From: Streptomyces sp. Go-475 | GTDB taxonomy: Bacteria > Actinomycetota > Actinomycetes > Streptomycetales > Streptomycetaceae | Direction of reading: 5' to 3' | DNA length: 64,000 bases | NCBI RefSeq assembly: GCF_003330845.1 | Contig: NZ_CP026121.1 | Location: 4,011,501-4,075,500, forward strand | Shown: positions 1 to 64,000 of the stretch, in pieces | How the letters are laid out: the number at the start of each line of letters is the position of its first letter | Numbering within the stretch: the stretch's first letter is position 1 | Position numbers and translations under genes: made by a program | Notes under the pieces: model-generated | What the model was told of the DNA's origin: nothing | Database searches by the model: none | Seen by the model: the letters and a program-made list of their open reading frames with translations, nothing else

Positions 1-985
1 CGTGCTGGTGTCGGCTTCCCTGCTGGGGGCCGGGCAGGCCGTGATGCAGCCGGCGCTGGCGACGATGATCGTGGACTGCTCCAGCGCGGAGACGCGGTCC
101 CGGGCCTTCGCCCTGCAGTTCTTCCTGCAGAACCTCGGGCTCGGGGTGGGTGGTCTCATCGGCGGCCATCTGGTCGACGCGTCCAGTGCCGCGTCCTTCA
201 CTCTGCTCTTCGCGATCGAGGCGGCGATGTTCCTGCTGCTGGTCGTGGTGATGACGACCGTGCGGATGCCGCACGCGCCGCGGATCGAGGGCGCCCCCGT
301 GGCATCGGGGCGGGGCGGCTGGAAGCAGCTGATGGGCAACCGGGCCATGGTGCAGCTGTGTGTGCTGGGCTTCGTGCTGTTCTTCGCCTGCTACGGGCAG
401 TTCGAGTCGGGGCTGAGCGCGTACGGGGTGGAGGCCGCCGGGATATCGACGTCCGCGCTGGGGACCGCGCTGGCCGCCAACACGTTGATGATCGTCGTCG
501 CGCAGTTCGCCGTGCTGCGGTTCGTGGAGCGGCGTCGGCGGTCACGGGTGATCGCGGCCGTGGGGCTGATCTGGGCGGTGGCATGGGCCGTCGCCGGATA
601 CGCGGGGCTCGGGCACGGCAGCCAGGAGATGGCGACGGCCGCGTTCGTGTCGACGTACGCGCTGTTCGGGCTGGGCGAGGCGATGCTGTCGCCGACCGTG
701 GCCCCGCTGGTCGCCGATCTGGCGCCGGAGGGGATGGCCGGGCAGTACAACTCCGCCTTCGCCCTGGTGAAGCAGCTCGCGCTGGCCGTCGGGCCGGCGG
801 TGGGCGGGCCGCTGGGGGCCTCGCTGCACGCGCCGTACATCGTGGCGTTCCTGGTGTTCTCCCTGGGGATCACGGTGCTTGCCGTGCGGTTGGGGCGGCA
901 GCTGACCGACGTGCAGGATCATCCGTGGCGGGCGAGGAGCCGGGTCGTGGCGCGGGGCGGCGCTCCCGTTTCCGCGGACGTCTGA
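1..985 (+). CDS. MFS transporter, C-terminal part (truncated by window edge)
   Basis: This is the last 327 or so residues of a major facilitator superfamily exporter; the true start lies upstream of the window. The visible protein has repeated hydrophobic segments separated by short Arg-rich loops (for example the RFVERRRRSR loop near residue 180), the pattern of an MFS carrier. The acidic and Arg-rich stretch around DCSSAETRSRAFAL resembles the conserved loop after helix 4. It ends 13 bp before the convergent phosphatase gene. The substrate cannot be read from the sequence; drug or metabolite efflux is only an inference from the family. Confidence 0.8.
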   Translation, partial: VLVSASLLGAGQAVMQPALATMIVDCSSAETRSRAFALQFFLQNLGLGVGGLIGGHLVDASSAASFTLLFAIEAAMFLLLVVVMTTVRMPHAPRIEGAPVASGRGGWKQLMGNRAMVQLCVLGFVLFFACYGQFESGLSAYGVEAAGISTSALGTALAANTLMIVVAQFAVLRFVERRRRSRVIAAVGLIWAVAWAVAGYAGLGHGSQEMATAAFVSTYALFGLGEAMLSPTVAPLVADLAPEGMAGQYNSAFALVKQLALAVGPAVGGPLGASLHAPYIVAFLVFSLGITVLAVRLGRQLTDVQDHPWRARSRVVARGGAPVSADV

Positions 986-998
986 TCCTCCGGGCCTG

Positions 999-2666
999 CT
1001 AGGGCGCCTGCGTGCGCGGCAGGGCGAACTCGCACCACACCGCCTTGCCGCCGCCCGGTGTGCGGCGGCAGCCCCAGTTCGAGGCGATCGTCGCGACGAT
1101 GGCGATGCCCCGGCCCGACTCGTCGCCCGGTTCCGCGCGGCGGCGTCTGGGGAGGTGGTCGTCGCCGTCGGTGACCTCGATGATCAGGCGTCTGTCCGTG
1201 CGGCGCAGGCGCAGGCGCATCGGTGGGGTGCCGTGCTGGAGGGAGTTGGCGACCAGTTCGCTGGTGGCCAGGACGCCCAGGTCGTGCAGGTCGGCGGGGA
1301 AGCGCCAGCTGGTCAGGACGCCGGAGGCGAAGGCACGCGCGCGTGGGGCCGCTTCCACTCCGCCGAGCAGCTCAAGGGCGGCGTTGCGGAACAGCTCGCC
1401 CTCGGGGCCGGTGCGGGCGGGGTGCTGGAGGACCAGGACGGCCACGTCGTCGTCGTGGTCGGGGGTCACGCCGGCCGAGCGGACCAGGCGGTCGCAGACG
1501 ACCTGGGGCGTGCCGGTGGCGCCGGCCAGGGCGCGCTCCAGGGCGGCGATGCCCTCGTCCAGGTCGGCGTCGCGGCGCTCCACCAGGCCGTCCGTGTAGA
1601 GGACGGCCGTCGAGCCGGGGCTGAGGGGGATCGAGCCTGAGGTGTGCATCCAGCCGCCGGTGCCGAGCGGGGGGCCGGTGGGTTCCTCGGCGCGCAGGAC
1701 CGTGCCGTTCTCGTCGCGGACCAGGATGGGGAGGTGGCCGGCCGAGGCGTAGACGAGTTTGCCCTCGTTCGGGTCGTGGACGGCGTACGCGCACGTGGCG
1801 ATCTGGTTGGCGTCGATCTCGGCCGCCAGGCCGTCGAGGAGCTGGAGGACCTCGTGCGGGGGCAGGTCGAGGCGGGCGTAGGCGCGGACCGCCGTGCGGA
1901 GCTGGCCCATGACCGCCGCCGCGCGGACGCCGCGGCCCATGACGTCGCCGATGACCAGGGCCGTGCGGCCGCCGCCGAGGGTGATGACGTCGTACCAGTC
2001 GCCGCCGACGGCCGCTTCCGTGCCGCCGGGGTGGTAGGTGGCGGCGATGCGCAGGTCGTCCGGCTGTTCGAGCTCCTGGGGGAGCAGGGAGCGCTGGAGG
2101 GTGACGGCCGTTTCGCGTTGGCGGCGTTCGCTGGCGCGCAGGCGTTCGGCGGCTTCGGCGTGGTCGGTGACGTCCGTGGCGAAGACGAGGACGCCGCGGC
2201 CGTCGGTGCCGGAGGTGCCGTCGCGTTCCGCGACCGGGGTGCAGGTGAAGGTGTAGGAGCGGCCGTCGGGGGCCTTGCGGGACTTCACCGTGCGGGGCTT
2301 GCCGCTGCGCAGGACCTGGTCCAGGAGGGGGAACAGGCCGAGCGCGTCGAGTTCGGGGAGGGCCTCGCGGGCGCGTTCGCCCAGGGGGCGTACGCCGAAG
2401 GCGGTGGTGTAGGCGTCGTTGACGTAGGCGATGCGGTGGTCGGGGCCGTGGACCAGGGCGACGAGGGAGGGGACGCGGTCGAGGACCTCGCGCACCCGCA
2501 GCTCGTCGACGGCGGGTACGGACGGAGTCTCGTCGGTCAGTTGTTCGGCGCGGGCGGCGGGTACGGAGCCTTCCCCCCGCCGGTCCGGGGAGGCCGTCTG
2601 CTCGGTCCGCGCTGCGGCGCGGCGCTGCGTTCCGGGGAGCCGGGCGCTCCAGCGCGTGAAGTTCAC
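999..2666 (-). CDS. PAS / PP2C (SpoIIE-type) phosphatase with C-terminal HATPase domain
   Basis: The protein is about 555 residues with three parts. A PAS domain (about residues 55-165, LVHGPDHRIAYVNDAY) probably senses a ligand. A SpoIIE/RsbU-type PP2C phosphatase follows (about 195-410), with metal-site motifs GGDWYDV, IGDVMGRG and YTDGLVE. The C terminus is a RsbW-like HATPase domain (ATSELVANSLQHG). Such proteins control anti-sigma factor antagonists by phosphorylation and dephosphorylation. I chose the GTG at 2666 because AGG/AAGGA lies just upstream and the product then starts MNFTRW; an upstream GTG at 2702 is possible but has no clear ribosome site. It sits downstream of ndh on the same strand, about 175 bp away. 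Confidence 0.85.
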   Translation of the reverse strand: MNFTRWSARLPGTQRRAAARTEQTASPDRRGEGSVPAARAEQLTDETPSVPAVDELRVREVLDRVPSLVALVHGPDHRIAYVNDAYTTAFGVRPLGERAREALPELDALGLFPLLDQVLRSGKPRTVKSRKAPDGRSYTFTCTPVAERDGTSGTDGRGVLVFATDVTDHAEAAERLRASERRQRETAVTLQRSLLPQELEQPDDLRIAATYHPGGTEAAVGGDWYDVITLGGGRTALVIGDVMGRGVRAAAVMGQLRTAVRAYARLDLPPHEVLQLLDGLAAEIDANQIATCAYAVHDPNEGKLVYASAGHLPILVRDENGTVLRAEEPTGPPLGTGGWMHTSGSIPLSPGSTAVLYTDGLVERRDADLDEGIAALERALAGATGTPQVVCDRLVRSAGVTPDHDDDVAVLVLQHPARTGPEGELFRNAALELLGGVEAAPRARAFASGVLTSWRFPADLHDLGVLATSELVANSLQHGTPPMRLRLRRTDRRLIIEVTDGDDHLPRRRRAEPGDESGRGIAIVATIASNWGCRRTPGGGKAVWCEFALPRTQAP

Positions 2667-2840
2667 GAATCCTTGCCTCGTGTAGTCGTCGGCGGCCGGC
2701 ACCGGAACCGGCCGGGGCCCCGGGGGGCCCGCACCGGGGCGTGCCGTGGCACACCCGTGGTGGTGGACCAGTCTGGCAGTGCGCGGACCGGACCAACATC
2801 CGTCAGACGCCGGGCCGGCCGGTGGAGTTCCTGGGTCCGG

Positions 2841-4220
2841 TCAGGACGACCCCTTCGGGTTGTCCGGGGGGTCTTGGGAAGGTTTTCCACCGGCCGCGAG
2901 TTCGAACTCCGCCCGGGGATGTTCGAGTGAACCGAGGGAGACGATCTCCCGTTTGAACAGGCCGGCCAGGGTCCATTCGGCGAGCACGCGCGCCTTGCGG
3001 TTGAAGGTGGGCACGCGGCTGAGGTGGTAGGCGCGGTGCATGAACCAGGCGGGGTAGCCCTTGAGCTTGCGTCCGTAGACGTGGGCGACGCCCTTGTGCA
3101 GGCCGAGGGAGGCGACCGAGCCGGCGTAGGCGTGTGCGTACGTCTCCAGGGGCTCGCCGCGCAGGGTGTGCACGATGTTGTCGGCGAGGACCCTGGCCTG
3201 GCGGAGGGCGTGCTGGGCGTTGGGGGCGCATTCGCGGCCCGGCTCGCCGGCGGTCACGTCCGGGACCGCGGCGGCGTCTCCGGCCGCCCACGCGCGCGTG
3301 GTGCCCTCGATCGACAGTTCGGGCGTGCACCTGAGGCGTCCGCGGTCGTTGCGCGGCAGGTCGGTGGCGGCGAGCACCGGGTGGGGTTTCACGCCGGCCG
3401 TCCAGACGACCGTACGGGTCGGGAAGCGGGCGCCGTCGCTGAGGACCGCGACCCGGTCGGCGCAGGACTCCAGGCGGGTCCGGAGACGGACGTCGATGTT
3501 GCGGCGGCGCAGTTCGGTGACGGTGTAGCGGCCCATCTCCTCGCCGACCTCGGGCAGGACGCGGTCCGAGGCCTCGACGAGGATCCACTTCATGTCCTCG
3601 GGCTGGACGTTGTGGTAGTAGCGCGCGGCGTAGCGGGCCATGTCCTCCAGTTCGCCGAGGGCCTCCACACCGGCGAAGCCGCCGCCGACGAAGACGAAGG
3701 TGAGGGCCGCGTCGCGGATCGCGGGGTCGCGGGTGGAGGAGGCGATGTCCATCTGCTCGATGACGTGGTTGCGCAGGCCGATGGCCTCCTCGACGGTCTT
3801 GAAGCCGATGCCGTGGTCGGCGAGGCCGGGGACCGGCAGGGTGCGCGAGACGGAGCCGGGGGCGAGGACGAGCTGGTCGTAGGGCAGCCGCCGCCCGCCG
3901 GTGCCCTCCTCCTCGGTGGCGAGGGTGGTGATGGTGGCGGTGCGTTTCGCGTGGTCGACGGCGGTGGCCTCGCCGATGACGACGTGGCACCGGTCGAGGA
4001 CCCGCCGCAGCGGTACGACGACGTGGCGGGGCGAGATGGCGCCGGCGGCGGCCTCGGGGAGGAACGGCTGGTAGGTCATGTACGGGTCGGGGGTGACGAC
4101 CGTGATCTCCACCTCGCCCCGTTGCAGTTCCCGTTTCAGGCGGCGCTGCAGGCGCAGGGCCGTGTACATCCCGACGTAGCCGCCACCGACAACGAGAATG
4201 CGCGCACGTTCCTTCACCAT
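2841..4220 (-). CDS. ndh: Type II NADH dehydrogenase (NDH-2)
   Basis: The product is a 459-residue flavoprotein that passes electrons from NADH to menaquinone without pumping protons, at the inner face of the membrane. Two dinucleotide-binding motifs are visible: VVGGGYVGMYTAL at the N terminus for FAD and FVGGGFAGVEAL near residue 190 for NADH. The TAGVKPHP stretch and the AAGDAAAVPD motif near residue 320 are typical of the FAD disulphide reductase-like fold of NDH-2. The open frame extends 50 codons upstream, but the GGG-rich ATG at 4220 places the GxGxxG motif at the expected distance from the start. It is divergent from the AtrA-type regulator, so the two may share a control region. Confidence 0.88.
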   Translation of the reverse strand: MVKERARILVVGGGYVGMYTALRLQRRLKRELQRGEVEITVVTPDPYMTYQPFLPEAAAGAISPRHVVVPLRRVLDRCHVVIGEATAVDHAKRTATITTLATEEEGTGGRRLPYDQLVLAPGSVSRTLPVPGLADHGIGFKTVEEAIGLRNHVIEQMDIASSTRDPAIRDAALTFVFVGGGFAGVEALGELEDMARYAARYYHNVQPEDMKWILVEASDRVLPEVGEEMGRYTVTELRRRNIDVRLRTRLESCADRVAVLSDGARFPTRTVVWTAGVKPHPVLAATDLPRNDRGRLRCTPELSIEGTTRAWAAGDAAAVPDVTAGEPGRECAPNAQHALRQARVLADNIVHTLRGEPLETYAHAYAGSVASLGLHKGVAHVYGRKLKGYPAWFMHRAYHLSRVPTFNRKARVLAEWTLAGLFKREIVSLGSLEHPRAEFELAAGGKPSQDPPDNPKGSS

Positions 4221-4596
4221 CCCATGACGCACCCGCCGCTTGCGTTTGTCCACAGCCTCGACGAATTGTGTGACCGGAGCGGGAGAGCGCGCGGAGTTGG
4301 CCGGATTAGCGGGCTGCGGTGAAGACGCGCAGGTCAGCGGGGGTGGTGTGGGGGGCGCACGGGGGCACATTCAGGACGTATACGGCCCGTACTCCGATCG
4401 GTGGTCGCTCCGTGCGGAACCTGCCCCTTCTGAATTGACTCCCTCTCAACTATGTTCGTGTGTCGACGGGGTGTAGGGGGATGCGCTCACCGGGTCCGCG
4501 ACGGGCGGACCCACGGACCCGAGCCTGTTCCCTCGTCCCGGCATCGAATGGCGGGGAGTGTCTCCGGGGGGAGACGTCATTACCGGGGGAATGCTT
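4221..4596. promoter_or_regulatory. Divergent promoter region between ndh and atrA
   Basis: This 376-bp gap separates two genes that point away from each other, so it must hold both promoters. It is less GC-rich than the flanks, notably around 4431-4460. A TTGACT box is visible at 4435-4440, but no -10 box at normal spacing could be assigned. I could not identify an AtrA operator with confidence. No gene is supported here. Confidence 0.5.
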
Positions 4597-5367
4597 ATGC
4601 ATGTTCAGGACTCTCGTTGGTCGTCCGCATCCGCTCTCGCAGCGGGTGGCGCGACGATGAGCGCGGCGGGCAACGGGCGCGCGGACGGACCGCGGACGAC
4701 GCCGCTGCGCGTGGACGCACAGCGCAATCTGGAGCACGTACTGCGTGCGGCGCGCGAGGTCTTCGGCGAGCTGGGGTACGGCGCGCCGATGGAGGACGTG
4801 GCGCGGCGCGCGCGGGTCGGTGTGGGCACGGTGTACCGGCGGTTCCCGAGCAAGGACGTCCTGGTGCGGCGGATAGCCGAGGAGGAGACCTCCCGGCTGA
4901 CCGACCAGGCGCGTGCGGCGCTCGGCCAGGAGGACGAGCCGTGGTCGGCGCTGTCGCGCTTCCTGCGGACGTCGGTGGCCTCCGGCGCCGGGCGGCTGCT
5001 GCCGCCGCAGGTGCTGCGGGTCTCGGTCGGGGAGGACGGCTCCGGTGGCGCGCGGGTGCCGCAGCAGCGGACCCAGCCGGGGTCGGCGGAGCTGCGGCTG
5101 GTGCCGGAGCAGCCGGTGGCGGTGGCTTCGGTGCCGGCGGTCGCGGCGGAGGACGACGCGGGGGCGTCGGCGCTGCTCGAGGTCGTGGGCCAGCTCGTGG
5201 AGCGGGCCCGGGCGGCGGGTGAGCTGCGGGCGGACGTGTCGGTGTCGGACGTCCTGCTGGTGATCGCGACGGCCGCGCCCGCCCTGCCGGACGCGGCGCA
5301 GCAGGCGGCCGCTTCGGCCCGGCTGCTGGACATCCTGCTGGAGGGGCTGCGGTCGCGACCGGCGTGA
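4597..5367 (+). CDS. atrA: TetR-family regulator, AtrA-like
   Basis: The protein is 256 residues with an N-terminal TetR DNA-binding domain: the helix-turn-helix MEDVARRARVGVGTVYRRF lies at about residues 55-73 and is followed by a divergent ligand-binding region. The sequence and its position divergent from ndh match AtrA, the activator of actII-ORF4 in S. coelicolor; this is from memory of the locus, not a search. The ATG at 4597 follows a GGGGGA box with 6-base spacing; another ATG is at 4591. The stop codon overlaps the first unit of a tandem repeat array. The unstructured insert after residue 140 (Gln/Arg/Gly-rich) is a known oddity of this subfamily. Confidence 0.75.
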   Translation: MHVQDSRWSSASALAAGGATMSAAGNGRADGPRTTPLRVDAQRNLEHVLRAAREVFGELGYGAPMEDVARRARVGVGTVYRRFPSKDVLVRRIAEEETSRLTDQARAALGQEDEPWSALSRFLRTSVASGAGRLLPPQVLRVSVGEDGSGGARVPQQRTQPGSAELRLVPEQPVAVASVPAVAAEDDAGASALLEVVGQLVERARAAGELRADVSVSDVLLVIATAAPALPDAAQQAAASARLLDILLEGLRSRPA

Positions 5368-5499
5368 GCTTCCGGGGCCCGGAGTGACCTTCCGGGCCCG
5401 GGAGTGACTTGCTGGTGCCGGCGTGACCTCTTGGCCTGGCGCGACCTTCTTGGATCTGGCGTGAGCTCCTGGGCCTGGTGTGACCTCCCGGGCCCCGGA
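5364..5499. repeat. Tandem array of seven degenerate ~20-bp units
   Basis: Seven head-to-tail units of 18-20 bp start at 5364, 5384, 5404, 5423, 5441, 5461 and 5480. The consensus is close to GTGACCTYCYGGGCCYGGM. The first unit overlaps the stop codon of the AtrA-like gene. The array ends just before a small GGGGAA/TTCCCC inverted repeat (about 5505-5520). It may form a complex terminator or a set of protein-binding sites between atrA and the sigma factor gene. Confidence 0.75.
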
Positions 5500-5662
5500 G
5501 CAAAGGGGAAACCTTCCCCGAACGAGTGGCGGTTAGTACTGGCGTGCGGCGAGTCCCCACGGATGAGTGATGGTCCGAACTCCGAGGGCCTCACCAAAAG
5601 CCGCTGTGGCAGTCTGACCCGGTGGTTCGGACGGGTTGGGCGGCTGGCGGGGGCTTTCCGCG

Positions 5663-7651
5663 ATGAGCGTTGACGGGCGGGACGAGTCGAGCGGCAGCGG
5701 GAGCGGTGACGCCGCGGCCGGCGGCCAGGTCCCGCCGCAGGTGCCGAGCCAGGGCGGTCGCGCGAGCGGCCCGCAGGGCGGGTACCCCGTCGACGGCTCG
5801 GTCCCGGCCCAGCGCGCGTGGCGCGAGGACAGCGTCCTGCCGCCACCGCGCGAGCTGCCGCCGTCCGACGCCGATCTCATCGACCGGATGCGCTCGGGCG
5901 ACGACACGGCGTACGAGGAGCTGTACCGGCGCCACGCACTGGCCGTGCGCCGCTACGCCCGCACCTGCTGCCGTGACGCCCACACCGCGGAGGACCTGAC
6001 CGCCGAGGTCTTCGCCCGCATGCTCCAGGCGGTGCGCGGCGGCTCCGGCCCGCAGCACGCCGTACGCGCGTACCTGCTCACCTCCGTCCGCCGTGTCGCC
6101 GCCTCCTGGACGAGGTCGGCGCGGCGGGAGCAGCTCGTCGACGACTTCGCGGTGTTCGCCACCCAGTCCGCGCGCGGCTCCCACGTGTCCGACGACGACA
6201 CGCTCGAACTGGGCGCGGACGTGCGGGCGATGCACGAGGCCGAGCGGTCCATGGCCATGCGGGCCTTCCGGTCACTGCCCGAGCGGTGGCAGGCCGTGCT
6301 GTGGCACACCGAGGTCGAGGACGAGTCGCCCAGTGAGGTCGCCACGCTCTTCGGGCTGGACGCCAACGGCACGCGCGTGCTCGCCAGCCGGGCCCGCGAG
6401 GGCCTCAAGCAGGCCTACCTCCAGGCCCACGTCAGCGACACGCTCACCGGCGACGAGGCGTGCGCGCGCTATGCCGACCAGCTCGGTACGTACGCCCGGG
6501 GCCGGTTGCGCACGCGGGCCGAGCGGGGCTTGCGCAAGCACCTGGAGGAGTGCGCGCGGTGCCGGCTGGCCGCGAGCCAGATCGAGGAGGTGGCCGGGGG
6601 CATCCCGGCCGTCGTGCCGATCGCCGTCATCGGCTGGTTCGGTGCCGCCGGGTACGCCAAGGCGGCCGGTCTCATCGCCGGAGGCGCGGGCGCGGGGGCG
6701 GCCGGTGCCGCCGGAGCGGCCGCGGCGGCGGGCGGCGGCTCGTCGGGCGGGGCAGCGGCGGCGGGCGGCGGCTCGTCCGGTGGGGCCGGTGGCGGTGGTG
6801 GTGCGGCGGCCTCCGAGGGCGTCGGCGCGCCGGTGAAGGCCGGAATCGCGGCCGGTGTGGTGGCCGTCGGCGTCGTGGCCGCGGTGGTCCTGGCCCTGAC
6901 CGGCAGCGAGAAACCCGAGGAGGAGGCGAGGACCGCTCCGCCCTCCCCGACGTCGCCGGCGGTGCGACCCGGCGAGCCCACGCCCACCCCCTCCGAGCGG
7001 GAACCCGGACCACGCCCACCGGCCCTCGTGCCCGCACGGGCCGAGACGCCCGCGCCGACCCCGTCCTCCAGGACCACCCCGGCTCCCCCGCCCACCGCGG
7101 CCCCCGCACCGGCACCCACCTCGCCGCCCGCACCCCCGAAGCCCAGGCCGACACCGCCTCCGGCGCCCGGCCCCAAGCCGACGCCCACGCCCACCCCGAC
7201 CGAGGCCCCACCGCCCCCGGCCGTCTACCAGTTGAGCGAACTGTCCTACGACGTCAGCGGCGACGGCACAAAGCCCGAAATCCGGATCGGCGCGAGCAGC
7301 TGGGTCTGGCAGCGGTACGGCATGTCGGTCGCCGACCGGCGGTACGCGCACGGCGTCACCGTGCACGGCAGCTCCTCCGTCACCATCGACCTCAACCGCT
7401 CCTGCTCCTCTTACGACGCGTTCGTCGGCGTGGACGACATGACGCTGGGGCTGGGCAAGGTGTACTTCTCCGTCTACGCGGACGGGGCCCGCCTCTGGCG
7501 GTCCGGGCTCGTCGAGGGCGGTGACCCGGCCGTCCCCGTCCATGTGAACCTCACCGGCCGCAGCACCGTACGCCTCGTGGTGGAGCCGCACAGCACCCTG
7601 GACACCCTGATGACGGCCGACTGGGCGGAGTCCAAGTTCACCTGCGGCTAG
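5663..7651 (+). CDS. ECF sigma factor fused to zinc-finger, TM segment and NPCBM-like domain
   Basis: This is a 662-residue fusion. Sigma region 2 lies at about residues 70-155 (DADLIDRMRSGDDTAYEEL) and region 4 at about 205-260 (LPERWQAVLWHTEVEDESPS). A HLEECARC motif (HX3CX2C) near 293-300 is the signature of zinc-binding anti-sigma domains. It is followed by Gly/Ala-rich linkers, a membrane helix at about 393-415 (GVVAVGVVAAVVLALTG), a Pro/Thr-rich stalk and a C-terminal NPCBM-like carbohydrate-binding domain (about 520-662). The layout matches the ECF53 type of sigma factor. The likely idea is that an outside sugar or wall signal controls a tethered sigma factor; that is inference. ATG 5663 follows a G-rich box. 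Confidence 0.85.
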   Translation: MSVDGRDESSGSGSGDAAAGGQVPPQVPSQGGRASGPQGGYPVDGSVPAQRAWREDSVLPPPRELPPSDADLIDRMRSGDDTAYEELYRRHALAVRRYARTCCRDAHTAEDLTAEVFARMLQAVRGGSGPQHAVRAYLLTSVRRVAASWTRSARREQLVDDFAVFATQSARGSHVSDDDTLELGADVRAMHEAERSMAMRAFRSLPERWQAVLWHTEVEDESPSEVATLFGLDANGTRVLASRAREGLKQAYLQAHVSDTLTGDEACARYADQLGTYARGRLRTRAERGLRKHLEECARCRLAASQIEEVAGGIPAVVPIAVIGWFGAAGYAKAAGLIAGGAGAGAAGAAGAAAAAGGGSSGGAAAAGGGSSGGAGGGGGAAASEGVGAPVKAGIAAGVVAVGVVAAVVLALTGSEKPEEEARTAPPSPTSPAVRPGEPTPTPSEREPGPRPPALVPARAETPAPTPSSRTTPAPPPTAAPAPAPTSPPAPPKPRPTPPPAPGPKPTPTPTPTEAPPPPAVYQLSELSYDVSGDGTKPEIRIGASSWVWQRYGMSVADRRYAHGVTVHGSSSVTIDLNRSCSSYDAFVGVDDMTLGLGKVYFSVYADGARLWRSGLVEGGDPAVPVHVNLTGRSTVRLVVEPHSTLDTLMTADWAESKFTCG

Positions 7652-10600
7652 CCGTGGACGCGCGCTGCGCCTCGGTCAGTTCGCGCCGGACGTCGTCCGA
7701 TGTGAGAGCGGTGCCCCGGGCGCGCTCCGCGTCGCACCGGGCGGCGCCCAGGGCGGCGCGGGCCTCGGCGTCGATCCGCTCCGCCTGGGCTTGCTCCGGC
7801 ATGGGGCGCGGGCGGCCGGACCGCCAGTGGTCGGCGGCGCCGAGCAGCCGTGCCGCGCGCGGGAAGTCGCCGAGGGCGGCCAGCAGCCCCGCCCCGCCGT
7901 CCGCGACCGTGGCCCGGATCGTGTCCGAGCACCGCTTGTCGACGGCTTCCCGGAGGGCTCCGGTCAGTTTGGGCAGGGCTGTCTCCGGGCCCGCCTCGGT
8001 CGCCGTGATCACGGCGTCGACCAGCTGCAGCATCACCATGAACTGCGGGGGCGGTGTGCCGCGCCCGGTCTCCGCGCGCGCTGCCTCGCACAGGTCGCGC
8101 GCCCGGGCCGTGTGCCCCTCCTCGGACGCCATCTGGGCGCTCAGCAGCAGGACGAACGCCTTGGAGTCCGCCACGCCGTACCGGTCGGACGCGGCGCTCG
8201 CCTCGTCCAGCGCCGCCAGTGCGGCCGGCCGGTCACCCGCCCGGTAGGCGATCTCGGCGAGCCGGGCGATCAGGAACGGCGACTCGGCGTACGCGCCCAC
8301 CTCGTAGGCGAGCCGCAGCGCCTCCTCGTACTCGCCTTTGGCCTCCTCGAAACCGTTGCGCGCCATGGCCGCCTCGCCGGCCGCGCTGCACACCTGGGCC
8401 CGCAGCCAGCGATCCCCGACGCGGCGGCTGAGGATCCGCAGCTCCGCCAGGTCGTCGTCGACGCCGGCCAGGTCGCCGGGCGCGTCGACGACCATGTGGG
8501 TGCGGAACATCAGGGCGACGGCGGTCTCCCAGTCCCCGCCGTGGGCGCGGCAGTTGGCGACGGCCGAGTCCATGACGGCCCGGAGGTCGCCGTGCTCGGC
8601 CTGCTCACCCTGCTCGCCCTGGCCGGCCGCGAAGCTCCAGATCATGGGCCAGATGAGCCCCGGGAATCGGGCAGCCCGGGGTCCGCCCTCCGCGAAGAGC
8701 GTCCACACCCGCTCCACGTACGGCCGCCGCTGCTCCATGAACTCCTGCAGGGGCCCCGCTTCGGCCAGGAAGAACAGATGCTGCATGCGCAGATCCATCC
8801 GCAGGGAGTGCAGCGGATGCCCCGCCTCCCCGTCCGGCGCGGCGAGGAAATGGTCGACGGGGTCGGGCGGGCACGGCTCTCCCCCCGACGTCAGGCGGAC
8901 GCCGGTGTCGAGAGCCGCTCCCAGGCGCAGGATCCGCTCCAGCCACTCCACTCCCTCGTGCCGGTAGTTGCGCATCCACCAGAACCAGCCCATGGCCAGG
9001 GCGACGGCACCGGCCTCCGCCTCGTCCCCGGCGGTGAGGGCCCGGTCGAGGGCGGCGCGGATGTTGTCCAGCTCGGTCTCCAGGCGGGAGATCCAGGGCA
9101 GTTGCCCGGCGGAACGCAGCTGCGGTGCGGCCCGCTCGACCAGCACGCGCACCCACGCGCGGTGCCGCAGCTCGGCCCCGGCGCGCAGGGGCGGAACCTC
9201 GGCGGCGCGCTCGACGGCGTACTCGTGGATCGTCTCCAGCATGCGGTAGCGCATGCCGCCGGAGCCGTCCCGCGCGCAGGGGGCCGCCACGACCAGGGAC
9301 TTGTCGACGAGCGCCCCGAGCAGCTCGGCGGCGGGCCCGCCGCACACCGCCTCGGCCGCCGCGAGGTCCCAGCCGCCCGCGAACACCGACATCTCGCACA
9401 GCACTCTGCGCTCGGCCTCGTCGAGCAGGTCCCACGACCAGTCGACGACGGCGCGCAGGGTCTGCTGGCGGGGCAGGACCGTACGGCTCCCGGAGGTGAG
9501 GAGGCGGAAGCGGTCGTCGAGCCGGTCGGCGATCTGCCGGGGCGTGAGGAGCCGGAGCCGGGCGGCCGCCAGCTCGATGGCGAGCGGCAGGCCGTCCAGC
9601 CGGCGGCAGATCTCCGCGACCGCCTGCTCGTCGCCGAGCACGGCGTCCGCGTCGGGGCGGACGGCGGCGGCGCGCTCCGCGAACAGCCGGCGGGCGTGGT
9701 CCGGCCGCAGCGGCTCGACCGGCCGCACCACCTCCCCGGGCACGCCCAGGGGTTCCCTGCTGGTGGCGAGGATCGTCAGGCCCGGGCAGCGGGTCAGCAG
9801 GGTCTCGGCGAGGTGGGCGGCGGCGCCGATGACATGCTCGCAGTTGTCAAGGATCAGCAGTTGGCTGCGCGGGGCGCAGTACTCCACGAGCAGGGCGACG
9901 GGGTCGTCCTGCACGGCCGTGAGCTCGCTGGTCAACAGCACGGTCTCGCGCAGACCGAGCGCGCTGACCACCGCGCCCGGCACCGCCTCCGGCCGGTCGA
10001 GCGGGGCGAGCTCGGCCAGCCACGCCTGCGGAAGCCCGGCGGCTGCCTCCTCGGCGAGACGGGTCTTGCCAGAGCCGCCCGGTCCGGTGAGGGTGACGAG
10101 ACGGGCCCTGTGCAGATCGGAACGGATGGCGTCGATCTCGGGTTCCCGGCCGACGAAAGAGGTCAGCCGGGGACGGAGGTTGCCGGTGCGCTCGGGCGGA
10201 GCGGACGCGGGTCTCTCCTCCCGCGCGGCCGAACCGAGCAGTTCGGCGTGGAGGGCGCGCAGTTCGGGCCCCGGGTCGGTGCCGAGGCCCTCGGCGAGGG
10301 CGCGGCGGGCGGACTCGTACGCGGCGAGGGCGTCGGCCGCGCGGCCGGATTCGCGCAGGGCGCGCACCAGGAGGGCGTGCAGCGGTTCGTCGTAGGGGTG
10401 GACGGCGGTCAGTTCCCGCAGTTCCGGTACGACGTCCGGCGCGCGGCCGAGCCGCAGGCGGGCCTCGGCCCGGGCCCGGGTCGCCTCCAGCCGGGTCGCC
10501 TCCGGGCGGGTGGCGGCGGAGCGGTCGGGGAGGTCGGCGAGGGCGGGGCCGCGCCACAGGGCGAGGGCGGCGTCGAGGTGCCGTCCCGCCCGGGCGGGGT

Positions 10601-10943
10601 CGCCGTCGGCGAGGGCGCCGGTGCCCTGCCGGACGAGCCGTTCGAAGACGAAGAGGTCGATGTCCTCCTGAGTGGCCGCGAGTCGGTAGCCGCCGGTCTC
10701 GGAGACCACGGCATCCTTCCCGAGGGCCCGCCGGAGCCGGCCGACCAGGGCCTGGAGGGCGGCGGGGGCGTCCTGGGGCGGGTCGTCGGCCCAGACCTCG
10801 TCGATCAGGGTCGTGGGAGTGGTGAGCCGGGACGGGCGCAGGGCGAGGGCGGTCAGCAGGGCGCGGAGGCGGGGGCCGCCGAGGGGTACGGCGTCGCCGT
10901 GCTCGTCGCGTGCCTCGGTGATGCCCAGGATTCTGTACCGCAC
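7638..10943 (-). CDS. SARP-type regulator with BTAD, NB-ARC ATPase and TPR repeats (AfsR-like)
   Basis: The protein is about 1101 residues. The N terminus has an OmpR-type winged helix (about 10-95, LIDEVWADDPPQDAPAALQA) and a bacterial transcriptional activation domain (about 100-245). An NB-ARC/STAND ATPase follows, with Walker A GPGGSGKTRLAEEA near residue 285 and LLILDNCEHV as the Walker B-like stretch. The C-terminal half is helical and TPR-like. This is the AfsR/SARP architecture used to activate secondary metabolism. GTG 10943 is chosen because VRYRILG begins the domain; the frame stays open upstream without a convincing ribosome site. Its end overlaps the end of the convergent ECF gene by 14 bp. 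Confidence 0.85.
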   Translation of the reverse strand: MRYRILGITEARDEHGDAVPLGGPRLRALLTALALRPSRLTTPTTLIDEVWADDPPQDAPAALQALVGRLRRALGKDAVVSETGGYRLAATQEDIDLFVFERLVRQGTGALADGDPARAGRHLDAALALWRGPALADLPDRSAATRPEATRLEATRARAEARLRLGRAPDVVPELRELTAVHPYDEPLHALLVRALRESGRAADALAAYESARRALAEGLGTDPGPELRALHAELLGSAAREERPASAPPERTGNLRPRLTSFVGREPEIDAIRSDLHRARLVTLTGPGGSGKTRLAEEAAAGLPQAWLAELAPLDRPEAVPGAVVSALGLRETVLLTSELTAVQDDPVALLVEYCAPRSQLLILDNCEHVIGAAAHLAETLLTRCPGLTILATSREPLGVPGEVVRPVEPLRPDHARRLFAERAAAVRPDADAVLGDEQAVAEICRRLDGLPLAIELAAARLRLLTPRQIADRLDDRFRLLTSGSRTVLPRQQTLRAVVDWSWDLLDEAERRVLCEMSVFAGGWDLAAAEAVCGGPAAELLGALVDKSLVVAAPCARDGSGGMRYRMLETIHEYAVERAAEVPPLRAGAELRHRAWVRVLVERAAPQLRSAGQLPWISRLETELDNIRAALDRALTAGDEAEAGAVALAMGWFWWMRNYRHEGVEWLERILRLGAALDTGVRLTSGGEPCPPDPVDHFLAAPDGEAGHPLHSLRMDLRMQHLFFLAEAGPLQEFMEQRRPYVERVWTLFAEGGPRAARFPGLIWPMIWSFAAGQGEQGEQAEHGDLRAVMDSAVANCRAHGGDWETAVALMFRTHMVVDAPGDLAGVDDDLAELRILSRRVGDRWLRAQVCSAAGEAAMARNGFEEAKGEYEEALRLAYEVGAYAESPFLIARLAEIAYRAGDRPAALAALDEASAASDRYGVADSKAFVLLLSAQMASEEGHTARARDLCEAARAETGRGTPPPQFMVMLQLVDAVITATEAGPETALPKLTGALREAVDKRCSDTIRATVADGGAGLLAALGDFPRAARLLGAADHWRSGRPRPMPEQAQAERIDAEARAALGAARCDAERARGTALTSDDVRRELTEAQRASTASRR

Positions 10944-11034
10944 GGGGTCATTGTGTCCGGGGTGGGGGCGAGGCTCGGAGGGTTTTCGGTGCGGGGCGTT
11001 TCCGCGGGCGGTTGCGAAGGGGCCCGGTGCGGGT

Positions 11035-11400
11035 TCGGTGCCCGGCGTTGTGCTTGAGGCCGGGTGGGTCCGCAGCCCGGCGCAGCGGGGTGCCTCCCCC
11101 AAGCTCTCGGCTTCGCTCGAGCAGGGGGGACCCCCACGCCCACCCGTGCCACCCTTAGCGGCACGATCGCCCGCAGCTGAAGCGGACCGGTGGCCCGCCC
11201 CCGCGCGCCCGCAGCCGCCGTCGTACGCAAGGGGGCGTGTCGGGGGGTCCCCCCGCAGCGGTTGGCGCGTCAACGCCAGTCAGTCGGCAGGCAAGTCGAT
11301 CGCGCCGTTCCGAGGACGGACACCCCCCGGCGCGGCCCCGACCCACAACCCGGCGGCAGGCGCACGCACGCGCACCCCCACTCCACCCGACCCACCACCC
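11035..11400. repeat. Dispersed intergenic repeat, copy A, with a nested REP-like hairpin
   Basis: The stretch 11220-11400 is almost identical to 17218-17385, including the near-palindrome GTTGGCGCGTCAAC and the ending with CGGACACCCCC. The outer part around 11035-11095 also resembles 17145-17215. Copy A carries an extra palindromic element at 11090-11136 built around CTCGGCTTCGCTCGAG, a sequence type I recall as very common between Streptomyces genes. No gene lies in the surrounding 518-bp gap (10944-11461). Confidence 0.75.
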
Positions 11401-11461
11401 GGCGCAGGCGAAGACGCGCACCCCCACCGAAGCAGCCACGGGCCGCCGCAGGCACCCCGGC

Positions 11462-13570
11462 TCAACCGCCGGAGGCAGACGCCCCCAACGCCCCCCGCTG
11501 CGGGGCGATCCCCGCCGGTACCGCTCGCTGCCGGGCCGGCGTCCCGGTCCAGCACGTGCCGCGGCGGGCCAGCAGGCGGCGGAGCCACACTTCAAGGGAG
11601 ACCAGGTCGGCGAGGCCGTCCAGAGGGAGGGGCTCGCCCGCCGCCGCGCCCCGCAGGGCCTTGCGGACCACCCGGGCCTCGACCAGCCCGGCCTCCGCCA
11701 GCAGCGGCGTGTCGAAGAGCGCGACCAGCGGGTCCGCCGCCACCCGCAGCCCCGTACGCGCCGCGGCCGCAGCCGTCGCCTGGGTCGGCGCGCCCCACCC
11801 CGTGGGCAACTCCCGCACCCCGGCCCCTTCCAGCACCGTCCGCAGGATCGCCGCCCGCGCCCCCGGCCGCACCCGCAACGCCTCGGGCAGTGCCCGGGCA
11901 GCCCGTACGACCTGGTTGTCGAGGAACGGCGCGTGCAGCCGCTGGAAGCGGACCTCCGCGGCCTGTTCCAGCACCCGCAGGTCCGCCGCGTGCCGCGCCA
12001 GCGTCGCCCGCGCGCGGAAGTCACCCGGCCGCTGCCCCGGGCCCACCAACTCCGACCGGTGCGTCGACGCCTGAAGGCGAACCGATACTTCGGCGAGCGC
12101 CTCACCGGTCAGCCAGCGCGCCGCCGGCCCGGGTCTGCCCCAGGTCAGCGCGGCGAGCGAGGCCTCCACCGCCCCGTCGGGCGCGTCGAGGCCACCGTCC
12201 GACCGGTGGTCGAGCAGCCGCTCGGCCAGGGACTCCAGCCCCGCCCGGTACGGCGTACGGGACAGCCGCCGAGCCGCCGCGTACACGCGCGCGGGGACCA
12301 GCACCGACCCGTCCGCCTTGGCCAGCGCGGCGACCGGCCGCAAGAGATGGCGCCGCTTGCGGTCCATCAGCAGGTCGGCCAGCCGCGCGGGATGGGCGTC
12401 CAGGACCTGACGCGCGCCGTACCCGGTGAAGTGGTCCGCGCTGCCGGCCGCCAGCCGCGCGCGGTGCCGGGCCGCCGACACCAGGGACGGCCCGGGCTCG
12501 TCGGTCAGCGGGACGTCCAGGTCGGTGTACGGCAGGGTCTCCTCGCCACCGGCCACGACCACGTGGTGCAGCCGCGGGTTCGCCGCCAGCGCCCCGGCCC
12601 GCTCCAGCTCGGCCTCGCGCCCCGCGACGGCGAGGTCGTTGAACGTGACGGCCAGCAGCCGCTCCCCCGCGCCCGTGCCGTGCCCCAGCACGGTGCCCGG
12701 CATCCCGGGCAGCCCCGCGGCCAGCAGCGCCAGTGTCCCGGAGGCCGGTCCGCCGGACAGGTCCGCCCCGATCCCCGGCACCGGCATCCCGCGCGCGGCC
12801 CGCCGCTCGGCGGGTCCCATGCCGGGCACGGGCCCGGGGTCGATGTCCGCCCCGGGAACGTGCCGCGGCGCGGACAGCCGCGTCCGTACCGCCTCCACGA
12901 GGGCGTCGCGCACGGCGTCGACCGCGCTGTCGGGATCGGCCGGCGGAGCGGCGACCGCCAGCGAGGCGACGGGCTCGTACCCGGCGACCTCCCGCGCCCC
13001 GGCGCGCAGGATGAGGGCATGCCCCGGCGGAATGCGCTTCACGCCGTCGTACGGCGTGGAGTCGTGGAGCGCGGCGGGCACGTCAGGGGCGGCCAGCAGC
13101 GCGGCGAGGTGCCCGAAGTCGAGGTTGGCCTCGATGAGGTCGGCCAGCGGCAGCGCGGCCGTCGCGTACGCCGTGCCGCCGGCCCAGGGTGTGTAGAACA
13201 CCGGCCGCGCGCCCGCGAGATCACCGCAGACGGTGATCCTCCTGCCGACCTGCACGATCGCGGTGTAGCTCCCGGACCAGGCGGTCAGATGCCGAAGTGC
13301 CCCGCCGCGCGCGGCGAACAGGGCGACGCGCAGCTGCTCGTCGGTGGCGCCGCAGATGCCGAGGACGGCGATCCGGGTGCGGTCGTCGGCCGCGACGACG
13401 CGCACCTCGTCGGGGCGCCAGTCGCCGACGGCCCACAGCGGATCGGGGTCGCCCCACAGGAGTTGGGAACCCACCGGGTGCAGGGTCTCACCGTCGTGCC
13501 CGGTGGCCCCCGCCGAACCGGCAGCGACGGCTCCCGCGGCGGTGCTGCTCCATCCCACCAACCACCGCAT
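11462..13570 (-). CDS. Asparagine synthetase-like / lasso-cyclase-like protein, degenerate active site
   Basis: The protein is 702 residues and resembles class II asparagine synthetase homologues that act as lasso peptide macrolactam cyclases. The N-terminal amidotransferase-like part starts MRWLVGWSS and lacks the catalytic Cys at position 2. In the synthetase half, the PP-loop reads DLSGGPASG where active enzymes have SGGxDS, and the later GxGGDE-type motif reads TGYGARQV. The C-terminal stretch APFLDNQVV is well kept. The start at 13570 follows GGAGG with 6-base spacing. No precursor peptide or leader peptidase is visible nearby, so a lasso pathway is not supported. It may be a repurposed or non-catalytic homologue; function is unknown. 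Confidence 0.7.
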   Translation of the reverse strand: MRWLVGWSSTAAGAVAAGSAGATGHDGETLHPVGSQLLWGDPDPLWAVGDWRPDEVRVVAADDRTRIAVLGICGATDEQLRVALFAARGGALRHLTAWSGSYTAIVQVGRRITVCGDLAGARPVFYTPWAGGTAYATAALPLADLIEANLDFGHLAALLAAPDVPAALHDSTPYDGVKRIPPGHALILRAGAREVAGYEPVASLAVAAPPADPDSAVDAVRDALVEAVRTRLSAPRHVPGADIDPGPVPGMGPAERRAARGMPVPGIGADLSGGPASGTLALLAAGLPGMPGTVLGHGTGAGERLLAVTFNDLAVAGREAELERAGALAANPRLHHVVVAGGEETLPYTDLDVPLTDEPGPSLVSAARHRARLAAGSADHFTGYGARQVLDAHPARLADLLMDRKRRHLLRPVAALAKADGSVLVPARVYAAARRLSRTPYRAGLESLAERLLDHRSDGGLDAPDGAVEASLAALTWGRPGPAARWLTGEALAEVSVRLQASTHRSELVGPGQRPGDFRARATLARHAADLRVLEQAAEVRFQRLHAPFLDNQVVRAARALPEALRVRPGARAAILRTVLEGAGVRELPTGWGAPTQATAAAAARTGLRVAADPLVALFDTPLLAEAGLVEARVVRKALRGAAAGEPLPLDGLADLVSLEVWLRRLLARRGTCWTGTPARQRAVPAGIAPQRGALGASASGG

Positions 13571-14434
13571 CGCCGCCTCCACAGGCTGTGGACAACCAGT
13601 GCACCGTACGAACCGGTTCACCATGCTGCCATGAAGGAAGCGCTCCAGAGGGTGCCCGCGCCGCTTGCGCTCCGCCGAATGCGCCCCGGCGGAGCCGCCC
13701 ACGCCGCCCGGAACGCCCCGAACTCCCGTACGCCACACGACGGGCGGGGCTCGACCGCCGCACGACGGGCGGGCTCGACGAGACGCAACGAGAGGCGGAG
13801 AGGAAGAGCGCGGAGAGGGACGACGACCGGCACGGACAGCCCGGTCGCGTGCCGGCACCGCTACGCGACCATCCGGCCACGAGACAAGCCCCGCCAGCGA
13901 CACGTCACCAGTACGACTGCGACGCGAATGCGCCCCCTATATGCGCCCCAAACACGCCGGACGCGCCCTCAACGACCGTGGTCGGAGCCCTGATACCCCG
14001 CGAACGACGGGGTCGATTTTCGGCCAAATCGCCGATACGCGAGCAGCCTCGAACACGCTCCGTACAGGCTCGGTGCCGCGTCGCCCGGTCGCGTAGTCCG
14101 GGAGACGAGGCGCGCCTCCCGGACCGTTCCGCCGCCCGCGGGGATGGAGGCGGCGGTGTCCCCCAGCCCACTGGATCCAGTACAGCGGGCCGACCCACGC
14201 AAGGACCATGGAACCGCTCCCGCGATGGCCGGAGAAGAGCGCACGGACAGGCGCACGGCCACACAGTGGGAGCACGCCGCAACAGGCTGTATCTGAACCG
14301 CACTTCAGTGCGGACCACAATCCCGCCAACCGGAACAATGCCCCTTAACGCTTGGGATGCGGCGAACTACGCTGGGTTTACGAATGCCGCGTGGTTATGC
14401 CAGCGCGGCAGCCGTCTGTGTCGAGGGGTGGCGC
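13571..14434. other. 864-bp intergenic region, divergent promoters, no firm gene
   Basis: The genes on both sides point away, so this gap holds two promoters. It contains an inverted repeat at 14298-14313 (CCGCACT/AGTGCGG) and a less GC-rich patch near 14020-14045. A 46-codon frame at 14208-14348 on the plus strand has only a weak AAGG box, so it is not called. No lasso precursor-like gene was found by eye. Confidence 0.5.
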
Positions 14435-15859
14435 ATGTCCAGGGAGCAACGCGGGCCGAACGAAAAACTCGGCGCCGTTCTCGCCCTCGCGGGAATCAGC
14501 AACGCAGGCCTCGCGCGGCGCGTCAACGATCTTGGCGCTCAGCGAGGACTGACGCTTCGCTACGACAAGACGTCGGTGGCGCGCTGGGTGTCGAAGGGCA
14601 TGGTGCCGCAGGGTGCGGCGCCGCACCTCATCGCCGCCGCCATCGGCCAGAAGCTCGGCCGCCCGGTGCCGCTCCACGAGATCGGCCTGGCGGACGCCGA
14701 CCCCGCGCCCGAAGTCGGTCTCGCCTTCCCGCGGGACGTCGGCCAGGCGGTGAAGTCCGCGACGGAGCTGTACCGCCTCGACCTCGCGGGCCGGCGCGCC
14801 GGCTCCGGCGGCATCTGGCAGTCGCTCGCCGGATCGTTCGCGGTGAGCGCGTACGCGACGCCCGCCTCGCGATGGCTGATAACCCCGGCCGACAGTTCGG
14901 TCGCGCGTGACGTGGGCCCCGGTGAGGGCTCCGGCGCACCGCTCAAAGTCGGCCACAGCGATGTGCAGAAGCTGCGGGAGGCCGCCGAGGACGCGCGGCG
15001 CTGGGACTCCAAGTACGGCGGCGGCGACTGGCGTTCGTCGATGGTCCCCGAGTGCTTAAGGGTGGAGGCCGCCCCGCTCCTGCTCGGCTCCTACTCCGAC
15101 GAGGTCGGCCGGGCCCTCTTCGGCGCCTCCGCCGAACTCACCCGGCTCGCCGGCTGGATGGCCTTCGACACGGGCCAGCAGGAAGCGGCCCAGCGCTACT
15201 ACATCCAGGCCCTGCGCCTGGCCCGGGCGGCGGCGGACGTCCCCCTCGGGGGCTACGTCCTGGCCTCCATGTCCCTCCAGGCCACCTACCGCGGCTTCGG
15301 CGACGAGGGCGTGGACCTCGCCCAGGCCGCCCTGGAACGCAACCGCGGACTGGCGACGGCCCGCACCATGAGCTTCTTCCGCCTCGTCGAGGCCCGGGCA
15401 CACGCGCGTGCGGGCGACGCCCAGGCGGCCGGCGGCGCCCTCAAGGCCGCCGAGAGCTGGCTGGAGCGGGCCCGCCCCGGCGACCACGACCCGAGCTGGC
15501 TCGGCTTCTACTCCTACGACCGCTTCTGCGCCGACGCGGCCGAGTGCTACCGCGACCTCAAAGCCCCCCGCCAGGTCCGCCGCTTCACGGAGCAGGCCCT
15601 GTCGAAGCCGACGGAGGAGTTCGTCCGCTCGCACGGCCTGCGCCTGGTCGTGTCGGCCGTGGCCGAACTGGAGTCGGGCAACCTGGACGCGGCGTGCGAG
15701 CAGGGGGTGCGGGCGGTGGAGGTCGCCGGGCGCATCTCGTCGGCCCGTACGACCGAGTACGTGAAGGACCTCCTGCACCGGCTGGAGCCGTACGGGGACG
15801 AGCCCCGGGTGGTGGAGCTCCGCGAGCGCGCGAGGCCGCTGCTGATGGCCCCTGCCTGA
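14435..15859 (+). CDS. NsdA-family HTH/TPR regulator (sporulation-associated)
   Basis: The product is 474 residues. The N terminus (about 1-75) is a helix-turn-helix-like region containing [12 protein letters not shown] and [12 protein letters not shown], which are hallmarks of the NsdA family of Streptomyces developmental regulators. The C-terminal two thirds is helical with TPR-like repeats ([20 protein letters not shown] near residue 250). NsdA-type proteins lower antibiotic production and sporulation; this gene is in the position of the S. coelicolor protein annotated as sporulation-associated. ATG 14435 has a GAGGGG box 7 bases upstream, so the frame's 26 upstream codons are not used. 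Confidence 0.8.
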
Positions 15860-15943
15860 GCATGTACCTGCCTACTGCCTCTCACCGCGTTTGAAGGCGC
15901 TGTCAGTGGCGCAGTGCACTATCGGTAGTGGGAGGTGGTGCGG

Positions 15944-17140
15944 GTGCGGACCGCATACGACTGTGACGTGCTGGTGATCGGCGGCGGGATCGTCGGCCTG
16001 TCGACGGCGTACGCGATCACCCGCGCCGCACCGGGCACACGTGTCACCGTCCTGGAGAAGGAACCGGGCCCGGCCCGGCACCAGACCGGACGCAACAGCG
16101 GCGTCATCCACAGCGGCATCTACTACCGCCCCGGCTCCCTCAAGGCGCGCTACGCGGTGCGGGGCGCCGCCGAGATGGTCAAGTTCTGCGCCGAGTACGG
16201 CATCCCGCACGCGGTCACCGGCAAGCTGATCGTCGCGACCGACCGGGCCGAGCTGCCCCGGCTGCACGCGCTCGTGCAGCGCGGCCGGGAGAACGGCATT
16301 CCGGTGCGGGAGCTGGGCGCGCCCCAGATCGCGGAGTACGAGCCGGAGGTGCGGGGCCTCGCCGCGATACACGTCGGCACGACCGGCATCTGCGACTTCG
16401 TCGCGGTCGCGCGTCAGCTGGCGCACGGCTCGGGGGCGGAGATCCGGTACGGCACGCGGGTCGTCCGCGTCGACCGCCGCCCCGAGCGGGGGGTCGCGGT
16501 GCTCACGGCGGCGGGGGACGTCGTACGCGGGCGGGTCATGGTGAACTGCGCGGGCCTGCACTGCGACGAGATCGCCCGGCTGACCGGGGACGAGCCGGAG
16601 GTGCGGATCGTGCCGTTCCGGGGCGAGTACTACGAGCTGGCCCGGCCGGAGCTGGTCCGGGGGCTGGTGTACCCCGTCCCCGACCCGGCGTTCCCCTTCC
16701 TCGGGGTGCACCTCACCCGCGGGATCGACGGCGGTGTCCACATCGGTCCCAACGCGGTGCCGGCGCTGGCCCGCGAGGGGTACGGGTGGGGCACGGTCCG
16801 CTGGCGCGAGCTGGGGTCGACGCTGACCTGGCCCGGTTCCTGGCACATCGCCCGCCGGCACTGGCGGTACGGGGCGGGTGAGCTGCGCCGGTCGCTGTCC
16901 AAGGCGGCGTTCACGGAGGCGGTGCGCAGACTGCTGCCCGGGGTGTCCGAGGACGACCTCGTGCCGACGGCGGCGGGTGTGCGGGCCCAGGCGGTACTGC
17001 GTGACGGCACGCTGGTGGACGACTTCCTGATCCGCGAGGGCCCCCGCACGGTCCACGTACTGAACGCTCCGTCCCCTGCGGCCACGGCGTCCTTGCCGAT
17101 CGGCAGGGAGGTGGCACGCAGGGCGTTGAGCGCGCTGTGA
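15944..17140 (+). CDS. lhgO: L-2-hydroxyglutarate oxidase
   Basis: The protein is 398 residues and belongs to the FAD-dependent DAO family. The Rossmann motif VIGGGIVGLSTAYAI lies at the N terminus, followed by the TGRNSGVIHSGIYY motif typical of L-2-hydroxyglutarate oxidase. A later VRPFRGEYYEL-like stretch (VPFRGEYYEL) and a C-terminal VRAQAV motif also fit this family. It removes L-2-hydroxyglutarate, a by-product of central metabolism, by oxidation to 2-oxoglutarate with electrons going to the respiratory chain. GTG 15944 lies 8 bases after GGAGG; GTG codons at 15935 and 15938 are too close to that box. Confidence 0.85.
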   Translation: MRTAYDCDVLVIGGGIVGLSTAYAITRAAPGTRVTVLEKEPGPARHQTGRNSGVIHSGIYYRPGSLKARYAVRGAAEMVKFCAEYGIPHAVTGKLIVATDRAELPRLHALVQRGRENGIPVRELGAPQIAEYEPEVRGLAAIHVGTTGICDFVAVARQLAHGSGAEIRYGTRVVRVDRRPERGVAVLTAAGDVVRGRVMVNCAGLHCDEIARLTGDEPEVRIVPFRGEYYELARPELVRGLVYPVPDPAFPFLGVHLTRGIDGGVHIGPNAVPALAREGYGWGTVRWRELGSTLTWPGSWHIARRHWRYGAGELRRSLSKAAFTEAVRRLLPGVSEDDLVPTAAGVRAQAVLRDGTLVDDFLIREGPRTVHVLNAPSPAATASLPIGREVARRALSAL

Positions 17141-17144
17141 GTGT

Positions 17145-17389
17145 GCCGGGCACTCGGCGTTGGCGCTGGGGCCGGGTGGGCCCGCAGCTGGGTGAGTCCA
17201 CGACGCGCCCGCACTCGCCGGACGACGCAAGGGGACGTGTCGGGGGTGTCCGCCCGCAGCGGTTGGCGCGTCAACGCCAGTCAGTCGGTCAGTGGGTCCA
17301 TCGCGCCGTTCCGAGGACGGACACCCCCCGGCGCGGCCCCGACCCACCACCCGGCGTCACGCGCTACGCGCACCCCCACGCACCGGCCG
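17145..17389. repeat. Dispersed intergenic repeat, copy B (MITE-like)
   Basis: This is the second copy of the element found at 11035-11400. The core 17246-17330 begins GGGGGTGTCCG and ends CGGACACCCCC, so it has inverted ends and could fold into a long hairpin. It fills the gap between lhgO and trmB and has no coding content. It lacks the extra REP-like insert seen in copy A. Confidence 0.75.
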
Positions 17390-17395
17390 TAAAAT
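17390..17395 (+). promoter_or_regulatory. Probable -10 box of trmB (leaderless transcript)
   Basis: TAAAAT ends 10 bases before the GTG at 17406. There is no ribosome site upstream of that GTG. A start of transcription at or next to the GTG would give a leaderless mRNA, which is common in Streptomyces. Confidence 0.45.
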
Positions 17396-17405
17396 CGACC
17401 TCACT

Positions 17406-18242
17406 GTGTCTGACTCCGTGAACACCCCTGAAACCCCGCCCCAGCCCCCCGCCCCCGGCGTCTCCCTCCGGCACACCCGGGCCAAGGGAGAGCCGCGCTT
17501 CCCCGACGGGCCGAAGGCCGACCCCGCCGGGTCGCACTTCGAGCGGCGGATCCGGAGTTTCCAGCCCCGGCGGAGCCGGGTCACAGCCGGTCAGGCCGAC
17601 GCTCTGCAGCGGCTCTGGCCCAAGTGGGGCCTCGACATCGACGGCAGCCGGACCCTCGACCTGCCCGACCTGTTCGGCAACGACAACCCCGTCGTCCTGG
17701 AGATCGGCTTCGGCATGGGCGAGGCCACCGCCCAGATGGCCGCGGCCGACCCCGCCACCAACATCCTCGCCGTCGACGTCCACACCCCCGGCCAGGGCAA
17801 CCTGCTCAATCTCGCCGACCGGAACGGCCTGTCCAACATCCGGGTCGCCAACGGCGACGCGATCATCCTGCTCCGCGAGATGCTCGCCCCGGACTCCCTC
17901 GACGGCCTGCGCGTCTACTTCCCCGACCCCTGGCCCAAGAAGCGGCACCACAAGCGCAGGCTCATCCAGCCGGCCTTCCTGACCCTGGCCGCCACCCGCC
18001 TCCGGCCCGGCGCGATCCTGCACTGCGCCACCGACTGGGAGCCGTACGCCGAACAGATGCTCGACGTCCTCACGGCCCACCCCGACTTCGAGAACACGCA
18101 GGCGGACGGCGGCTTCGCACCGCGCCCCGACTTCCGGCCGCTGACCCGTTTCGAGGGCCAGGGACTGGACAAGGGACATGTCGTGAACGACCTCCTCTTC
18201 CGCCGCGTACAGCACGTGGACCAACCCCCCACCGGCGCCTGA
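17406..18242 (+). CDS. trmB: tRNA (guanine-N7)-methyltransferase TrmB
   Basis: The enzyme methylates G46 in the variable loop of tRNAs with S-adenosylmethionine. The 278-residue protein has the SAM-binding motif LEIGFGMGEATAQMA at about residues 98-112, the acidic ILAVDVHTPG after the second strand and the family motif VYFPDPWPKKRHHKRR near residue 175. The C-terminal LTRFEGQGLDKGH is the TrmB T-x-(Y/F)-E region. An extra N-terminal tail of about 40 residues is Pro-rich and typical for actinomycetes. GTG 17406 is chosen from the nearby -10 box; GTG 17418 is an alternative. Confidence 0.9.
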   Translation: MSDSVNTPETPPQPPAPGVSLRHTRAKGEPRFPDGPKADPAGSHFERRIRSFQPRRSRVTAGQADALQRLWPKWGLDIDGSRTLDLPDLFGNDNPVVLEIGFGMGEATAQMAAADPATNILAVDVHTPGQGNLLNLADRNGLSNIRVANGDAIILLREMLAPDSLDGLRVYFPDPWPKKRHHKRRLIQPAFLTLAATRLRPGAILHCATDWEPYAEQMLDVLTAHPDFENTQADGGFAPRPDFRPLTRFEGQGLDKGHVVNDLLFRRVQHVDQPPTGA

Positions 18243-18286
18243 CCGCACCCGCACGTCTCCGCCTGCGGACAGCGCCCCTCCGTCGT

Positions 18287-18292
18287 TAGGGT
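18287..18292 (+). promoter_or_regulatory. Probable -10 box of the PrsW-like gene (leaderless)
   Basis: TAGGGT lies 7 bases before the GTG at 18300, with no ribosome site between. This spacing predicts transcription starting at the start codon. The -35 box is not clear. Confidence 0.4.
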
Positions 18293-18299
18293 CAATGCC

Positions 18300-19640
18300 G
18301 TGGCCACCTGCCCCCCACACCCGTCGTACCCCAGCGGCCCCACCGACGGCGCGCCCACGCCCGGCGCCCCCGGCGCCCTGCGGCACGCCCACTGGTGGCA
18401 GCGCCCCTGGGTGCGCTACGGCGCGCCGACCACGCTCCTCGCGCTCTCCGGCCTGGTCATCCTCGCCCTGGTCCGCGAAGAGACGGGCACGGAAGGGTTC
18501 CTGGTCGGACTCGGGCTGGCCGTCCTCCCGGTGCCGCTGCTCATCGCCGCGTTCCGCTGGCTGGACCGGGTCGAGCCGGGCCCCTGGCGGAACCTGGTGT
18601 TCTGCTTCGCCTGGGGCGCCTGCGCGGCGGCGCTGATAGCGATCGTCGCCAACAGCTTCGCGACGCGATGGATAGCGACGGCGACCGCGGACCCGGCCGG
18701 CGCGGACACCCTCGGCGCGACCGTCATAGCCCCCGTGGTCGAGGAGTCGGCCAAGGCGGCGGCCGTCTTACTGGTCTTCCTCTTCCGCCGCCGCGACTTC
18801 ACCGGCATCGTCGACGGAGTCGTCATAGCCGGTGTCACCGCCACCGGCTTCGCGTTCACGGAGAACATCCTCTACCTGGGCACCGCCTTCGGCACCGACC
18901 AGCTCACCGGCCACACCGGCATCGCCTCCGTCACGGCGGCGACCTTCTTCGTGCGCATCGTCATGTCGCCGTTCGCGCACCCGCTCTTCACCGTGCTCAC
19001 CGGCATCGGCTTCGGCATCGCCGCGCTCTCGGCGGACCGCCGCCCCGTCCGCCGCGTCGCCTTCCCCCTCGCCGGGCTGCTGCTCGCGATGGGCATGCAC
19101 GCGATGTGGAACGGCTCGTCGGCGTTCGGCGAGTACGGCTTCTTCGCCGTGTACGCGGCGTTCATGGTGCCCATCTTCGGTCTGCTGACCTGGCTGGTGG
19201 TCTGGACGCGGCAGCGGGAGCTCAGGACCGTACGGGAGGAGCTGCCCGCGTACGCCGTGGCCGGCTGGCTGACCCCGGTCGAGCCGTACGCGCTCGGCTC
19301 GATGCGGGCCCGGCGGATCGCCCGCCAGTACGCCCGCCGGCACGCGGGGAAGGCCGCGGCGCGGGAGGTGGCGCGGTACGAGGCGTACGCGACGTCCCTG
19401 GCGTTCCTGCGGCACCGGGCCGGCCGCGGCCGGGTCGGTGCCGACTTCGTCGTCCGGGAACGGGAGCTCCTCGACGAACTGTGGCGGCGCCGGGAGACGG
19501 CCCGCCCCGCGCTGGATCACGCGGCCCGGATCACGGCCCCTCCGGTCCCGGTGGCGGCCCCGCCCTGGCCGGTGTACGGGGTGTACGGCTACGGCCACCA
19601 GCCGACGCCGTACCCCGCCTACAACCCGTACCGCTCCTAG
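18300..19640 (+). CDS. PrsW-family intramembrane metalloprotease
   Basis: The 446-residue protein has about eight hydrophobic segments in its first 310 residues and a hydrophilic C-terminal tail. The PrsW catalytic motifs are present: VVEESAK (EExxK type) near residue 145, FAFTEN near 182 and a conserved His in SPFAHPLFT near 225. PrsW cleaves membrane anti-sigma factors in Bacillus; the substrate here is not known. The C-terminal Tyr/Pro-rich tail (YGVYGYGHQPTPYPAY) is a feature of the actinobacterial branch. It starts 58 bp after trmB and appears to have its own leaderless promoter. Confidence 0.8.
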   Translation: MATCPPHPSYPSGPTDGAPTPGAPGALRHAHWWQRPWVRYGAPTTLLALSGLVILALVREETGTEGFLVGLGLAVLPVPLLIAAFRWLDRVEPGPWRNLVFCFAWGACAAALIAIVANSFATRWIATATADPAGADTLGATVIAPVVEESAKAAAVLLVFLFRRRDFTGIVDGVVIAGVTATGFAFTENILYLGTAFGTDQLTGHTGIASVTAATFFVRIVMSPFAHPLFTVLTGIGFGIAALSADRRPVRRVAFPLAGLLLAMGMHAMWNGSSAFGEYGFFAVYAAFMVPIFGLLTWLVVWTRQRELRTVREELPAYAVAGWLTPVEPYALGSMRARRIARQYARRHAGKAAAREVARYEAYATSLAFLRHRAGRGRVGADFVVRERELLDELWRRRETARPALDHAARITAPPVPVAAPPWPVYGVYGYGHQPTPYPAYNPYRS

Positions 19641-19660
19641 GGGGTGTCCCCGGGCCCGCT

Positions 19661-20605
19661 TCAGGCAGAGGCCTCCGTGAGCCGCTCCACCTCCGCCTCG
19701 GAGAGGGTCAGCTCGCCCACGCCCAGCAGCGCGGGCAGCTGTTCCACCGTCCGCGCGGAGGCGATCGGCGCCGCCACGGTCGGCTGCGCGGCGAGCCAGG
19801 CCAGCGCCACGGTGGCGACGGGCACGTCATGCGCCGAGGAGATCTCGTCGAGGGCGTCGAGGACCTTCCGCCCGCGCTCGGTCTCCAGGTGCCGCGCGGC
19901 ACTGCCCGCCCGCGCGCTGTCGACGGTCGTACCGGGCCGGTACTTGCCCGTGAGGAAGCCGGAGGCGAGCGCGTAGTACGGAACGGCGGCGAGACCGCTC
20001 CGCTCGGCGAGGTCCTGGAGTTCGCCCTCGTAGGTGTCGCGGGAGACCAGGTTGTAGTGGGGCTGGAGGGCCACGTACCGGGCGAGCCCCTCGCGGTCGG
20101 AGAACTCCAGGGACGCCCGCAGCCGCTCCGCCGAGATGTTGGAGGCGGCGATGTGGCGCACCTTCCCGGCCTTCACGAGGTCGTCGAGGGCGCCGATGAT
20201 CTCCTCCACCGGCACCTCGGGCTGGTCGAAGTGCGTGTAGTAGAGGTCGATGTAGTCGGTGCCGAGGCGGCGCAGGGAGGCGTCGGCGGCGGCCTTGATG
20301 TTGGCGGCGGACAGTCCCTGGAACTCGGGGTGCTGGCTGACCTTCGTGGCGACGACGACATCGGCGCGGTTGCCGCGCGCCCGGAGCCACCTGCCGAGGA
20401 CGGTCTCGGACTCACCGCCCTGGTTGCCCTCGACCCACGCCGAGTAGACGTCGGCGGTGTCGACGAAGTTGCCGCCGGCGGCGGTGTAGGCGTCGAGGAC
20501 GGCGAACGACTGGTCCTCGTCGGCGGTCCAGCCGAAGACGTTGCCGCCGAGGGCGAGCGGGAAGACCTCGAGGTCGGAGGAGCCGAGTTTGCGCAGAGAA
20601 GTCAT
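19661..20605 (-). CDS. Aldo/keto reductase
   Basis: The 314-residue protein is an NADPH-dependent oxidoreductase with a TIM-barrel fold. The catalytic set is visible: Asp and Tyr in FVDTADVYSAW near residues 48-58, Lys in VVATKVSQH near 88, and His in DLYYTHFDQP near 125. The C-terminal IASARTVEQL region binds the cofactor phosphate. ATG 20605 starts MTSLRKLGSSDLEV, the usual opening of this family. It is convergent with the PrsW-like gene (20 bp gap) and lies downstream of the M23 peptidase on the same strand. Substrate unknown. Confidence 0.88.
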   Translation of the reverse strand: MTSLRKLGSSDLEVFPLALGGNVFGWTADEDQSFAVLDAYTAAGGNFVDTADVYSAWVEGNQGGESETVLGRWLRARGNRADVVVATKVSQHPEFQGLSAANIKAAADASLRRLGTDYIDLYYTHFDQPEVPVEEIIGALDDLVKAGKVRHIAASNISAERLRASLEFSDREGLARYVALQPHYNLVSRDTYEGELQDLAERSGLAAVPYYALASGFLTGKYRPGTTVDSARAGSAARHLETERGRKVLDALDEISSAHDVPVATVALAWLAAQPTVAAPIASARTVEQLPALLGVGELTLSEAEVERLTEASA

Positions 20606-20700
20606 GTCCCGTGTCAACGGCCGTGCGGGGGAGGCTGATTCCACAGCGGACGCAAAACTCCCGTAAACGCCCCTCCGCACGGAACCGAGGACGCGGTTGC

Positions 20701-21732
20701 TCAGACGCTCAGGCCCTTGCCGCGCAGCCAGGCCAGCGGGTCGATCCCGCTGCCGGAACCGCCGGAGTGCACCTCGAGGTGGAGGTGGGCACCGGTGACG
20801 TTGCCGGTGGCGCCGACGCGGCCGATGACGTCGCCCGTGCTGACCTTCTGGCCGACGCTGACGCCGATCGACGACTGGTGCGCGTACCAGATCTCCGTGC
20901 CGTCATCGAGGGTCAGGACGGTCTTGTAGCCGTACGAACCGCTCCAGCCCGCCTCGGTGATGGTGCCGCTGTGCACCGCCTTGATCGGCGTGCCCGTGGG
21001 GGCGGCGAAGTCGAGGCCGGTGTGGTAGCCGGAGGACCAGTAGGCGCCGGCCTGACCGAAGGTCGAGGTGATGGTGTACGAGGAGGTGGGCAGCGTGTAC
21101 TGCTTGGCGAGGGCGGCGAGCCGCTCGGCCTCGGCCTTCTTCCGGGCCTCCTCCTCCGCCTTCCGCTTGGCTTCGGCGGCCTTGGCCTTGGCTTCCTGCT
21201 CGGCCTTGGCGGCGGCTTCCTTGGCGGCCTTCTCGGCGGCGGCCGCGGCTTCTTCGGCGGCCTTGGTCTCGATCTGGTCCTGCTGGTGCTCGGCCTGGGC
21301 CATGATCCGGGCGCGCAGCGCCTCGCCGGCGCCGGAGCCGCCCTGCTCGGTGTCCGCCGTGGCGGTGCCGAGGCTGCTGAGCGGGGTCGCGGAGCCCTGG
21401 GGGGTGTCGTCGTCCGAGATGAGGGAACCCACCGAGGGAAGGTCCGGCACGGAGATCGACACCGGCGGCTTGCCGGTCTGGGCGCTGGCCATGCCGCCGG
21501 CGCCCACGGCGGCTATGACGCCGACGCCCAGGACGGTGGAGCTGCGGGCGAGTCCTCCGCCGCGCTGCTTGGTGACGCGATGCCGGCCGCGGACGGGACG
21601 GATGGACTCCGCGGTGGGGTTCCATTCCTGGAACGGGCCCTCGTCGGTGCGCTGACCTCCGTAGCCGAAGGTCTCGGTGTCGCGCTGGTTCTGCGCGAAC
21701 GGGGCCGCGGGGGCAGGCCGGTTGGACGCCAC
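20701..21732 (-). CDS. M23 family metallopeptidase (cell-wall hydrolase)
   Basis: The protein is 343 residues. A membrane-anchor/signal region (VLGVGVIAAVGAGGMASAQ, about 66-85) is followed by an Ala/Lys/Glu-rich coiled coil (about 140-215) and a C-terminal LytM/M23 domain. The zinc ligands are visible in GYHTGLDFAAP and AHLHLEVH. Such enzymes cut peptidoglycan cross-links. GTG 21732 has GGAAAGGAG upstream. The gene follows a c-di-AMP riboswitch, a pairing known for actinobacterial wall hydrolases, so its expression is probably turned down when c-di-AMP is high. Confidence 0.88.
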   Translation of the reverse strand: MASNRPAPAAPFAQNQRDTETFGYGGQRTDEGPFQEWNPTAESIRPVRGRHRVTKQRGGGLARSSTVLGVGVIAAVGAGGMASAQTGKPPVSISVPDLPSVGSLISDDDTPQGSATPLSSLGTATADTEQGGSGAGEALRARIMAQAEHQQDQIETKAAEEAAAAAEKAAKEAAAKAEQEAKAKAAEAKRKAEEEARKKAEAERLAALAKQYTLPTSSYTITSTFGQAGAYWSSGYHTGLDFAAPTGTPIKAVHSGTITEAGWSGSYGYKTVLTLDDGTEIWYAHQSSIGVSVGQKVSTGDVIGRVGATGNVTGAHLHLEVHSGGSGSGIDPLAWLRGKGLSV

Positions 21733-21756
21733 GTGGGCGTACTCCTTTCCTTCCTT

Positions 21757-21895
21757 CTCGCCTACCGGGTTAGCTGACGGGTTCGGAGCAGGAAGGTCTC
21801 CTACGCGCGTATACCGACCGTGCTTCCACGGCGGTATGCGCGCGATTCACCCCAAGTGGTGGTTCCCCGGTTCCCTTTCGGGATTCGGCGCGTGC
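21757..21895 (-). promoter_or_regulatory. c-di-AMP riboswitch (ydaO/yuaA leader)
   Basis: On the minus strand the RNA contains GGAACCGGGGAACC, then TTGGGGTGAATC, a variable hairpin, GTAGGAGACC, GAACCCGTCAGCTAACC and GGTAGGCG. These are the conserved blocks of the ydaO c-di-AMP riboswitch, in order. It ends about 25 bp before the M23 peptidase start, in the position expected for control of that gene. Boundaries are approximate. Confidence 0.85.
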
Positions 21896-22147
21896 GCACG
21901 GAGCCGCCTTCTGTGACGGCTGGGACGACCGCGCTGCGTTATCGAACGTTAATAGACGCGCGGTGTGTATTCCAGCGATTCCGCTTGATCATTAACCTTT
22001 TTCGCGCGGACTTACCCGCCATGACCGGCCTAAATCGGGCGAGTTGACTGCCACGTAAGTGACTCACGGGTTTTGACAGTTCGTCAGTCGTTATGCGGAG
22101 CGATGCGATTCGCTCACCTAAAGTGACGGAGGGTCCAGAGGAAACAC

Positions 22148-22182
22148 CGAGGGCCGGAACCCTTTCGGATTCCGGCCCTCGG
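22148..22182 (-). terminator. Terminator hairpin after tRNA-fMet
   Basis: A strong GC-rich inverted repeat (CGAGGGCCGGAA with TTCCGGCCCTCG) lies 7 bp beyond the 3' end of the tRNA on the minus strand. A short T-rich stretch follows. Confidence 0.75.
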
Positions 22183-22189
22183 CCTTCAG

Positions 22190-22263
22190 TAGCGGGGACA
22201 GGATTTGAACCTGCGACCTCTGGGTTATGAGCCCAGCGAGCTACCGAGCTGCTCCACCCCGCG
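22190..22263 (-). tRNA. Initiator tRNA-fMet (CAT)
   Basis: The 74-base minus-strand gene folds as a cloverleaf with anticodon CAT. The anticodon stem carries three successive G-C pairs (TGGGCTCATAACCCA) and position 1 is C, not paired in the normal way with position 72. Both are initiator-tRNA marks, so this is the start tRNA and not the elongator. The T arm reads AGGTTCAAATCCT. The CCA end is not encoded. Confidence 0.93.
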
Positions 22264-22435
22264 TCGTTGTGACACCAGTGTACGCCATCCGCGGGACCGC
22301 TCGCGCACACCCGCCGCTCAGCCGCCCGGGCATGCCTCGGGGGCGGCACGGGCGCAGGAGCTGTCGGGCCGATCGGCCCGCGATCAGCACGACGGGTGGC
22401 GGCCGCACTCCGTAACGACAGGTCGTGGCCCGCAC

Positions 22436-23566
22436 TCAGTGCGACAGGTGGCGGTTCGGGGCCTTGGCCCGCTCCTCGTGTTCCGGCAGGACGACCACCT
22501 CCACTCCCCCGGCGGCGAGGACACCGCTGCCGTCGGCCGCGGCCACGAAGGTGTCCGGCTCACGCCAGGCCGTGACGACCCTCCGTACGCCCGCGTCGAG
22601 GATCAGCCGGGCGCAGGGTGCGGGGCGGGAGGCGCGGTGGGCGCACGGCTCCAGGCTGCTGTACACCGTCGCGCCGGGCAGGCGCGGGTCGGCCGGGTCG
22701 ATCTTGGCCAGGGCCGCCTCCTCCGCGTGCACGACCGGGTCGCCGCCCTCGCGGGAGTGGCCGCGGGCCAGTTCCGTGCCGTCGGCCGCGACCACCACCG
22801 CGCCCACGCTGAACGCCGTGTCCGACGGCGGGCACTCTTCCGCCAGTGCGCAGGCGCGGGCCAGCCAGTGGTGGTCGGCCGCGACCGGGAGGGGGCCGGT
22901 GCCCGGGGCGGTCGGCTCGTAGCGCATGAGGACGACGTCCTCGATCCGCCGGGTCTCCAGCAGCCGGAGCCGGCCGGACTGGTAGCCGCCGGGGCCGAAG
23001 AGGCGGGGTGCCGCCGGGTCGCCCACGAAGAGCGGGGCGAGGACCAGCTGGAGTTCGTCGGCGAGGCCCTGGGTGAGGAGCTGGGTGTGGATCACGCCGC
23101 CGCCCTCGACCATGAGGCGCCGTACGCCCCGGACGTCGTGCAGGTGGGTGAGGAGCCGCCGCCAGTCGAGGCCGGGGCCGAGGGGGACGACGTCGGTGGC
23201 GAGGCCGAGGGCGCGGGCGCGTTCGGCGCCCTGGTCGGTGGTGTAGAGGACCTTCGCGCCGCCGGTGTGCCAGAAGCGGGCGTCCGGGTCGAGCTCGCCC
23301 GTGCCGCTGACGGTGACCTTGAGGGGGTACTCCGGCTTGCCCGCGGCGGTGCGGGCGGCGCGCCGCTCCGCGGAGTTGACCAGGAGGCGCGGGTTGTCGG
23401 CGCGGATCGTGCCGGCGCCGACCAGGATCGCGTCGACGGACGCCCGGACCTCGTCGACCCGGTCGAAGTCGGCGGGGCCGGACAGCAGGAGGCGTTCGGG
23501 TCCGGTGTCGTCCAGGTAGCCGTCGAGGGAGACGGCGGCGGACAGCAGGACGTACGGGTGGGGCAT
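22436..23566 (-). CDS. Riboflavin-type deaminase/reductase with swapped domain order
   Basis: The 376-residue protein combines both halves of RibD in reverse order. The reductase (RibD_C/DHFR-like) domain comes first, about residues 1-225, with SLDGYLDD, VGAGTIRADNP and the MVEGGG motif. The cytidine/deoxycytidylate deaminase-like zinc domain is C-terminal, about 235-376, with HAEEAAL near 278 and CAHRASRPAPC near 306-316. Standard RibD has deaminase first. The likely role is the second and third steps of riboflavin synthesis or a related pteridine/deazapurine reaction. It shares a control region with a divergent MarR gene, and ribA lies beyond that. ATG 23566 has a GGAG box 5 bases upstream. 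Confidence 0.8.
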   Translation of the reverse strand: MPHPYVLLSAAVSLDGYLDDTGPERLLLSGPADFDRVDEVRASVDAILVGAGTIRADNPRLLVNSAERRAARTAAGKPEYPLKVTVSGTGELDPDARFWHTGGAKVLYTTDQGAERARALGLATDVVPLGPGLDWRRLLTHLHDVRGVRRLMVEGGGVIHTQLLTQGLADELQLVLAPLFVGDPAAPRLFGPGGYQSGRLRLLETRRIEDVVLMRYEPTAPGTGPLPVAADHHWLARACALAEECPPSDTAFSVGAVVVAADGTELARGHSREGGDPVVHAEEAALAKIDPADPRLPGATVYSSLEPCAHRASRPAPCARLILDAGVRRVVTAWREPDTFVAAADGSGVLAAGGVEVVVLPEHEERAKAPNRHLSH

Positions 23567-23611
23567 CGACGCTCCGCGGCTGGTCGGGACGGCGGACGGG
23601 ACAGGGCTTGG

Positions 23612-23623
23612 TTCAAGTTTGAA
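23612..23623. promoter_or_regulatory. MarR-type operator 1 (TTCAAGTTTGAA)
   Basis: TTCAA and TTGAA form an inverted repeat with a 2-base centre, midway between the divergent deaminase/reductase and MarR genes. Similar palindromes recur before ribA. The site probably binds the MarR protein encoded next to it. Confidence 0.65.
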
Positions 23624-23642
23624 ACAAACCTACACTGGCGGC

Positions 23643-24158
23643 ATGACGACTCGCTGGCTCACCCCCGAGGAGCAGCGCGCCTGGCGCGCCTACATCGCCG
23701 CCTCGCTGCTCCTGGAGGACGCGATCGACCGGCAGCTCCAGCAGGACGCCGGCATGCCGCACCTGTACTACTCCATCCTGTCCGTCCTGTCGGAGTCCCC
23801 GGAACGGCGGCTGCGCATGACCGATCTCGCCGAGCGGCTGAAGATCACGCGCAGCCGGCTGACCTACGCGGTGACGCGGCTGGAGAAGGACGGCATGGTG
23901 CGGCGCGAGGCCTGCCCCCACGACAAGCGGGGCAGCATCGCGGCCCTGACCGACGAGGGCTTCGCCGTCCTGGAGCGGGCGGCGCCCGGGCATGTCGAGA
24001 CGGTGCGGAGCTTCCTGTTCGACCGGCTCAGCGCGGAGCAGGTGGGGCAGTTGGAGGAGATCTCGGCGGCGATCGCCCAGGGCCTCCAGGGGGAGGGGAC
24101 GCGGCCGGACTCGGACGACGTGCCGTGGCGGCGGAGGGCCTCGTCGGCCTGTTCGTGA
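23643..24158 (+). CDS. MarR-family regulator of the riboflavin-type genes
   Basis: The 171-residue protein is a winged-helix MarR regulator. The recognition region LRMTDLAERLKITRSRLTYAV lies at about residues 60-80 and the wing at KDGMVRREACPHDKRGSIAAL at about 83-105. ATG 23643 is chosen because it starts MTTRWLTPEEQ and lies just after the operator-like palindrome. It sits between the divergent deaminase/reductase gene and ribA, and the same palindrome type is found on both sides, so it probably controls both. The ligand is unknown; a flavin or phenolic compound is possible. Confidence 0.8.
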   Translation: MTTRWLTPEEQRAWRAYIAASLLLEDAIDRQLQQDAGMPHLYYSILSVLSESPERRLRMTDLAERLKITRSRLTYAVTRLEKDGMVRREACPHDKRGSIAALTDEGFAVLERAAPGHVETVRSFLFDRLSAEQVGQLEEISAAIAQGLQGEGTRPDSDDVPWRRRASSACS

Positions 24159-24186
24159 CGCGCGCCACAGGGGCCGCATTCTGATT

Positions 24187-24202
24187 GCTTCAAATTTAAA
24201 GC
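24187..24202. promoter_or_regulatory. MarR-type operator 2 (GCTTCAAATTTAAAGC)
   Basis: A 16-bp near-palindrome lies between the MarR gene and ribA. Its TTCAAAT core matches operator 1 and operator 3. This supports joint control of ribA and the divergent gene. Confidence 0.65.
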
Positions 24203-24227
24203 ACGAGTAGGGTTCCGATCGTGGTTC

Positions 24228-24245
24228 TGCTTCAAATCTGAAGCA
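24228..24245. promoter_or_regulatory. MarR-type operator 3 (TGCTTCAAATCTGAAGCA)
   Basis: An 18-bp palindrome with one imperfect centre pair lies 26 bp after operator 2 and 69 bp before the ribA start. Two close sites suggest cooperative repression of the ribA promoter. Confidence 0.7.
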
Positions 24246-24313
24246 GTACGGCTGTGCAGCCGAACAGGAATACGGCCGAGCAGCCGACAGGAAACGGAAC
24301 CCGGAGGCCCCGC

Positions 24314-24955
24314 ATGCCCGACACCCCCGCCGTCATCGCCACCCCGCGCTCCCGCGTCCGGGTCCCCCTGCGCTTCCACGACGGCTACGAGGTCGACGCC
24401 GAGCTCGTCACCTTCCACGGCCTGGCCGACGGCCAGGAGCACGTGGCCGTCGTCCTCGGCGAACCGGGCCCGGTCCCGCTGGTGCGGCTGCACTCCGAGT
24501 GCCTGACCGGGGACGTGTTCGGCTCGGCCCGCTGCGACTGCGGGCCCCAGCTGCGCGAGGCGGTCGAGCGCATCGCCGAGCGCGGCGGCGTGCTCCTCTA
24601 CCTCCGCCAGGAGGGCCGGGGCATCGGCCTCTACAACAAGCTCGACGCGTACGCCCTGCAGGACCAGGGCCTGGACACGTACGAGGCGAACGCGGCCCTG
24701 GGGCTGCCGGAGGACGCCCGCGACTACACCGCGGCGGCCCAGATGCTCCGGGCCCTGGGCATCGGCGAGCTGGACCTGCTCTCCAACAACCCCGACAAGG
24801 CGGGCCAGTTGCGCGAGCTGGGCGTCGGTGTGCGCGACCGCGTCCCCACCGGCGTCTTCACCACCGCGCACAACGTCCGCTACCTGCGCGCCAAGGTGCT
24901 GCAGACCCAGCACACGCTGCCGCTCGCCGCGCTGACGGAGCTCAGCGCCGGCTGA
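24314..24955 (+). CDS. ribA: GTP cyclohydrolase II
   Basis: The 213-residue enzyme opens GTP to give the first riboflavin intermediate. The zinc motif is visible as SECLTGDVFGSARCDCG near residues 64-80, and the catalytic EGRGIGLYNKL is near 101-111. It lacks the RibB domain of fused RibBA enzymes, so it is a stand-alone RibA copy. ATG 24314 has CGGAGG 7 bases upstream. The two palindromes before it suggest MarR control. As a second ribA with a swapped RibD-like partner, it may feed a specialised or inducible flavin or deazaguanine-like pathway; that is inference. Confidence 0.92.
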   Translation: MPDTPAVIATPRSRVRVPLRFHDGYEVDAELVTFHGLADGQEHVAVVLGEPGPVPLVRLHSECLTGDVFGSARCDCGPQLREAVERIAERGGVLLYLRQEGRGIGLYNKLDAYALQDQGLDTYEANAALGLPEDARDYTAAAQMLRALGIGELDLLSNNPDKAGQLRELGVGVRDRVPTGVFTTAHNVRYLRAKVLQTQHTLPLAALTELSAG

Positions 24956-25006
24956 TCCGGCTGGAGCACTGAACGAGACTGCTTGTCCCTCGGCTCTTCG
25001 GGTACA

Positions 25007-25022
25007 GCCTTTGCAAGAAGGC
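25007..25022. promoter_or_regulatory. Inverted repeat upstream of second MarR gene
   Basis: GCCTT and AAGGC arms flank TGCAAG, 23 bp before the start at 25046. The TTGCAAG core resembles the palindrome at 26839-26857 near the paralogous MarR gene. It is a candidate autoregulatory site. Confidence 0.4.
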
Positions 25023-25045
25023 GACCTCCGCTGCACCCAGAGCTT

Positions 25046-25567
25046 ATGGAAAGTGATCGTTTCGTGACCGATCTCGACGGCCCCGGCGACCACCGGGCGA
25101 GGAGACCGGACGACGGCCCGGAGTCCGTCGCGGCGCAGATCGCCGATGCCGTGGAGAGCCTGACGGACCTGTGGTCGGTCGCCGCCCAGGAGGCCTCCCT
25201 GCGGCTGTCCCCGCACCAGCTGCGGGCGCTGCGCGTCCTGCACGCGGCGCCCGGCCTGAACCTCACGGCCCTGGCGGACCGGTTGGACATCGGCCTCCCC
25301 ACGGCCAGCCGGCTCTGCGACCGCCTGGCGGCGGCGGGCCTCCTGGAGCGCGTCCCGCACCCGGACACCCGCCGCGAGGTGCTGCTGATGCTCACCCCGC
25401 ACGCCCGGCACGTGCTGGGCGAGGTCGCCGACCGCCGGACACGGGCCCTGGCAAAGGCCCTGACGGCGATGGAACCGGCCGAACGGGCGGCCTTGAGCAG
25501 GGGCCTGCGGGGGTTCCTCACGGCCCAGAACAGGCCGGCACGCCACGACAGGCCGCCCGGCGGCTAA
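25046..25567 (+). CDS. MarR-family regulator
   Basis: The 173-residue protein has a MarR winged helix: LNLTALADRLDIGLPTASRL (about 72-91) and the wing region ERVPHPDTRREVLLML. It is paralogous to the MarR gene at 26932-27426: both have the SRLCDRLxAAG motif directly after the recognition helix. The two genes flank the sigma factor gene. ATG 25046 is taken as start although its ribosome site is weak; GTG 25064 is an alternative. Its target is likely local but not proven. Confidence 0.8.
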   Translation: MESDRFVTDLDGPGDHRARRPDDGPESVAAQIADAVESLTDLWSVAAQEASLRLSPHQLRALRVLHAAPGLNLTALADRLDIGLPTASRLCDRLAAAGLLERVPHPDTRREVLLMLTPHARHVLGEVADRRTRALAKALTAMEPAERAALSRGLRGFLTAQNRPARHDRPPGG

Positions 25568-25729
25568 CCGGAACGGGCCGCTACGCCCCCGGCAACCAGC
25601 CGGAACCGGCCCCCGGCAACCAGGGAACCGGTCTCCCGGCAGCGGACCGGTCCGTGCGCCACGACAGGCCGCCGGCACACCAGCCGGAACCCGGCCCTCA
25701 CGGCGACTTGGCCGAGGAGGGAGATCGTC

Positions 25730-26590
25730 TCAGCCCGTCGCCAGCATCCCCGAGCGCAGCCGCGCCACCGTCCGCGAGATCAGCCGGGACACGTGCATCT
25801 GGGAGATGCCGAGGCGGGCGCCGATCTCCGCCTGGGTCAGCTCCTCCACGAAGCGGAGGTGGAGGATCAGCCGCTGGCGCTCGTCGAGTTCGGCGACCAG
25901 GGGGGCCAACGCGTGGAAGTCCTCGACGAGTTCCAGGGCGGGGTCCTCCTCGCCGATGAACTCCGAGAGCGTCGCGTCGCTCTCCTCCGCGTCGCCGCTG
26001 ACCGCGGCGTCGAGGGAGGAGGACAGGTAGCCGTTCGCCGCGATCTGGGCCTCGACGACCTCGTCCTCCGACAGGTTCATCAGCGCCGCCAGTTCCGCGA
26101 CCTTCGGCGCGCGGCCCAGCCGGGAGGCCAGCTCCTCGGTGGCCTTGGCGAGTTCCGTACGGGCCTCCTGCAGGCGGCGCGGCACGTGCACGGCCCAGGA
26201 CGTGTCACGGAAGAAGCGCTTGATCTCGCCGATGATGTACGGCACCGCGAAGCTGGTGAACTGCACCTCGCGGGAGACCTCGAACCGGTCGATCGCCTTG
26301 ATCAGCCCGATGACGCCGACCTGCACGACGTCGTCCATCGACTGTCCGCTGCTGCGGAACCGGCGGGCCGCGAACCGCACGAGCGACATGTTCATCTCGA
26401 TGAGCGTGTTGCGCGCGTACTGGTATTCGGGTGTGCCCTCCTCCAGCACGGCGAGCCGGTCGAGGAACTGTCCGGTCAGCTCGCGCGCGTCCTGCGGGGT
26501 GAGCTTCTGGGGCTCCGCGATCTGCGGCAGCACCTCGCCGGTGTCGGTGCCGGAATCCGTCGTCGTGCCGATGCGCATGGTCGTCGTCAC
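25730..26590 (-). CDS. SigB/SigF-family RNA polymerase sigma factor
   Basis: The 286-residue protein is a group 3 sigma-70 factor. Region 2 contains VRFAARRFRSSGQSMDDVVQ and AIDRFEVSREVQFTSFAVPYI (about 65-115), region 3 contains the VPRRLQEARTELAKA block, and region 4 ends with LTQAEIGARLGISQMHVSRLI. This is the stress and development SigB/SigF class. GTG 26590 follows GGAGG with 5-base spacing. A promoter matching the class's own consensus lies upstream, which suggests self-activation. A stressosome operon and a PP2C phosphatase lie downstream on the map, but no RsbV/RsbW pair is adjacent, so its anti-sigma factor is not identified. Confidence 0.9.
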   Translation of the reverse strand: MTTTMRIGTTTDSGTDTGEVLPQIAEPQKLTPQDARELTGQFLDRLAVLEEGTPEYQYARNTLIEMNMSLVRFAARRFRSSGQSMDDVVQVGVIGLIKAIDRFEVSREVQFTSFAVPYIIGEIKRFFRDTSWAVHVPRRLQEARTELAKATEELASRLGRAPKVAELAALMNLSEDEVVEAQIAANGYLSSSLDAAVSGDAEESDATLSEFIGEEDPALELVEDFHALAPLVAELDERQRLILHLRFVEELTQAEIGARLGISQMHVSRLISRTVARLRSGMLATG

Positions 26591-26649
26591 GGGCCCTCCC
26601 TCGTAGTTCCGGCCCGCTCCGATCCCCCGACAGGCCACCACCAGCGCCG

Positions 26650-26674
26650 CTACCCGCACTCGCCCGGCTCATGC
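26650..26674 (-). promoter_or_regulatory. SigB-type promoter of the sigma factor gene
   Basis: On the minus strand GCAT is followed by 15 bases and GGGTAG, which fits the GNNT-N14-16-GGGTA pattern of Streptomyces SigB-type promoters. It lies about 60 bp before the GTG start of a sigma factor of the same class. This suggests autoregulation. Confidence 0.5.
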
Positions 26675-26838
26675 CCCGCGTTCACCCCGTCGAGACGTAG
26701 ACCACAGTCGATGCAGGTCGGGGCGGTGTCGGGGTACCCGCAAGCGTGTTGTGACGGTACGGGCGACTACGGGCAGGAGGGTGGGCGGTGCGACGGAGAG
26801 GAAGAGACCAAGGGGTTCCCGGAGCGAACAGTTGTCGT

Positions 26839-26857
26839 TTGACAACTATAGTTGCAA
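26839..26857. promoter_or_regulatory. Palindrome with CAACTATAGTTG core
   Basis: TTGACAACTATAGTTGCAA holds a perfect 12-bp palindrome. A second inverted repeat, GTTGC/GCAAC, lies at 26851-26863 and a GTTGTC/GACAAC repeat at 26831-26846. The cluster lies between the MarR gene end and the sigma factor promoter, so it is a likely MarR operator for the sigma gene. Confidence 0.6.
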
Positions 26858-26931
26858 GGCAACAAAGTAACCGTGCCACAGGGCCGCGGGAAAGGAAACG
26901 GAAGGGCCGAGCCGTTCCCGCGGGAGGCAGG

Positions 26932-27426
26932 TCAGGCAGTCCGGGTACCGGACGCGCGGGAGTCGTCGGAGTCGTCGTGTATCTGGGCCGCCGCCGCGTC
27001 GCAGAACGCCTCCAGCCCCTGCAGCAGGGCGACCCGCTTGGCGGCGGGCATCTGGTCGAGCACCGCGCGCAGCGCCTCCTCCCGGCGCACGCGCAGATCG
27101 GCCAGGAAGGCCCGGCCGCGGCCGCTGAGCCGCAGGCGCACCTCGCGCCGGTCCACCGGGCTGACCACGCGCTCGACGAACCCGGCCGCCTGGAGCCGGT
27201 CGCACAGCCGGCTGGTCGAGGGCGGGGTGGAGGCGAGGGAGTCGGCAAGCGTGCGCAGGTTGATGCCCTCGTGGTGCTCCAGGATGAGCAGCACGCGCAG
27301 TTGGGAGGCGGACGCCGGCGCCGTCGAGGCCCGGCCCCACAGGACCTCCAGCAACTCCGCGGCCGTGGAGGTCACACGGGCGACCTCTGCTGGCTCAGGG
27401 CGGGGTCGGAGGGAAGTCACAGTCAC
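26932..27426 (-). CDS. MarR-family regulator upstream of the sigma factor
   Basis: The 164-residue protein has a MarR helix-turn-helix (INLRTLADSLASTPPSTSRL, about 65-84) and wing (VERVVSPVDRREVRLRL). It is a paralogue of the MarR gene at 25046-25567. GTG 27426 gives MTVTSLRPRPEP. It is transcribed in the same direction as the sigma gene 340 bp downstream, with a palindrome cluster between them, so control of the sigma gene is likely. Confidence 0.8.
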   Translation of the reverse strand: MTVTSLRPRPEPAEVARVTSTAAELLEVLWGRASTAPASASQLRVLLILEHHEGINLRTLADSLASTPPSTSRLCDRLQAAGFVERVVSPVDRREVRLRLSGRGRAFLADLRVRREEALRAVLDQMPAAKRVALLQGLEAFCDAAAAQIHDDSDDSRASGTRTA

Positions 27427-27559
27427 ACTCTCGCAGGCACCGGGATGGCCGTCAGCGTACTAGGCACGCGAGCGGCCGGGGCGGCACCGGCCCGGGCCAC
27501 GGCCGCCCACCACGCCGTCGACCGTACGCGCGAGGCCCCGCACGCGAGCCCCGAACGGG

Positions 27560-27728
27560 ACGACCCGCACGCCGTGACCCGCGTGCGATGCCCGTACGAG
27601 ACGCCCCGCACAACCCCACAACCCGCATACGACGCCCCGTACCGGACGACCCGCACCCCATGACCCGCATCCGACGCCCGTGCTGGACGCCCCGCACAAC
27701 CCCATGACCCGCATCCGACGGCCGCGCC
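27560..27728. repeat. Four tandem ~42-bp units
   Basis: Units start at 27560, 27601, 27646 and 27687 and share the pattern ACGMCCCGCAC, then CCCATGACCCGCATCCGACG. Unit lengths are 41, 45, 41 and 42 bp. The array fills much of the gap between the divergent MarR and PP2C genes. It has no conserved reading frame, so it is more likely a regulatory or slippage-derived repeat. Confidence 0.75.
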
Positions 27729-27788
27729 CGTGGGCCCCGTGCCCGAGGGAGCGTCGACGACCGACCGAGGATTGGTGTTTCGACCATC

Positions 27789-28961
27789 GTGACCGCGACC
27801 GTGAACAGATTCGTGGCCGCCGAGCGTGCTCTGCGCACGGCGGCGCCCCACCAACTGCTGGACGCGGTCCGTCGTGTACTGACCGATCAGTACGCGGCGG
27901 ACTCCGTCGAGCTGTTCCTGGCCGACTACGGCCTGACGGTGCTTCAGCCGGTGTCCGTGCTGCCGCACACCCTCCAGCCGGTGCCCGTGCACAACAGCCC
28001 GGCCGGCCGGGCCTTCGGCGCGCAGGAGCCGTACGTGGAGCCCCTTACGGGTGACCTCGTGCGCGCGCACCTGCCCGTCACCGTGCGCGGCGACCGCCTC
28101 GGCGTGCTCACGGTGACCCTGCCGGGCGGCGAGCACTCGCAGGGCTGCCTGGCCGAACTGGCCGAGATCGCCCAGGTGCTCGGGCACGAGGTGGTCGTGG
28201 CCGAGCGGGACACCGACCTGTACCTCCAGGCCCGCCGCAGGGACCGGCTCACCCTCGCGGCCGAGATGCAGTGGCAGCTGCTGCCCGGCCGCTCCTGCGT
28301 CCGCCCCGAGTACGAGCTGGGCGCGCAGCTGGAACCCGCGTACGCGATCTTCGGCGACAACTTCGACTGGTCCGCCACGGCCGACCGGCTCAGCCTCTAC
28401 GTCACCAACGGCATGGGCGAGGGCATAGAGGCCTCCCTGCTGACGAACCTGGCGATCAACGCCCTGCGCAACGCGCGCCGGGCCGGCATCCCGCTGGCCG
28501 ACCAGGCCGCCCTGGCCGACCAGGCGGTGTACGCCCACTATCGGGGCCGCTGCTACCTGTCCGTGCTCATGCTCGACTTCGAGCTGGCCACCGGCCGGGT
28601 CCGGGCCGTGGACGCCGGGTCCCCGCACCTGCTGCGGCTGCGTCAGGGCGCGGTGGAGCGCGTGGACTTCGACGCGCAACTGCCGCTCGGCATGTTCGAG
28701 GAGACCGACTACGTGGCCCAGGAATTCCGGGCCGAGCCGGGCGACCGGCTGGTCTTCGTCAGCGACGGCGTGTACGACGTCGCCTCGCCGCGCGGAGAGC
28801 CGTACGGCGACGCCGCCCTGTCCCGGGCGATCCAGTCGACCCGGCTGCTGCCGGCCGCCGAGGTGCCCCGGGCCATCCTGCGCGAGCTGACCGGCCACCG
28901 CGGCAGGCCCGTCCCGGACGACGACGCCCTGGTGGTCTGCCTGGACTGGCGTGGCCGGTGA
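27789..28961 (+). CDS. PP2C (SpoIIE-type) phosphatase with GAF-like N-terminal domain
   Basis: The 390-residue protein has a N-terminal GAF-like sensor region (about 1-140) and a C-terminal SpoIIE phosphatase domain (about 155-388). Metal-site motifs are GDNFDWS, VSDGVYDV and DDDALVV. At the second site the usual GD in VIGDVMGHG is replaced by TN in VTNGMGEG, so one metal ligand is Asn. GTG 27789 is taken as start; the ribosome site is weak. It lies just upstream of the RsbR-S-T operon and may act on its STAS proteins or on a SigB-pathway antagonist. Confidence 0.82.
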   Translation: MTATVNRFVAAERALRTAAPHQLLDAVRRVLTDQYAADSVELFLADYGLTVLQPVSVLPHTLQPVPVHNSPAGRAFGAQEPYVEPLTGDLVRAHLPVTVRGDRLGVLTVTLPGGEHSQGCLAELAEIAQVLGHEVVVAERDTDLYLQARRRDRLTLAAEMQWQLLPGRSCVRPEYELGAQLEPAYAIFGDNFDWSATADRLSLYVTNGMGEGIEASLLTNLAINALRNARRAGIPLADQAALADQAVYAHYRGRCYLSVLMLDFELATGRVRAVDAGSPHLLRLRQGAVERVDFDAQLPLGMFEETDYVAQEFRAEPGDRLVFVSDGVYDVASPRGEPYGDAALSRAIQSTRLLPAAEVPRAILRELTGHRGRPVPDDDALVVCLDWRGR

Positions 28962-29099
28962 AGGACGGGGCAGGCGCCGGTCAGGGGCGTGGAGAGAACT
29001 CGTTTGGTGGTGCCGTACGGCGGCACTAATGTTTGTCATTTGGCAAGTAACGGCTGAGGCGCCGTCGCGTGACCTCGGTCCGGCCAGTGCAAGGGAGCG

Positions 29100-30035
29100 A
29101 TGCAGGTGTCGGTGTCGGTGTCAGTGTCGGAAGAGAACGCGGAGCAGGAGCCGGCCGCCCAGCAGGTGAGCGCCTTCCTCGAACGGCGCCGGGAGCAGAT
29201 CGCCCAGCGGTGGGCGGACGCCGCGCTGTTCCGCACGGTCTTCACCGTGTCCCGCGACGAGGCGGTGGAGGCGGGCAGGGCCGTCGCGGCCGCGCTGGCC
29301 GCGGTGGCGGCCTCCGGGCGGGTGGACGACATCCGGGCGTCCGGATTCGAGGCGGTGCGCGACCAGCTGGGGCGGATGGCGGCCTCCCGCGCCCGGACGG
29401 GAGCCGACCAGGACGGCATCGCCGACGAGGTGGCCGCCCTGCGCGAACCGGTGACCGAACTGCTGCGCGCCGAGTACCCGGACCCGTACGCCCCCGAGGC
29501 CCAGGAGCCGCTGCTGGCGCTGACCGTGCTCATGGGCACCCTGCGCCTTGTCGTGCTGGAGACGACGGTCAGCGCCGGCGAGGAGGTCATCGCCCGGCAG
29601 CGCGAGCAGCTGCACGAGGTGGCCACCCCCGTGATCAAGCTGTGGGACAGCACGGTCGCCGTCCCGCTGATCGGCACGCTGGACAGCGCCCGCAGCCAGG
29701 TGGTCATGGAGAGCCTGCTGGACGCGATCGTCGCCGAGCGCGCCCGGTACGCCATCCTCGACATCACCGGCGTGCCCACGGTCGACTCGCTGGTCGCCCA
29801 GCACCTGATGAAGACGGTGGCGGCGGCGCGGCTGATGGGCGCCGAGTGCATCGTCTCCGGCATCCGGCCCGCGATCGCGCAGACGATAGTGCATCTGGGC
29901 ATCGACCTCGGCACGGTCCTCACGCGCTCGAGCCTGGCGGACGCCCTGGCCTACGCGCTCAGCCGGCAGGGCGTGGGAATCGGGCCGGTGGCGGCGGCCG
30001 GCGCGGCGCCGACGGCCGACGCGGGCGCGCGGTGA
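29100..30035 (+). CDS. rsbR: RsbR-like STAS protein of a stressosome
   Basis: The 311-residue protein has a helical N-terminal sensor part (about 1-175) and a C-terminal STAS domain (about 180-295). The STAS part contains PVIKLWDSTVAVPLIGTLDS and DITGVPTVDSLVAQHL, with Thr residues at the positions phosphorylated in RsbR proteins. ATG 29100 lies after AAGGGAG; GTG 29106 is also possible and has better spacing. It overlaps rsbS by 4 bp (GTGA), which shows translational coupling. RsbR and RsbS form the stressosome core that holds RsbT until stress. Confidence 0.87.
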   Translation: MQVSVSVSVSEENAEQEPAAQQVSAFLERRREQIAQRWADAALFRTVFTVSRDEAVEAGRAVAAALAAVAASGRVDDIRASGFEAVRDQLGRMAASRARTGADQDGIADEVAALREPVTELLRAEYPDPYAPEAQEPLLALTVLMGTLRLVVLETTVSAGEEVIARQREQLHEVATPVIKLWDSTVAVPLIGTLDSARSQVVMESLLDAIVAERARYAILDITGVPTVDSLVAQHLMKTVAAARLMGAECIVSGIRPAIAQTIVHLGIDLGTVLTRSSLADALAYALSRQGVGIGPVAAAGAAPTADAGAR

Positions 30036-30445
30036 CCGGGGCCGCCGGGATCGGCCCCGCGGGCGGACACGGCTTCACCGTGCCGGTCCTGCAACTGGGC
30101 GACGTCCTGCTGGTCACCCTCCAGGGGGAGCTGCACGACGGGATGGCCGAGCAGCTCCAGCAGGACGTCACGGCCCGGATCTCGCACACCCGGGTGACCG
30201 GTCTCGTGATCGACATCTCCGGGGTGGAGATCGTCGACTCGTTCCTGGGCCGGGTCCTCGCCGAGATCGCCGCCGGCGCCGGCCTGCTGGCCGCCCGTAC
30301 GGTGCTGGCCGGGATGCGCCCGGCGGTGGCGATCACCCTGGTCGAGCTGGGGCTCACGCTGCCCGGACTGCGGACGGCTCTGGATGTCGAACGCGCGATG
30401 GAGCTGCTCGGCGCTGCCGCGCGCCCGGGTGAGGTGAGTCCGTGA
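30032..30445 (+). CDS. rsbS: RsbS-like single-domain STAS protein
   Basis: The 137-residue protein is almost entirely one STAS domain, with the phosphorylation region VIDISGVEIVDSFLGRVL at about residues 65-82 carrying the expected Ser. It starts with GTG overlapping the rsbR stop and ends overlapping the rsbT start. It is the partner that RsbT phosphorylates to leave the complex. The start is set by the 4-base overlap. Confidence 0.87.
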   Translation: MTGAAGIGPAGGHGFTVPVLQLGDVLLVTLQGELHDGMAEQLQQDVTARISHTRVTGLVIDISGVEIVDSFLGRVLAEIAAGAGLLAARTVLAGMRPAVAITLVELGLTLPGLRTALDVERAMELLGAAARPGEVSP

Positions 30446-30888
30446 TGCGGGCCGGCCACGCCGCACCGGCCGTCGTGCCGATCGGCTCGGACGCCGACCT
30501 GGCCTGGGTCAGGCAGCAGGTCCGGCAGGCCGCCGCCGAGCTCGGTTTCGGCCTGGTGCAGCAGACCAAGCTCGTCACCGCGGCGAGCGAACTGGCCCGC
30601 AACACCCTCGTCCACGGCGGGGGCGGCCAGGTGCGGATCACCCCGTTGGACACCGGGCGGTCGCAGGGCCTGCGGCTGGCCTTCGTCGACACCGGCCCCG
30701 GCATCCGCGACCTGGAGCAGGCGATGACCGACGGCTACACCAGCGGCGGCGGGCTCGGACTGGGCCTGAGCGGGGCCAAGCGGCTGGTCCACGAGTTCGA
30801 GGTGGACAGCCGGCCGGGCGAGGGGACCACCGTCACCGTCACCGCCTGGGCCACGCCCGTGCCGCCCTCCCGGCCGGGGGCGCTGTGA
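30445..30888 (+). CDS. rsbT: RsbT-like serine kinase
   Basis: The 147-residue protein is a GHKL-type ATPase/kinase. The N box LVTAASELARNTLVHGGGG is at about residues 40-58, and the G1 and G2 boxes are VDTGPGI and SGGGLGLGLSGAK. RsbT phosphorylates RsbR and RsbS on stress and then activates an RsbU-type phosphatase. ATG 30445 lies 6 bases after GAGGTGAG and overlaps the rsbS stop by one base; GTG 30442 is an alternative. It overlaps the next gene in the same TGATG manner. Confidence 0.88.
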   Translation: MRAGHAAPAVVPIGSDADLAWVRQQVRQAAAELGFGLVQQTKLVTAASELARNTLVHGGGGQVRITPLDTGRSQGLRLAFVDTGPGIRDLEQAMTDGYTSGGGLGLGLSGAKRLVHEFEVDSRPGEGTTVTVTAWATPVPPSRPGAL

Positions 30889-31919
30889 TGAGCGGGGTGT
30901 GGGACGTCCCGGTGGACGACTCGACCCGGGTGCGGGACGTGCGGGTGGCGGCCGAGGAGGCCAGCGCCCTGGCCGGCCTGGGACCGCACCGCACCGCGAC
31001 CGCCGCGCTCGTGGCGACGGAGCTGGCGACCAACCTGCTGCGGCACGCGGACGGCGGGCGCGTGCTCATCAACCTGGTCGACAGCGCCCGCGCCGACGGC
31101 CGGCGTGCGGCCGTCCAGCTGCTGTCGCTGGACCACGGCCCGGGCATCCCGGACGTCGCCCAGGCCATGCGCGACGGCTACAGCACCGCCGCCTCCCTGG
31201 GCGCCGGGCTCGGCACGTGCCGGCGCATAGCGAACGCCTTCGACCTGCACAGCGCCCCCGGCCGGGGCACCGTGGCCATGGCCCGCATCGACCATGAACC
31301 GGCCGTCCGGGGCGCGTCCCCGCCGCGTCCGCGCGCCGGCGGCGTCAACGTCCCGCTCGGCCGGGCCGAACACTCCGGCGACGCCTGGGAGTGGGTGCAG
31401 GGCGGCGACCGCCTGACGCTCCTGCTCGCCGACGGCCTCGGGCACGGCGCCAAGGCCGCCGAGGCCTCCACGGCGGCGGTGACCGAACTGCGCGGGGTGG
31501 CCGACCGGTCCCCCGCCGAGATCCTGCGGCACCTACGCGGGCCCCTGCGCCGCACCCGGGGCGCGGCCGTCGCCGTGGCCCAACTCGACCTCGTGTCCGG
31601 GCGGCTGGACTTCTCCGGCATCGGCAACATCGGCGCCCGGCTGCGCACCGGCGGCACCTGGAAGGCGCTGCTGTCCCAGCCGGGCATCGTGGGCGCGCAG
31701 GCCCCGGCGACCGTGCCCGTGCAGCGGGAGCCGTGGCACGCGGACAGCCTGCTCGTGCTGCACAGCGACGGCCTGCCCGCCCGCTGGACACCACCCGACG
31801 ACGACACGCTCCTCACCCGCGACCCGGCGGTGGTGGCCGCGGTGATCCTCCGCGACGCGGGAAGCGCGGCCCGCCCCGTACGCGACGACACGTGCGTGGC
31901 GGTCCTGGGCGGCGCCTAG
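30888..31919 (+). CDS. RsbT-like ATPase fused to RsbX/SpoIIE-type phosphatase
   Basis: The 343-residue protein has a GHKL ATPase domain at about residues 20-135 (ELATNLLRHADGG, LDHGPGIPD, LGAGLGTC) and a PP2C domain at about 150-340 (LADGLGHG, LHSDGLP, DDTCVAVLGG). In Bacillus RsbX resets the stressosome by dephosphorylating RsbR and RsbS. Here that enzyme carries its own kinase-like domain. It is the last gene of the rsbR-S-T operon, with coupled starts throughout. ATG 30888 overlaps the rsbT stop. Confidence 0.85.
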   Translation: MSGVWDVPVDDSTRVRDVRVAAEEASALAGLGPHRTATAALVATELATNLLRHADGGRVLINLVDSARADGRRAAVQLLSLDHGPGIPDVAQAMRDGYSTAASLGAGLGTCRRIANAFDLHSAPGRGTVAMARIDHEPAVRGASPPRPRAGGVNVPLGRAEHSGDAWEWVQGGDRLTLLLADGLGHGAKAAEASTAAVTELRGVADRSPAEILRHLRGPLRRTRGAAVAVAQLDLVSGRLDFSGIGNIGARLRTGGTWKALLSQPGIVGAQAPATVPVQREPWHADSLLVLHSDGLPARWTPPDDDTLLTRDPAVVAAVILRDAGSAARPVRDDTCVAVLGGA

Positions 31920-31967
31920 GACGCCGTACGCGCCGGTCCGCCTGCCCGATTTATCCGTAATGCGAGT

Positions 31968-33062
31968 ATGGGTGAGCCCGAGCCGGGATACTCGTTCGAA
32001 ATGGTACGGATGTTGAAACGGCACGGAAGGCACGACGAGCATGTCGCGGCCGACCAAGAGGCCGAGGCCCCCAAGGCACCACAGGCCGGGCCGGACGAGC
32101 AGGTGGAACGGCAGGCGCCGGACACTCCGACGGACCTGCCCAAGCGCTCCTGGGGAGCGGTGCTGAAAGGCACCCTGAAAGAGTTCAAGAAGGACGAGCT
32201 GGCCGACCGGGCGGCGGCGCTGACCTACTACGGGATCCTGGCGCTGTTCCCGGCGCTGCTGGCACTGATCTCGCTGCTCGGGATCGTCGGTCGGTCGGCG
32301 ACGCAGCAGGTACTGGACAACATCCAGAAGCTCGCCCCGGGCGCGGCGCAGGACGTCCTCCGCAACGCGGTGCAGCAGATGCAGGGCAACGCCGGACTCG
32401 GCTCGCTCATGGCGATCGTGGGTCTGGTGCTCGCGGTGTGGTCGGCATCCGGCTACGTCGCCGCGTTCATCAGGAGTGCGAACGCGGTCTACGACGTCCC
32501 CGAGGGCCGTCCGGTGTGGAAGGTGCTGCCGGTCCGCGTCGGCGTGACCGTGGTCCTGATGGTCCTGGCCGTGGTCAGTGCGGTGATCGTCGTGTTCACC
32601 GGAGGACTGGCCCGGCAGGTGGGCACCGCGCTGGGGGTCGGTGACACGGCGCTGACGGTGTGGTCGATCGCGAAGTGGCCGGTGCTCGTCGTCCTGGTCA
32701 CCATCATGATCGCGATCCTGTACTGGGCGACGCCGAACGCGAAGGTCCGCGGCTTCCGCTGGATCACGCCGGGCAGCTTCCTGGCGCTGGTGATCTGGAT
32801 GATCGCCTCGGCCGGCTTCGCGCTGTACGTGGCGAACTTCGCCTCGTACAACAAGACCTACGGCACGTTCGCCGGTGTGATCATTTTCCTGGTGTGGCTG
32901 TGGATCACGAATCTCGCGATCCTGCTCGGCCTGGAGTTCGACGCCGAGATGCATCGCCAGCGTGCCGTCGCGGGCGGTCACCCACCCGGCGACGAGCCGT
33001 ACGTCGAGCCGCGCGACACCCGGAAGTGGGACGAGGAGGACCGTCGCCGCTTCGAATCCTGA
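31968..33062 (+). CDS. YihY/BrkB family inner-membrane protein
   Basis: The 364-residue protein has a charged N-terminal tail (about 1-65), then about six membrane segments in the YihY/virulence factor BrkB layout. The DRAAALTYYGILALFPALLAL block near residue 80 and the YNKTYGTFAGVIIFLVWLWI block near 295 are family hallmarks. Function in bacteria is poorly known. The start is uncertain: ATG 31968 has no clear ribosome site, and ATG 32001 is an alternative. It lies 48 bp after the stressosome operon and could be cotranscribed. Confidence 0.82.
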   Translation: MGEPEPGYSFEMVRMLKRHGRHDEHVAADQEAEAPKAPQAGPDEQVERQAPDTPTDLPKRSWGAVLKGTLKEFKKDELADRAAALTYYGILALFPALLALISLLGIVGRSATQQVLDNIQKLAPGAAQDVLRNAVQQMQGNAGLGSLMAIVGLVLAVWSASGYVAAFIRSANAVYDVPEGRPVWKVLPVRVGVTVVLMVLAVVSAVIVVFTGGLARQVGTALGVGDTALTVWSIAKWPVLVVLVTIMIAILYWATPNAKVRGFRWITPGSFLALVIWMIASAGFALYVANFASYNKTYGTFAGVIIFLVWLWITNLAILLGLEFDAEMHRQRAVAGGHPPGDEPYVEPRDTRKWDEEDRRRFES

Positions 33063-33110
33063 GGTCGCGGCTCGTGCGTGAAAGGGCTCCGGGCGGGGAG
33101 TCGGCTGATC

Positions 33111-33659
33111 ATGGGGATGAAGGCGGAGCTGCGCGACGGGGATCACCGGCTGACCAGGCGGATGATCGCGTCGGGGCCACCGTGGGTGCGGCGGGTCGCG
33201 CCCGCGGTGGAGGAGGCGGCTGAACACACCAAGGTCTGGTGCGCTGCGGCCGGGGTGATGGCCGCCATCGGCGGGTGGCGCGGCCGGACGGCGGCCGCCG
33301 CCGGGGTCGCGGCCATGGCGACGGCTCAACTGCTCTCCAACGCGGTCGTCAAGCAGGTGTCCCGACGGCGCCGCCCACCGCCGCACTGGGTCCCGCCGGA
33401 ACATCTCCAAGGCCGCCCGGACAGCTCCTCCTTCCCCTCCGGGCACACGGCCGCCGCCTTCGCCTTCGCCGGCGCCGTGACGCCCGTCTGGCCGGCCGCC
33501 GGTGCCGTGTGCGGGGTGTCAGCGATGCTGGTGGCGGCGGAGCGGGTGCACAGCGGTGCCCACTACCCCTCCGACGTGGCCGCCGGCGGCGCACTCGGCC
33601 TGACGGCGGCCGCCCTGATACGTGCCGCACCCCGTCTGCTGCGGCGACATGTGCTCTGA
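33111..33659 (+). CDS. PAP2-family phosphatase
   Basis: The protein is about 182 residues and belongs to membrane-linked type 2 phosphatidic acid phosphatases. The three motifs are present: KQVSRRRRP, SSFPSGHTAAA and ERVHSGAHYPSDV. In the third motif the usual SR is ER, a common variant. Likely substrates are lipid phosphates such as undecaprenyl pyrophosphate or phosphatidic acid. ATG 33111 is chosen after a GGGGAG box; the frame stays open to a GTG at 33078. Confidence 0.82.
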   Translation: MGMKAELRDGDHRLTRRMIASGPPWVRRVAPAVEEAAEHTKVWCAAAGVMAAIGGWRGRTAAAAGVAAMATAQLLSNAVVKQVSRRRRPPPHWVPPEHLQGRPDSSSFPSGHTAAAFAFAGAVTPVWPAAGAVCGVSAMLVAAERVHSGAHYPSDVAAGGALGLTAAALIRAAPRLLRRHVL

Positions 33660-33681
33660 CGAGTGGTGATGCGTCGTCGTG

Positions 33682-33687
33682 GGGTAT
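33682..33687 (+). promoter_or_regulatory. Possible SigB-type -10 box (GGGTAT)
   Basis: GGGTAT lies 59 bp before the small membrane protein at 33747. A GAGT at 33661-33664 gives a 17-base spacer, slightly longer than the usual 14-16, so the call is weak. Genes of this kind are often under SigB-type control. Confidence 0.3.
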
Positions 33688-33746
33688 TCGGGGACCCGGT
33701 CGGACCGACGTAGCCGAGATCAAGGAATCAAGGAGAAGACGCAGCG

Positions 33747-34028
33747 ATGACCCAGGACAAGCCTCACACGGGCGATGCGGCCCAGGTTCGAGAAAAGGCA
33801 ACGGCCGTGAAACAGCAGGTCGCCGAGAAGACCACACAGGTCAGGGCTCAGGTGCGGGACAAGGCCGCGCACGTCGGAGAGCTGGCACGGGAAAAGGCTC
33901 CTGAGCCGGTGCGCGAGAAGGCGGACGAGGGCATGCGGATGGCACGGTCCAACCGAACCCCGCTGTTCGCCGCGGCCGGAGCGCTCATCGCGCTGCTGTT
34001 CGTACGTCGTGCCGTGAGGCGGCGATGA
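33747..34028 (+). CDS. Small coiled-coil membrane protein (DUF3618-like)
   Basis: The 93-residue protein has a Lys/Glu/Val-rich helical part with repeated REKA and VRxKA units (about 14-60), then one C-terminal membrane helix (NRTPLFAAAGALIALLFVRR). Similar small proteins are common in actinobacteria next to DUF4235 genes, and a DUF4235 remnant does follow here. ATG 33747 lies after AGGAG, spaced 11 bases. Function unknown; stress response is inferred from neighbours. Confidence 0.7.
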   Translation: MTQDKPHTGDAAQVREKATAVKQQVAEKTTQVRAQVRDKAAHVGELAREKAPEPVREKADEGMRMARSNRTPLFAAAGALIALLFVRRAVRRR

Positions 34029-34248
34029 AAGGTCGCGAAGGTCGCCTACAAGCCGGTCGGTCCGGGTGTTCCAACAGGTCTGGAAAAAGCTCGGTCACGA
34101 TGAGGACGCCCCCGACGCGGAGCGCACCTGGCGCGAGGCCATGTCGGCAGCGGTCCTCCAGGGCGCGATCGTCGCCGGCGGCAAAGCCGCCGCCGACCGC
34201 AGCGGCACCGCCGCGACTCGCCACCTGACCGGCACCTGGCCCAGCTGA
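34029..34248 (+). pseudogene. DUF4235 gene remnant (internal deletion and frame change)
   Basis: The 5' part encodes KVAKVAYKPVG in one frame without a start codon. The 3' part, from 34066, encodes VFQQVWKKLGHDEDAPDA and AALQGAIVAGGKAAADRSG in another frame, ending HLTGTWPS. Both are the known ends of DUF4235 proteins, but the central hydrophobic segment is missing and the frames do not match. A GTG at 34066 could still give a 60-residue product. Confidence 0.6.
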
Positions 34249-34358
34249 TCCCTCCGGTCGATGCCCGTCGCAACGCCGCCCTGGCGAACGTCGACGGGCA
34301 TCACCAGTCGGTTGGCTCTGTGTCGTGGCACATACCTTCACGACATCGGCTCATGACC

Positions 34359-34392
34359 GCGGCCCCGCTCCCCTTCGGGAGGGCGGGGCCGC
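34359..34392. terminator. Strong GC hairpin before the XRE gene
   Basis: GCGGCCCCGC and GCGGGGCCGC pair around a TTCG loop, giving a 14-bp stem with one mismatch. It sits at the boundary between the stress cluster and the XRE-TPR gene. No strong U-run follows. Confidence 0.6.
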
Positions 34393-34459
34393 TTCGTCAT
34401 GCTCGGCCCAACTTGACGACGCACGCCCTCCCGTTGCTCCAACGCCGTACCGTGACAAC

Positions 34460-35674
34460 GTGGCAAAAGACGACCTCGGGCGCACTCTCCGACGCCTGCG
34501 CCGGCTGGCCTCCCTGACGCAGGAGGAACTGGCCGCCCGCTCGGGCGTATCTGTCGACGTGATCCGTCAGCTTGAGCAACGCCGTAAGCACTCGGCGCGG
34601 CTGCCCACGCTGCATGCCCTGGCCAACGGGCTGGGGGTGGAGCTGACCACGCTTCTGGGTGATCCACCCGCGGTCTCCTCGACTGGCGAGAACGATGGGC
34701 CGCGTTTTGTGGCCGTGCGGCGGGCCATCATGCCCGTGCTTTGGGGGCCGGAACCCGAGCCGCCAAGACCGGACTTCACTCTGGACAGGCTTCGCGGGCA
34801 GATCGCAGATGGCTGGACGCAGTACCACGCCGCCGAGTTCGACACGGTGATGAAGGTTCTTCCGGACTTGATCGCTGACGCGCGCACGGCGACAGCGTGG
34901 GGCGAAGACAGCGACCGCCGCGGGGGTTTCGCAGCCCTGGGCAAGGCCCTTCAGCTCGCCGGGCACGTCGCGGTGCGTATGGGGAAGACCGACCTCGCGC
35001 TGACGAGCTTGGAGCGGGCGATAGGTGCCGCCGAGCAGTCGTCCGACCCCCTTCTGCTTCCGATGATCGTCAACTCTATGGCGTGGGCCTACCAGAGGCA
35101 GGGACGCCTGGAGGACGCGTTGCACATCGCCCTTCGTGCCGCCGCCGACATGGCAGCAGCGGGCCACGACGGAACGGCCGACGGGCTGAAGGTCTGGGGT
35201 GCACTCACCATGAGTGCTGCCACCTCGGCCGCACGGAGCGGCGACTACGACCGGGCGGCGACGATGATGGAGACAGCGGAGAAGGAGGCCGCTCGCGTAT
35301 CGAAGCTTCCCGCCGGCGGCGACAATCGCATGGTGAGCGTGTTCAGCCCTTCTTCCGTCCGTATCGAGCGCGTTCGGCTTGCTGTCCAGTACGGGCACCC
35401 GCATGACGCGCTGGCGCTCGCCAAGGGAATGCGGCTGAGTAAGGACACCCCTGCGTCCTGGCGGACGTGGCTGCTGCTGGACGTTGCCCGCGCCCACACT
35501 GATATCGGGGACGCGGCTGGGGCAGTGAAGACCTTGGAATCTCTACGCCGTATGGCGCCGACCTGGATGCAGCACCACACGTTGGCCGTGGCGATCGTGC
35601 GTGATCTGTGGGCGCTCCCCAACCACCCTCCGGGGCTCGGCCCGTTGGCGGAGTTCCTGGGGGTCAACGAATAG
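34460..35674 (+). CDS. XRE-type HTH regulator with TPR-like C terminus
   Basis: The 404-residue protein has an N-terminal XRE helix-turn-helix (about 8-62, SLTQEELAARSGVSVDVIRQLEQ) and a helical C-terminal part with TPR-like units (DLALTSLERAIGAAEQSS, GRLEDALHIALRAAADMA). This is a common Streptomyces regulator of accessory regions. GTG 34460 lies 7 bases after a TACCGT box, so the mRNA is probably leaderless. It stands at the head of a small group of accessory genes ending at the duplicated tRNA-Lys piece. Confidence 0.8.
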   Translation: MAKDDLGRTLRRLRRLASLTQEELAARSGVSVDVIRQLEQRRKHSARLPTLHALANGLGVELTTLLGDPPAVSSTGENDGPRFVAVRRAIMPVLWGPEPEPPRPDFTLDRLRGQIADGWTQYHAAEFDTVMKVLPDLIADARTATAWGEDSDRRGGFAALGKALQLAGHVAVRMGKTDLALTSLERAIGAAEQSSDPLLLPMIVNSMAWAYQRQGRLEDALHIALRAAADMAAAGHDGTADGLKVWGALTMSAATSAARSGDYDRAATMMETAEKEAARVSKLPAGGDNRMVSVFSPSSVRIERVRLAVQYGHPHDALALAKGMRLSKDTPASWRTWLLLDVARAHTDIGDAAGAVKTLESLRRMAPTWMQHHTLAVAIVRDLWALPNHPPGLGPLAEFLGVNE

Positions 35675-35796
35675 CGTCGAGAAACTGGGACGCAACGTCC
35701 CTGTCACTCTGTGCAGCTCAGCGATTCCATAGCCGGACAGCGCCCCGGCGACCGCTGACACGGCCCCGGGGCATGGCCGACTGATGAGGAGTCGAC

Positions 35797-36396
35797 GTGC
35801 GACAAGCTACCGCCCCGCCCCCCGCAGCGGCAGAGCAGGACCAGGCCCCGCCAGACATCGCCACGATGCGCGAGACCGCACACCGCGTGCTGGGCCCGGA
35901 CAACGCGCCGGACGCCCTACCGTCGGCCGATGAGGAACTGGAGACACTCACTGCCACGCTGCGCGGCCACCTCGAACTGCTGCTGCCCGAGGTCGAGCAG
36001 GCGGCCGGGCGTCTGCCGGAGAACAGCGTCACCCGCTACGGCGCGATGTACTGCGTCGGCGAGGCCCGCGGAAAGCGCCGCGCGCCCGAGCTGAGCTTCG
36101 CCCCGCTGGCCGGCAGCATGTACGCCCGGCGCCTCGCCCGCGTCCTGGCCACCCTGTGCTGCCACTACGAGATCGTCAGCGCGGGCATCGAAATGACGTC
36201 CGAACAGCAGGCGTTCGAGCATCTGGCTGACCACTGCCTGAGGTGCCCGACATGCCGGGCCGTGGACGACGAAGGCATGCACGCCGGCCTCCCCTGCGAG
36301 GAAGAGAACAGGCTGTACGAGGCATACCGAGCCGCTCGGGCTCGCGCGGTCGCGGCCCGGCTGGCCCGCCGCCACGCTGCGGAGGTCTCGGCGTGA
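35797..36396 (+). CDS. DUF6415-like protein with C-terminal CxxC motif
   Basis: The 199-residue protein has a central helical region (about 45-120) with LETLTATLRGHLELLLPEVE and YGAMYCVGEARG, which I recognise as the DUF6415 type found beside Streptomyces regulators and biosynthetic genes. The C-terminal part holds HCLRCPTCRAVDDEG, a possible zinc site. Its stop overlaps the next gene's GTG by 4 bp. Function not known. Confidence 0.65.
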   Translation: MRQATAPPPAAAEQDQAPPDIATMRETAHRVLGPDNAPDALPSADEELETLTATLRGHLELLLPEVEQAAGRLPENSVTRYGAMYCVGEARGKRRAPELSFAPLAGSMYARRLARVLATLCCHYEIVSAGIEMTSEQQAFEHLADHCLRCPTCRAVDDEGMHAGLPCEEENRLYEAYRAARARAVAARLARRHAAEVSA

Positions 36397-36800
36397 CCGC
36401 CACCGAGCCCGAGGCCGGGGCCCCCACCGAGGAAGACGAGTTCCAGGCCCTCGGCAAGCAGCTGCTGCGCACCGCGAAGTCGTCCCACACCCAGGCCGCC
36501 GTCCAGGCGCTGGTCCAGGAGCGAACGATCCTAGAGGTGCCGGCCGTGCGCCACGCCCTGGTCGTCGACACCGACGACGGTGAGGTGGCCCACTTCGAGG
36601 GCCTGTCGGGGCGCCAGTACGGGCTGGGTCTCGACGAGCAGCAGCGGGCCTTCCTCCACCTGGTGCTGTCGATGGTGGGAATCGGGATCACCACGCTGGC
36701 GTCCGTGCAGGACCTGGACGACCGGCGGCTCCAGATCATGGTGCGGGCGATCCTGCGGCTCGCGGGCAACGAGGACCTCGCCGTCGGCCGACGCCTGTGA
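36393..36800 (+). CDS. Hypothetical protein coupled to the DUF6415-like gene
   Basis: The 135-residue acidic protein starts with GTG 36393, 7 bases after GGAGG and inside the upstream stop (GTGA). It has no membrane segment or motif I recognise; the C-terminal half is helical (LDEQQRAFLHLVLSMVGIG). The tight coupling suggests it works with its upstream neighbour. Function unknown. Confidence 0.6.
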   Translation: MTATEPEAGAPTEEDEFQALGKQLLRTAKSSHTQAAVQALVQERTILEVPAVRHALVVDTDDGEVAHFEGLSGRQYGLGLDEQQRAFLHLVLSMVGIGITTLASVQDLDDRRLQIMVRAILRLAGNEDLAVGRRL

Positions 36801-36850
36801 CCTCACGCGCGTCGACCCCCCGACCATCTATTCGCCCAGGAGTACGCAAG

Positions 36851-37438
36851 ATGCCCGACCGATTACCCCGCTGCCCGGCCACCGGGAAGCGCTCGTTCGA
36901 ATCGCTCGAAGCTGCAAGCCGCTGGCTCGCCGACAAGGCCGACGAGTTCGCGGCCCGGCCAGTCGGCGAGTCGTACCCCAAGTACGGCCCTCCCGCTCCC
37001 TTGGACATGCAGCCCACCCAAAACGGACTGGAGCTGTGGGATTCGAACCCACCACCCATGGATCAAAAGTCCTGGCGTGATCGTGTTGGCAGCGGACCCC
37101 TTGAGGGGTCGGCCAGCGTGGTCGGGGACAGCTGCTTCACGTCGTGTAGGCGACGGGCTTGCGGCCTGGTGGGCGTGGTTCTTCGCTTGGTGCCGCCGCC
37201 CGGCGACGATGAATCGACGGAGCCCTTTCCGGCAAGGTCCCGGTCACACGAACGGGTCCACATCCGCTCACGCATGCTCACGCAAGCAGTCGCCAATCAC
37301 AGTCGTTGCCCTGGCCACACATGCGGACAGGGCAACGACTCTGCTGGTCAGAGCCCTGCGGACACTGACGACGCGGTAGGCCCTGTGGGACTCGAACCCA
37401 CAACCAATGGATTAAAAGTCCACTGCTCTGCCAATTGA
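36851..37438 (+). CDS. Small protein fused through a tRNA-Lys fragment (probably truncated)
   Basis: ATG 36851 has AGGAG 8 bases upstream, and the first 60 codons (CPATGKRSFESLEAASRWLADKADEF) look like a real small protein. The frame then runs through the duplicated tRNA-Lys half at 37030-37075 and on into the true tRNA-Lys gene, ending at 37438. The natural 3' end was probably lost when an element inserted at the tRNA. Only the part up to about 37030 is likely meaningful. Confidence 0.4.
   Translation: MPDRLPRCPATGKRSFESLEAASRWLADKADEFAARPVGESYPKYGPPAPLDMQPTQNGLELWDSNPPPMDQKSWRDRVGSGPLEGSASVVGDSCFTSCRRRACGLVGVVLRLVPPPGDDESTEPFPARSRSHERVHIRSRMLTQAVANHSRCPGHTCGQGNDSAGQSPADTDDAVGPVGLEPTTNGLKVHCSAN
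37030..37075 (-). repeat. Duplicated 3' half of tRNA-Lys (attachment-site remnant)
   Basis: On the minus strand this piece has an anticodon loop CTTTTGA with anticodon TTT, then a variable region and an intact T arm GTGGGTTCGAATCCCAC. It matches the 3' half of the tRNA-Lys gene at 37377-37449 with several changes. Such half-tRNA copies are normal footprints of integrase-driven elements. Confidence 0.65.
37076..37376. other. Spacer between the two tRNA-Lys segments
   Basis: This 301-bp stretch has no supported gene. It holds a perfect 13-bp inverted repeat at 37301-37340 (AGTCGTTGCCCTG and its complement, 14-base loop), which is probably the terminator of tRNA-Lys. It may be all that remains of a lost element. 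Confidence 0.5.
37301..37340 (-). terminator. Probable tRNA-Lys terminator hairpin
   Basis: A perfect 13-bp inverted repeat lies 37 bp beyond the 3' end of tRNA-Lys on the minus strand. There is no long T-run, so it could instead be a recombination-related palindrome. Confidence 0.5.
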
Positions 37439-37449
37439 GCTAAGGGCCC
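37377..37449 (-). tRNA. tRNA-Lys (TTT)
   Basis: The 73-base minus-strand gene has acceptor arms GGGCCCT and AGGGCCT (a G-T pair at the top), D arm AGCTCAATTGGCAGAGC and anticodon loop CTTTTAA, giving anticodon TTT. The T arm is GTGGGTTCGAGTCCCAC. CCA is not encoded. A divergent copy of its 3' half lies 300 bp downstream. Confidence 0.93.
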
Positions 37450-37534
37450 AGGCGATGTTGCCCCCACGAGCATAGCCGGACAACGCCGAGTCTCCGATCG
37501 GGTATCGGGTCCCGGTCGTGCCGCGGGGGCGCCG

Positions 37535-37574
37535 GAGCGCCGTGGCCCGCCCCGGGGGGCGGGCCACGGCGCTC
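37535..37574 (-). terminator. Terminator of the DEAD-box helicase gene
   Basis: GAGCGCCGTGGCCCGCC pairs with GGCGGGCCACGGCGCTC around a short loop, 15 bp beyond the helicase stop codon. This is one of the strongest hairpins in the window. Confidence 0.85.
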
Positions 37575-37588
37575 TTCACGCGGGTGTG

Positions 37589-39718
37589 TCAGCCGTTGCG
37601 CTTCCAGCGCGGCTTGTCCTCGCGGCGCTGGAAGGAACCGCCGCCGCGGTGGTCGTCACGACGGCCGTAGGGGCGGTCGTGGCCCGGACGGTCATGGCCC
37701 GGACGGTCGTGGCCGCCGGAGCGGAAGCCCGGACGGTCGTCGCGGCGGTCCCGGTTGAAGGGACGGTCGCTGCCCCGGTGCCCACCGCGCTCGTCCCGGC
37801 GGAAGCCGCCGCGCTCACCGCGGTCGCGGTTGAAGCCACCGCGGTCGTCACGACGCTCGAACGAACGGCCGCCACGGTCGTCACGGCGCTCGAAGGAACG
37901 ACCGCCACGGTCGCCCCGGTCGTCACGGCGGAAGCCGCCGCGCTCACCGCGGTCGCCCCGGTCCGCCCGGTCGTCCCGGCGGAAGCCGCCACGGTCGCGG
38001 TCGAAGGAACGACCACCACGGTCACGGTCGCGGTCACGGTCCCGGTTGAACCCGCCGCGGTCGTCACGCCGTTCGAACGAACGCCCGCCACGGTCACGGT
38101 CACGATCGCGGTCGAAGGACCGGCCACCCCTGTCACGGTCGAAGGACCGGTCACGGTCAGCGGAACGGTCACGGTCGAAGGACCGGTCCCGGTCGGCGTA
38201 CCGGTCGCGCCCGGCTCCGCCGCGCTCCACGCGCTCCTCGCGCTCCACGTCCTGCGCGGTCGGCTGCTCCGGCACCGACACCTCGACACCGGCCGGAACC
38301 TCCGCGGCCTCCCCGGCCGCCTGCGGCTCCTCGCCGCGCTCGCGCGCGACCCGCGCCAGCAGCCGGTCGGCCTCCTCGCGCAGCTCGTTCGCCCGCCGCT
38401 GCGCCCGCTCCAGCTCCTTGGTGAGCTGGGCGACCTCACGCTCGGCCTGCTGCGCGGCGTTGCCCACCGACTCGGCCTGGACCTCGGTCATCGACCGGGC
38501 TCCGGTGATCTCGGCGACCTCCGGGTCGAAGGCGCCCGCGCCCTGGATGATGTGGCGCGTGGCGTCGACGCCCGCGTCCTCCATCAGCCGGAAGATCTGA
38601 CGCCGCTGGTGCGGCAGCGACAGCGACACGACCGTGCCCGTGCGACCGGCACGCGCCGTACGGCCGGCCCGGTGCAGGTAGTCCTTGTGGTCACCGGCCG
38701 GGTCCACGTTCAGCACCAGGTCGATGCCGTCGACGTGGATGCCGCGGGCCGCGACGTCGGTGGCGACGAGGACGTTGACGTACCCGTCCTTGAAGTCGGC
38801 CAGGGTCCGCGTCCGCGCGCCCTGGGTCATGCCGCCGTGCAGCGCGTCGGCCTTCACGCCGGAGTCGCGCAGCTGCTCGGCGACGCGGTCGGCGCCCAGC
38901 TGGGTGCGGACGAAGATGATCGTGCGGCCCTTGCGGGAGGCGATGGCCGCGGTGACCGGCGCCTTGTCCTTGGGCTTCACGATGAGGATGTGGTGCGACA
39001 TGGTCGTCACGGCGCCCTGGGCGGCGTCGACCTCGTGGCTGACCGGGCTGTTCAGGTACCGGTCGACGAGGGTCTTGATCTCGTTCTCCATGGTCGCGGA
39101 GAAGAGCATCCGCTGACCGCCCGCGGGGATCTGGTCGAGCAGCTCCGTCACCTCGGGCATGAAGCCCAGGTCGGACATCTGGTCGGCCTCGTCGAGAACG
39201 GCGATCTGCACGTTCTCCAGCGAGCAGGCGCCGCGGTTGATGATGTCGCGCAGCCGGCCCGGCGTGGCGACCAGGATGTCGACGCCCTTCTCCAGGGCGT
39301 AGATCTGGTTGCCCATGGACGTACCGCCGCAGACGACCTTCATCTTCAGGCCGAGGACGTCGCCGTACGGCTGGAGCGCGTCGGCGACCTGCATGGCGAG
39401 CTCACGGGTCGGCGTGAGGATGACGGCGCGCGGCTTGTGCTTCTCGGTCCGGCCGCCGGCCAGCGTGGCCAGGGTCGGCAGACCGAACGACAGGGTCTTG
39501 CCGGAGCCGGTGCGGCCGCGGCCGAGGATGTCCTTGCCGGCCAGGGCGTCCGGGATGGTCGCGGCCTGGATCGGGAAGGGGCTGGTCACGCCGTTCTGCG
39601 CGAGCTTGCGCACGATGCCCTCGGGCAGGCCGAGGTCGGCGAAGGTGGTCTCGGGGGTGGTGTCTTCGACGGCCTCGTTCTCGGGCACGACGACGTGATC
39701 AGTACTGGCGATGGACAT
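37589..39718 (-). CDS. DEAD-box RNA helicase with RGG-rich tail
   Basis: The 709-residue protein has the DEAD-box core at about residues 25-400: Q motif FPIQAATIPD, Walker A GRGRTGSGKT, DEAD in AVLDEADQMSD, SAT in LFSATME and the HRAGRTARAG motif VI. After a helical linker (about 420-470), residues from about 510 are repeats of DRGGRSFERRDDRGG and FDRDR, an Arg/Gly/Asp tail that binds RNA. The protein likely unwinds RNA in ribosome assembly or decay, and such genes are often cold-induced. The DNA encoding the tail is highly repetitive, which makes length change likely. ATG 39718. Confidence 0.9.
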   Translation of the reverse strand: MSIASTDHVVVPENEAVEDTTPETTFADLGLPEGIVRKLAQNGVTSPFPIQAATIPDALAGKDILGRGRTGSGKTLSFGLPTLATLAGGRTEKHKPRAVILTPTRELAMQVADALQPYGDVLGLKMKVVCGGTSMGNQIYALEKGVDILVATPGRLRDIINRGACSLENVQIAVLDEADQMSDLGFMPEVTELLDQIPAGGQRMLFSATMENEIKTLVDRYLNSPVSHEVDAAQGAVTTMSHHILIVKPKDKAPVTAAIASRKGRTIIFVRTQLGADRVAEQLRDSGVKADALHGGMTQGARTRTLADFKDGYVNVLVATDVAARGIHVDGIDLVLNVDPAGDHKDYLHRAGRTARAGRTGTVVSLSLPHQRRQIFRLMEDAGVDATRHIIQGAGAFDPEVAEITGARSMTEVQAESVGNAAQQAEREVAQLTKELERAQRRANELREEADRLLARVARERGEEPQAAGEAAEVPAGVEVSVPEQPTAQDVEREERVERGGAGRDRYADRDRSFDRDRSADRDRSFDRDRGGRSFDRDRDRDRGGRSFERRDDRGGFNRDRDRDRDRGGRSFDRDRGGFRRDDRADRGDRGERGGFRRDDRGDRGGRSFERRDDRGGRSFERRDDRGGFNRDRGERGGFRRDERGGHRGSDRPFNRDRRDDRPGFRSGGHDRPGHDRPGHDRPYGRRDDHRGGGSFQRREDKPRWKRNG

Positions 39719-40014
39719 GCGAATGCGAAACCTTCCGGAGTCTCAAGTCGGCACGCGCCCGTCAACTCCGTGATTCGCGATTCGCAATACGACCGCCTCA
39801 ATGCGGTCCACCACGGCAAAGGAGAGTACGCGCCACACGGCGCGCTCTGCGGTGGCGCCGGGCAAGATGGGATCAAACGATCTGCCACCATACGCACTCC
39901 GGGCCCCGCAAGGCAAACCGGACTGGTACGGCAGCCTTCACAAGGCCGGGCGGGCGTCTTTTGTTCCCGACGGAACGCCCGGCTCCGGCCCCGCCCAGCA
40001 GGGCTACGCACGGG
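39719..40014. other. 296-bp gap before the helicase gene
   Basis: The gap contains a repeated ATTCGC (GTGATTCGCGATTCGCAA, about 39771-39788) and a less GC-rich patch near the helicase start. It should hold the helicase promoter and 5' leader on the minus strand. No gene or clear promoter is supported. Confidence 0.4.
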
Positions 40015-40548
40015 CTACGCAGGCGAACCCGCCTCCGGCGCCGGCTCCCGCTGGGCCAGCTGCGGCTCCGGCGGCTCGTGCGCGGACGACGACGGCTCCG
40101 GCGTCGGCTCCGGGGACGTCGTCGGATCGGGCGGCGTCGGCGTGGGCTCCGGTTCGGTCGTCCGGGTGGGCGTGGGCTGCGCCGGTGGCTTGGGCGTCGG
40201 CTTGGCCGGCTTCACCGGCTTGCCGCCCCGGGGCGCGGACGCACTCGCGTCCGGGGTCGGCGACGCCCCGGGCGGGGCCGACTCCCCCGGCCCGCCGCGC
40301 TCGCCCTTCTTCCCCTTCCCGCCCTTGCCGCGCCCGCGCTCGCCGTCGGCGGCCGCGGCCCCGAACCCGCCGGCGCCGCCCGACACCGCCGAGCCGCCGT
40401 CGGGTTCCTCCCCGCCCCGCTGCGCGGCGGAGTGCGACGGCTTGGCGCTCCCGCCCGCATCGTCGTCCCCCACACTCATGCAGCCGGCGGCAGCGGCGAC
40501 GGCCACGGCCGTGGCGGCCAGACGGACGGGTACGAACAAGGGGCGCAC
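40015..40548 (-). CDS. Small Pro/Thr-rich lipoprotein
   Basis: The 177-residue protein has a lipoprotein signal: a hydrophobic stretch RLAATAVAVAAAAGC with a lipobox AAGC at about residues 20-23. The mature part is low complexity, rich in Gly/Lys and then Pro/Thr/Glu, without a folded domain. GTG 40548 has GGAGGTG 7 bases upstream, giving a proper signal peptide; the upstream part of the frame is not used. It probably sits on the outer face of the membrane. Function unknown. Confidence 0.7.
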   Translation of the reverse strand: MRPLFVPVRLAATAVAVAAAAGCMSVGDDDAGGSAKPSHSAAQRGGEEPDGGSAVSGGAGGFGAAAADGERGRGKGGKGKKGERGGPGESAPPGASPTPDASASAPRGGKPVKPAKPTPKPPAQPTPTRTTEPEPTPTPPDPTTSPEPTPEPSSSAHEPPEPQLAQREPAPEAGSPA

Positions 40549-40635
40549 GGGGCCACCTCCGAGAAGGGTGATGGAGTCAACACCTCCAACTCCCGCCGCC
40601 CACAAGAGGACACGCGCCCCGTATTCACAACCCGC

Positions 40636-40986
40636 TCAGCCGTAGCCCAGGGCGTGAAGGCGCGCGTCGTCGATGCCGAAGTGGTGCGCGATCTCGTGCA
40701 CCACGGTGATCTCCGTCTCGGCGACGACGTCCTCCCGCGACTCGCACATCCGCAGGGTCGGGTTCCGGTAGATGGTGATCCGGTCCGGCAGCACACCGGC
40801 GTACCACTCGCCCCGGTCGGTCAGCGGTGTCCCCTCGTACAGCCCGAGCAGCTCGGGATCGTCCGCCGGCGGTTCGTCCTCGACGAACACCGCGACGTTG
40901 TCCATCAGTCGCGTCAGCTCCGGCGGGATCCGGTCGAGCGCCTCGGCGACCAGCTCCTCGAACTCCTCGCGCGTCATCTCCAGCAC
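40636..40986 (-). CDS. Small zincin-like metallopeptidase
   Basis: The 116-residue protein has the zinc motif VVHEIAHHFGIDDARL (HExxHxxGxxD) at about residues 95-110, as in the MMP/archaemetzincin-like minimal gluzincins of actinobacteria. The N terminus VLEMTREEFEELVAEALD is characteristic of this small family. I prefer GTG 40986; ATG 40977 is the alternative. Substrate and role are unknown. Confidence 0.8.
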   Translation of the reverse strand: MLEMTREEFEELVAEALDRIPPELTRLMDNVAVFVEDEPPADDPELLGLYEGTPLTDRGEWYAGVLPDRITIYRNPTLRMCESREDVVAETEITVVHEIAHHFGIDDARLHALGYG

Positions 40987-41069
40987 AGGCCCATTGTCGG
41001 CCACGACCCCGCCGTACGAGAGCCTTCCGGCCTCGCATATCCGGCCCGGGACTTGGGCATACGGGACCA

Positions 41070-42644
41070 ATGGCCCGCGTCCCCGCCGCAGTCCTGAGTG
41101 TCCTGAACCCGATCCGCAAGGCCCCGCGCGCCCTGGCCCGCCTCTACCGCTCGCGCCAGGCGCCCACCACGATCGAGCTCGTGCCGCAGCCCCATCCGTG
41201 GGCGCGCGCGGCGGGACTCGTGGCCGTCGTCCTCTTCGGCGCCTGGCTCGGCCTGCTGGTCGTGGGCAACGTCCGGGTCCCGGTCGGCCCCATGAACACG
41301 ACGATGACCCTGCGCCCGTCCTTCACCGGCGGGACGAAGATCAACATCTCGCCGCTGGGCGCCCTGGAACTGAACAGCCACATCGCCCCCGTCCGCCTGG
41401 ACGTGAACGTCGACCAGCTCGACCCGGACCGCGCCCAGGCCCTGGTCGACCACCCCGAACGCCTCTCCGGCCTCCAGGACGAGGTCACCCAGGACGTCGG
41501 CCGCGGCACCCTCGACCTGGCCGTACGGTCGTCCGTCGCCGTCGTCGCCGGCGCCACCGCCCTGGGCCTCGCGGTCTACCGCCACCCCCGCCGCGCCCTG
41601 GCCGCCGGCGGCCTCGCCCTCACCCTCCTCGCGGCCTCGGGCGGCACGGCGTACGCCACCTGGCGCCCCGACTCGGTCCTGGAGCCGAAGTTCTCCGGCC
41701 TGCTCACCTCGGCCCCGTCCCTGGTCGGCAACGCGCGCAGCATCGTCACGGAATTCGACGTCTACCAGAAGGAGTTGGCCCGCCTGGTCACCAACGTGAC
41801 CAAGCTCTACGACGCCACCTCGACCCTCCCCGCCTACGCGCCCGACCCCTCCACCATCCGGGTCCTGCACGTCTCCGACATCCACCTGAACCCGGCGAGC
41901 TGGAAGATCATCGCCTCGCTGGTGGAGCAGTACAAGGTCGATGTGATCGTCGACTCGGGCGACACGATGGACCACGGCACGGCCGCCGAGAACGGCTTCC
42001 TGGACCCCATCGAGGACCTCGGGGCGCCCTACGTCTGGGTCCGCGGCAACCACGACTCGATGATCACCCAGCGGTACATGGAGGGCCTGAAGAACGTGCA
42101 CGTCCTGGACGGCGGCCGGGCCGAGACGATCAAGGGGCTGCGTTTCGCGGGCATCGGCGACCCCCAGTTCACCCCGGACCGCTCGAAGCAGCCCGGCGCG
42201 GAGCAGTCCCAGGAGCTGGCCGGCGCCCGCCTGGCCACGGCCCTGCGCGACCAGCGCACGGCAGGCACCCCGGTCGACATCGCCATCGCCCACGAGCCCT
42301 CCGCCGCCCGCGAGGTCGACGGCGAGGTCCCCCTGGTCCTGGCCGGCCACCTCCACCACGACGAGATGGAAGTCCTGAAGTACGGCACCCGGCTGCGCAT
42401 CGAGGGCTCCACGGGCGGCAGCGGCCTGCGCGCCATCGAGGGCAAGCACCCGGACCCCATCGAGGCGTCGATCCTCTACTTCGACCGGGACACCCGCCAT
42501 CTCCAGGCCTGGGACGAGATCGAGCTGGGCGGCCTGGGCCTCACGACGGCCGAGGTCAGCCGCCACCTCCCGGAGGAGAACCAGCCCGGCGCGAGCCCGT
42601 CCCCGAGCACCCCCACGGAGACCAGCCCCTCGCCCTCCTCCTGA
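41070..42644 (+). CDS. Membrane-anchored metallophosphoesterase
   Basis: The 524-residue protein has two N-terminal hydrophobic regions (about 45-65 and 155-200) and a calcineurin-type phosphoesterase domain at about 265-460. Metal-binding motifs are VSDIHLN, SGDTMDH, RGNHDS and AGHLHHDE. The C-terminal tail is Ser/Pro-rich and may be disordered. The substrate cannot be predicted. It is the last gene before the tRNA cluster and lies divergent from the zincin gene with only 83 bp between them. Confidence 0.82.
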   Translation: MARVPAAVLSVLNPIRKAPRALARLYRSRQAPTTIELVPQPHPWARAAGLVAVVLFGAWLGLLVVGNVRVPVGPMNTTMTLRPSFTGGTKINISPLGALELNSHIAPVRLDVNVDQLDPDRAQALVDHPERLSGLQDEVTQDVGRGTLDLAVRSSVAVVAGATALGLAVYRHPRRALAAGGLALTLLAASGGTAYATWRPDSVLEPKFSGLLTSAPSLVGNARSIVTEFDVYQKELARLVTNVTKLYDATSTLPAYAPDPSTIRVLHVSDIHLNPASWKIIASLVEQYKVDVIVDSGDTMDHGTAAENGFLDPIEDLGAPYVWVRGNHDSMITQRYMEGLKNVHVLDGGRAETIKGLRFAGIGDPQFTPDRSKQPGAEQSQELAGARLATALRDQRTAGTPVDIAIAHEPSAAREVDGEVPLVLAGHLHHDEMEVLKYGTRLRIEGSTGGSGLRAIEGKHPDPIEASILYFDRDTRHLQAWDEIELGGLGLTTAEVSRHLPEENQPGASPSPSTPTETSPSPSS

Positions 42645-42724
42645 ACCGTTTTGGCGATAGCTCCCGCCATCCCATATGCTTCTCACGTCCCCGACGCGCT
42701 GAGAAGCGCCCAGGCGGGCCGATA

Positions 42725-42797
42725 GCCCTCATCGTCTAGCGGCCTAGGACGCCGCCCTTTCAAGGCGGTAGCACGGGTTCGAATCCCGTTGGGGGCA
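42725..42797 (+). tRNA. tRNA-Glu (TTC)
   Basis: The cloverleaf has acceptor GCCCTCA/TGGGGGC, anticodon loop CTTTCAA with anticodon TTC, and T arm CGGGTTCGAATCCCG. It is the first of a tRNA-Glu, tRNA-Asp, tRNA-Phe group. Confidence 0.93.
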
Positions 42798-42832
42798 CGC
42801 ACCACCCTGTGCGACACTGTCGTACGAAGCTT

Positions 42833-42907
42833 GGTCCTGTGGAGCAGTTTGGAGTGCTCGCCACCCTGTCAAGGTGGAGGCCGCGGGTTCAAATCCCGTC
42901 AGGACCG
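42833..42907 (+). tRNA. tRNA-Asp (GTC)
   Basis: Acceptor GGTCCTG/CAGGACC and anticodon loop CTGTCAA give anticodon GTC. An identical copy is at 60851-60925. It is followed directly by a parS-like palindrome. Confidence 0.95.
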
Positions 42908-42910
42908 CTG

Positions 42911-42928
42911 AGGTTTCACGTGAAACCT
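42911..42928. promoter_or_regulatory. parS-like ParB binding site
   Basis: AGGTTTCACGTGAAACCT is a perfect 18-bp palindrome containing GTTTCACGTGAAAC, the Streptomyces parS consensus. It lies in the 24-bp gap between tRNA-Asp and tRNA-Phe, 34 bp from the AICE insertion repeat. Confidence 0.85.
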
Positions 42929-42931
42929 CGT

Positions 42932-43005
42932 GGCTGGGTAGCTCAGTTGGTACGAGCGTCCGCCTGAAAAGCGGAAGGTCGCCGGTTCGACCCCGGCCCC
43001 AGCCA
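42932..43005 (+). tRNA. tRNA-Phe (GAA), AICE integration target
   Basis: The cloverleaf has acceptor GGCTGGG/CCCAGCC and anticodon loop CTGAAAA, giving anticodon GAA. Its 3' part from 42962 on and the terminator that follows are repeated at 54709-54816. The tRNA is intact on the left side of the element, so insertion did not damage it. Confidence 0.95.
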
Positions 43006-43069
43006 CAACCGCCCTCACCAGGGCCTGAGCCCCTCTCCGTCACCATCGGGGAGGGGCTCTTTCGTGCCG
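42962..43069. repeat. attL of the tRNA-Phe AICE
   Basis: This 108-bp segment, made of the tRNA-Phe 3' part and its terminator, is repeated at 54709-54816 with one mismatch (C at 43025 against A at 54772). The integrase gene ends 28 bp to its right, the normal layout for these elements. Confidence 0.92.
43027..43059 (+). terminator. tRNA-Phe terminator (inside attL)
   Basis: GAGCCCCTC and GAGGGGCTC form a hairpin followed by TTTCG. The same hairpin is present in attR at 54774-54806. Confidence 0.8.
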
Positions 43070-43096
43070 CCTACGCCAACCGGTACGCCAACGCCC

Positions 43097-44300
43097 TCAC
43101 GAGAGGGTGTCCCCGAGCTTCCTGAGCGCCTTCCGCTGTTCGTCCAGCGACGCGTGCGCGTAGACCTTCATGGTCACCCCGATGTCGCTGTGGCCGACGA
43201 TCTGCCGAACCACGTGGGGAGGCACGCCGAGGTCGAGCAGGAGCGACACGGCGGAGTGCCGCAGGTCGTGAAACCTGATCTCCAGCCCCAGGCGGGAGCG
43301 AAAGGGGGTGCCAGCTCCGCCGCAGGTTGTCCGGCTCCAGCGGAGTACCGATGCGGGACGTGAAGATCAGCCCGTGTTCCTTCCACTCGATGCCGGCGGC
43401 GGCCCGCTCCTGCGCCTGCCGCTCGCGGTGCTCGGTGAGCGCCTTCACGACGACGGGCGGCAGAGGGACGGTACGCACCGAAGCGAGGGTCTTGGGCTTG
43501 ACCAGCCGCAGCTCACCGCTGACGCGCTGTAGAGCGCGCTCCACGATCAGCGTCTCGCGGTCGAGGTCGACCGCATCCCAGCGCAGCCCGAGCAGCTCGC
43601 CACGGCGCATCCCCAGGACCAGAGCGAGCACGTACAGCGCGTGCAACCGGTCCTCGGCGGACTCGCGGATGAGGAGCCTGGCGTCAGCGACGCTGAGCCC
43701 CTTCCCGGTGTCGTACGAGGGCGTGGGGACCTGCACGAGCTGGGCGACGTTCCGCACGATCAGTTCCTCCCGTACGGCGTTCTGGAGCGCGTTGCGGAGC
43801 ACGGCATGGATGGACTGCACCATGCGGCGGGACAGCAGAGCTTTGCAGCACTCCCCTGTCGCGCAGCACTGCGGCTCGGGCCGCTCCTTGTCCCAGCCGT
43901 GCTTGCAGCACTGGCACTCGGAGGCAACGCGGGCCAGCCACGTCCGGACCTCGGCGGCCCGCAGGGTGCGGATCTTCTTGCGGCCCAGCCCGGGGACCAG
44001 GTGGACCCGGGCCACGCTCTCGTAGCCCTGGTAGGTCTTGGGGCGGCGGTGGACCTTCACCACGGTCGCGAGCCAGTAGGTCAGGTAGTCCTCCAGGTTC
44101 ATGTTCGTGTCGGGCACCGGGATGCCCTGGTTCTCCTGCGCCTGGAGTTCGGTGATCTTGTGGCGTACCTCGTCACGAGTCTTGCCGTAGACCGAGACGC
44201 GCTTGCGGATGCCGCTGGTCGTCGTCACGTACACGCGGCCGTGGTACGTGCCGTCCTTGCGGATGGTGATGCTGCCTTCGCCGTTGGCACGCTTGGCCAT
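43097..44300 (-). pseudogene. int: AICE tyrosine integrase with +1 frameshift
   Basis: The gene starts at ATG 44300 (MAKRANGEGSITIRK) and has the N-terminal AP2-like and SAM-like domains and the first catalytic Arg region (GMRRGELLGLRW). At the run of five G at 43304-43308 (C on the coding strand) the frame shifts. After the shift the correct frame continues RFHDLRHSAVSLLL, VGHSDIGVTMKVYAHAS and ends KLGDTLS at 43097. The HxxR, His and Tyr catalytic residues are all downstream of the shift. The unshifted frame ends at 43071 with unrelated sequence. Either the integrase is dead or the extra C is a sequencing error. Confidence 0.85.
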
Positions 44301-44497
44301 CAGGCGGCCTCCTCCAGTCGGTTCTGCATGAATGCTTGGACCGCGTCGGCGGGGACCCGACGGGCCCGGCCGACGGTGAAGCTCGGGAGCTGCTTGGAGC
44401 GGATCAAGTCGTAGACCTTGAAGCGGCTCAGGCGGAGAGCCGTCATGACCTCGGGGACCGTCAGCGCCTGGTGGGTGGTGGGCAGGGCGGTGCTCAT
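44300..44497 (-). CDS. xis: Excisionase (MerR/AlpA-like)
   Basis: The 65-residue protein has a winged-helix excisionase motif: LTVPEVMTALRLSRFKVYDLI at about residues 12-32, then RVPADAVQAFM. It directs excision with the integrase. ATG 44497 follows GGAGGAG; the stop overlaps the integrase start by one base, so the two are translated together. Confidence 0.88.
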   Translation of the reverse strand: MSTALPTTHQALTVPEVMTALRLSRFKVYDLIRSKQLPSFTVGRARRVPADAVQAFMQNRLEEAA

Positions 44498-44541
44498 GCG
44501 GTGACTCCTCCGGGGCAGTCCTTCGGGGGTCTCTCTGAGGG

Positions 44542-44743
44542 CCGCTACTTCCGCTACCGCCGCTACCGTGCAGGTCAGGGGCCTGTGCGGGGTAGCGGGA
44601 AGGGGTAGCGGTAGCGGATGGGTAGCGGCGCGGTAGCGGCATCCGGAGCCGGTTGCCGCTACCGCGTTGGTGCTGGTCAGGCGGCGTTTTCGGTGCCGGG
44701 TAGCGGAGGTAGCGGACTTTCCGGGGGTGGGGGGCAGTAGCGG
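44542..44743. repeat. Iteron-like array of GTAGCGG, 12 copies
   Basis: GTAGCGG or its complement CCGCTAC occurs at 44542, 44551, 44560, 44592, 44605, 44611, 44622, 44633, 44656, 44700, 44709 and 44737. The first three and the one at 44656 are in the opposite direction. The array spans the gap between the DUF3631 gene and xis and enters the 3' end of the DUF3631 gene. It is a candidate origin of replication for the excised element. Confidence 0.75.
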
Positions 44744-45822
44744 GCCCAGGCGTCCCGGAGATCGGCGGCGTAATAGCCCTTGAGGACGCTCCCGGCGGTC
44801 TTGATGTTGCGGGACGTGATGGGCTCGTTGTCGGCCGTCATGTACTCGGCGAGCATCCGCGACAGGCGCCGGTTGTCGAGCGGCTTGCCGTGGAGGTCGG
44901 CCCAGGGGGCGTCGTCGAGGGCGTTGAGCCGGTCGAGGATGGCGACGGTGGGCAGGCGATCGATGCCGACCATGACGTGATCGCGCAGGTCGGTCAGCAA
45001 GCGGACGCCCAGGCTGCCCTTGTCGTTGGCCTTGGAGGCGGTGACCAGGGTCACGCAGGCTTCGCGGGCCCGGGTGGGCCAGGCGCCGCCGGCCGCGTCG
45101 GCGACGGCGAGCAGGGGTTCCCACACGTCCGCCGGGCGGTCGGTGACGCCGTCGGGCATCTCCGGCCAGGCATCCACCACCTGTGCACGAGCCTGCTCGG
45201 CCCATGCCGCGAGCCGGTCACGCAGCTTGTGTCCCTCGGCCTCGTGGATGCGGGCCCGGTAGGACTCGACGTGTTCGTTGCGGGCCCGTCGGCGCATGCG
45301 GATGATGACGGAGCGGGTCATGATCGTGTCGGGCAGAGAGCCGAGTCCGGCGACCGCGACCCCGCAGTACGAGGGGAAGGCCTGAACGGTCTGGTTGCCG
45401 CCGTCGCCGATGCACCGGTAGGTGACCCCGGAGCGGCGGTGACCTGCGTTGAGGAACCCGCGCAGTTCCTCGTTGTCTCCTGCCTTGGGTCCGAAGATCG
45501 TGTCGATCTCGTCGAACAGGATCGTCGGCCGGCCGTTGGGCCCGGACACCGCCCGGAACAGGGCGGCGGCGGAGGCGTTGACGGCCGTCATGGGCTGCGG
45601 CACGAGGGTTTCGACGATCTCCAGCGCCCGTGACTTGCCCGACCCCGGCTCGGGGGACAGGAAGGCGAGGCGGGGGGTGGAGTCGAAGCAGTCAAGCAGG
45701 TGGGCGTGGGCGTCCCACAGCGTCACGGCCACGTAGGCGGCCTCGGTGGGGAAGACGTTGAAGCGGCGGTGGAAGGCTTCCACCTCGTTCAGCACGGCCG
45801 CGCCGTCGAGGGTGGGGGTCAT
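44677..45822 (-). CDS. DUF3631 ATPase, AICE replication protein
   Basis: The 381-residue protein has an ATP-binding N-terminal half with Walker A SPEPGSGKSRALE near residue 50 and an acidic Walker B-like ILFDEIDTIFG near 100. The C-terminal part is the DUF3631 domain (PITSRNIKTAGSVLKGYY). DUF3631 proteins accompany prim-pol proteins in AICEs and probably act as the helicase. ATG 45822 overlaps the stop of the small upstream gene by 4 bp. Confidence 0.82.
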   Translation of the reverse strand: MTPTLDGAAVLNEVEAFHRRFNVFPTEAAYVAVTLWDAHAHLLDCFDSTPRLAFLSPEPGSGKSRALEIVETLVPQPMTAVNASAAALFRAVSGPNGRPTILFDEIDTIFGPKAGDNEELRGFLNAGHRRSGVTYRCIGDGGNQTVQAFPSYCGVAVAGLGSLPDTIMTRSVIIRMRRRARNEHVESYRARIHEAEGHKLRDRLAAWAEQARAQVVDAWPEMPDGVTDRPADVWEPLLAVADAAGGAWPTRAREACVTLVTASKANDKGSLGVRLLTDLRDHVMVGIDRLPTVAILDRLNALDDAPWADLHGKPLDNRRLSRMLAEYMTADNEPITSRNIKTAGSVLKGYYAADLRDAWARYCPPPPESPLPPLPGTENAA

Positions 45823-46169
45823 GCGGCGGCCCTCCCTTCCTGGGCGGCGGAGGCGGTGTGGGGGCAGACTCCGACGGTCACGCGGGTGGTGAGTTCGATG
45901 ACGGCGGCCCGGCCACGGGCGCGTTCGTGGTGCCCGCACGAGCACAGCCAGTCCGCGACCGGCGGGCGGGTGAAGCGGACCTGAAGCCCCGGCCAGATGC
46001 CGGTGACGACGACCGTGTCCGGGTCAGGGACAAAAGCAGATCGGTCGCCCTTGCGGGCGGCGCCTTTCGGCTCGCCCACGGCCCGTGGTGCTGCGGCCCG
46101 TTCGGCGGCGCGCGGACCGGCCGGGGCGTTGGTGATGCTCTTCAGAGGGGGACGGGGAGAGGGGCTCAT
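45819..46169 (-). CDS. Small AICE protein between prim-pol and DUF3631 genes
   Basis: The 116-residue protein has a basic N-terminal half and a possible zinc motif WLCSCGHHERARG plus a later VGVCPH. It is coupled to both neighbours through overlapping stop and start codons. Its role in replication is inferred only from position. Confidence 0.6.
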   Translation of the reverse strand: MSPSPRPPLKSITNAPAGPRAAERAAAPRAVGEPKGAARKGDRSAFVPDPDTVVVTGIWPGLQVRFTRPPVADWLCSCGHHERARGRAAVIELTTRVTVGVCPHTASAAQEGRAAA

Positions 46170-47071
46170 GCGGCGTTCCTCCTGCCCTGGTTGTGGGTGA
46201 TGGACCAGTCCAGAGCGCTGCGGAGGGTGGAGCGGCACTCGGACGCGGACAGGCCGGCCGCCTCCCCCGCCTCCTGAAGAGCCTGCTCCACCACACTCCT
46301 GGGGTGGTCGCCCCACGCGACGAACCGCCCCATAGCCCGTGCGGCGCGGAACAACGTCGCCTCGCGCTCGCCGACTTGGGCCGCAGCCACGTTCCGTGCC
46401 TCGCTGTCGAGCGCTACATCCGCATATCGGCGGGATTGCCCCGATACGGCCATCGAGGGCGCCTGAGACGCCCTGGGGGCCGGTTGCAGGATGGTTTGCA
46501 GCCACGGCGGCAGAGAGACCGTCTCAGGGCCGCACAGGGCTTCGTACCGTCCGGCGGGGGTGGTGCTACCGGCCGCGACGACGTAGCCGCCCCATGCGCG
46601 GGTGTCGACCGAAGCGGCCACGGTGCCCGCCGTGTTGCCCAGCCGCACACCGGGCGGGGCGGTGAAGTACAGGTGCGTTCCGCCGCTCGCGGTCCGCACG
46701 CGGTAGGTGTCGGGGACGGCGTGCCCGGTGCGCTCGCAGAGCGCCTTGAAGGTCGCCGCGCCGTCAGGCGCGTCCGAACTGCCCTTGTGCTCTGGGGTGT
46801 CCAGGTCGACGACGACCAGCCCGGAGGGGCCGGTGGCGATCCCGACGTTGAACGACGCCCGCGACCAGGCGGCGCGGATCCGGTCCGGGTCGGTGGTGGC
46901 GCGCTGCTCCCACTTCACGTGCCCAGCCGCGCACACGCCAGTGCGGGTGCAGGACTTCTCCCCGTGCAGGGCCGGGGGCTTGCCGCCGGGGCGGAGAGGG
47001 AAGACGTGCCAGCCGCGTTCGGCGGCGTCCAGTGCTGCGCGCAGCAGCGCTCGACGGGGGTCATGGGTCAT
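46166..47071 (-). CDS. Bifunctional DNA primase/polymerase (prim-pol)
   Basis: The 301-residue protein has the AEP-type prim-pol fold. Catalytic motifs are visible as GLVVVDLDTPEH (DxD type) near residues 85-95, GTHLYF with the conserved His near 130, and AWGGYVVAAGS near 160. It starts with RGWHVFPLRPGGKPP, the usual prim-pol opening. It would prime and copy the excised element. Confidence 0.85.
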   Translation of the reverse strand: MTHDPRRALLRAALDAAERGWHVFPLRPGGKPPALHGEKSCTRTGVCAAGHVKWEQRATTDPDRIRAAWSRASFNVGIATGPSGLVVVDLDTPEHKGSSDAPDGAATFKALCERTGHAVPDTYRVRTASGGTHLYFTAPPGVRLGNTAGTVAASVDTRAWGGYVVAAGSTTPAGRYEALCGPETVSLPPWLQTILQPAPRASQAPSMAVSGQSRRYADVALDSEARNVAAAQVGEREATLFRAARAMGRFVAWGDHPRSVVEQALQEAGEAAGLSASECRSTLRSALDWSITHNQGRRNAA

Positions 47072-47162
47072 GCTGGATGTCTCCAGTTCTCTTGGTGAGC
47101 GCTGGGTGACAAGGGCGGCCCCGTGATCTTTGGCGAGATGAGGGGGGCCGCCCTTGGCGTAG

Positions 47163-47417
47163 CTAGAACGGCGGTTCGTCGCTGTAGCCGGGCGGGGTGC
47201 GACGCGGCCAGCGGGGCAGGGGCAGGAGGGTCACGGCCCACTGCGTCCAGCAGGGGCAGGGCTCCCAGTCGGTACCGGCGTACTCGCCGTTGTGGTCGCC
47301 ATAGTCGTGCGCGATGCCGCCCACCCCGTCGCAGTCAGGACAGTTGGGGCGAGGGGTGTCGGACAAGGCCAGGGCCCGGCGAGGGCAGTGGGTGACCTTG
47401 ATACGGAGTCGGATCAC
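47163..47417 (-). CDS. Small Cys-rich AICE protein
   Basis: The 84-residue protein carries CPDCDGVGG and EPCPCW, a likely zinc-ribbon. GTG 47417 has GAGGGG 9 bases upstream. Such small proteins are common between the transfer and replication genes of AICEs. Confidence 0.6.
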   Translation of the reverse strand: MIRLRIKVTHCPRRALALSDTPRPNCPDCDGVGGIAHDYGDHNGEYAGTDWEPCPCWTQWAVTLLPLPRWPRRTPPGYSDEPPF

Positions 47418-47434
47418 GGGTGTCGGTCCCCTCG

Positions 47435-47899
47435 TTAGCCGTAGAACTTGTTCCGCTTGATCACGGCTTTGCGGATGTTGACCGTGGTCCCGCCCTGCTG
47501 ACTGCTCGCGCTGAACACCTGGACAGCGATCCAGCCGCCGAAGATCACAGCGGCGAGGATGATGAGCTGGCCGATGAACGCGGTCAGGGCCGCGATGAAC
47601 GACGTGAGCAGCAGCAGGCCGACGCACACGGCGAGGAACCCGACGCCCCCGAGGGCGACGTTCACCGCCGCCCGGGAGACCGGCGGCTTCGTCGCGACCG
47701 GTTCGGGCTGGACGGGGTTGATGGCGTAGCCGGTGACCACCCGGCCGTCCGGCAGGACCACGCTTGCCACGGTCGGGACGTGGCCGGGCTGGACGGGAAC
47801 GAGCGGTGCCGGCGTGACGGCGGCCGGGGTGATGGGGGTGGGCTGGTGGACTTCCACGGCCCGTCCGGTGGGCGCGTGGCCGGGGTGTTCGGGGTACAT
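47435..47899 (-). CDS. SpdD-like spread protein
   Basis: The 154-residue protein has a Pro-rich N-terminal half and two membrane segments (about 82-105 and 108-128, GFLAVCVGLLLLTSFIAAL). Two-helix membrane proteins downstream of tra are plasmid spread (Spd) proteins in Streptomyces. They are thought to help plasmid movement between hyphal compartments. Confidence 0.65.
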   Translation of the reverse strand: MYPEHPGHAPTGRAVEVHQPTPITPAAVTPAPLVPVQPGHVPTVASVVLPDGRVVTGYAINPVQPEPVATKPPVSRAAVNVALGGVGFLAVCVGLLLLTSFIAALTAFIGQLIILAAVIFGGWIAVQVFSASSQQGGTTVNIRKAVIKRNKFYG

Positions 47900-47923
47900 G
47901 CGGAATCCCTTCCGGCGATGGGG

Positions 47924-48082
47924 CAGGGAGGCGGAGGCACCCCCTTGGGGGAGCCGTGTGGAGGGGGTTTTCGGGGGTGTGACCTGCGCGCCTCCCTGAC
48001 TCCCTGATGGATCATTGCTGCTGGTCAGGGGCAGGGAGGCGGGTCAGGGAGGGGGTCAGGGAGTTCTCCCTGCCTCCCTGAC
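47924..48082. repeat. CAGGGAG repeat cluster downstream of traB
   Basis: CAGGGAG or its complement CTCCCTG occurs eight times in 160 bp, in both directions: 47924, 47992, 48000, 48032, 48045, 48057, 48066 and 48074. The block lies directly after the traB stop, where the clt transfer site of Streptomyces plasmids is often found. A GACCCGGC at 48081-48088 is close to the TraB recognition octamer GACCCGGA of pSVH1. Confidence 0.65.
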
Positions 48083-48103
48083 CCGGCAGGCGTTCGGCTC
48101 CCT

Positions 48104-50221
48104 CTACTGCGAGGCGAAAGCGGAATCCGCCTCGGGGCGGTTGGCCAGGGCGCGGTGGAGACGGTCACGGGCGACGACCATGCGGCCGTCGGACTTGTAC
48201 GGCTCGGCTCCGGTGTCCTCCAGCACGCGGCGCAGGTCGGCGAAGGTCCAGCCGCCGTAGGCGTCCTCGTTCAGGGTGGCGAGGCGCTTGAGGACGTCTT
48301 GGGTGACCAGGCGGGGCGCGTCGCCCAGGACGGTGGCGATGTCGGCGAGCGGGTCGCGCTCCTCGCCCCGCTCGATGACCCGGAGCGTGGTGACGCCGTC
48401 GCGCATCGCCTTGGCCCGGTCGGCGATCTCGGTGGCCTGCTCGGTGTCGATGTAGTGGGTGCGGACGTTGATGGACGCCTGACCTGCGGGGATGGCGATG
48501 CCGTCGGAGGCGACGACGACCTGTCCCTTGTCCAGCCCGGGGCGCAGCAGGTTGGGGGCCGCGCCGCCGTCGACTGCCTTGTCCCCCAGCGCCATGCGGG
48601 CCTGCGATTCGGTGCCCAGGGCGAGCGCGGCGCGGGTGTGGGCGCCCTCGCGGACCAGCTTGGGAAGGTTCTGGTCGGTGGGGTCCTGCGTGCCCTGCCA
48701 CATCAGCACGTTGACCGCACGACCCTGGTTGTGGATCTTCCTCACGGCCATGAAGTAGCGGCTGGTGGCCTTGGACCCGCCGTAGGGCCGCTTGTCCTCG
48801 TCCTTGAGCGGGCACATGAACGCCACCTGCGCCTCATCCACCAGCGTGATCAGCGGCGGGAAGGTGGTGCCGGGCGGGGCCTGGAGGCGGCGGTTCATCT
48901 CCTCCACGGCGTCCTCGACCATCTCGGTCGCCTCGATCACGTGCTCGTCGGTCGGGCCCTGGATCAGCACCGTGGCGAGCCCGTCGAACATGGCCCAGTC
49001 ACCGGCGCCCTTGAGGTCGGCGATGCGGAACTCCACCGACCGGTCGAGCGCCAGCCACAGCGCCAGGGCCCGCAGTGCGGCGGTCTTGCCCTGGTTGGAC
49101 AGGCCGGTGATGAGCAGGTGGCGCTGATACAGGCTCAGGGCGGCTGCGTCGCCTCGCAGGTCCTGGCCCCAAGGGGCACGTCCCTTTGCGTAGTCGGCGG
49201 TCAGGGTCTCGTCGGTGACCAGCGGGGACGGGCCGATCGGCTCATCCAGCGCGCCGCTGTCGGCGATCCACAGGCGCACCGTGCGGGCGGCCTGCGGGAT
49301 GGTGATGAACACCTCGTGCTCGTGCCGGGTCAGGTTTTCCGCCAGCTTGCGGCGCCGGTTCTGCACCTCGACCGTCGACACCCCCGACGGCAGCGTGACG
49401 TCGACCTCGACGCCGCATCCGGCGATGCGGATCGGGCCGAGCATGGAGGCGCCGGCGTCGCCCATCTCCTTGATCGCGTTGCGCAGGGCGGGCACCCCGA
49501 GGTCGCGCAGGGCCTTGACGACGATGGACGGGGTGATCGGCTCCCCCTCCCCGTTGCGGACGTTGGCGGGCAGGGCCCAGTTCGGGGCGGCCTGCTGCTT
49601 GCGGCCGACGGCCCACAGGGCGAGCAGGGCCAGGAACGGGCCGATCGTGAGCGCCGGACCCCAGACGATCTGCACGATCCGGATCAGGGTGCCGATGAAG
49701 TCGATGGTCGCGCTCAACGGGGTGATGACATCGCCGACCTGCTTGGTGTTGAGCGCCATCACGATCCCGAGGGCGACCAGCAGGCCAACGCTCATACCGG
49801 CGCCGACCCCGACCGCCTTGGCCGCGTCCACCGGCGAGTGAAGCAGGTCCATCCGCCGGCGGTGCCGGGCCTCGCGGAAGCGCTGCAGACGCTCCTCCCA
49901 CTCTTCGGCGACCTCGTAGTTCCCTGCCGCTTCGGCCGCACGGAGCATGCGCTCGTAGCGGGCACCGGTACGGCCGTCCCAGGTGCGGCGGGCCACGATC
50001 CGGCCCCCGTTGAACGTGTAGAGGCCGTGGCGGGCCACCGTGCGGACGACCGTCTTGGTGTTCTCGTGCGTGGCGGCCGTCTTGATGGCCCTGCCGGAGC
50101 GCACCCACAGCGGCACGGGCCGCGCGGGCGGCGCGTCCGGCACGACGGTCAGCACGGTGGGAGCGGTGTCCGGGGACGGGGGATCGGCGGCCTTGTGGAG
50201 GTGGACGACGTTCTCAGACAT
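48104..50221 (-). CDS. traB: FtsK/SpoIIIE-type DNA translocase TraB
   Basis: The 705-residue protein is the septal DNA translocator used for conjugation of double-stranded DNA in Streptomyces. Residues 150-215 hold membrane segments (VGLLVALGIVMAL, ALTIGPFLALLALWAV). The ATPase has Walker A LITGLSNQGKTAAL near residue 370 and Walker B PLITLVDEAQVAF near 460. ATG 50221 gives MSENVVHLHK; the frame extends upstream without a ribosome site. The repeats downstream may be its target. Confidence 0.9.
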   Translation of the reverse strand: MSENVVHLHKAADPPSPDTAPTVLTVVPDAPPARPVPLWVRSGRAIKTAATHENTKTVVRTVARHGLYTFNGGRIVARRTWDGRTGARYERMLRAAEAAGNYEVAEEWEERLQRFREARHRRRMDLLHSPVDAAKAVGVGAGMSVGLLVALGIVMALNTKQVGDVITPLSATIDFIGTLIRIVQIVWGPALTIGPFLALLALWAVGRKQQAAPNWALPANVRNGEGEPITPSIVVKALRDLGVPALRNAIKEMGDAGASMLGPIRIAGCGVEVDVTLPSGVSTVEVQNRRRKLAENLTRHEHEVFITIPQAARTVRLWIADSGALDEPIGPSPLVTDETLTADYAKGRAPWGQDLRGDAAALSLYQRHLLITGLSNQGKTAALRALALWLALDRSVEFRIADLKGAGDWAMFDGLATVLIQGPTDEHVIEATEMVEDAVEEMNRRLQAPPGTTFPPLITLVDEAQVAFMCPLKDEDKRPYGGSKATSRYFMAVRKIHNQGRAVNVLMWQGTQDPTDQNLPKLVREGAHTRAALALGTESQARMALGDKAVDGGAAPNLLRPGLDKGQVVVASDGIAIPAGQASINVRTHYIDTEQATEIADRAKAMRDGVTTLRVIERGEERDPLADIATVLGDAPRLVTQDVLKRLATLNEDAYGGWTFADLRRVLEDTGAEPYKSDGRMVVARDRLHRALANRPEADSAFASQ

Positions 50222-50320
50222 GCTGGGAGTTCTCCTGACTGCCCCAACAGGGCGGGAGTGGGGGAGAACCGGGGTGGCCGGGTCCGTGGAAAGAGCGGCC
50301 ACCCCGGGTGTGATGGCTGG

Positions 50321-50638
50321 TCAGAACCAGCCGGAGGACTTCTTCTTGGCCTTGTCGCGGGCGGCCTCGGTGATGAGCCTCTGACGCTCGCCGTGCAGGG
50401 CGTTCAGTTCCGCGTTCAGCCGGAGTTCGGCAGAGCTGCCGGTGGCGTCCATGCGCCGTTCCTCGCGGCCCGCGCTACGGCCCCGGGCCACCTTGTAGGC
50501 GCCGCTGGCCAGGGCGCGGGCCATGGCCCGGCGCTCGCTGCCGTTCAGCGGCCACCACTCACCCCGGCGGACCGCTTCCAGCTTCTTCGTCGTCGCCTGG
50601 ATCTCGCGGTCCAGGCGACGAATGTCGGCGTTGCGCAT
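50321..50638 (-). CDS. Small coiled-coil AICE protein
   Basis: The 105-residue charged protein is helical, with ADIRRLDREIQATTKKLEAVRR at its start and a Lys/Ala-rich tail. ATG 50638 has GGAG 9 bases upstream. It lies between traB and the spread genes. Function unknown. Confidence 0.6.
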   Translation of the reverse strand: MRNADIRRLDREIQATTKKLEAVRRGEWWPLNGSERRAMARALASGAYKVARGRSAGREERRMDATGSSAELRLNAELNALHGERQRLITEAARDKAKKKSSGWF

Positions 50639-50640
50639 GG

Positions 50641-50988
50641 TCAGGTACTCCTCGGGGAGTCGGCGGAGTCGGGATAGGCGCAGGTCACGCACATGCCGAG
50701 CGAGGCGGGGATGACGTAGCCCGCATCGGTCCGGCAGGCGGGGCAGACGCGGCGGGCGGCGTTGGCCTTATCCAGCGCCGCCCGCCGGCCCGGGGTCATC
50801 GGCCTCACCGGTTTGGCGAGGTCGACGCGGTAGAGGTAAGCGACCAGGGGCCCCCGGCGGCGGCGTGGCCGTTCGAGCTGAGCGGCCACGCCCTGGCCGC
50901 CGGGCCGAAGCCCACGGGCGCGGAGTTGGCGTCGGGTGGCGTAGCCGTCCGGGGCCAGGCGCCACCGGTAGACCGGCAGCGCGCCCAT
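50641..50988 (-). CDS. Small AICE protein with zinc-finger motif
   Basis: The 115-residue protein starts MGALPVYRWRLAPDGYATRRQLR and has a C-terminal four-Cys set: CPACRTDAGY and GMCVTCA, a likely zinc finger. Such RRQL-type proteins recur beside spdB in Streptomyces AICEs. Its ATG overlaps the stop of spdB by one base. Confidence 0.65.
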   Translation of the reverse strand: MGALPVYRWRLAPDGYATRRQLRARGLRPGGQGVAAQLERPRRRRGPLVAYLYRVDLAKPVRPMTPGRRAALDKANAARRVCPACRTDAGYVIPASLGMCVTCAYPDSADSPRST

Positions 50989-51845
50989 CAGGCCACGCGC
51001 TTCCACGCGGCCCGCAGCCGGACCTCGGAGGCGGAGTGGCCGGCGGCCCGGAAGCGGGCGGCCATCTCCCGGTACGACAGGGCCGGAACCTCACTGGTAC
51101 GGATCTCGTCCACCAGCGCGTCCAGCGCCTCATCCGACAGCACCGGGGCGGCCGTCTCCAGCGCCGGAACCGGCTCCGTCGGGCCCCAGACGGGCAGTTC
51201 CCAGCGGGGCGTGACGCCGGGCGTGACGCGACTCGTCACGCTGGTCAGGGCCCTGCCGGTCTCCTCGCCCTTGCGGGCTGTCTCCAGCGTCGACCACGCC
51301 CCCGCAAGGGTCTCTGCGGTCTTGGCCTGGACGCGTGCGACGCGGGCCCCGGCGGCCGTCACGGCCGTCAGCCGGGTCTCCTCGGTGGCCGCTTCCGCCC
51401 GCAGCCGTGCGCGGGCCACGGCCGCTTCGTCGCGTGCCTCCTGCTGGATGCCCCGGATCGCGTCGAGCGCGAGCGGGGTGAGCGCGGTGCGCTCCCACAG
51501 GCTGTGCACGAGCCACAGGGCCTTGGCGGCGATGGGCAGCCACGCGACGGCCAGCCACGCCCCGGCGGAGTGTTCGGCGGTCAGGGCGTGTGCCACGAGG
51601 ACGCCGGTGGCGAGGATGCCGAAGGACCAGCCGACGGCGGTCACGGCCTGGTTGTGGTCGCCCTGCGCGGCGAGGCGGCGTTCGTAGGCGAGGGTGGCCA
51701 GCCATCCGCCGTCGATCCCGAGACCGACGACCAGGGCGACCGGCCACGGCACCGCCGTGCCCAGCCACATCATCACCACCGCGAGGGTCAGCACCATGGA
51801 CACGGCCGTCATCGCCACGGCCGGAAGCACCGTCTTGGCCTTCAC
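50988..51845 (-). CDS. spdB: SpdB-type spread protein (DUF2637-like)
   Basis: The 285-residue protein has three to four membrane segments in its N-terminal half (VLPAVAMTAVSMVLTLAVVM, AVPWPVALVVGLGIDGGWLA) and a helical Ala/Glu/Arg-rich C terminus. The WLATLAYERRLAAQGDHNQA stretch is characteristic of SpdB/TraB-associated proteins. GTG 51845 overlaps the stop of the PycTM-like gene by 4 bp. Confidence 0.78.
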   Translation of the reverse strand: MKAKTVLPAVAMTAVSMVLTLAVVMMWLGTAVPWPVALVVGLGIDGGWLATLAYERRLAAQGDHNQAVTAVGWSFGILATGVLVAHALTAEHSAGAWLAVAWLPIAAKALWLVHSLWERTALTPLALDAIRGIQQEARDEAAVARARLRAEAATEETRLTAVTAAGARVARVQAKTAETLAGAWSTLETARKGEETGRALTSVTSRVTPGVTPRWELPVWGPTEPVPALETAAPVLSDEALDALVDEIRTSEVPALSYREMAARFRAAGHSASEVRLRAAWKRVA

Positions 51846-52291
51846 AGCGCGCCCCCCGCCGTGATCAGCGCGGCGAGGATGAGCAGGACCCCGCCGGCGG
51901 CGGTCAGGTCGACCGCGCGGCGCAGGCACGTGAACTTGGCGACTGCCAGCCTGGACAGGCCGGCGATGTCGGCGGCCATGTCCCGGTCGACCGCAGCCGT
52001 GATCTCCTCGGGCGTCAGGGTGGCCCACAGCAGGAAGCCGTGACGGCCCGACAGGTTCGGCCGCACCGATCGCAGCAGCATCCCGGCCGCGCCGACCAGC
52101 AGCGCCAGACCGAGCCCGCCGACGATGTAGGCGGGGACGCTCAGGGGCAGGTCGCGCGCGACCGTCCACGAGCCGGCGAGGACGGCACCGACGAACGCCA
52201 GCAGCAGCGCCGTCTTCGCGTCCGTGCGCGTGATCTCCGCCTTCACCTCCGCGTGGGCGGCGGTCAGGTTCTTCTCCGTCGCGGTGCTCAC
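51842..52291 (-). CDS. PycTM-like membrane protein (Pycsar effector family)
   Basis: The 149-residue protein fits the Pycsar effector transmembrane family (PycTM). It has an N-terminal helix with TDAKTALLLAFVGAVLAG, a second membrane segment YIVGGLGLALLVGAAGMLL, a conserved middle region (RLAVAKFTCLRRAVDL) and a final membrane helix. In Pycsar, cCMP or cUMP made by PycC triggers such proteins to damage the membrane. No cyclase gene is present in this element. Its position inside the transfer operon suggests a spread or incompatibility role instead. GTG 52291. Confidence 0.7.
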   Translation of the reverse strand: MSTATEKNLTAAHAEVKAEITRTDAKTALLLAFVGAVLAGSWTVARDLPLSVPAYIVGGLGLALLVGAAGMLLRSVRPNLSGRHGFLLWATLTPEEITAAVDRDMAADIAGLSRLAVAKFTCLRRAVDLTAAGGVLLILAALITAGGAL

Positions 52292-52557
52292 GCGGCACCC
52301 CCGGGAAGGCTCGTACCGGCCGCGCGGTTGAGCAGCGCGACCCGCGCGGCGAGCGCCCGGCGACGGGCCCGCCGGATACGCCGCTCGTCCAGCTCGGTCG
52401 GGGTGCGGTCCAGGGTGGCGATGTGCGCCTCAAGGAGGTCGACGTCCGCCAGGATGACGGGCATCTCCTGCTCGATAGCCTCCAGCTCCGCATCCGTCGG
52501 CTCGATCAAGTCGGCGAACGCGGTAACAGGGTCCTGATCAGTGACGATGTGGTCCAT
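52288..52557 (-). CDS. DUF6284-like small protein
   Basis: The 89-residue acidic protein begins MDHIVTDQDPVTAFADLIEP and ends with an Arg-rich helix (LDERRIRRARRRALAARVALL). This is the DUF6284 type found at the head of AICE transfer operons. It is the first gene of the long minus-strand operon and overlaps the next gene by 4 bp. Confidence 0.7.
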   Translation of the reverse strand: MDHIVTDQDPVTAFADLIEPTDAELEAIEQEMPVILADVDLLEAHIATLDRTPTELDERRIRRARRRALAARVALLNRAAGTSLPGGAA

Positions 52558-52592
52558 TGGGTCGTGTTCCTCTCAGCGTGGAACGGCCCATC

Positions 52593-52622
52593 GCGGCTCC
52601 CGGGGTGCCACCCGGGAGCCGC
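52593..52622 (-). terminator. Perfect hairpin in the leader of the transfer operon
   Basis: GCGGCTCCCGGG and CCCGGGAGCCGC form a 12-bp stem with a 6-base loop. It lies 36 bp upstream of the first operon gene. No T-run follows on the minus strand, so it may be an attenuator or mRNA-stability element. Confidence 0.5.
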
Positions 52623-52986
52623 TTGCCGTTGGAGTCGGTTCCGGCTCCCCGCGCCCCCGTCCGTACGTCCTCACGCAATGCGCGGAACGGACGGGCGGGA
52701 GAGGCAGCCGGCCACGGCATCAACGCCGTGAACCAGAACGGACCGAACTACTGCCGGCACCGCCGGCCGGTCCGTACCGGCGGCGCCTGGATATGTCGTC
52801 GGTACACACCGACCTCCCGCGTTCGCAGGGACATAGGGGCGCGGCTTCCTGCCGCGCAGTCCGTCTTTTCGACTCGGGGAGACGGGGCCCACCTATGCAG
52901 TTCTCAAGGAACGACCAGCTCAGGGCTCCTGTGACAGCAAGCACTCCTTAACTGGACATACAGACTGACTTGCCGGTGTTGGTGGT

Positions 52987-53077
52987 GTTGTACCAACAAC
53001 TGACGCTCAGAGTGTTGCCTTGATCGGTTGGGATCGTCAACCCAAAGCGCGTATGTTGTTGGCACAAGTCAGCCAAC
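52987..53077. promoter_or_regulatory. Operator cluster for the GntR repressor
   Basis: Three inverted repeats are seen: GTTGT/ACAAC at 52987-53000, GGTTG/CAACC at 53026-53042 and GTTGGC/GCCAAC at 53058-53077. They share a GTTG half-site, and the last ends 13 bp before the repressor start. This fits autoregulation and repression of the transfer genes. Confidence 0.6.
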
Positions 53078-53090
53078 TGTGGGAGGTGCG

Positions 53091-53852
53091 GTGAGGGAGC
53101 AGCAGCCGAGGTACCACCGGATCGCGGATGACCTGCGAGGACAGATCGAGCGTGGGGAGCTGGAGCCTGGCCAGCAGCTTCCTACTGAGTTCGAGCTGGT
53201 GGAGCGCTACGAAGCAAGCAGGAACACGGTTCGCCTCGCCCTGCGGCGCCTAACAGAGGAAGGGCTCATCATCGCAGGTCAGGGGCGTGGTAGCTTCGTC
53301 CGTCGCAGTCTCAAACCGGCGGTGTGGGACTGGTCTGTCCTGGAGTCGCGCTCCCGCCACAAGACGGACGATCAAGGCGACCAGTGGGCGAGCATCGTGG
53401 CTGAAAGTGGCCGTCAACCACGGCAGGAAGTCCGCGTCTCCATTCGGCGCCCACCCGCTGAGGTCGCGGAACGCCTGGACCTGGACCCGGAGACTGAGCT
53501 GACCGTGGTTCGGGAGCGGGTTCGGATAGTCGACCAGGACCCGTACGCCCTTGCGGACTCCTACTTCCCCGAGGAACTGGTGCGAGGCACGCCCTTGATG
53601 CTGCCCGAGGACGTGTCAGCGCCCGGTGGCGTGCTGGCGAGCGTTGGGCTGATCCAGGCGCGTTATCGAGACGAAATCACCGTGCGCATGCCTACACGGG
53701 CTGAGATCGAGAAACTCAATCTTCCTGCCGCCACCCCGGTCGCCGTCCACATGCGTACGGGATACGACAAGGATGATCGCCCCCTGCGGGTCATGATCAC
53801 GATTCTTCCGGGAGACCGGCATGTCATCAGGTACGACGTTTCTGGGGAATGA
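53091..53852 (+). CDS. GntR-family repressor, KorSA-like
   Basis: The 253-residue protein has an N-terminal GntR winged helix (about 8-72, YHRIADDLRGQIERGELEPG and EASRNTVRLALRRL) and a C-terminal UTRA ligand domain (about 100-250). In pSAM2, KorSA of this family silences the replication and transfer activator. GTG 53091 has GGGAGG 4 bases upstream. The region has lower GC than its surroundings, which fits a mobile origin. Confidence 0.85.
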   Translation: MREQQPRYHRIADDLRGQIERGELEPGQQLPTEFELVERYEASRNTVRLALRRLTEEGLIIAGQGRGSFVRRSLKPAVWDWSVLESRSRHKTDDQGDQWASIVAESGRQPRQEVRVSIRRPPAEVAERLDLDPETELTVVRERVRIVDQDPYALADSYFPEELVRGTPLMLPEDVSAPGGVLASVGLIQARYRDEITVRMPTRAEIEKLNLPAATPVAVHMRTGYDKDDRPLRVMITILPGDRHVIRYDVSGE

Positions 53853-53853
53853 C

Positions 53854-54549
53854 GTGCGTGTGTGGGAGCCATCAGGCGCGAAGGCGCTGACCAGCATTGA
53901 CGCAACTCGGCCGGCCGACCGGCAACCGCGTCAGGTCTGGTACACCTCGTACGGCTCCAACATGCACTTGGACCGCCTGTCCTTCTACATCAGGGGTGGG
54001 AAGCCTCCCGGCGCTGCGAGACGGTACCCGGGATGCCGGGACCCACAAATGCCCTCCCGATCCATCTCGATCGAGCTGAACGGTGCGATGTACTTCGCCA
54101 CCGAGTCCCCCGTGTGGGGAGGTGGCAGGGCCTTCTACGACCCGTCAGCGGATGGACGCGTGTTGGCAAGAGCGCACCTGGTCTCGGCCACCCAGTTTTC
54201 TGATATCGCAGCTCAGGAGATGTACCGGGAGCCTGGTGAGTGCCTCGATCTCGCAGAAGTGATTGCTAGCGGCCGGTCGGTGCTGGGGGATGGCCGCTAC
54301 GAAACCCTCGTCTGCGCTGGGCAAGTTGAGGGCTTGCCCGTGCTCACGTTCACCGCTCCCTGGAGCATGAGCGACGTGTCATGGAACCCACCGTCCGCCG
54401 CATACGTGCGCTATCTGGCCGCAGGTCTCCTGTCTGCGGACACCTGGGACCTTGAGGCAGTCGCTTCATACGTGGCGGCCTGCCCCGGGGCGACCGGTCA
54501 TTGGTCAGTCCAGGATGTAATCGACCTGATCAGTGATGACAGCAGCTAG
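53854..54549 (+). CDS. Gamma-glutamylcyclotransferase-like AICE protein
   Basis: The 231-residue protein contains VWYTSYGSNMHLDRL near residue 30, the YGSN motif of the gamma-glutamylcyclotransferase fold. Similar proteins in Streptomyces elements are sometimes annotated as histone deacetylases, which the sequence does not support. The rest (ALVCAGQVEGLPVLTFTAPW-like stretch) has no other motif. It follows the GntR gene almost directly and is probably cotranscribed. GTG 53854; an ATG at 53821 inside the repressor gene is also in frame. Confidence 0.65.
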   Translation: MRVWEPSGAKALTSIDATRPADRQPRQVWYTSYGSNMHLDRLSFYIRGGKPPGAARRYPGCRDPQMPSRSISIELNGAMYFATESPVWGGGRAFYDPSADGRVLARAHLVSATQFSDIAAQEMYREPGECLDLAEVIASGRSVLGDGRYETLVCAGQVEGLPVLTFTAPWSMSDVSWNPPSAAYVRYLAAGLLSADTWDLEAVASYVAACPGATGHWSVQDVIDLISDDSS

Positions 54550-54708
54550 GCCCGAACTGAGGTATGCCGCCGGGCACTATTCCCGCGCGTGACCAGCAGG
54601 AAGCGCTCCGTGGGCGTACGCCAACCGGTACGCCAACAGCAGCGCACAAACACAGCTACCGGCCGTCACCCACTCCCCCGCGACCACGCCCCGCCCCACC
54701 AGGACACG

Positions 54709-54816
54709 GCCTGAAAAGCGGAAGGTCGCCGGTTCGACCCCGGCCCCAGCCACAACCGCCCTCACCAGGGCATGAGCCCCTCTCCGTCACCATCGGGGAG
54801 GGGCTCTTTCGTGCCG
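54709..54816. repeat. attR of the tRNA-Phe AICE
   Basis: This copy of the 108-bp attL repeat carries the tRNA-Phe 3' end without the rest of the tRNA. It ends the mobile element. One mismatch (A at 54772) separates it from attL. Confidence 0.92.
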
Positions 54817-54829
54817 TACGGGGCAGCGG

Positions 54830-55018
54830 CTAGTCGTTCCCGTTGCCCTGCCGCGAGCGGGAATTCCGGCTCGCGCTGCGGGTCAGTTCGCTGCCGAGCA
54901 GCGTCACCCTGGCCACACCGCGTGCCCAGCGCGGGGCGTCCCCCCGGGCCGCCCAGAAGACGCAGACGCAGCCGCCGATGACGAGCAGAACGACGACCGC
55001 CAGTATGGCCACGAGCAT
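54830..55018 (-). CDS. Small single-pass membrane protein
   Basis: The 62-residue protein has one membrane helix (MLVAILAVVVLLVIGGCVCVFW) and a basic tail. ATG 55018 follows a GGGGG box. It lies just outside attR, so it belongs to the chromosome. Function unknown. Confidence 0.6.
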   Translation of the reverse strand: MLVAILAVVVLLVIGGCVCVFWAARGDAPRWARGVARVTLLGSELTRSASRNSRSRQGNGND

Positions 55019-55141
55019 GCTCAACCCCCTGTTTCGTGTGATGGTCCGCGTCATCCTGTCAGGCGGACCTCACCTCCCGCAGGCCACAGGCCACAGGGCC
55101 CTGGTGGCACAGCCGAGTCCGCCGGAGCGGCAGGCGCGCGG

Positions 55142-56608
55142 CTAGGCCGACGCCACGCCCTCCCGGGGGCCGACCCACCGGGTCAGGGCGGTCAGCAGCG
55201 CGTCCTGGTCGTGGTCGTCCGCGGCCCAGGCGACATAGCCGTCCGGCCGTACCAGCAGCAGCGCCGGTCCCCGGGGACTCGCCGGGGCGACGGTGATCAG
55301 CCGCTCGCCCCAGCCCGTCACCTCGGGGCACCGGCCGACGAGGACGAAGCGGCAGGCGCGCAGTGCCTCGTACAGCCGCCGCGCGGTGCCGGCGCCCGGG
55401 GCGAGGCGCAGGTCGGGAGCGCGCCGGCCGGTGTACGGGTGCGCGCCGCGCGGCGCCGGATAGGCGATGGAGATCCCCGTCGCCTCGGCCGCGAGACGGT
55501 CGGCCAGGGGTGGCAGCGCGGCGGCGGCGCGCGAGGCCAGGTTCATGGCGGTGCGCAGCACAGGCGTGTGGATCAGTGCCAGCCGCATCATCCTGCCGCT
55601 GTCCCGGATCACCTTCCGGCCGATCGGGTGCCGCTCGGTCTGATACCCGTCGAGCAGTTCCTCCGGAGCCCGCCCCCGCACCACCGCGGCCAGCCGCCAG
55701 GCCAGGTTGGCGGCGTCCTGCAGCCCGGTGTTCATGCCCTGACCACCCGCCGGCGAGTGCACATGCGCGGCGTCGCCCGCGAGCAGCACCCGGTCGAGCC
55801 GGTAGCGCGGCGCCTGACGCTCGTCGGTCTGGAAGCGGGAGAGCCAGCGCGGGTCGTGCATGCCGAAGTCGGTCCCGAGGGCCTTGCGGGTGATGGTCCG
55901 CACGTCCTCCAGATCGAGCGGGGCCTCCACCGGCAGCTGCTTGGCACGGTCCCAGGCGACCACCCGGTGCCAGCCGTCGCCCAGCGGGGAGACGAAGGCG
56001 ATCCCGTCCCGGACCGCGTTCGCCAGCGGCATGCCCTGCGGCACGTTCAGGCGGACGTCGGCGAGCATCACCGAGCGCAGGGCCGCCCGGCCGGGGAACG
56101 GAAAGCCCAGCGCCCTGCGCACCACGCTGTTCATGCCGTCCGCACCGACCACATAGCGGGCGCGCCAGGTGTGGACGGTGCCGTCGAACCGGCGTACGGA
56201 CACGCTGACGCCGTCGGCGTCCTGGCGGAGTCCGGTGACCTCCGCGCCGAGCCGCACGTCGGCGCCGAGCGCCCCGGCCCGTTTCGCCAGCACCGCCTCG
56301 GTCTCGTGCTGCGGGGTCAGCAGCATGTACGGGAACCGGCTCGGCAGGCGCTTCAGGTCCAGCTGGGCGTCCCCGATCATCTGCAGTGTGCCGATCCGGA
56401 CCCCGCGGGTGACGAGTTCGTCGGCGACGCCCCGGGCGTCCAGCAGCTCGAGCGTGCGCGCGTGGACCGCGAAGGCACGGGTGAGCAGCGACTCCTGGGC
56501 GCGGCGCTCCAGCACGGTGACGGACACCCCCGCCGCGGCAAGGTCTCCCGCGAGCATCAGACCGGTGGGACCGGCCCCCACGATCAACACTTCGGTGGCT
56601 TCAGGCAT
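55142..56608 (-). CDS. FAD-dependent aromatic monooxygenase
   Basis: The 488-residue protein belongs to the PheA/TfdB-type class A flavoprotein hydroxylases. It has the FAD motif VLIVGAGPTGLMLAGDLAAAG at residues 6-26, a DG motif region (ARYVVGADGMNSVVRRALG) and the second FAD motif LLAGDAAHVHSPAGGQGMNTG near 280. The C-terminal part resembles the thioredoxin-like domain of phenol hydroxylases. It would add oxygen to an aromatic substrate using NAD(P)H; the substrate is unknown. It is divergent from hrpA with about 204 bp between. Confidence 0.85.
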   Translation of the reverse strand: MPEATEVLIVGAGPTGLMLAGDLAAAGVSVTVLERRAQESLLTRAFAVHARTLELLDARGVADELVTRGVRIGTLQMIGDAQLDLKRLPSRFPYMLLTPQHETEAVLAKRAGALGADVRLGAEVTGLRQDADGVSVSVRRFDGTVHTWRARYVVGADGMNSVVRRALGFPFPGRAALRSVMLADVRLNVPQGMPLANAVRDGIAFVSPLGDGWHRVVAWDRAKQLPVEAPLDLEDVRTITRKALGTDFGMHDPRWLSRFQTDERQAPRYRLDRVLLAGDAAHVHSPAGGQGMNTGLQDAANLAWRLAAVVRGRAPEELLDGYQTERHPIGRKVIRDSGRMMRLALIHTPVLRTAMNLASRAAAALPPLADRLAAEATGISIAYPAPRGAHPYTGRRAPDLRLAPGAGTARRLYEALRACRFVLVGRCPEVTGWGERLITVAPASPRGPALLLVRPDGYVAWAADDHDQDALLTALTRWVGPREGVASA

Positions 56609-56812
56609 GGGACGGGAGGCCCTCCAATCAGGTGCGGCTGCCGTACGGCCTCACCGCCCATGCAATCCCCGCCCGAACGAGAAACGGTCAAACCTCACTC
56701 CGCGGCGACGCGGCGACGCGGCGAGGGCGGCGAGGCCCGCGCCGCCTCCCGCCGCACCCCGGGACAAAAGCGTTAGCCACGAATTTCCCGAGGATGAGAT
56801 CCTGGATCCCGT

Positions 56813-59800
56813 ATGTCTACGCACTCCGCCCCCGCCCTCGGCGCCCTCGCCCCCCGCCTGACCGAGCTGTCCCTGCGCGACGCGCACCGGCTCGGGCGCA
56901 GGCTCGAAGGTGCGCGCAAGATCCGTAAGCCGGAGGCCAGGGCCGCCGTGCTCGCCGAGATCGAGGCGGAGATCGCCAAGGGCGAGGAGCGGATGGCCGG
57001 CCGCCGGGCCCGCGTGCCCGAGATCACGTACCCCGAGCAGTTGCCGGTCAGCCAGAAGAAGGACGACATCGCGGCCGCGATCCGCGACCACCAGGTCGTG
57101 ATCGTCGCCGGCGAGACCGGCTCCGGCAAGACCACGCAGATCCCCAAGATCTGCATGGAGCTCGGCCGGGGCGTGCGCGGCATGATCGGGCACACGCAGC
57201 CGAGAAGGATCGCCGCCAGGACCGTCGCCGAGCGCGTCGCCGAGGAACTGAACACCCCCCTCGGCGAGACCGTCGGCTGGAAGGTCCGCTTCACCGACCA
57301 GGTCGACCCCGAGGCCACCTTCGTCAAACTGATGACGGACGGCATCCTGCTCGCCGAGATCCAGACCGACCGCGAGCTGCGCGCCTACGACACGATCATC
57401 ATCGACGAGGCCCACGAGCGGTCCCTCAACATCGACTTCCTGCTGGGCTACCTCGCCCAGCTGCTGCCCAAGCGCCCCGACCTCAAGGTCGTCATCACCT
57501 CGGCGACCATCGACCCCGAGCGCTTCTCACGGCACTTCGGCGACGCCCCGATCATCGAGGTCAGCGGCCGTACGTACCCGGTCGAGGTCCGCTACCGCCC
57601 GCTCCTCGAAGAGGACGGCGACGACGCCGACCGCGACCAGATCACCGCGATCATCGACGCCGTCGAGGAACTGCAGAAGGAGGGCCAGGGGGACATCCTC
57701 GTCTTCCTCTCCGGCGAGCGGGAGATCCGCGACACCGCGGACGCCCTGACCAAGAAGAACTACCGCTTCACGGAGATCCTGCCGCTCTACGCCCGGCTCT
57801 CCCACGCCGAGCAGCACCGCGTCTTCCAGCCGCACACCGGCCGCAGGATCGTTCTCGCCACGAACGTCGCCGAGACGTCCCTGACCGTCCCGGGCATCAA
57901 GTACGTCATCGACCCCGGCTTCGCCCGCATCTCGCGCTACAGCCACCGCACCAAGGTCCAGCGCCTGCCGATCGAGCCGGTCTCGCAGGCCAGCGCCAAC
58001 CAGCGCAAGGGCCGCTGCGGCCGTACCTCGGACGGCATCTGCATCCGCCTCTACAGCGAGGACGACTTCAACGCCCGCCCGGAGTTCACGGACGCGGAGA
58101 TCCTCCGGACGAACCTCGCCTCCGTCATCCTGCAGATGACCGCGGCCGGCCTCGGCGACATCGAGAAGTTCCCCTTCATCGACCCGCCGGACCACCGCAA
58201 CATCCGCGACGGCGTGCAGCTCCTGCAGGAGCTGGGCGCCCTCGACCCGGCGCAGAAGGACCCCCGCAAGCGGCTCACCGACACCGGCCGCAAGCTCGCC
58301 CAGCTGCCCGTCGACCCGCGCCTGGCCCGCATGGTCCTGGAGGCCGACAAGAACGGCTGCGTCCGCGAGGTCATGGTCATAGCCGCCGCGCTGTCCATCC
58401 AGGACCCGCGCGAACGCCCCGCCGACAAGCAGACCCAGGCCGACCAGCAGCACGCCCGCTTCAAGGACGAGACCAGCGACTTCCTGGCCTACCTCAACCT
58501 CTGGCGGTACATCCGCGAGCAGCAGAAGGAACGCGGCTCGTCCTCGTTCCGCCGGATGTGCAAGCAGGAGTACCTCAACTTCCTTCGCATCCGCGAATGG
58601 CAGGACATCTACTCCCAGTTGCGCACGGTCGCCAAGCAGATGGGCATCCACCTCAACGAAGACGACGCCCCGGCCGACCGCATCCACGTCTCCCTCCTCG
58701 CGGGCCTGCTGTCCCACATCGGCATGAAGGACGTGAAAGACGGCGCGAAGAACGACTACCTGGGGGCCCGCAACGCCAAGTTCGCGATCTTCCCCGGCTC
58801 GGCGCTCTTCAAGAAGCCCCCGCGCTTCGTGATGTCCGCCGAACTCGTCGAGACCTCGCGCCTGTGGGCCCGCGTCAACGCGAAGATCGAGCCGGAGTGG
58901 GTCGAACCCCTCGCCCAGCACCTGATCAAGCGCACCTACAGCGAGCCGCACTGGGAGAAGGACCAGGCGGCCGTGATGGCGTACGAGAAGGTCACGCTGT
59001 ACGGCGTGCCGATCGTGGCGCAGCGGAAGGTCAACTACGGCCGGATCGACCCGGAGATCAGCCGGGAGCTGTTCATCCGGAACGCGCTCGTCGAGGGCGA
59101 CTGGCGCACGCACCACAAGTTCTTCGCGGACAACCGCAAACTCCTCACCGAGGTCGAGGAGCTGGAGCACCGCGCCCGCCGCCGGGACATCCTCGTCGAC
59201 GACGAGACGCTGTTCGACTTCTACGACCGGCGGATCCCCGAACACGTGGTCTCCGGCGCGCACTTCGACTCCTGGTGGAAGCGCAAGCGGCACGAGCAGC
59301 CCGAGTTCCTCGACTTCGAGCGCGAGATGCTCATCAACGAGAAGGCGGGCGAGGTCACCAAGGCCGACTACCCCGACTCGTGGCGGCAGGGGAACCTCAA
59401 GTTCCGTGTCACCTACCAGTTCGAGCCGGGCGCGGACGCCGACGGCGTGACCGTCCACATCCCGCTCCAGGTCCTCAACCAGGTCACGGACGAGGGCTTC
59501 GACTGGCAGATCCCGGGTCTCAGGGAGGAACTGGTCACGGAGCTGATCCGCTCCCTGCCCAAGCCGATCCGCCGCAACTACGTCCCCGCGCCCAACTACG
59601 CGAAGGCCTTCCTGGACAAGGCGGTCCCGCTCCAGGAGCCCCTCACCACCACCATGGCCCGCGAGCTGCGGCTCATGGTCGGAGTGCCCTTCGACGCCGA
59701 GGACTTCGACTGGGACAAGGTGCCCGACCACCTCAAGATCACCTTCCGGATCGTCGACGAGCGGCGCCGCAAGCTGGCCGAGGACAAGGACCTGGAGGCG

Positions 59801-60757
59801 CTGAAGCTCCGGCTGAAGCCGAAGGCGCGCAAGGCCCTCTCGCAGGCGGCAGCGGCGACGGCCGAACGCCAGGGCGGCGAGTCCCTGGAGCGCAAGGGCC
59901 TCACCGACTGGACGATCGGCACGCTCACCCGCGTCTTCGAGACGCGCAGGGCCGGCCAGCCGGTCAAGGCGTACCCGGCGCTGGTCGACGACGGCGACAC
60001 GGTCTCGGTCCGCCTCTTCGACACCGAGGCCGAGCAGGCCGAGGCGATGTGGAAGGGCACGCGTCGGCTGATCCTGCGCAACATCCCGGTGAATCCCGCC
60101 AAGTTCGCCTCCGAGAAGCTGACGAACGCCCAGAAGCTGGCCCTGTCCGCGAACCCGCACGGCTCCATCCAGGGCCTCTTCGACGACTGCGCGACGGCCG
60201 CCGCCGACAAGCTGATCGGGGACTTCGGCGGACCGGCCTGGGACGAGGAGTCGTACCGCAAGCTCTACGACAAGGTGCGCGCCGAGATCGTCGACACCAC
60301 CGTCCGCACGGTGGGCCAGGTGCAGCAGGTCCTGGCGGCCTGGCAGGCCTGTGAGCGCCGCCTGAAGGCCGTACGCAGCCCCGCCCTGCTGCCGAACCTC
60401 CAGGACGTACGGGGGCAGCTGGACGCCCTCGTGAAGCCGGGCTTCGTGACGGAGGCCGGGCTGCGTCGCCTGCCGGACCTCATGCGCTACCTGGTGGCCG
60501 CCGACCGGCGCCTGCAGCAGATGCCGACGAACGTCCAGCGGGACACGACCCGCATGGAGAAGGTCCACGAGATGCGGGACGAGTACGCCTGGCTCCTGGA
60601 ACAGCTGCCGCAGGGCCGTCCGGTGCCGCCGGCGGTCCTGGAGATCCGCTGGATGCTGGAGGAGCTCCGCGTCAGCTACTTCGCCCACGCGCTGGGCACG
60701 GCGTACCCCGTCTCCGACAAGCGGATCGTGAAGGCGATCGACGCGGCGGTGCCGTAA
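56813..60757 (+). CDS. hrpA: ATP-dependent RNA helicase HrpA
   Basis: The 1314-residue protein is a DEAH-box helicase. Motifs are VAGETGSGKTTQIPK near residue 100, IIIDEAHERSLNIDFL near 200, SATIDPERF near 233 and QRKGRCGRTSDG for motif VI near 400. The HA2 and OB-fold domains follow, and the long DUF3418 C-terminal region is full length as in E. coli HrpA. Such enzymes resolve stalled ribosomes or process mRNA. ATG 56813 is taken as start although its ribosome site is weak. Confidence 0.93.
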   Translation: MSTHSAPALGALAPRLTELSLRDAHRLGRRLEGARKIRKPEARAAVLAEIEAEIAKGEERMAGRRARVPEITYPEQLPVSQKKDDIAAAIRDHQVVIVAGETGSGKTTQIPKICMELGRGVRGMIGHTQPRRIAARTVAERVAEELNTPLGETVGWKVRFTDQVDPEATFVKLMTDGILLAEIQTDRELRAYDTIIIDEAHERSLNIDFLLGYLAQLLPKRPDLKVVITSATIDPERFSRHFGDAPIIEVSGRTYPVEVRYRPLLEEDGDDADRDQITAIIDAVEELQKEGQGDILVFLSGEREIRDTADALTKKNYRFTEILPLYARLSHAEQHRVFQPHTGRRIVLATNVAETSLTVPGIKYVIDPGFARISRYSHRTKVQRLPIEPVSQASANQRKGRCGRTSDGICIRLYSEDDFNARPEFTDAEILRTNLASVILQMTAAGLGDIEKFPFIDPPDHRNIRDGVQLLQELGALDPAQKDPRKRLTDTGRKLAQLPVDPRLARMVLEADKNGCVREVMVIAAALSIQDPRERPADKQTQADQQHARFKDETSDFLAYLNLWRYIREQQKERGSSSFRRMCKQEYLNFLRIREWQDIYSQLRTVAKQMGIHLNEDDAPADRIHVSLLAGLLSHIGMKDVKDGAKNDYLGARNAKFAIFPGSALFKKPPRFVMSAELVETSRLWARVNAKIEPEWVEPLAQHLIKRTYSEPHWEKDQAAVMAYEKVTLYGVPIVAQRKVNYGRIDPEISRELFIRNALVEGDWRTHHKFFADNRKLLTEVEELEHRARRRDILVDDETLFDFYDRRIPEHVVSGAHFDSWWKRKRHEQPEFLDFEREMLINEKAGEVTKADYPDSWRQGNLKFRVTYQFEPGADADGVTVHIPLQVLNQVTDEGFDWQIPGLREELVTELIRSLPKPIRRNYVPAPNYAKAFLDKAVPLQEPLTTTMARELRLMVGVPFDAEDFDWDKVPDHLKITFRIVDERRRKLAEDKDLEALKLRLKPKARKALSQAAAATAERQGGESLERKGLTDWTIGTLTRVFETRRAGQPVKAYPALVDDGDTVSVRLFDTEAEQAEAMWKGTRRLILRNIPVNPAKFASEKLTNAQKLALSANPHGSIQGLFDDCATAAADKLIGDFGGPAWDEESYRKLYDKVRAEIVDTTVRTVGQVQQVLAAWQACERRLKAVRSPALLPNLQDVRGQLDALVKPGFVTEAGLRRLPDLMRYLVAADRRLQQMPTNVQRDTTRMEKVHEMRDEYAWLLEQLPQGRPVPPAVLEIRWMLEELRVSYFAHALGTAYPVSDKRIVKAIDAAVP

Positions 60758-60850
60758 CGGCGTGCGCACGCAGGGTGAGTTCGACCAGGGGCCCACCCTC
60801 CTGTACAGTCTCTTCTCGCAGCGCAGCACAAGAAAAGCGCCGCGAAACCT

Positions 60851-60925
60851 GGTCCTGTGGAGCAGTTTGGAGTGCTCGCCACCCTGTCAAGGTGGAGGCC
60901 GCGGGTTCAAATCCCGTCAGGACCG
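60851..60925 (+). tRNA. tRNA-Asp (GTC), second copy
   Basis: It is identical in sequence to the tRNA-Asp at 42833-42907, with anticodon GTC. It stands alone between hrpA and a DUF6274 gene and has its own terminator. Confidence 0.95.
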
Positions 60926-60933
60926 CATCGCAA

Positions 60934-60965
60934 GAGCCCGGATCTTCGGATCCGGGCTCTTTTTC
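60934..60965 (+). terminator. tRNA-Asp terminator
   Basis: AGAGCCCGGATC and GATCCGGGCTCT pair around TTCG, followed by a run of T. It is a textbook intrinsic terminator 8 bp after the tRNA. Confidence 0.9.
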
Positions 60966-61083
60966 ACGCGCTCTGACCTTCGAAGAAGCCCTCTGGGCCC
61001 CCTCACGCCGTCTTGACGCCCCCTCATTCCCTAGGTACCCCAGAACCAGGGCCGTTCCCCGTACGGCCCCCTGGAGGTGGCGT

Positions 61084-61287
61084 ATGGCGGCATCGGCTAG
61101 GCACGAGACGCGGGCCCTGCTCCGCGCGCACCTGGCGGCCGCGTCGTCGTACCGGCATCTCACGCGACACTGCCCGATCTGCCACCACCTGCTGCGGCTC
61201 GCGATGGAGTCACCGCCGCGTGCCGCCCGGGCCTCGGCCCCGGCCACCGAGGAGACCGTCCAGGGCGAGAGCCCCGCGCCCGCGTGA
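61084..61287 (+). CDS. DUF6274-like small protein
   Basis: The 67-residue protein has a basic N terminus and HCPICHHLLRL, a possible zinc pair. ATG 61084 has GGAGGTGG upstream. It lies between hrpA/tRNA-Asp and bldC, where a DUF6274 protein is usual in Streptomyces. Function unknown. Confidence 0.65.
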   Translation: MAASARHETRALLRAHLAAASSYRHLTRHCPICHHLLRLAMESPPRAARASAPATEETVQGESPAPA

Positions 61288-61747
61288 GCGCCGGCGGCCT
61301 CAACACCCGCGCGGACAGGGGGTGCTGGAGCCACGGGCTCCTCTACCGTACGAACGCCAGGGCTAACAAGCCGCTTGGTATGTGATGGGTGTCACCGCAT
61401 GAGTTCAGGAAAGTGCGGTACTTACCCGCCTCCTACAACAGGTCAATTTAATATGTGCAATTGCACCCCACTCCGGGCGCCGCGCACAGGGGATCCGACA
61501 CCCCTCCCCAGACTCCGACAAGGCCGCTCACAGCAAGGCAGGCACACCCACAGTCGGCACACAAAAAAGATCGCGCTGGACCCGGCGGAGTCCAGCGCGA
61601 CCGACGACGCACCCTGTTACGTGCCTACAAAGCTCTGACCGGCTTGGGCGTGGGGCCTGTTGGGGCAGGACCCGCGTCGCTTGGAGCTGTGGTTCCGGAC
61701 GTCACGGCCAGTGGGGGACCGGCCGGTTTGCCCGGTTATTCAGTTGT
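61288..61747. other. 460-bp gap with AT-rich patch and bldC terminator
   Basis: The gap holds the strong bldC terminator at 61563-61601 and an unusually AT-rich patch at 61440-61467 (CAATTTAATATG, TGCAATTGCA). No gene is supported. The AT-rich patch may be a promoter or a protein-binding site. Confidence 0.5.
61563..61601 (-). terminator. Intrinsic terminator of bldC
   Basis: On the minus strand TCGCGCTGGACTCCG pairs with its complement and is followed by CTTTTTTG. The long T-run is rare in this genome and makes this a very good terminator. Confidence 0.9.
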
Positions 61748-61954
61748 TCAGGCCTCGCTGCGCTGCTGCGGAATGCCCGCGAGCAGAGCGCGGACCTCGG
61801 CCTCGCGGTAGCGGCGATGCCCGCCGAGCGTGCGGATCGACGTGAGCTTGCCGGCCTTCGCCCACCGCGTGACCGTCTTGGGGTCGACGCGGAACATGGT
61901 GGCGACCTCAGCCGGGGTCAGCAGCGGCTCGGCATCAGGGGTGCGAGCGGTCAT
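61748..61954 (-). CDS. bldC: Developmental regulator BldC
   Basis: The 68-residue protein is a MerR-like winged-helix regulator. The DNA-binding part is LLTPAEVATMFRVDPKTVTRW (about 11-31), followed by the wing KLTSIRTLGGHRRYREAEV. It matches Streptomyces BldC, which holds back sporulation genes during vegetative growth and binds direct repeats by head-to-tail stacking. ATG 61954 has GAGG upstream. Just before it is a perfect 8-bp inverted repeat, and a very strong terminator follows the gene. Confidence 0.95.
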   Translation of the reverse strand: MTARTPDAEPLLTPAEVATMFRVDPKTVTRWAKAGKLTSIRTLGGHRRYREAEVRALLAGIPQQRSEA

Positions 61955-61970
61955 GAGCGGCCTCCTCGGG

Positions 61971-61992
61971 AGAACCGAACCTTCTCGGTTCT
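61971..61992. promoter_or_regulatory. Inverted repeat in the bldC leader
   Basis: AGAACCGA and TCGGTTCT flank a 6-base loop and end 17 bp before the bldC start, next to the ribosome site. It may be an operator or a leader hairpin that affects translation. Confidence 0.55.
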
Positions 61993-62552
61993 TTCCTCTA
62001 AATTCTGCACCTTGACCCGCGTTGCCCGAAATGGCGGACGCGAGTCGAGTCGGTTATAGGACGAACGGCTTGTCCTCGGCACTACAACTACACCATCTGT
62101 CCAGCCGCGTCGGCCAAACCGATGGAATTGCCCCTCCAGGTGTTCATCAGCGACGGAAGCCGATGGACCATGCCATAGCGGACAGTCACGCCACTGTGAC
62201 GATCAGTCACAGGACGATCAGGAGTCACCAGACCCCCCAAAGCGTGCAATGCTGAGATTCCACCCATAGTGCAGCACTACGGGACGGAAGGAGCCCTCCC
62301 CGGACTCCTTGTCCTATTTTGGCATGAGGAGGGGCAAGGGGCGCAAGGGCCACGTACGTGTAGTCCGTCACGCTTGGCCTACTTGAGAGGTACGCCCGGA
62401 TCGGGTCCTACGTCCCTTGCTGACGAAGCCTCAGGAAACGCACAGTCCGCTGCAGGAACTCGGTGCGAGGACGAAACCCCAAATCGGGCGGTTCGTCAAA
62501 CGTCAGTTCGTTACCGACCACGAGCGCTCCGTACGGAACGCGAGGTCAGAGG
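61993..62552. other. 560-bp region upstream of bldC
   Basis: No gene is supported. It has a TGTGAC/GTCACA palindrome at 62195-62211 with a 5-base centre, and several less GC-rich patches. The bldC promoter must lie here on the minus strand, but I could not assign it. Confidence 0.5.
62195..62211. promoter_or_regulatory. TGTGAC palindrome
   Basis: TGTGACGATCAGTCACA is a perfect inverted repeat with 6-bp arms and a 5-bp centre. It looks like a Crp-type site but has a 7-base gap between TGTGA and TCACA, where Crp needs 6. It may bind another dimeric regulator. Confidence 0.45.
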
Positions 62553-63398
62553 TCAGTTCGCCGACCGCAGATCCCGTACGGAACGCCACCGCTCCACGAG
62601 CCGGGCGTACGCCGCCCCCGCGGCCGTGCCGTCGCCCCGGCGCAGCGCGGCGATGCCCTCGGCCACGTCCGCCGCCGAGTGGTCGTCCTCCAGGGCGCCG
62701 GCCGGCAGGGCGTGCACCAGGCCGCCGTAGTCCAGCTCCACGAGCGAACGCGGGTGGAACTCCTCCAGCCAGCGCCCGACGTCCATCAGGCCGTCGATCA
62801 GCGGCCCCTCGTCCATGGCCTCCCGCAGGGCCCGCAGGCCCCGGGCCACGCGCCGCCGGGCCTGGACCATGGGCGTGCGGTAGCGGAGCACGGGCGGGCT
62901 GTCGACCGAGGCGCCCTTGTCGTACTCGCGCTCCTCGTCGGAGACGAGCACGAACCAGTTGATCGGCACCTGCCAGGTCGCCGTACGGATCCACGGCCGG
63001 GCGTCCGGGTTGATCGCCAGCCAGCGCTCGTAGTCCTGGGCGGCCTGGCGGCGCAGGACGGGCGGCAGGACCGCGTCCAGGACCGGCGGCGGCAGCTCCT
63101 CCGAGAGCTCCTCCAGGGCCAGCCAGCCGCGCAGCCGGGTGCGCCAGGGGCAGACGCAGACGACCCCGTCCACGTCGAGCACGAAGGCGTCCTCGCTCTC
63201 GTGCACCGGCACCGGGACCGGCGGAGTGGGCGCCAAGTCGGCCAGGGCGCGCCGGAGTTCGTCCTGGTACGAGGGGCGGTCCGGGCGGCGGGCGTAGCGG
63301 GCCCAGTGGCCGCGCTCCGGCTCGGGGAAGGCGGCCAGCGGTTCGTACACGCGCAGATAGCTCGCGTAGGGGACGATCACCGAGGACACCTTGGGCAC
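62553..63398 (-). CDS. Conserved hypothetical protein upstream of bldC
   Basis: The 281-residue protein has no signal peptide or membrane segment. It begins [24 protein letters not shown] and contains [16 protein letters not shown] and [19 protein letters not shown], which look like a soluble actinobacterial family of unknown function. GTG 63398 has GGGAG upstream. It is divergent from vdh. In S. coelicolor a protein of unknown function sits in this position. Confidence 0.75.
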
Positions 63399-63621
63399 GC
63401 CTGCTCCCTCCCCCGCGCACCGCCGTGAAAACCTGCGGAACCCACTCACGATCGCGCGGGAAATCTATGCAAATCGTCGCACGGCTGTACTCCGGTCGGA
63501 GGTGATCCTGTGCACTGTGCGGTCGGCGGGCCGAACAGGCTCTAATCTCATGCTCAACAGTCCCCGCCACCCGCACGGGAGCTGGTCTCCACCCGCCGCA
63601 ACTTACTCAGGAGTCACCACA

Positions 63622-64000
63622 GTGACCGACGTAACCGGCGCACCTGCTGATGTACTGCACACCCTGTTCCACTCGGACCAGGGGGGTCATGAGCAAGTCG
63701 TGCTCTGCCAGGACCGCGCGAGCGGCCTCAAGGCCGTCATCGCCCTCCACTCCACCGCCCTGGGCCCCGCGCTCGGCGGTACGCGCTTCTACCCGTACGC
63801 GACCGAGGCGGAGGCCGTCGCCGACGCGCTGAACCTCGCCCGCGGGATGTCGTACAAGAACGCCATGGCCGGGCTCGACCACGGCGGCGGCAAGGCCGTG
63901 ATCATCGGCGACCCGGAGCGGATCAAGACCGAGGAGCTGCTGCTGGCCTACGGCCGGTTCGTGGCCTCGCTCGGCGGCCGGTACGTCACCGCCTGCGACG
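63622..64000 (+). CDS. vdh: Valine (branched-chain amino acid) dehydrogenase, N-terminal part
   Basis: The first 126 residues are visible before the window ends. They include the catalytic Lys region [20 protein letters not shown] of Leu/Val/Phe dehydrogenases and the opening [19 protein letters not shown]. The enzyme deaminates valine and related amino acids with NAD. It supplies branched-chain precursors for macrolides in Streptomyces. GTG 63622 has CAGGAG 8 bases upstream. A TAATCT box at 63543 may be its -10. Confidence 0.9.

Follow-up and report, generated by a model that had tools for sequence, protein, structure and literature searches.

A one-base frame change before the catalytic half of a tRNA-Phe AICE integrase in Streptomyces sp. 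Go-475: probably a recent insertion

The integrase gene of the Frankia AICE Faln1739 is described in PMC3218068 as predicted to be truncated (stop at position 291), excision of the element being detected all the same; ribosome slippage is hypothesised in that account but not shown. Regarding slippage itself, PMC4519876 reports for E. coli that non-programmed +1 slippage at CCC-C can be as high as 1% at codon 2, and puts non-programmed slippage generally under 0.003%. The window analysed here is a stretch of 64,000 nucleotides from Streptomyces sp. Go-475 (GCF_003330845.1, contig NZ_CP026121.1, positions 4,011,501 to 4,075,500), holding an AICE whose integrase gene (int) changes frame by one base. 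It is proposed, with a probability of roughly 0.6, that a recent one-base insertion at about residue 333, most likely in a T run beside a C run, has left this tRNA-Phe element stranded. Literature searches found no report on frameshifted AICE integrase pseudogenes in Streptomyces, and none on long-read homopolymer indel errors giving rise to frameshifts in this genus.

The element and its genes

The AICE that hosts this int gene sits at a tRNA-Phe gene, is about 11.8 kb long and has a 108-bp repeat on either side. The tRNA-Phe gene that serves as integration target lies at 42932..43006 (+), and the att repeat beside int (42962..43069, +) is 108 bp long, 107 of which are identical to the far copy at 54709..54816 (+), leaving one mismatch. 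These direct repeats comprise the 3' part of the tRNA and the terminator-like stretch behind it. Just inside the int-side repeat is a further direct repeat, TACGCCAACCGGTACGCCAAC (43072..43092, +), a second copy of which is found in the same orientation inside the far end (54617..54637, +); both are candidate arm-type sites, possibly for the integrase or for Xis. In the relative G009 the site is empty: just 88 bases separate the positions that correspond to the tRNA end (43009 of the window) and to 56763. An FAD monooxygenase gene (FAD_binding_3, Rng_hyd_C) occupies 54817-56762, between the far att repeat and a helicase gene; G009 lacks this stretch at the corresponding place, and it may be a separate acquisition.

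Adjoining int, a predicted helix-turn-helix protein (HTH_17; 44300..44497, -) is the putative Xis, and the stop codon of its gene overlaps the int start codon. The replication module consists of a DUF3631 gene (44677..45945, -) and a Prim-Pol gene (46166..47071, -), each in a single frame against relatives. The FtsK/SpoIIIE-type, TraB-like transfer gene (48104..50302, -) is 87% identical to its counterpart in G419 and also reads in a single frame; it scores 22.6 bits with FtsK_SpoIIIE (cut-off 24) and 20.5 with the TraB model NF041214 (cut-off 800), while its position and size fit the assignment. An RRQRL motif zinc-binding protein follows at 50641..51006 (-). A protein with a PycTM (Pycsar effector) domain is also carried in the AICE, at 51842-52291 (-), with 57.6 bits. 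At 53028..53852 (+), a GntR/UTRA regulator has both Pfam domains complete in one ORF and occupies what we take to be a KorSA-like position. The modules stand in the order att-tra-rep-int-att, which PMC3218068 gives for AICEs.

The ORFs of eight fetched stretches from seven genomes (L186 and L012 being on one contig) were aligned to the element, antisense-shadow rows not being counted. L186 matches from int to about 52.9 kb, and in it the replication gene (44680-46083), the transfer gene (48110-50356) and the stretch 50991-52097 each correspond to one frame; the Prim-Pol gene is likewise in one frame in L012, L009, L010, L177 and L178. Between 53.0 and 54.7 kb, a segment that covers the regulator and a gene at 53821-54549, no match was found in any relative compared. 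Wherever relatives did match the element, int is the only gene split between frames. Both att repeats, xis and the other comparable genes look intact, and for this reason the element is better described as stranded than as decayed.

The integrase gene and its frame break

The int gene starts with an ATG at 44300 on the minus strand. Its frame-0 part (43302..44300, -) contains Phage_int_SAM_3 and positions 19-112 of the 172 of the Pfam Phage_integrase profile, and presumably also the first catalytic Arg, placed there by its motif; a search of solved structures gave one match, 2kkp, to the N-terminal domain. Family sequence continues in frame 0 up to CAC CCC CTT (43310-43302), residue ~333, and is replaced thereafter by an unrelated tail (43071..43300, -) that would be translated if the ribosome stays in this frame. 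The break lies at 43301..43308 (-), where the coding strand reads ...CAC CCC CTT T CGC..., i.e., a C5 run (43304-43308) followed by a T3 run (43301-43303), so that a slip-prone CCC-C precedes the rare Leu codon CTT. The five C at 43304-43308 noted in an earlier sequence-only reading are indeed there, as five G on the plus strand. The catalytic C-terminal part (HDLRH, GHSD, VYAH; 43097..43300, -) is open only in the +1 frame, which reads TPFRSRLGLEIRFHDLRHS...GHSDIGVTMKVYAHAS...GDTLS* with a stop codon at 43099-43097; the family sequence resumes in it as RSRLGLEIRFHDLRHS...GHSDIGVTMKVYAHAS...GDTLS.

Tyrosine recombinases are marked by the motif set Arg, HxxR, His/Trp and Tyr. In the window these residues are not found in one frame, the last three (HxxR, the later His and the catalytic Tyr) being readable in the +1 frame only. 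In a tblastn search the intact relative L010 is split exactly at the break, its residues 1-333 matching one frame and residues 332-400 the following one, and the frame-0 product has 409 aa. The earlier description of an AICE integrase with a one-base frame change, whose primary product has lost the catalytic half, is thus borne out.

Integrase relatives were collected by a protein-level scan of genome contigs, the best 80 of 91 being retained; among these the closest 16 loci are all Streptomyces. The break point was examined in 41 of the best 80 loci (L009-L049), the 39 more distant ones (L050-L088) being left out. All 41 keep the HxxR region in frame with the upstream residues, down to identities of 41-47%, and none has the break seen here. 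The DNA of one of them, L016 (Streptomyces flaveolus), is the same as that of another genome of the genus, G020. With five more loci the set grows to 46, or 45 distinct ones (L174 and L022 are one record), of which 39 keep one frame open. In the other six (L011, L029, L038, L039, L047 and L049) int is damaged or incomplete elsewhere; damage to int is thus a recurrent event, which fits a real mutation. Frame breaks of their own toward the catalytic end are seen in other Streptomyces assemblies at L038 (3001-4196), L011 (near 4188) and L049 (near 3516). A close int relative (E up to 1e-120) is held by 6 of 392 genomes of the genus, its own genome counted. Searches with the int region gave nothing in phages and a single 8% match in plasmids, and the exact 28-base break site was not found in viral contigs.

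As for which base is the additional one, the sequence-only reading had taken it to be an extra C, five instead of four. This does not agree with the relatives, since L017 and L024 also have five C here and are in frame. A W-x-P motif occurs at the site in 24 relatives, and the residue after this Pro is Leu in 21 and Ile or Val in three, never Phe; moreover, L009 has CCA CTT CGC where the window has CCC CTT TCGC. On these alignment grounds an extra C in the C run was set aside, and the T run is probably the better position for the extra base, a placement that alignment alone makes preferable without proving it. Either placement has the same consequence for the integrase.

Age and origin of the break

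Over the 60 codons past the break the window differs from L011 by 12 synonymous and no nonsynonymous changes, and from ten other relatives by 1.0-5.5 nonsynonymous differences in the same C-terminal part. Counting only columns invariant among 11 relatives, the changes private to the window past the break are two synonymous and none nonsynonymous; the N-terminal part likewise has no private nonsynonymous change. Because no amino-acid change private to the window has accumulated after it, the break, judged from the sequence, is either very recent or not real.

It can therefore be asked whether the cell's genome has an intact integrase and a fully mobile element, the break being an assembly or base-calling error. 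Places where a C run and a T run adjoin are typically prone to sequence error, and the break falls on just such adjacent homopolymers (C5T3). The conserved C-terminal part and the single frames of the other matched element genes would be expected on this account too, and the frame losses near the int C-terminus in L011 and L049 could likewise be assembly errors. On the other side, the assembly is a single 8.57-Mb contig with completeness 100, and a survey of its other genes speaks for its accuracy. This survey compared 655.5 kb of the genome's own assembly (G000) with syntenic G009, 93% identical in the 3-kb helicase gene; the int break lies outside its reach, as G009 is without the element. 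At the protein level, matches were obtained for 362 of 477 G009 ORFs (133,407 residues aligned), with eight frame changes flagged in G000 and nine in G009. The eight are five upstream (5') leaders or ORF extensions, two genes open in G000 but split in G009, and one MFS gene that also has a deletion; five were judged by translation, two by a spanning G000 ORF and one (260484) by N-terminal position and start-codon context. At the DNA level, 42 events were flagged in G000 and 40 in G009. Of the 42, all but three (39 events) fail to show coding-type mismatches both before and after the event; the three are one gene that is split in G009, one gap of 14 bases and one single-base gap whose AGGAG...ATG context suggests a gene start. 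The sensitivity is about 40%: in a simulation with 80 single-base deletions 36 were picked up, four of which were flagged even with no deletion present. With that sensitivity, no clear lone interior single-base break in a conserved gene was found in the 655.5 kb of G000. The MFS transporter gene, which against G009 has both a broken frame and a deletion (G000:C1, about 4393089-4393600), is likely a true pseudogene.

At about 40% detection, we estimate that any one 1.2-kb gene has a chance of at most roughly 2% of containing an error. Since the survey found no clear lone single-base break, a real mutation is considered more likely than an error, by our own weighting about two to one; the error nevertheless keeps a substantial minority share of the probability.

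The sequence-only reading had also offered a programmed frameshift as a less probable, testable alternative, in which a +1 shift would be a regulated step setting the integrase level. The junction does carry a slip-prone sequence, CCC-CTT-T at 43307-43301, and CCC-C followed by a rare CUU is a plausible shift site: CUU amounts to 1.58 per 1000 codons (111,050 codons in ORFs from 400 kb of this genome) and CC[CU]-[CU] sites are uncommon, at 0.93% of the same codons. If the ribosome slipped at CUU-U or at CCC-C, it would enter the catalytic frame, and the product would have the family Leu or a Phe at one residue. However, no in-frame stop is found near the site when frame 0 is read, the predicted downstream fold does not stand out clearly from shuffled sequence (z -1.40, with 21 of 200 shuffles giving an equally good fold), and the break is absent from all 41 loci examined, a result on which programmed frameshifting was rejected as very improbable. 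With no examined locus sharing the break and no clearly strong structure predicted downstream, any slippage would be accidental, and on this analysis it may supply a trace of integrase. A stronger version, in which the break is real and +1 slippage at CCC-CUU-U is frequent enough (tenths of a percent or more) for a working integrase, would make the element a 'pseudo-pseudogene' AICE whose excision is accidentally throttled yet inducible; this is thought unlikely. Even less probable, indeed scarcely credible, is that the truncated protein is kept for a purpose, e.g., as an att-binding repressor locking the element in place. The SAM-like N-terminal domain is intact and the N-terminal part is free of private nonsynonymous changes, but the break is too recent for selection on the truncated form to show and is present in no examined locus. 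Rescue by another integrase of the same genome was also considered and is unlikely, the seven other matching stretches in G000 being at most 43% identical. A second integrase relative in G000 (L002, L003; G000:C1:3622261-3623076) is matched in two pieces, one of them with an in-frame TAA.

Consequences and comparison with known systems

In the preferred reading, a recent one-base insertion at residue ~333 would shift the gene out of frame before its catalytic half. The main product would keep the DNA-binding part and the first catalytic Arg and lose HxxR, the second His and the nucleophilic Tyr, and as read it would, going by the family, be unable to recombine. As the break falls on CCC-CUU, where a rare codon comes after a slip-prone proline quartet, the ribosome could still by accident shift +1 and so make traces of a near-normal integrase. 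The statement in the sequence-only reading that the element cannot excise goes too far, given the CCC-C slippage reported for E. coli (PMC4519876) and the excision described for an AICE with a truncated int (PMC3218068). Such a lesion is an ordinary one, of a familiar sort and in an element of a familiar kind. A mobile element whose integrase is broken is stranded and may begin to decay. Where the lesion is fresh, lies on a proline quartet prone to slip and leaves the element looking otherwise intact, it becomes possible to test cleanly whether mobility persists through accidental frameshifting. If slippage does provide a working enzyme, the element would be excised more in cells with little tRNA-Pro m1G37 or EF-P activity, or with slow decoding of CUU.

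The closest counterparts are the tRNA-Phe AICE integrases L010, L011, L012, L016 and L172, with 92-97% identity to the window int over residues 1-330. Unlike in the window, a single frame stays open through HxxR, His and Tyr in L010, L012, L016 and L172; the same holds for L011, which has a break of its own at the last residues. The tRNA-Phe 3' core lies behind int in 21 of the 23 loci tested, among them L010, L011, L012 and L016, and is not found in L014 and L018. Faln1739, as presented in PMC3218068, resembles the AICE of the window in that its int is predicted to give a truncated protein; there, however, the cause is a stop codon and excision was shown, whereas here it is a frame change known from sequence alone. 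The quartet for which PMC4519876 reports CCC-C slippage in E. coli is identical in frame 0, but in the window it stands at codon 332, in Streptomyces, and its slippage is a prediction. Finally, the 'pseudo-pseudogenes' and corrective frameshifting treated in PMC5009743 concern indels that are perhaps partly undone in translation, as may be the case for the window int, for which the likeness is read from its DNA.
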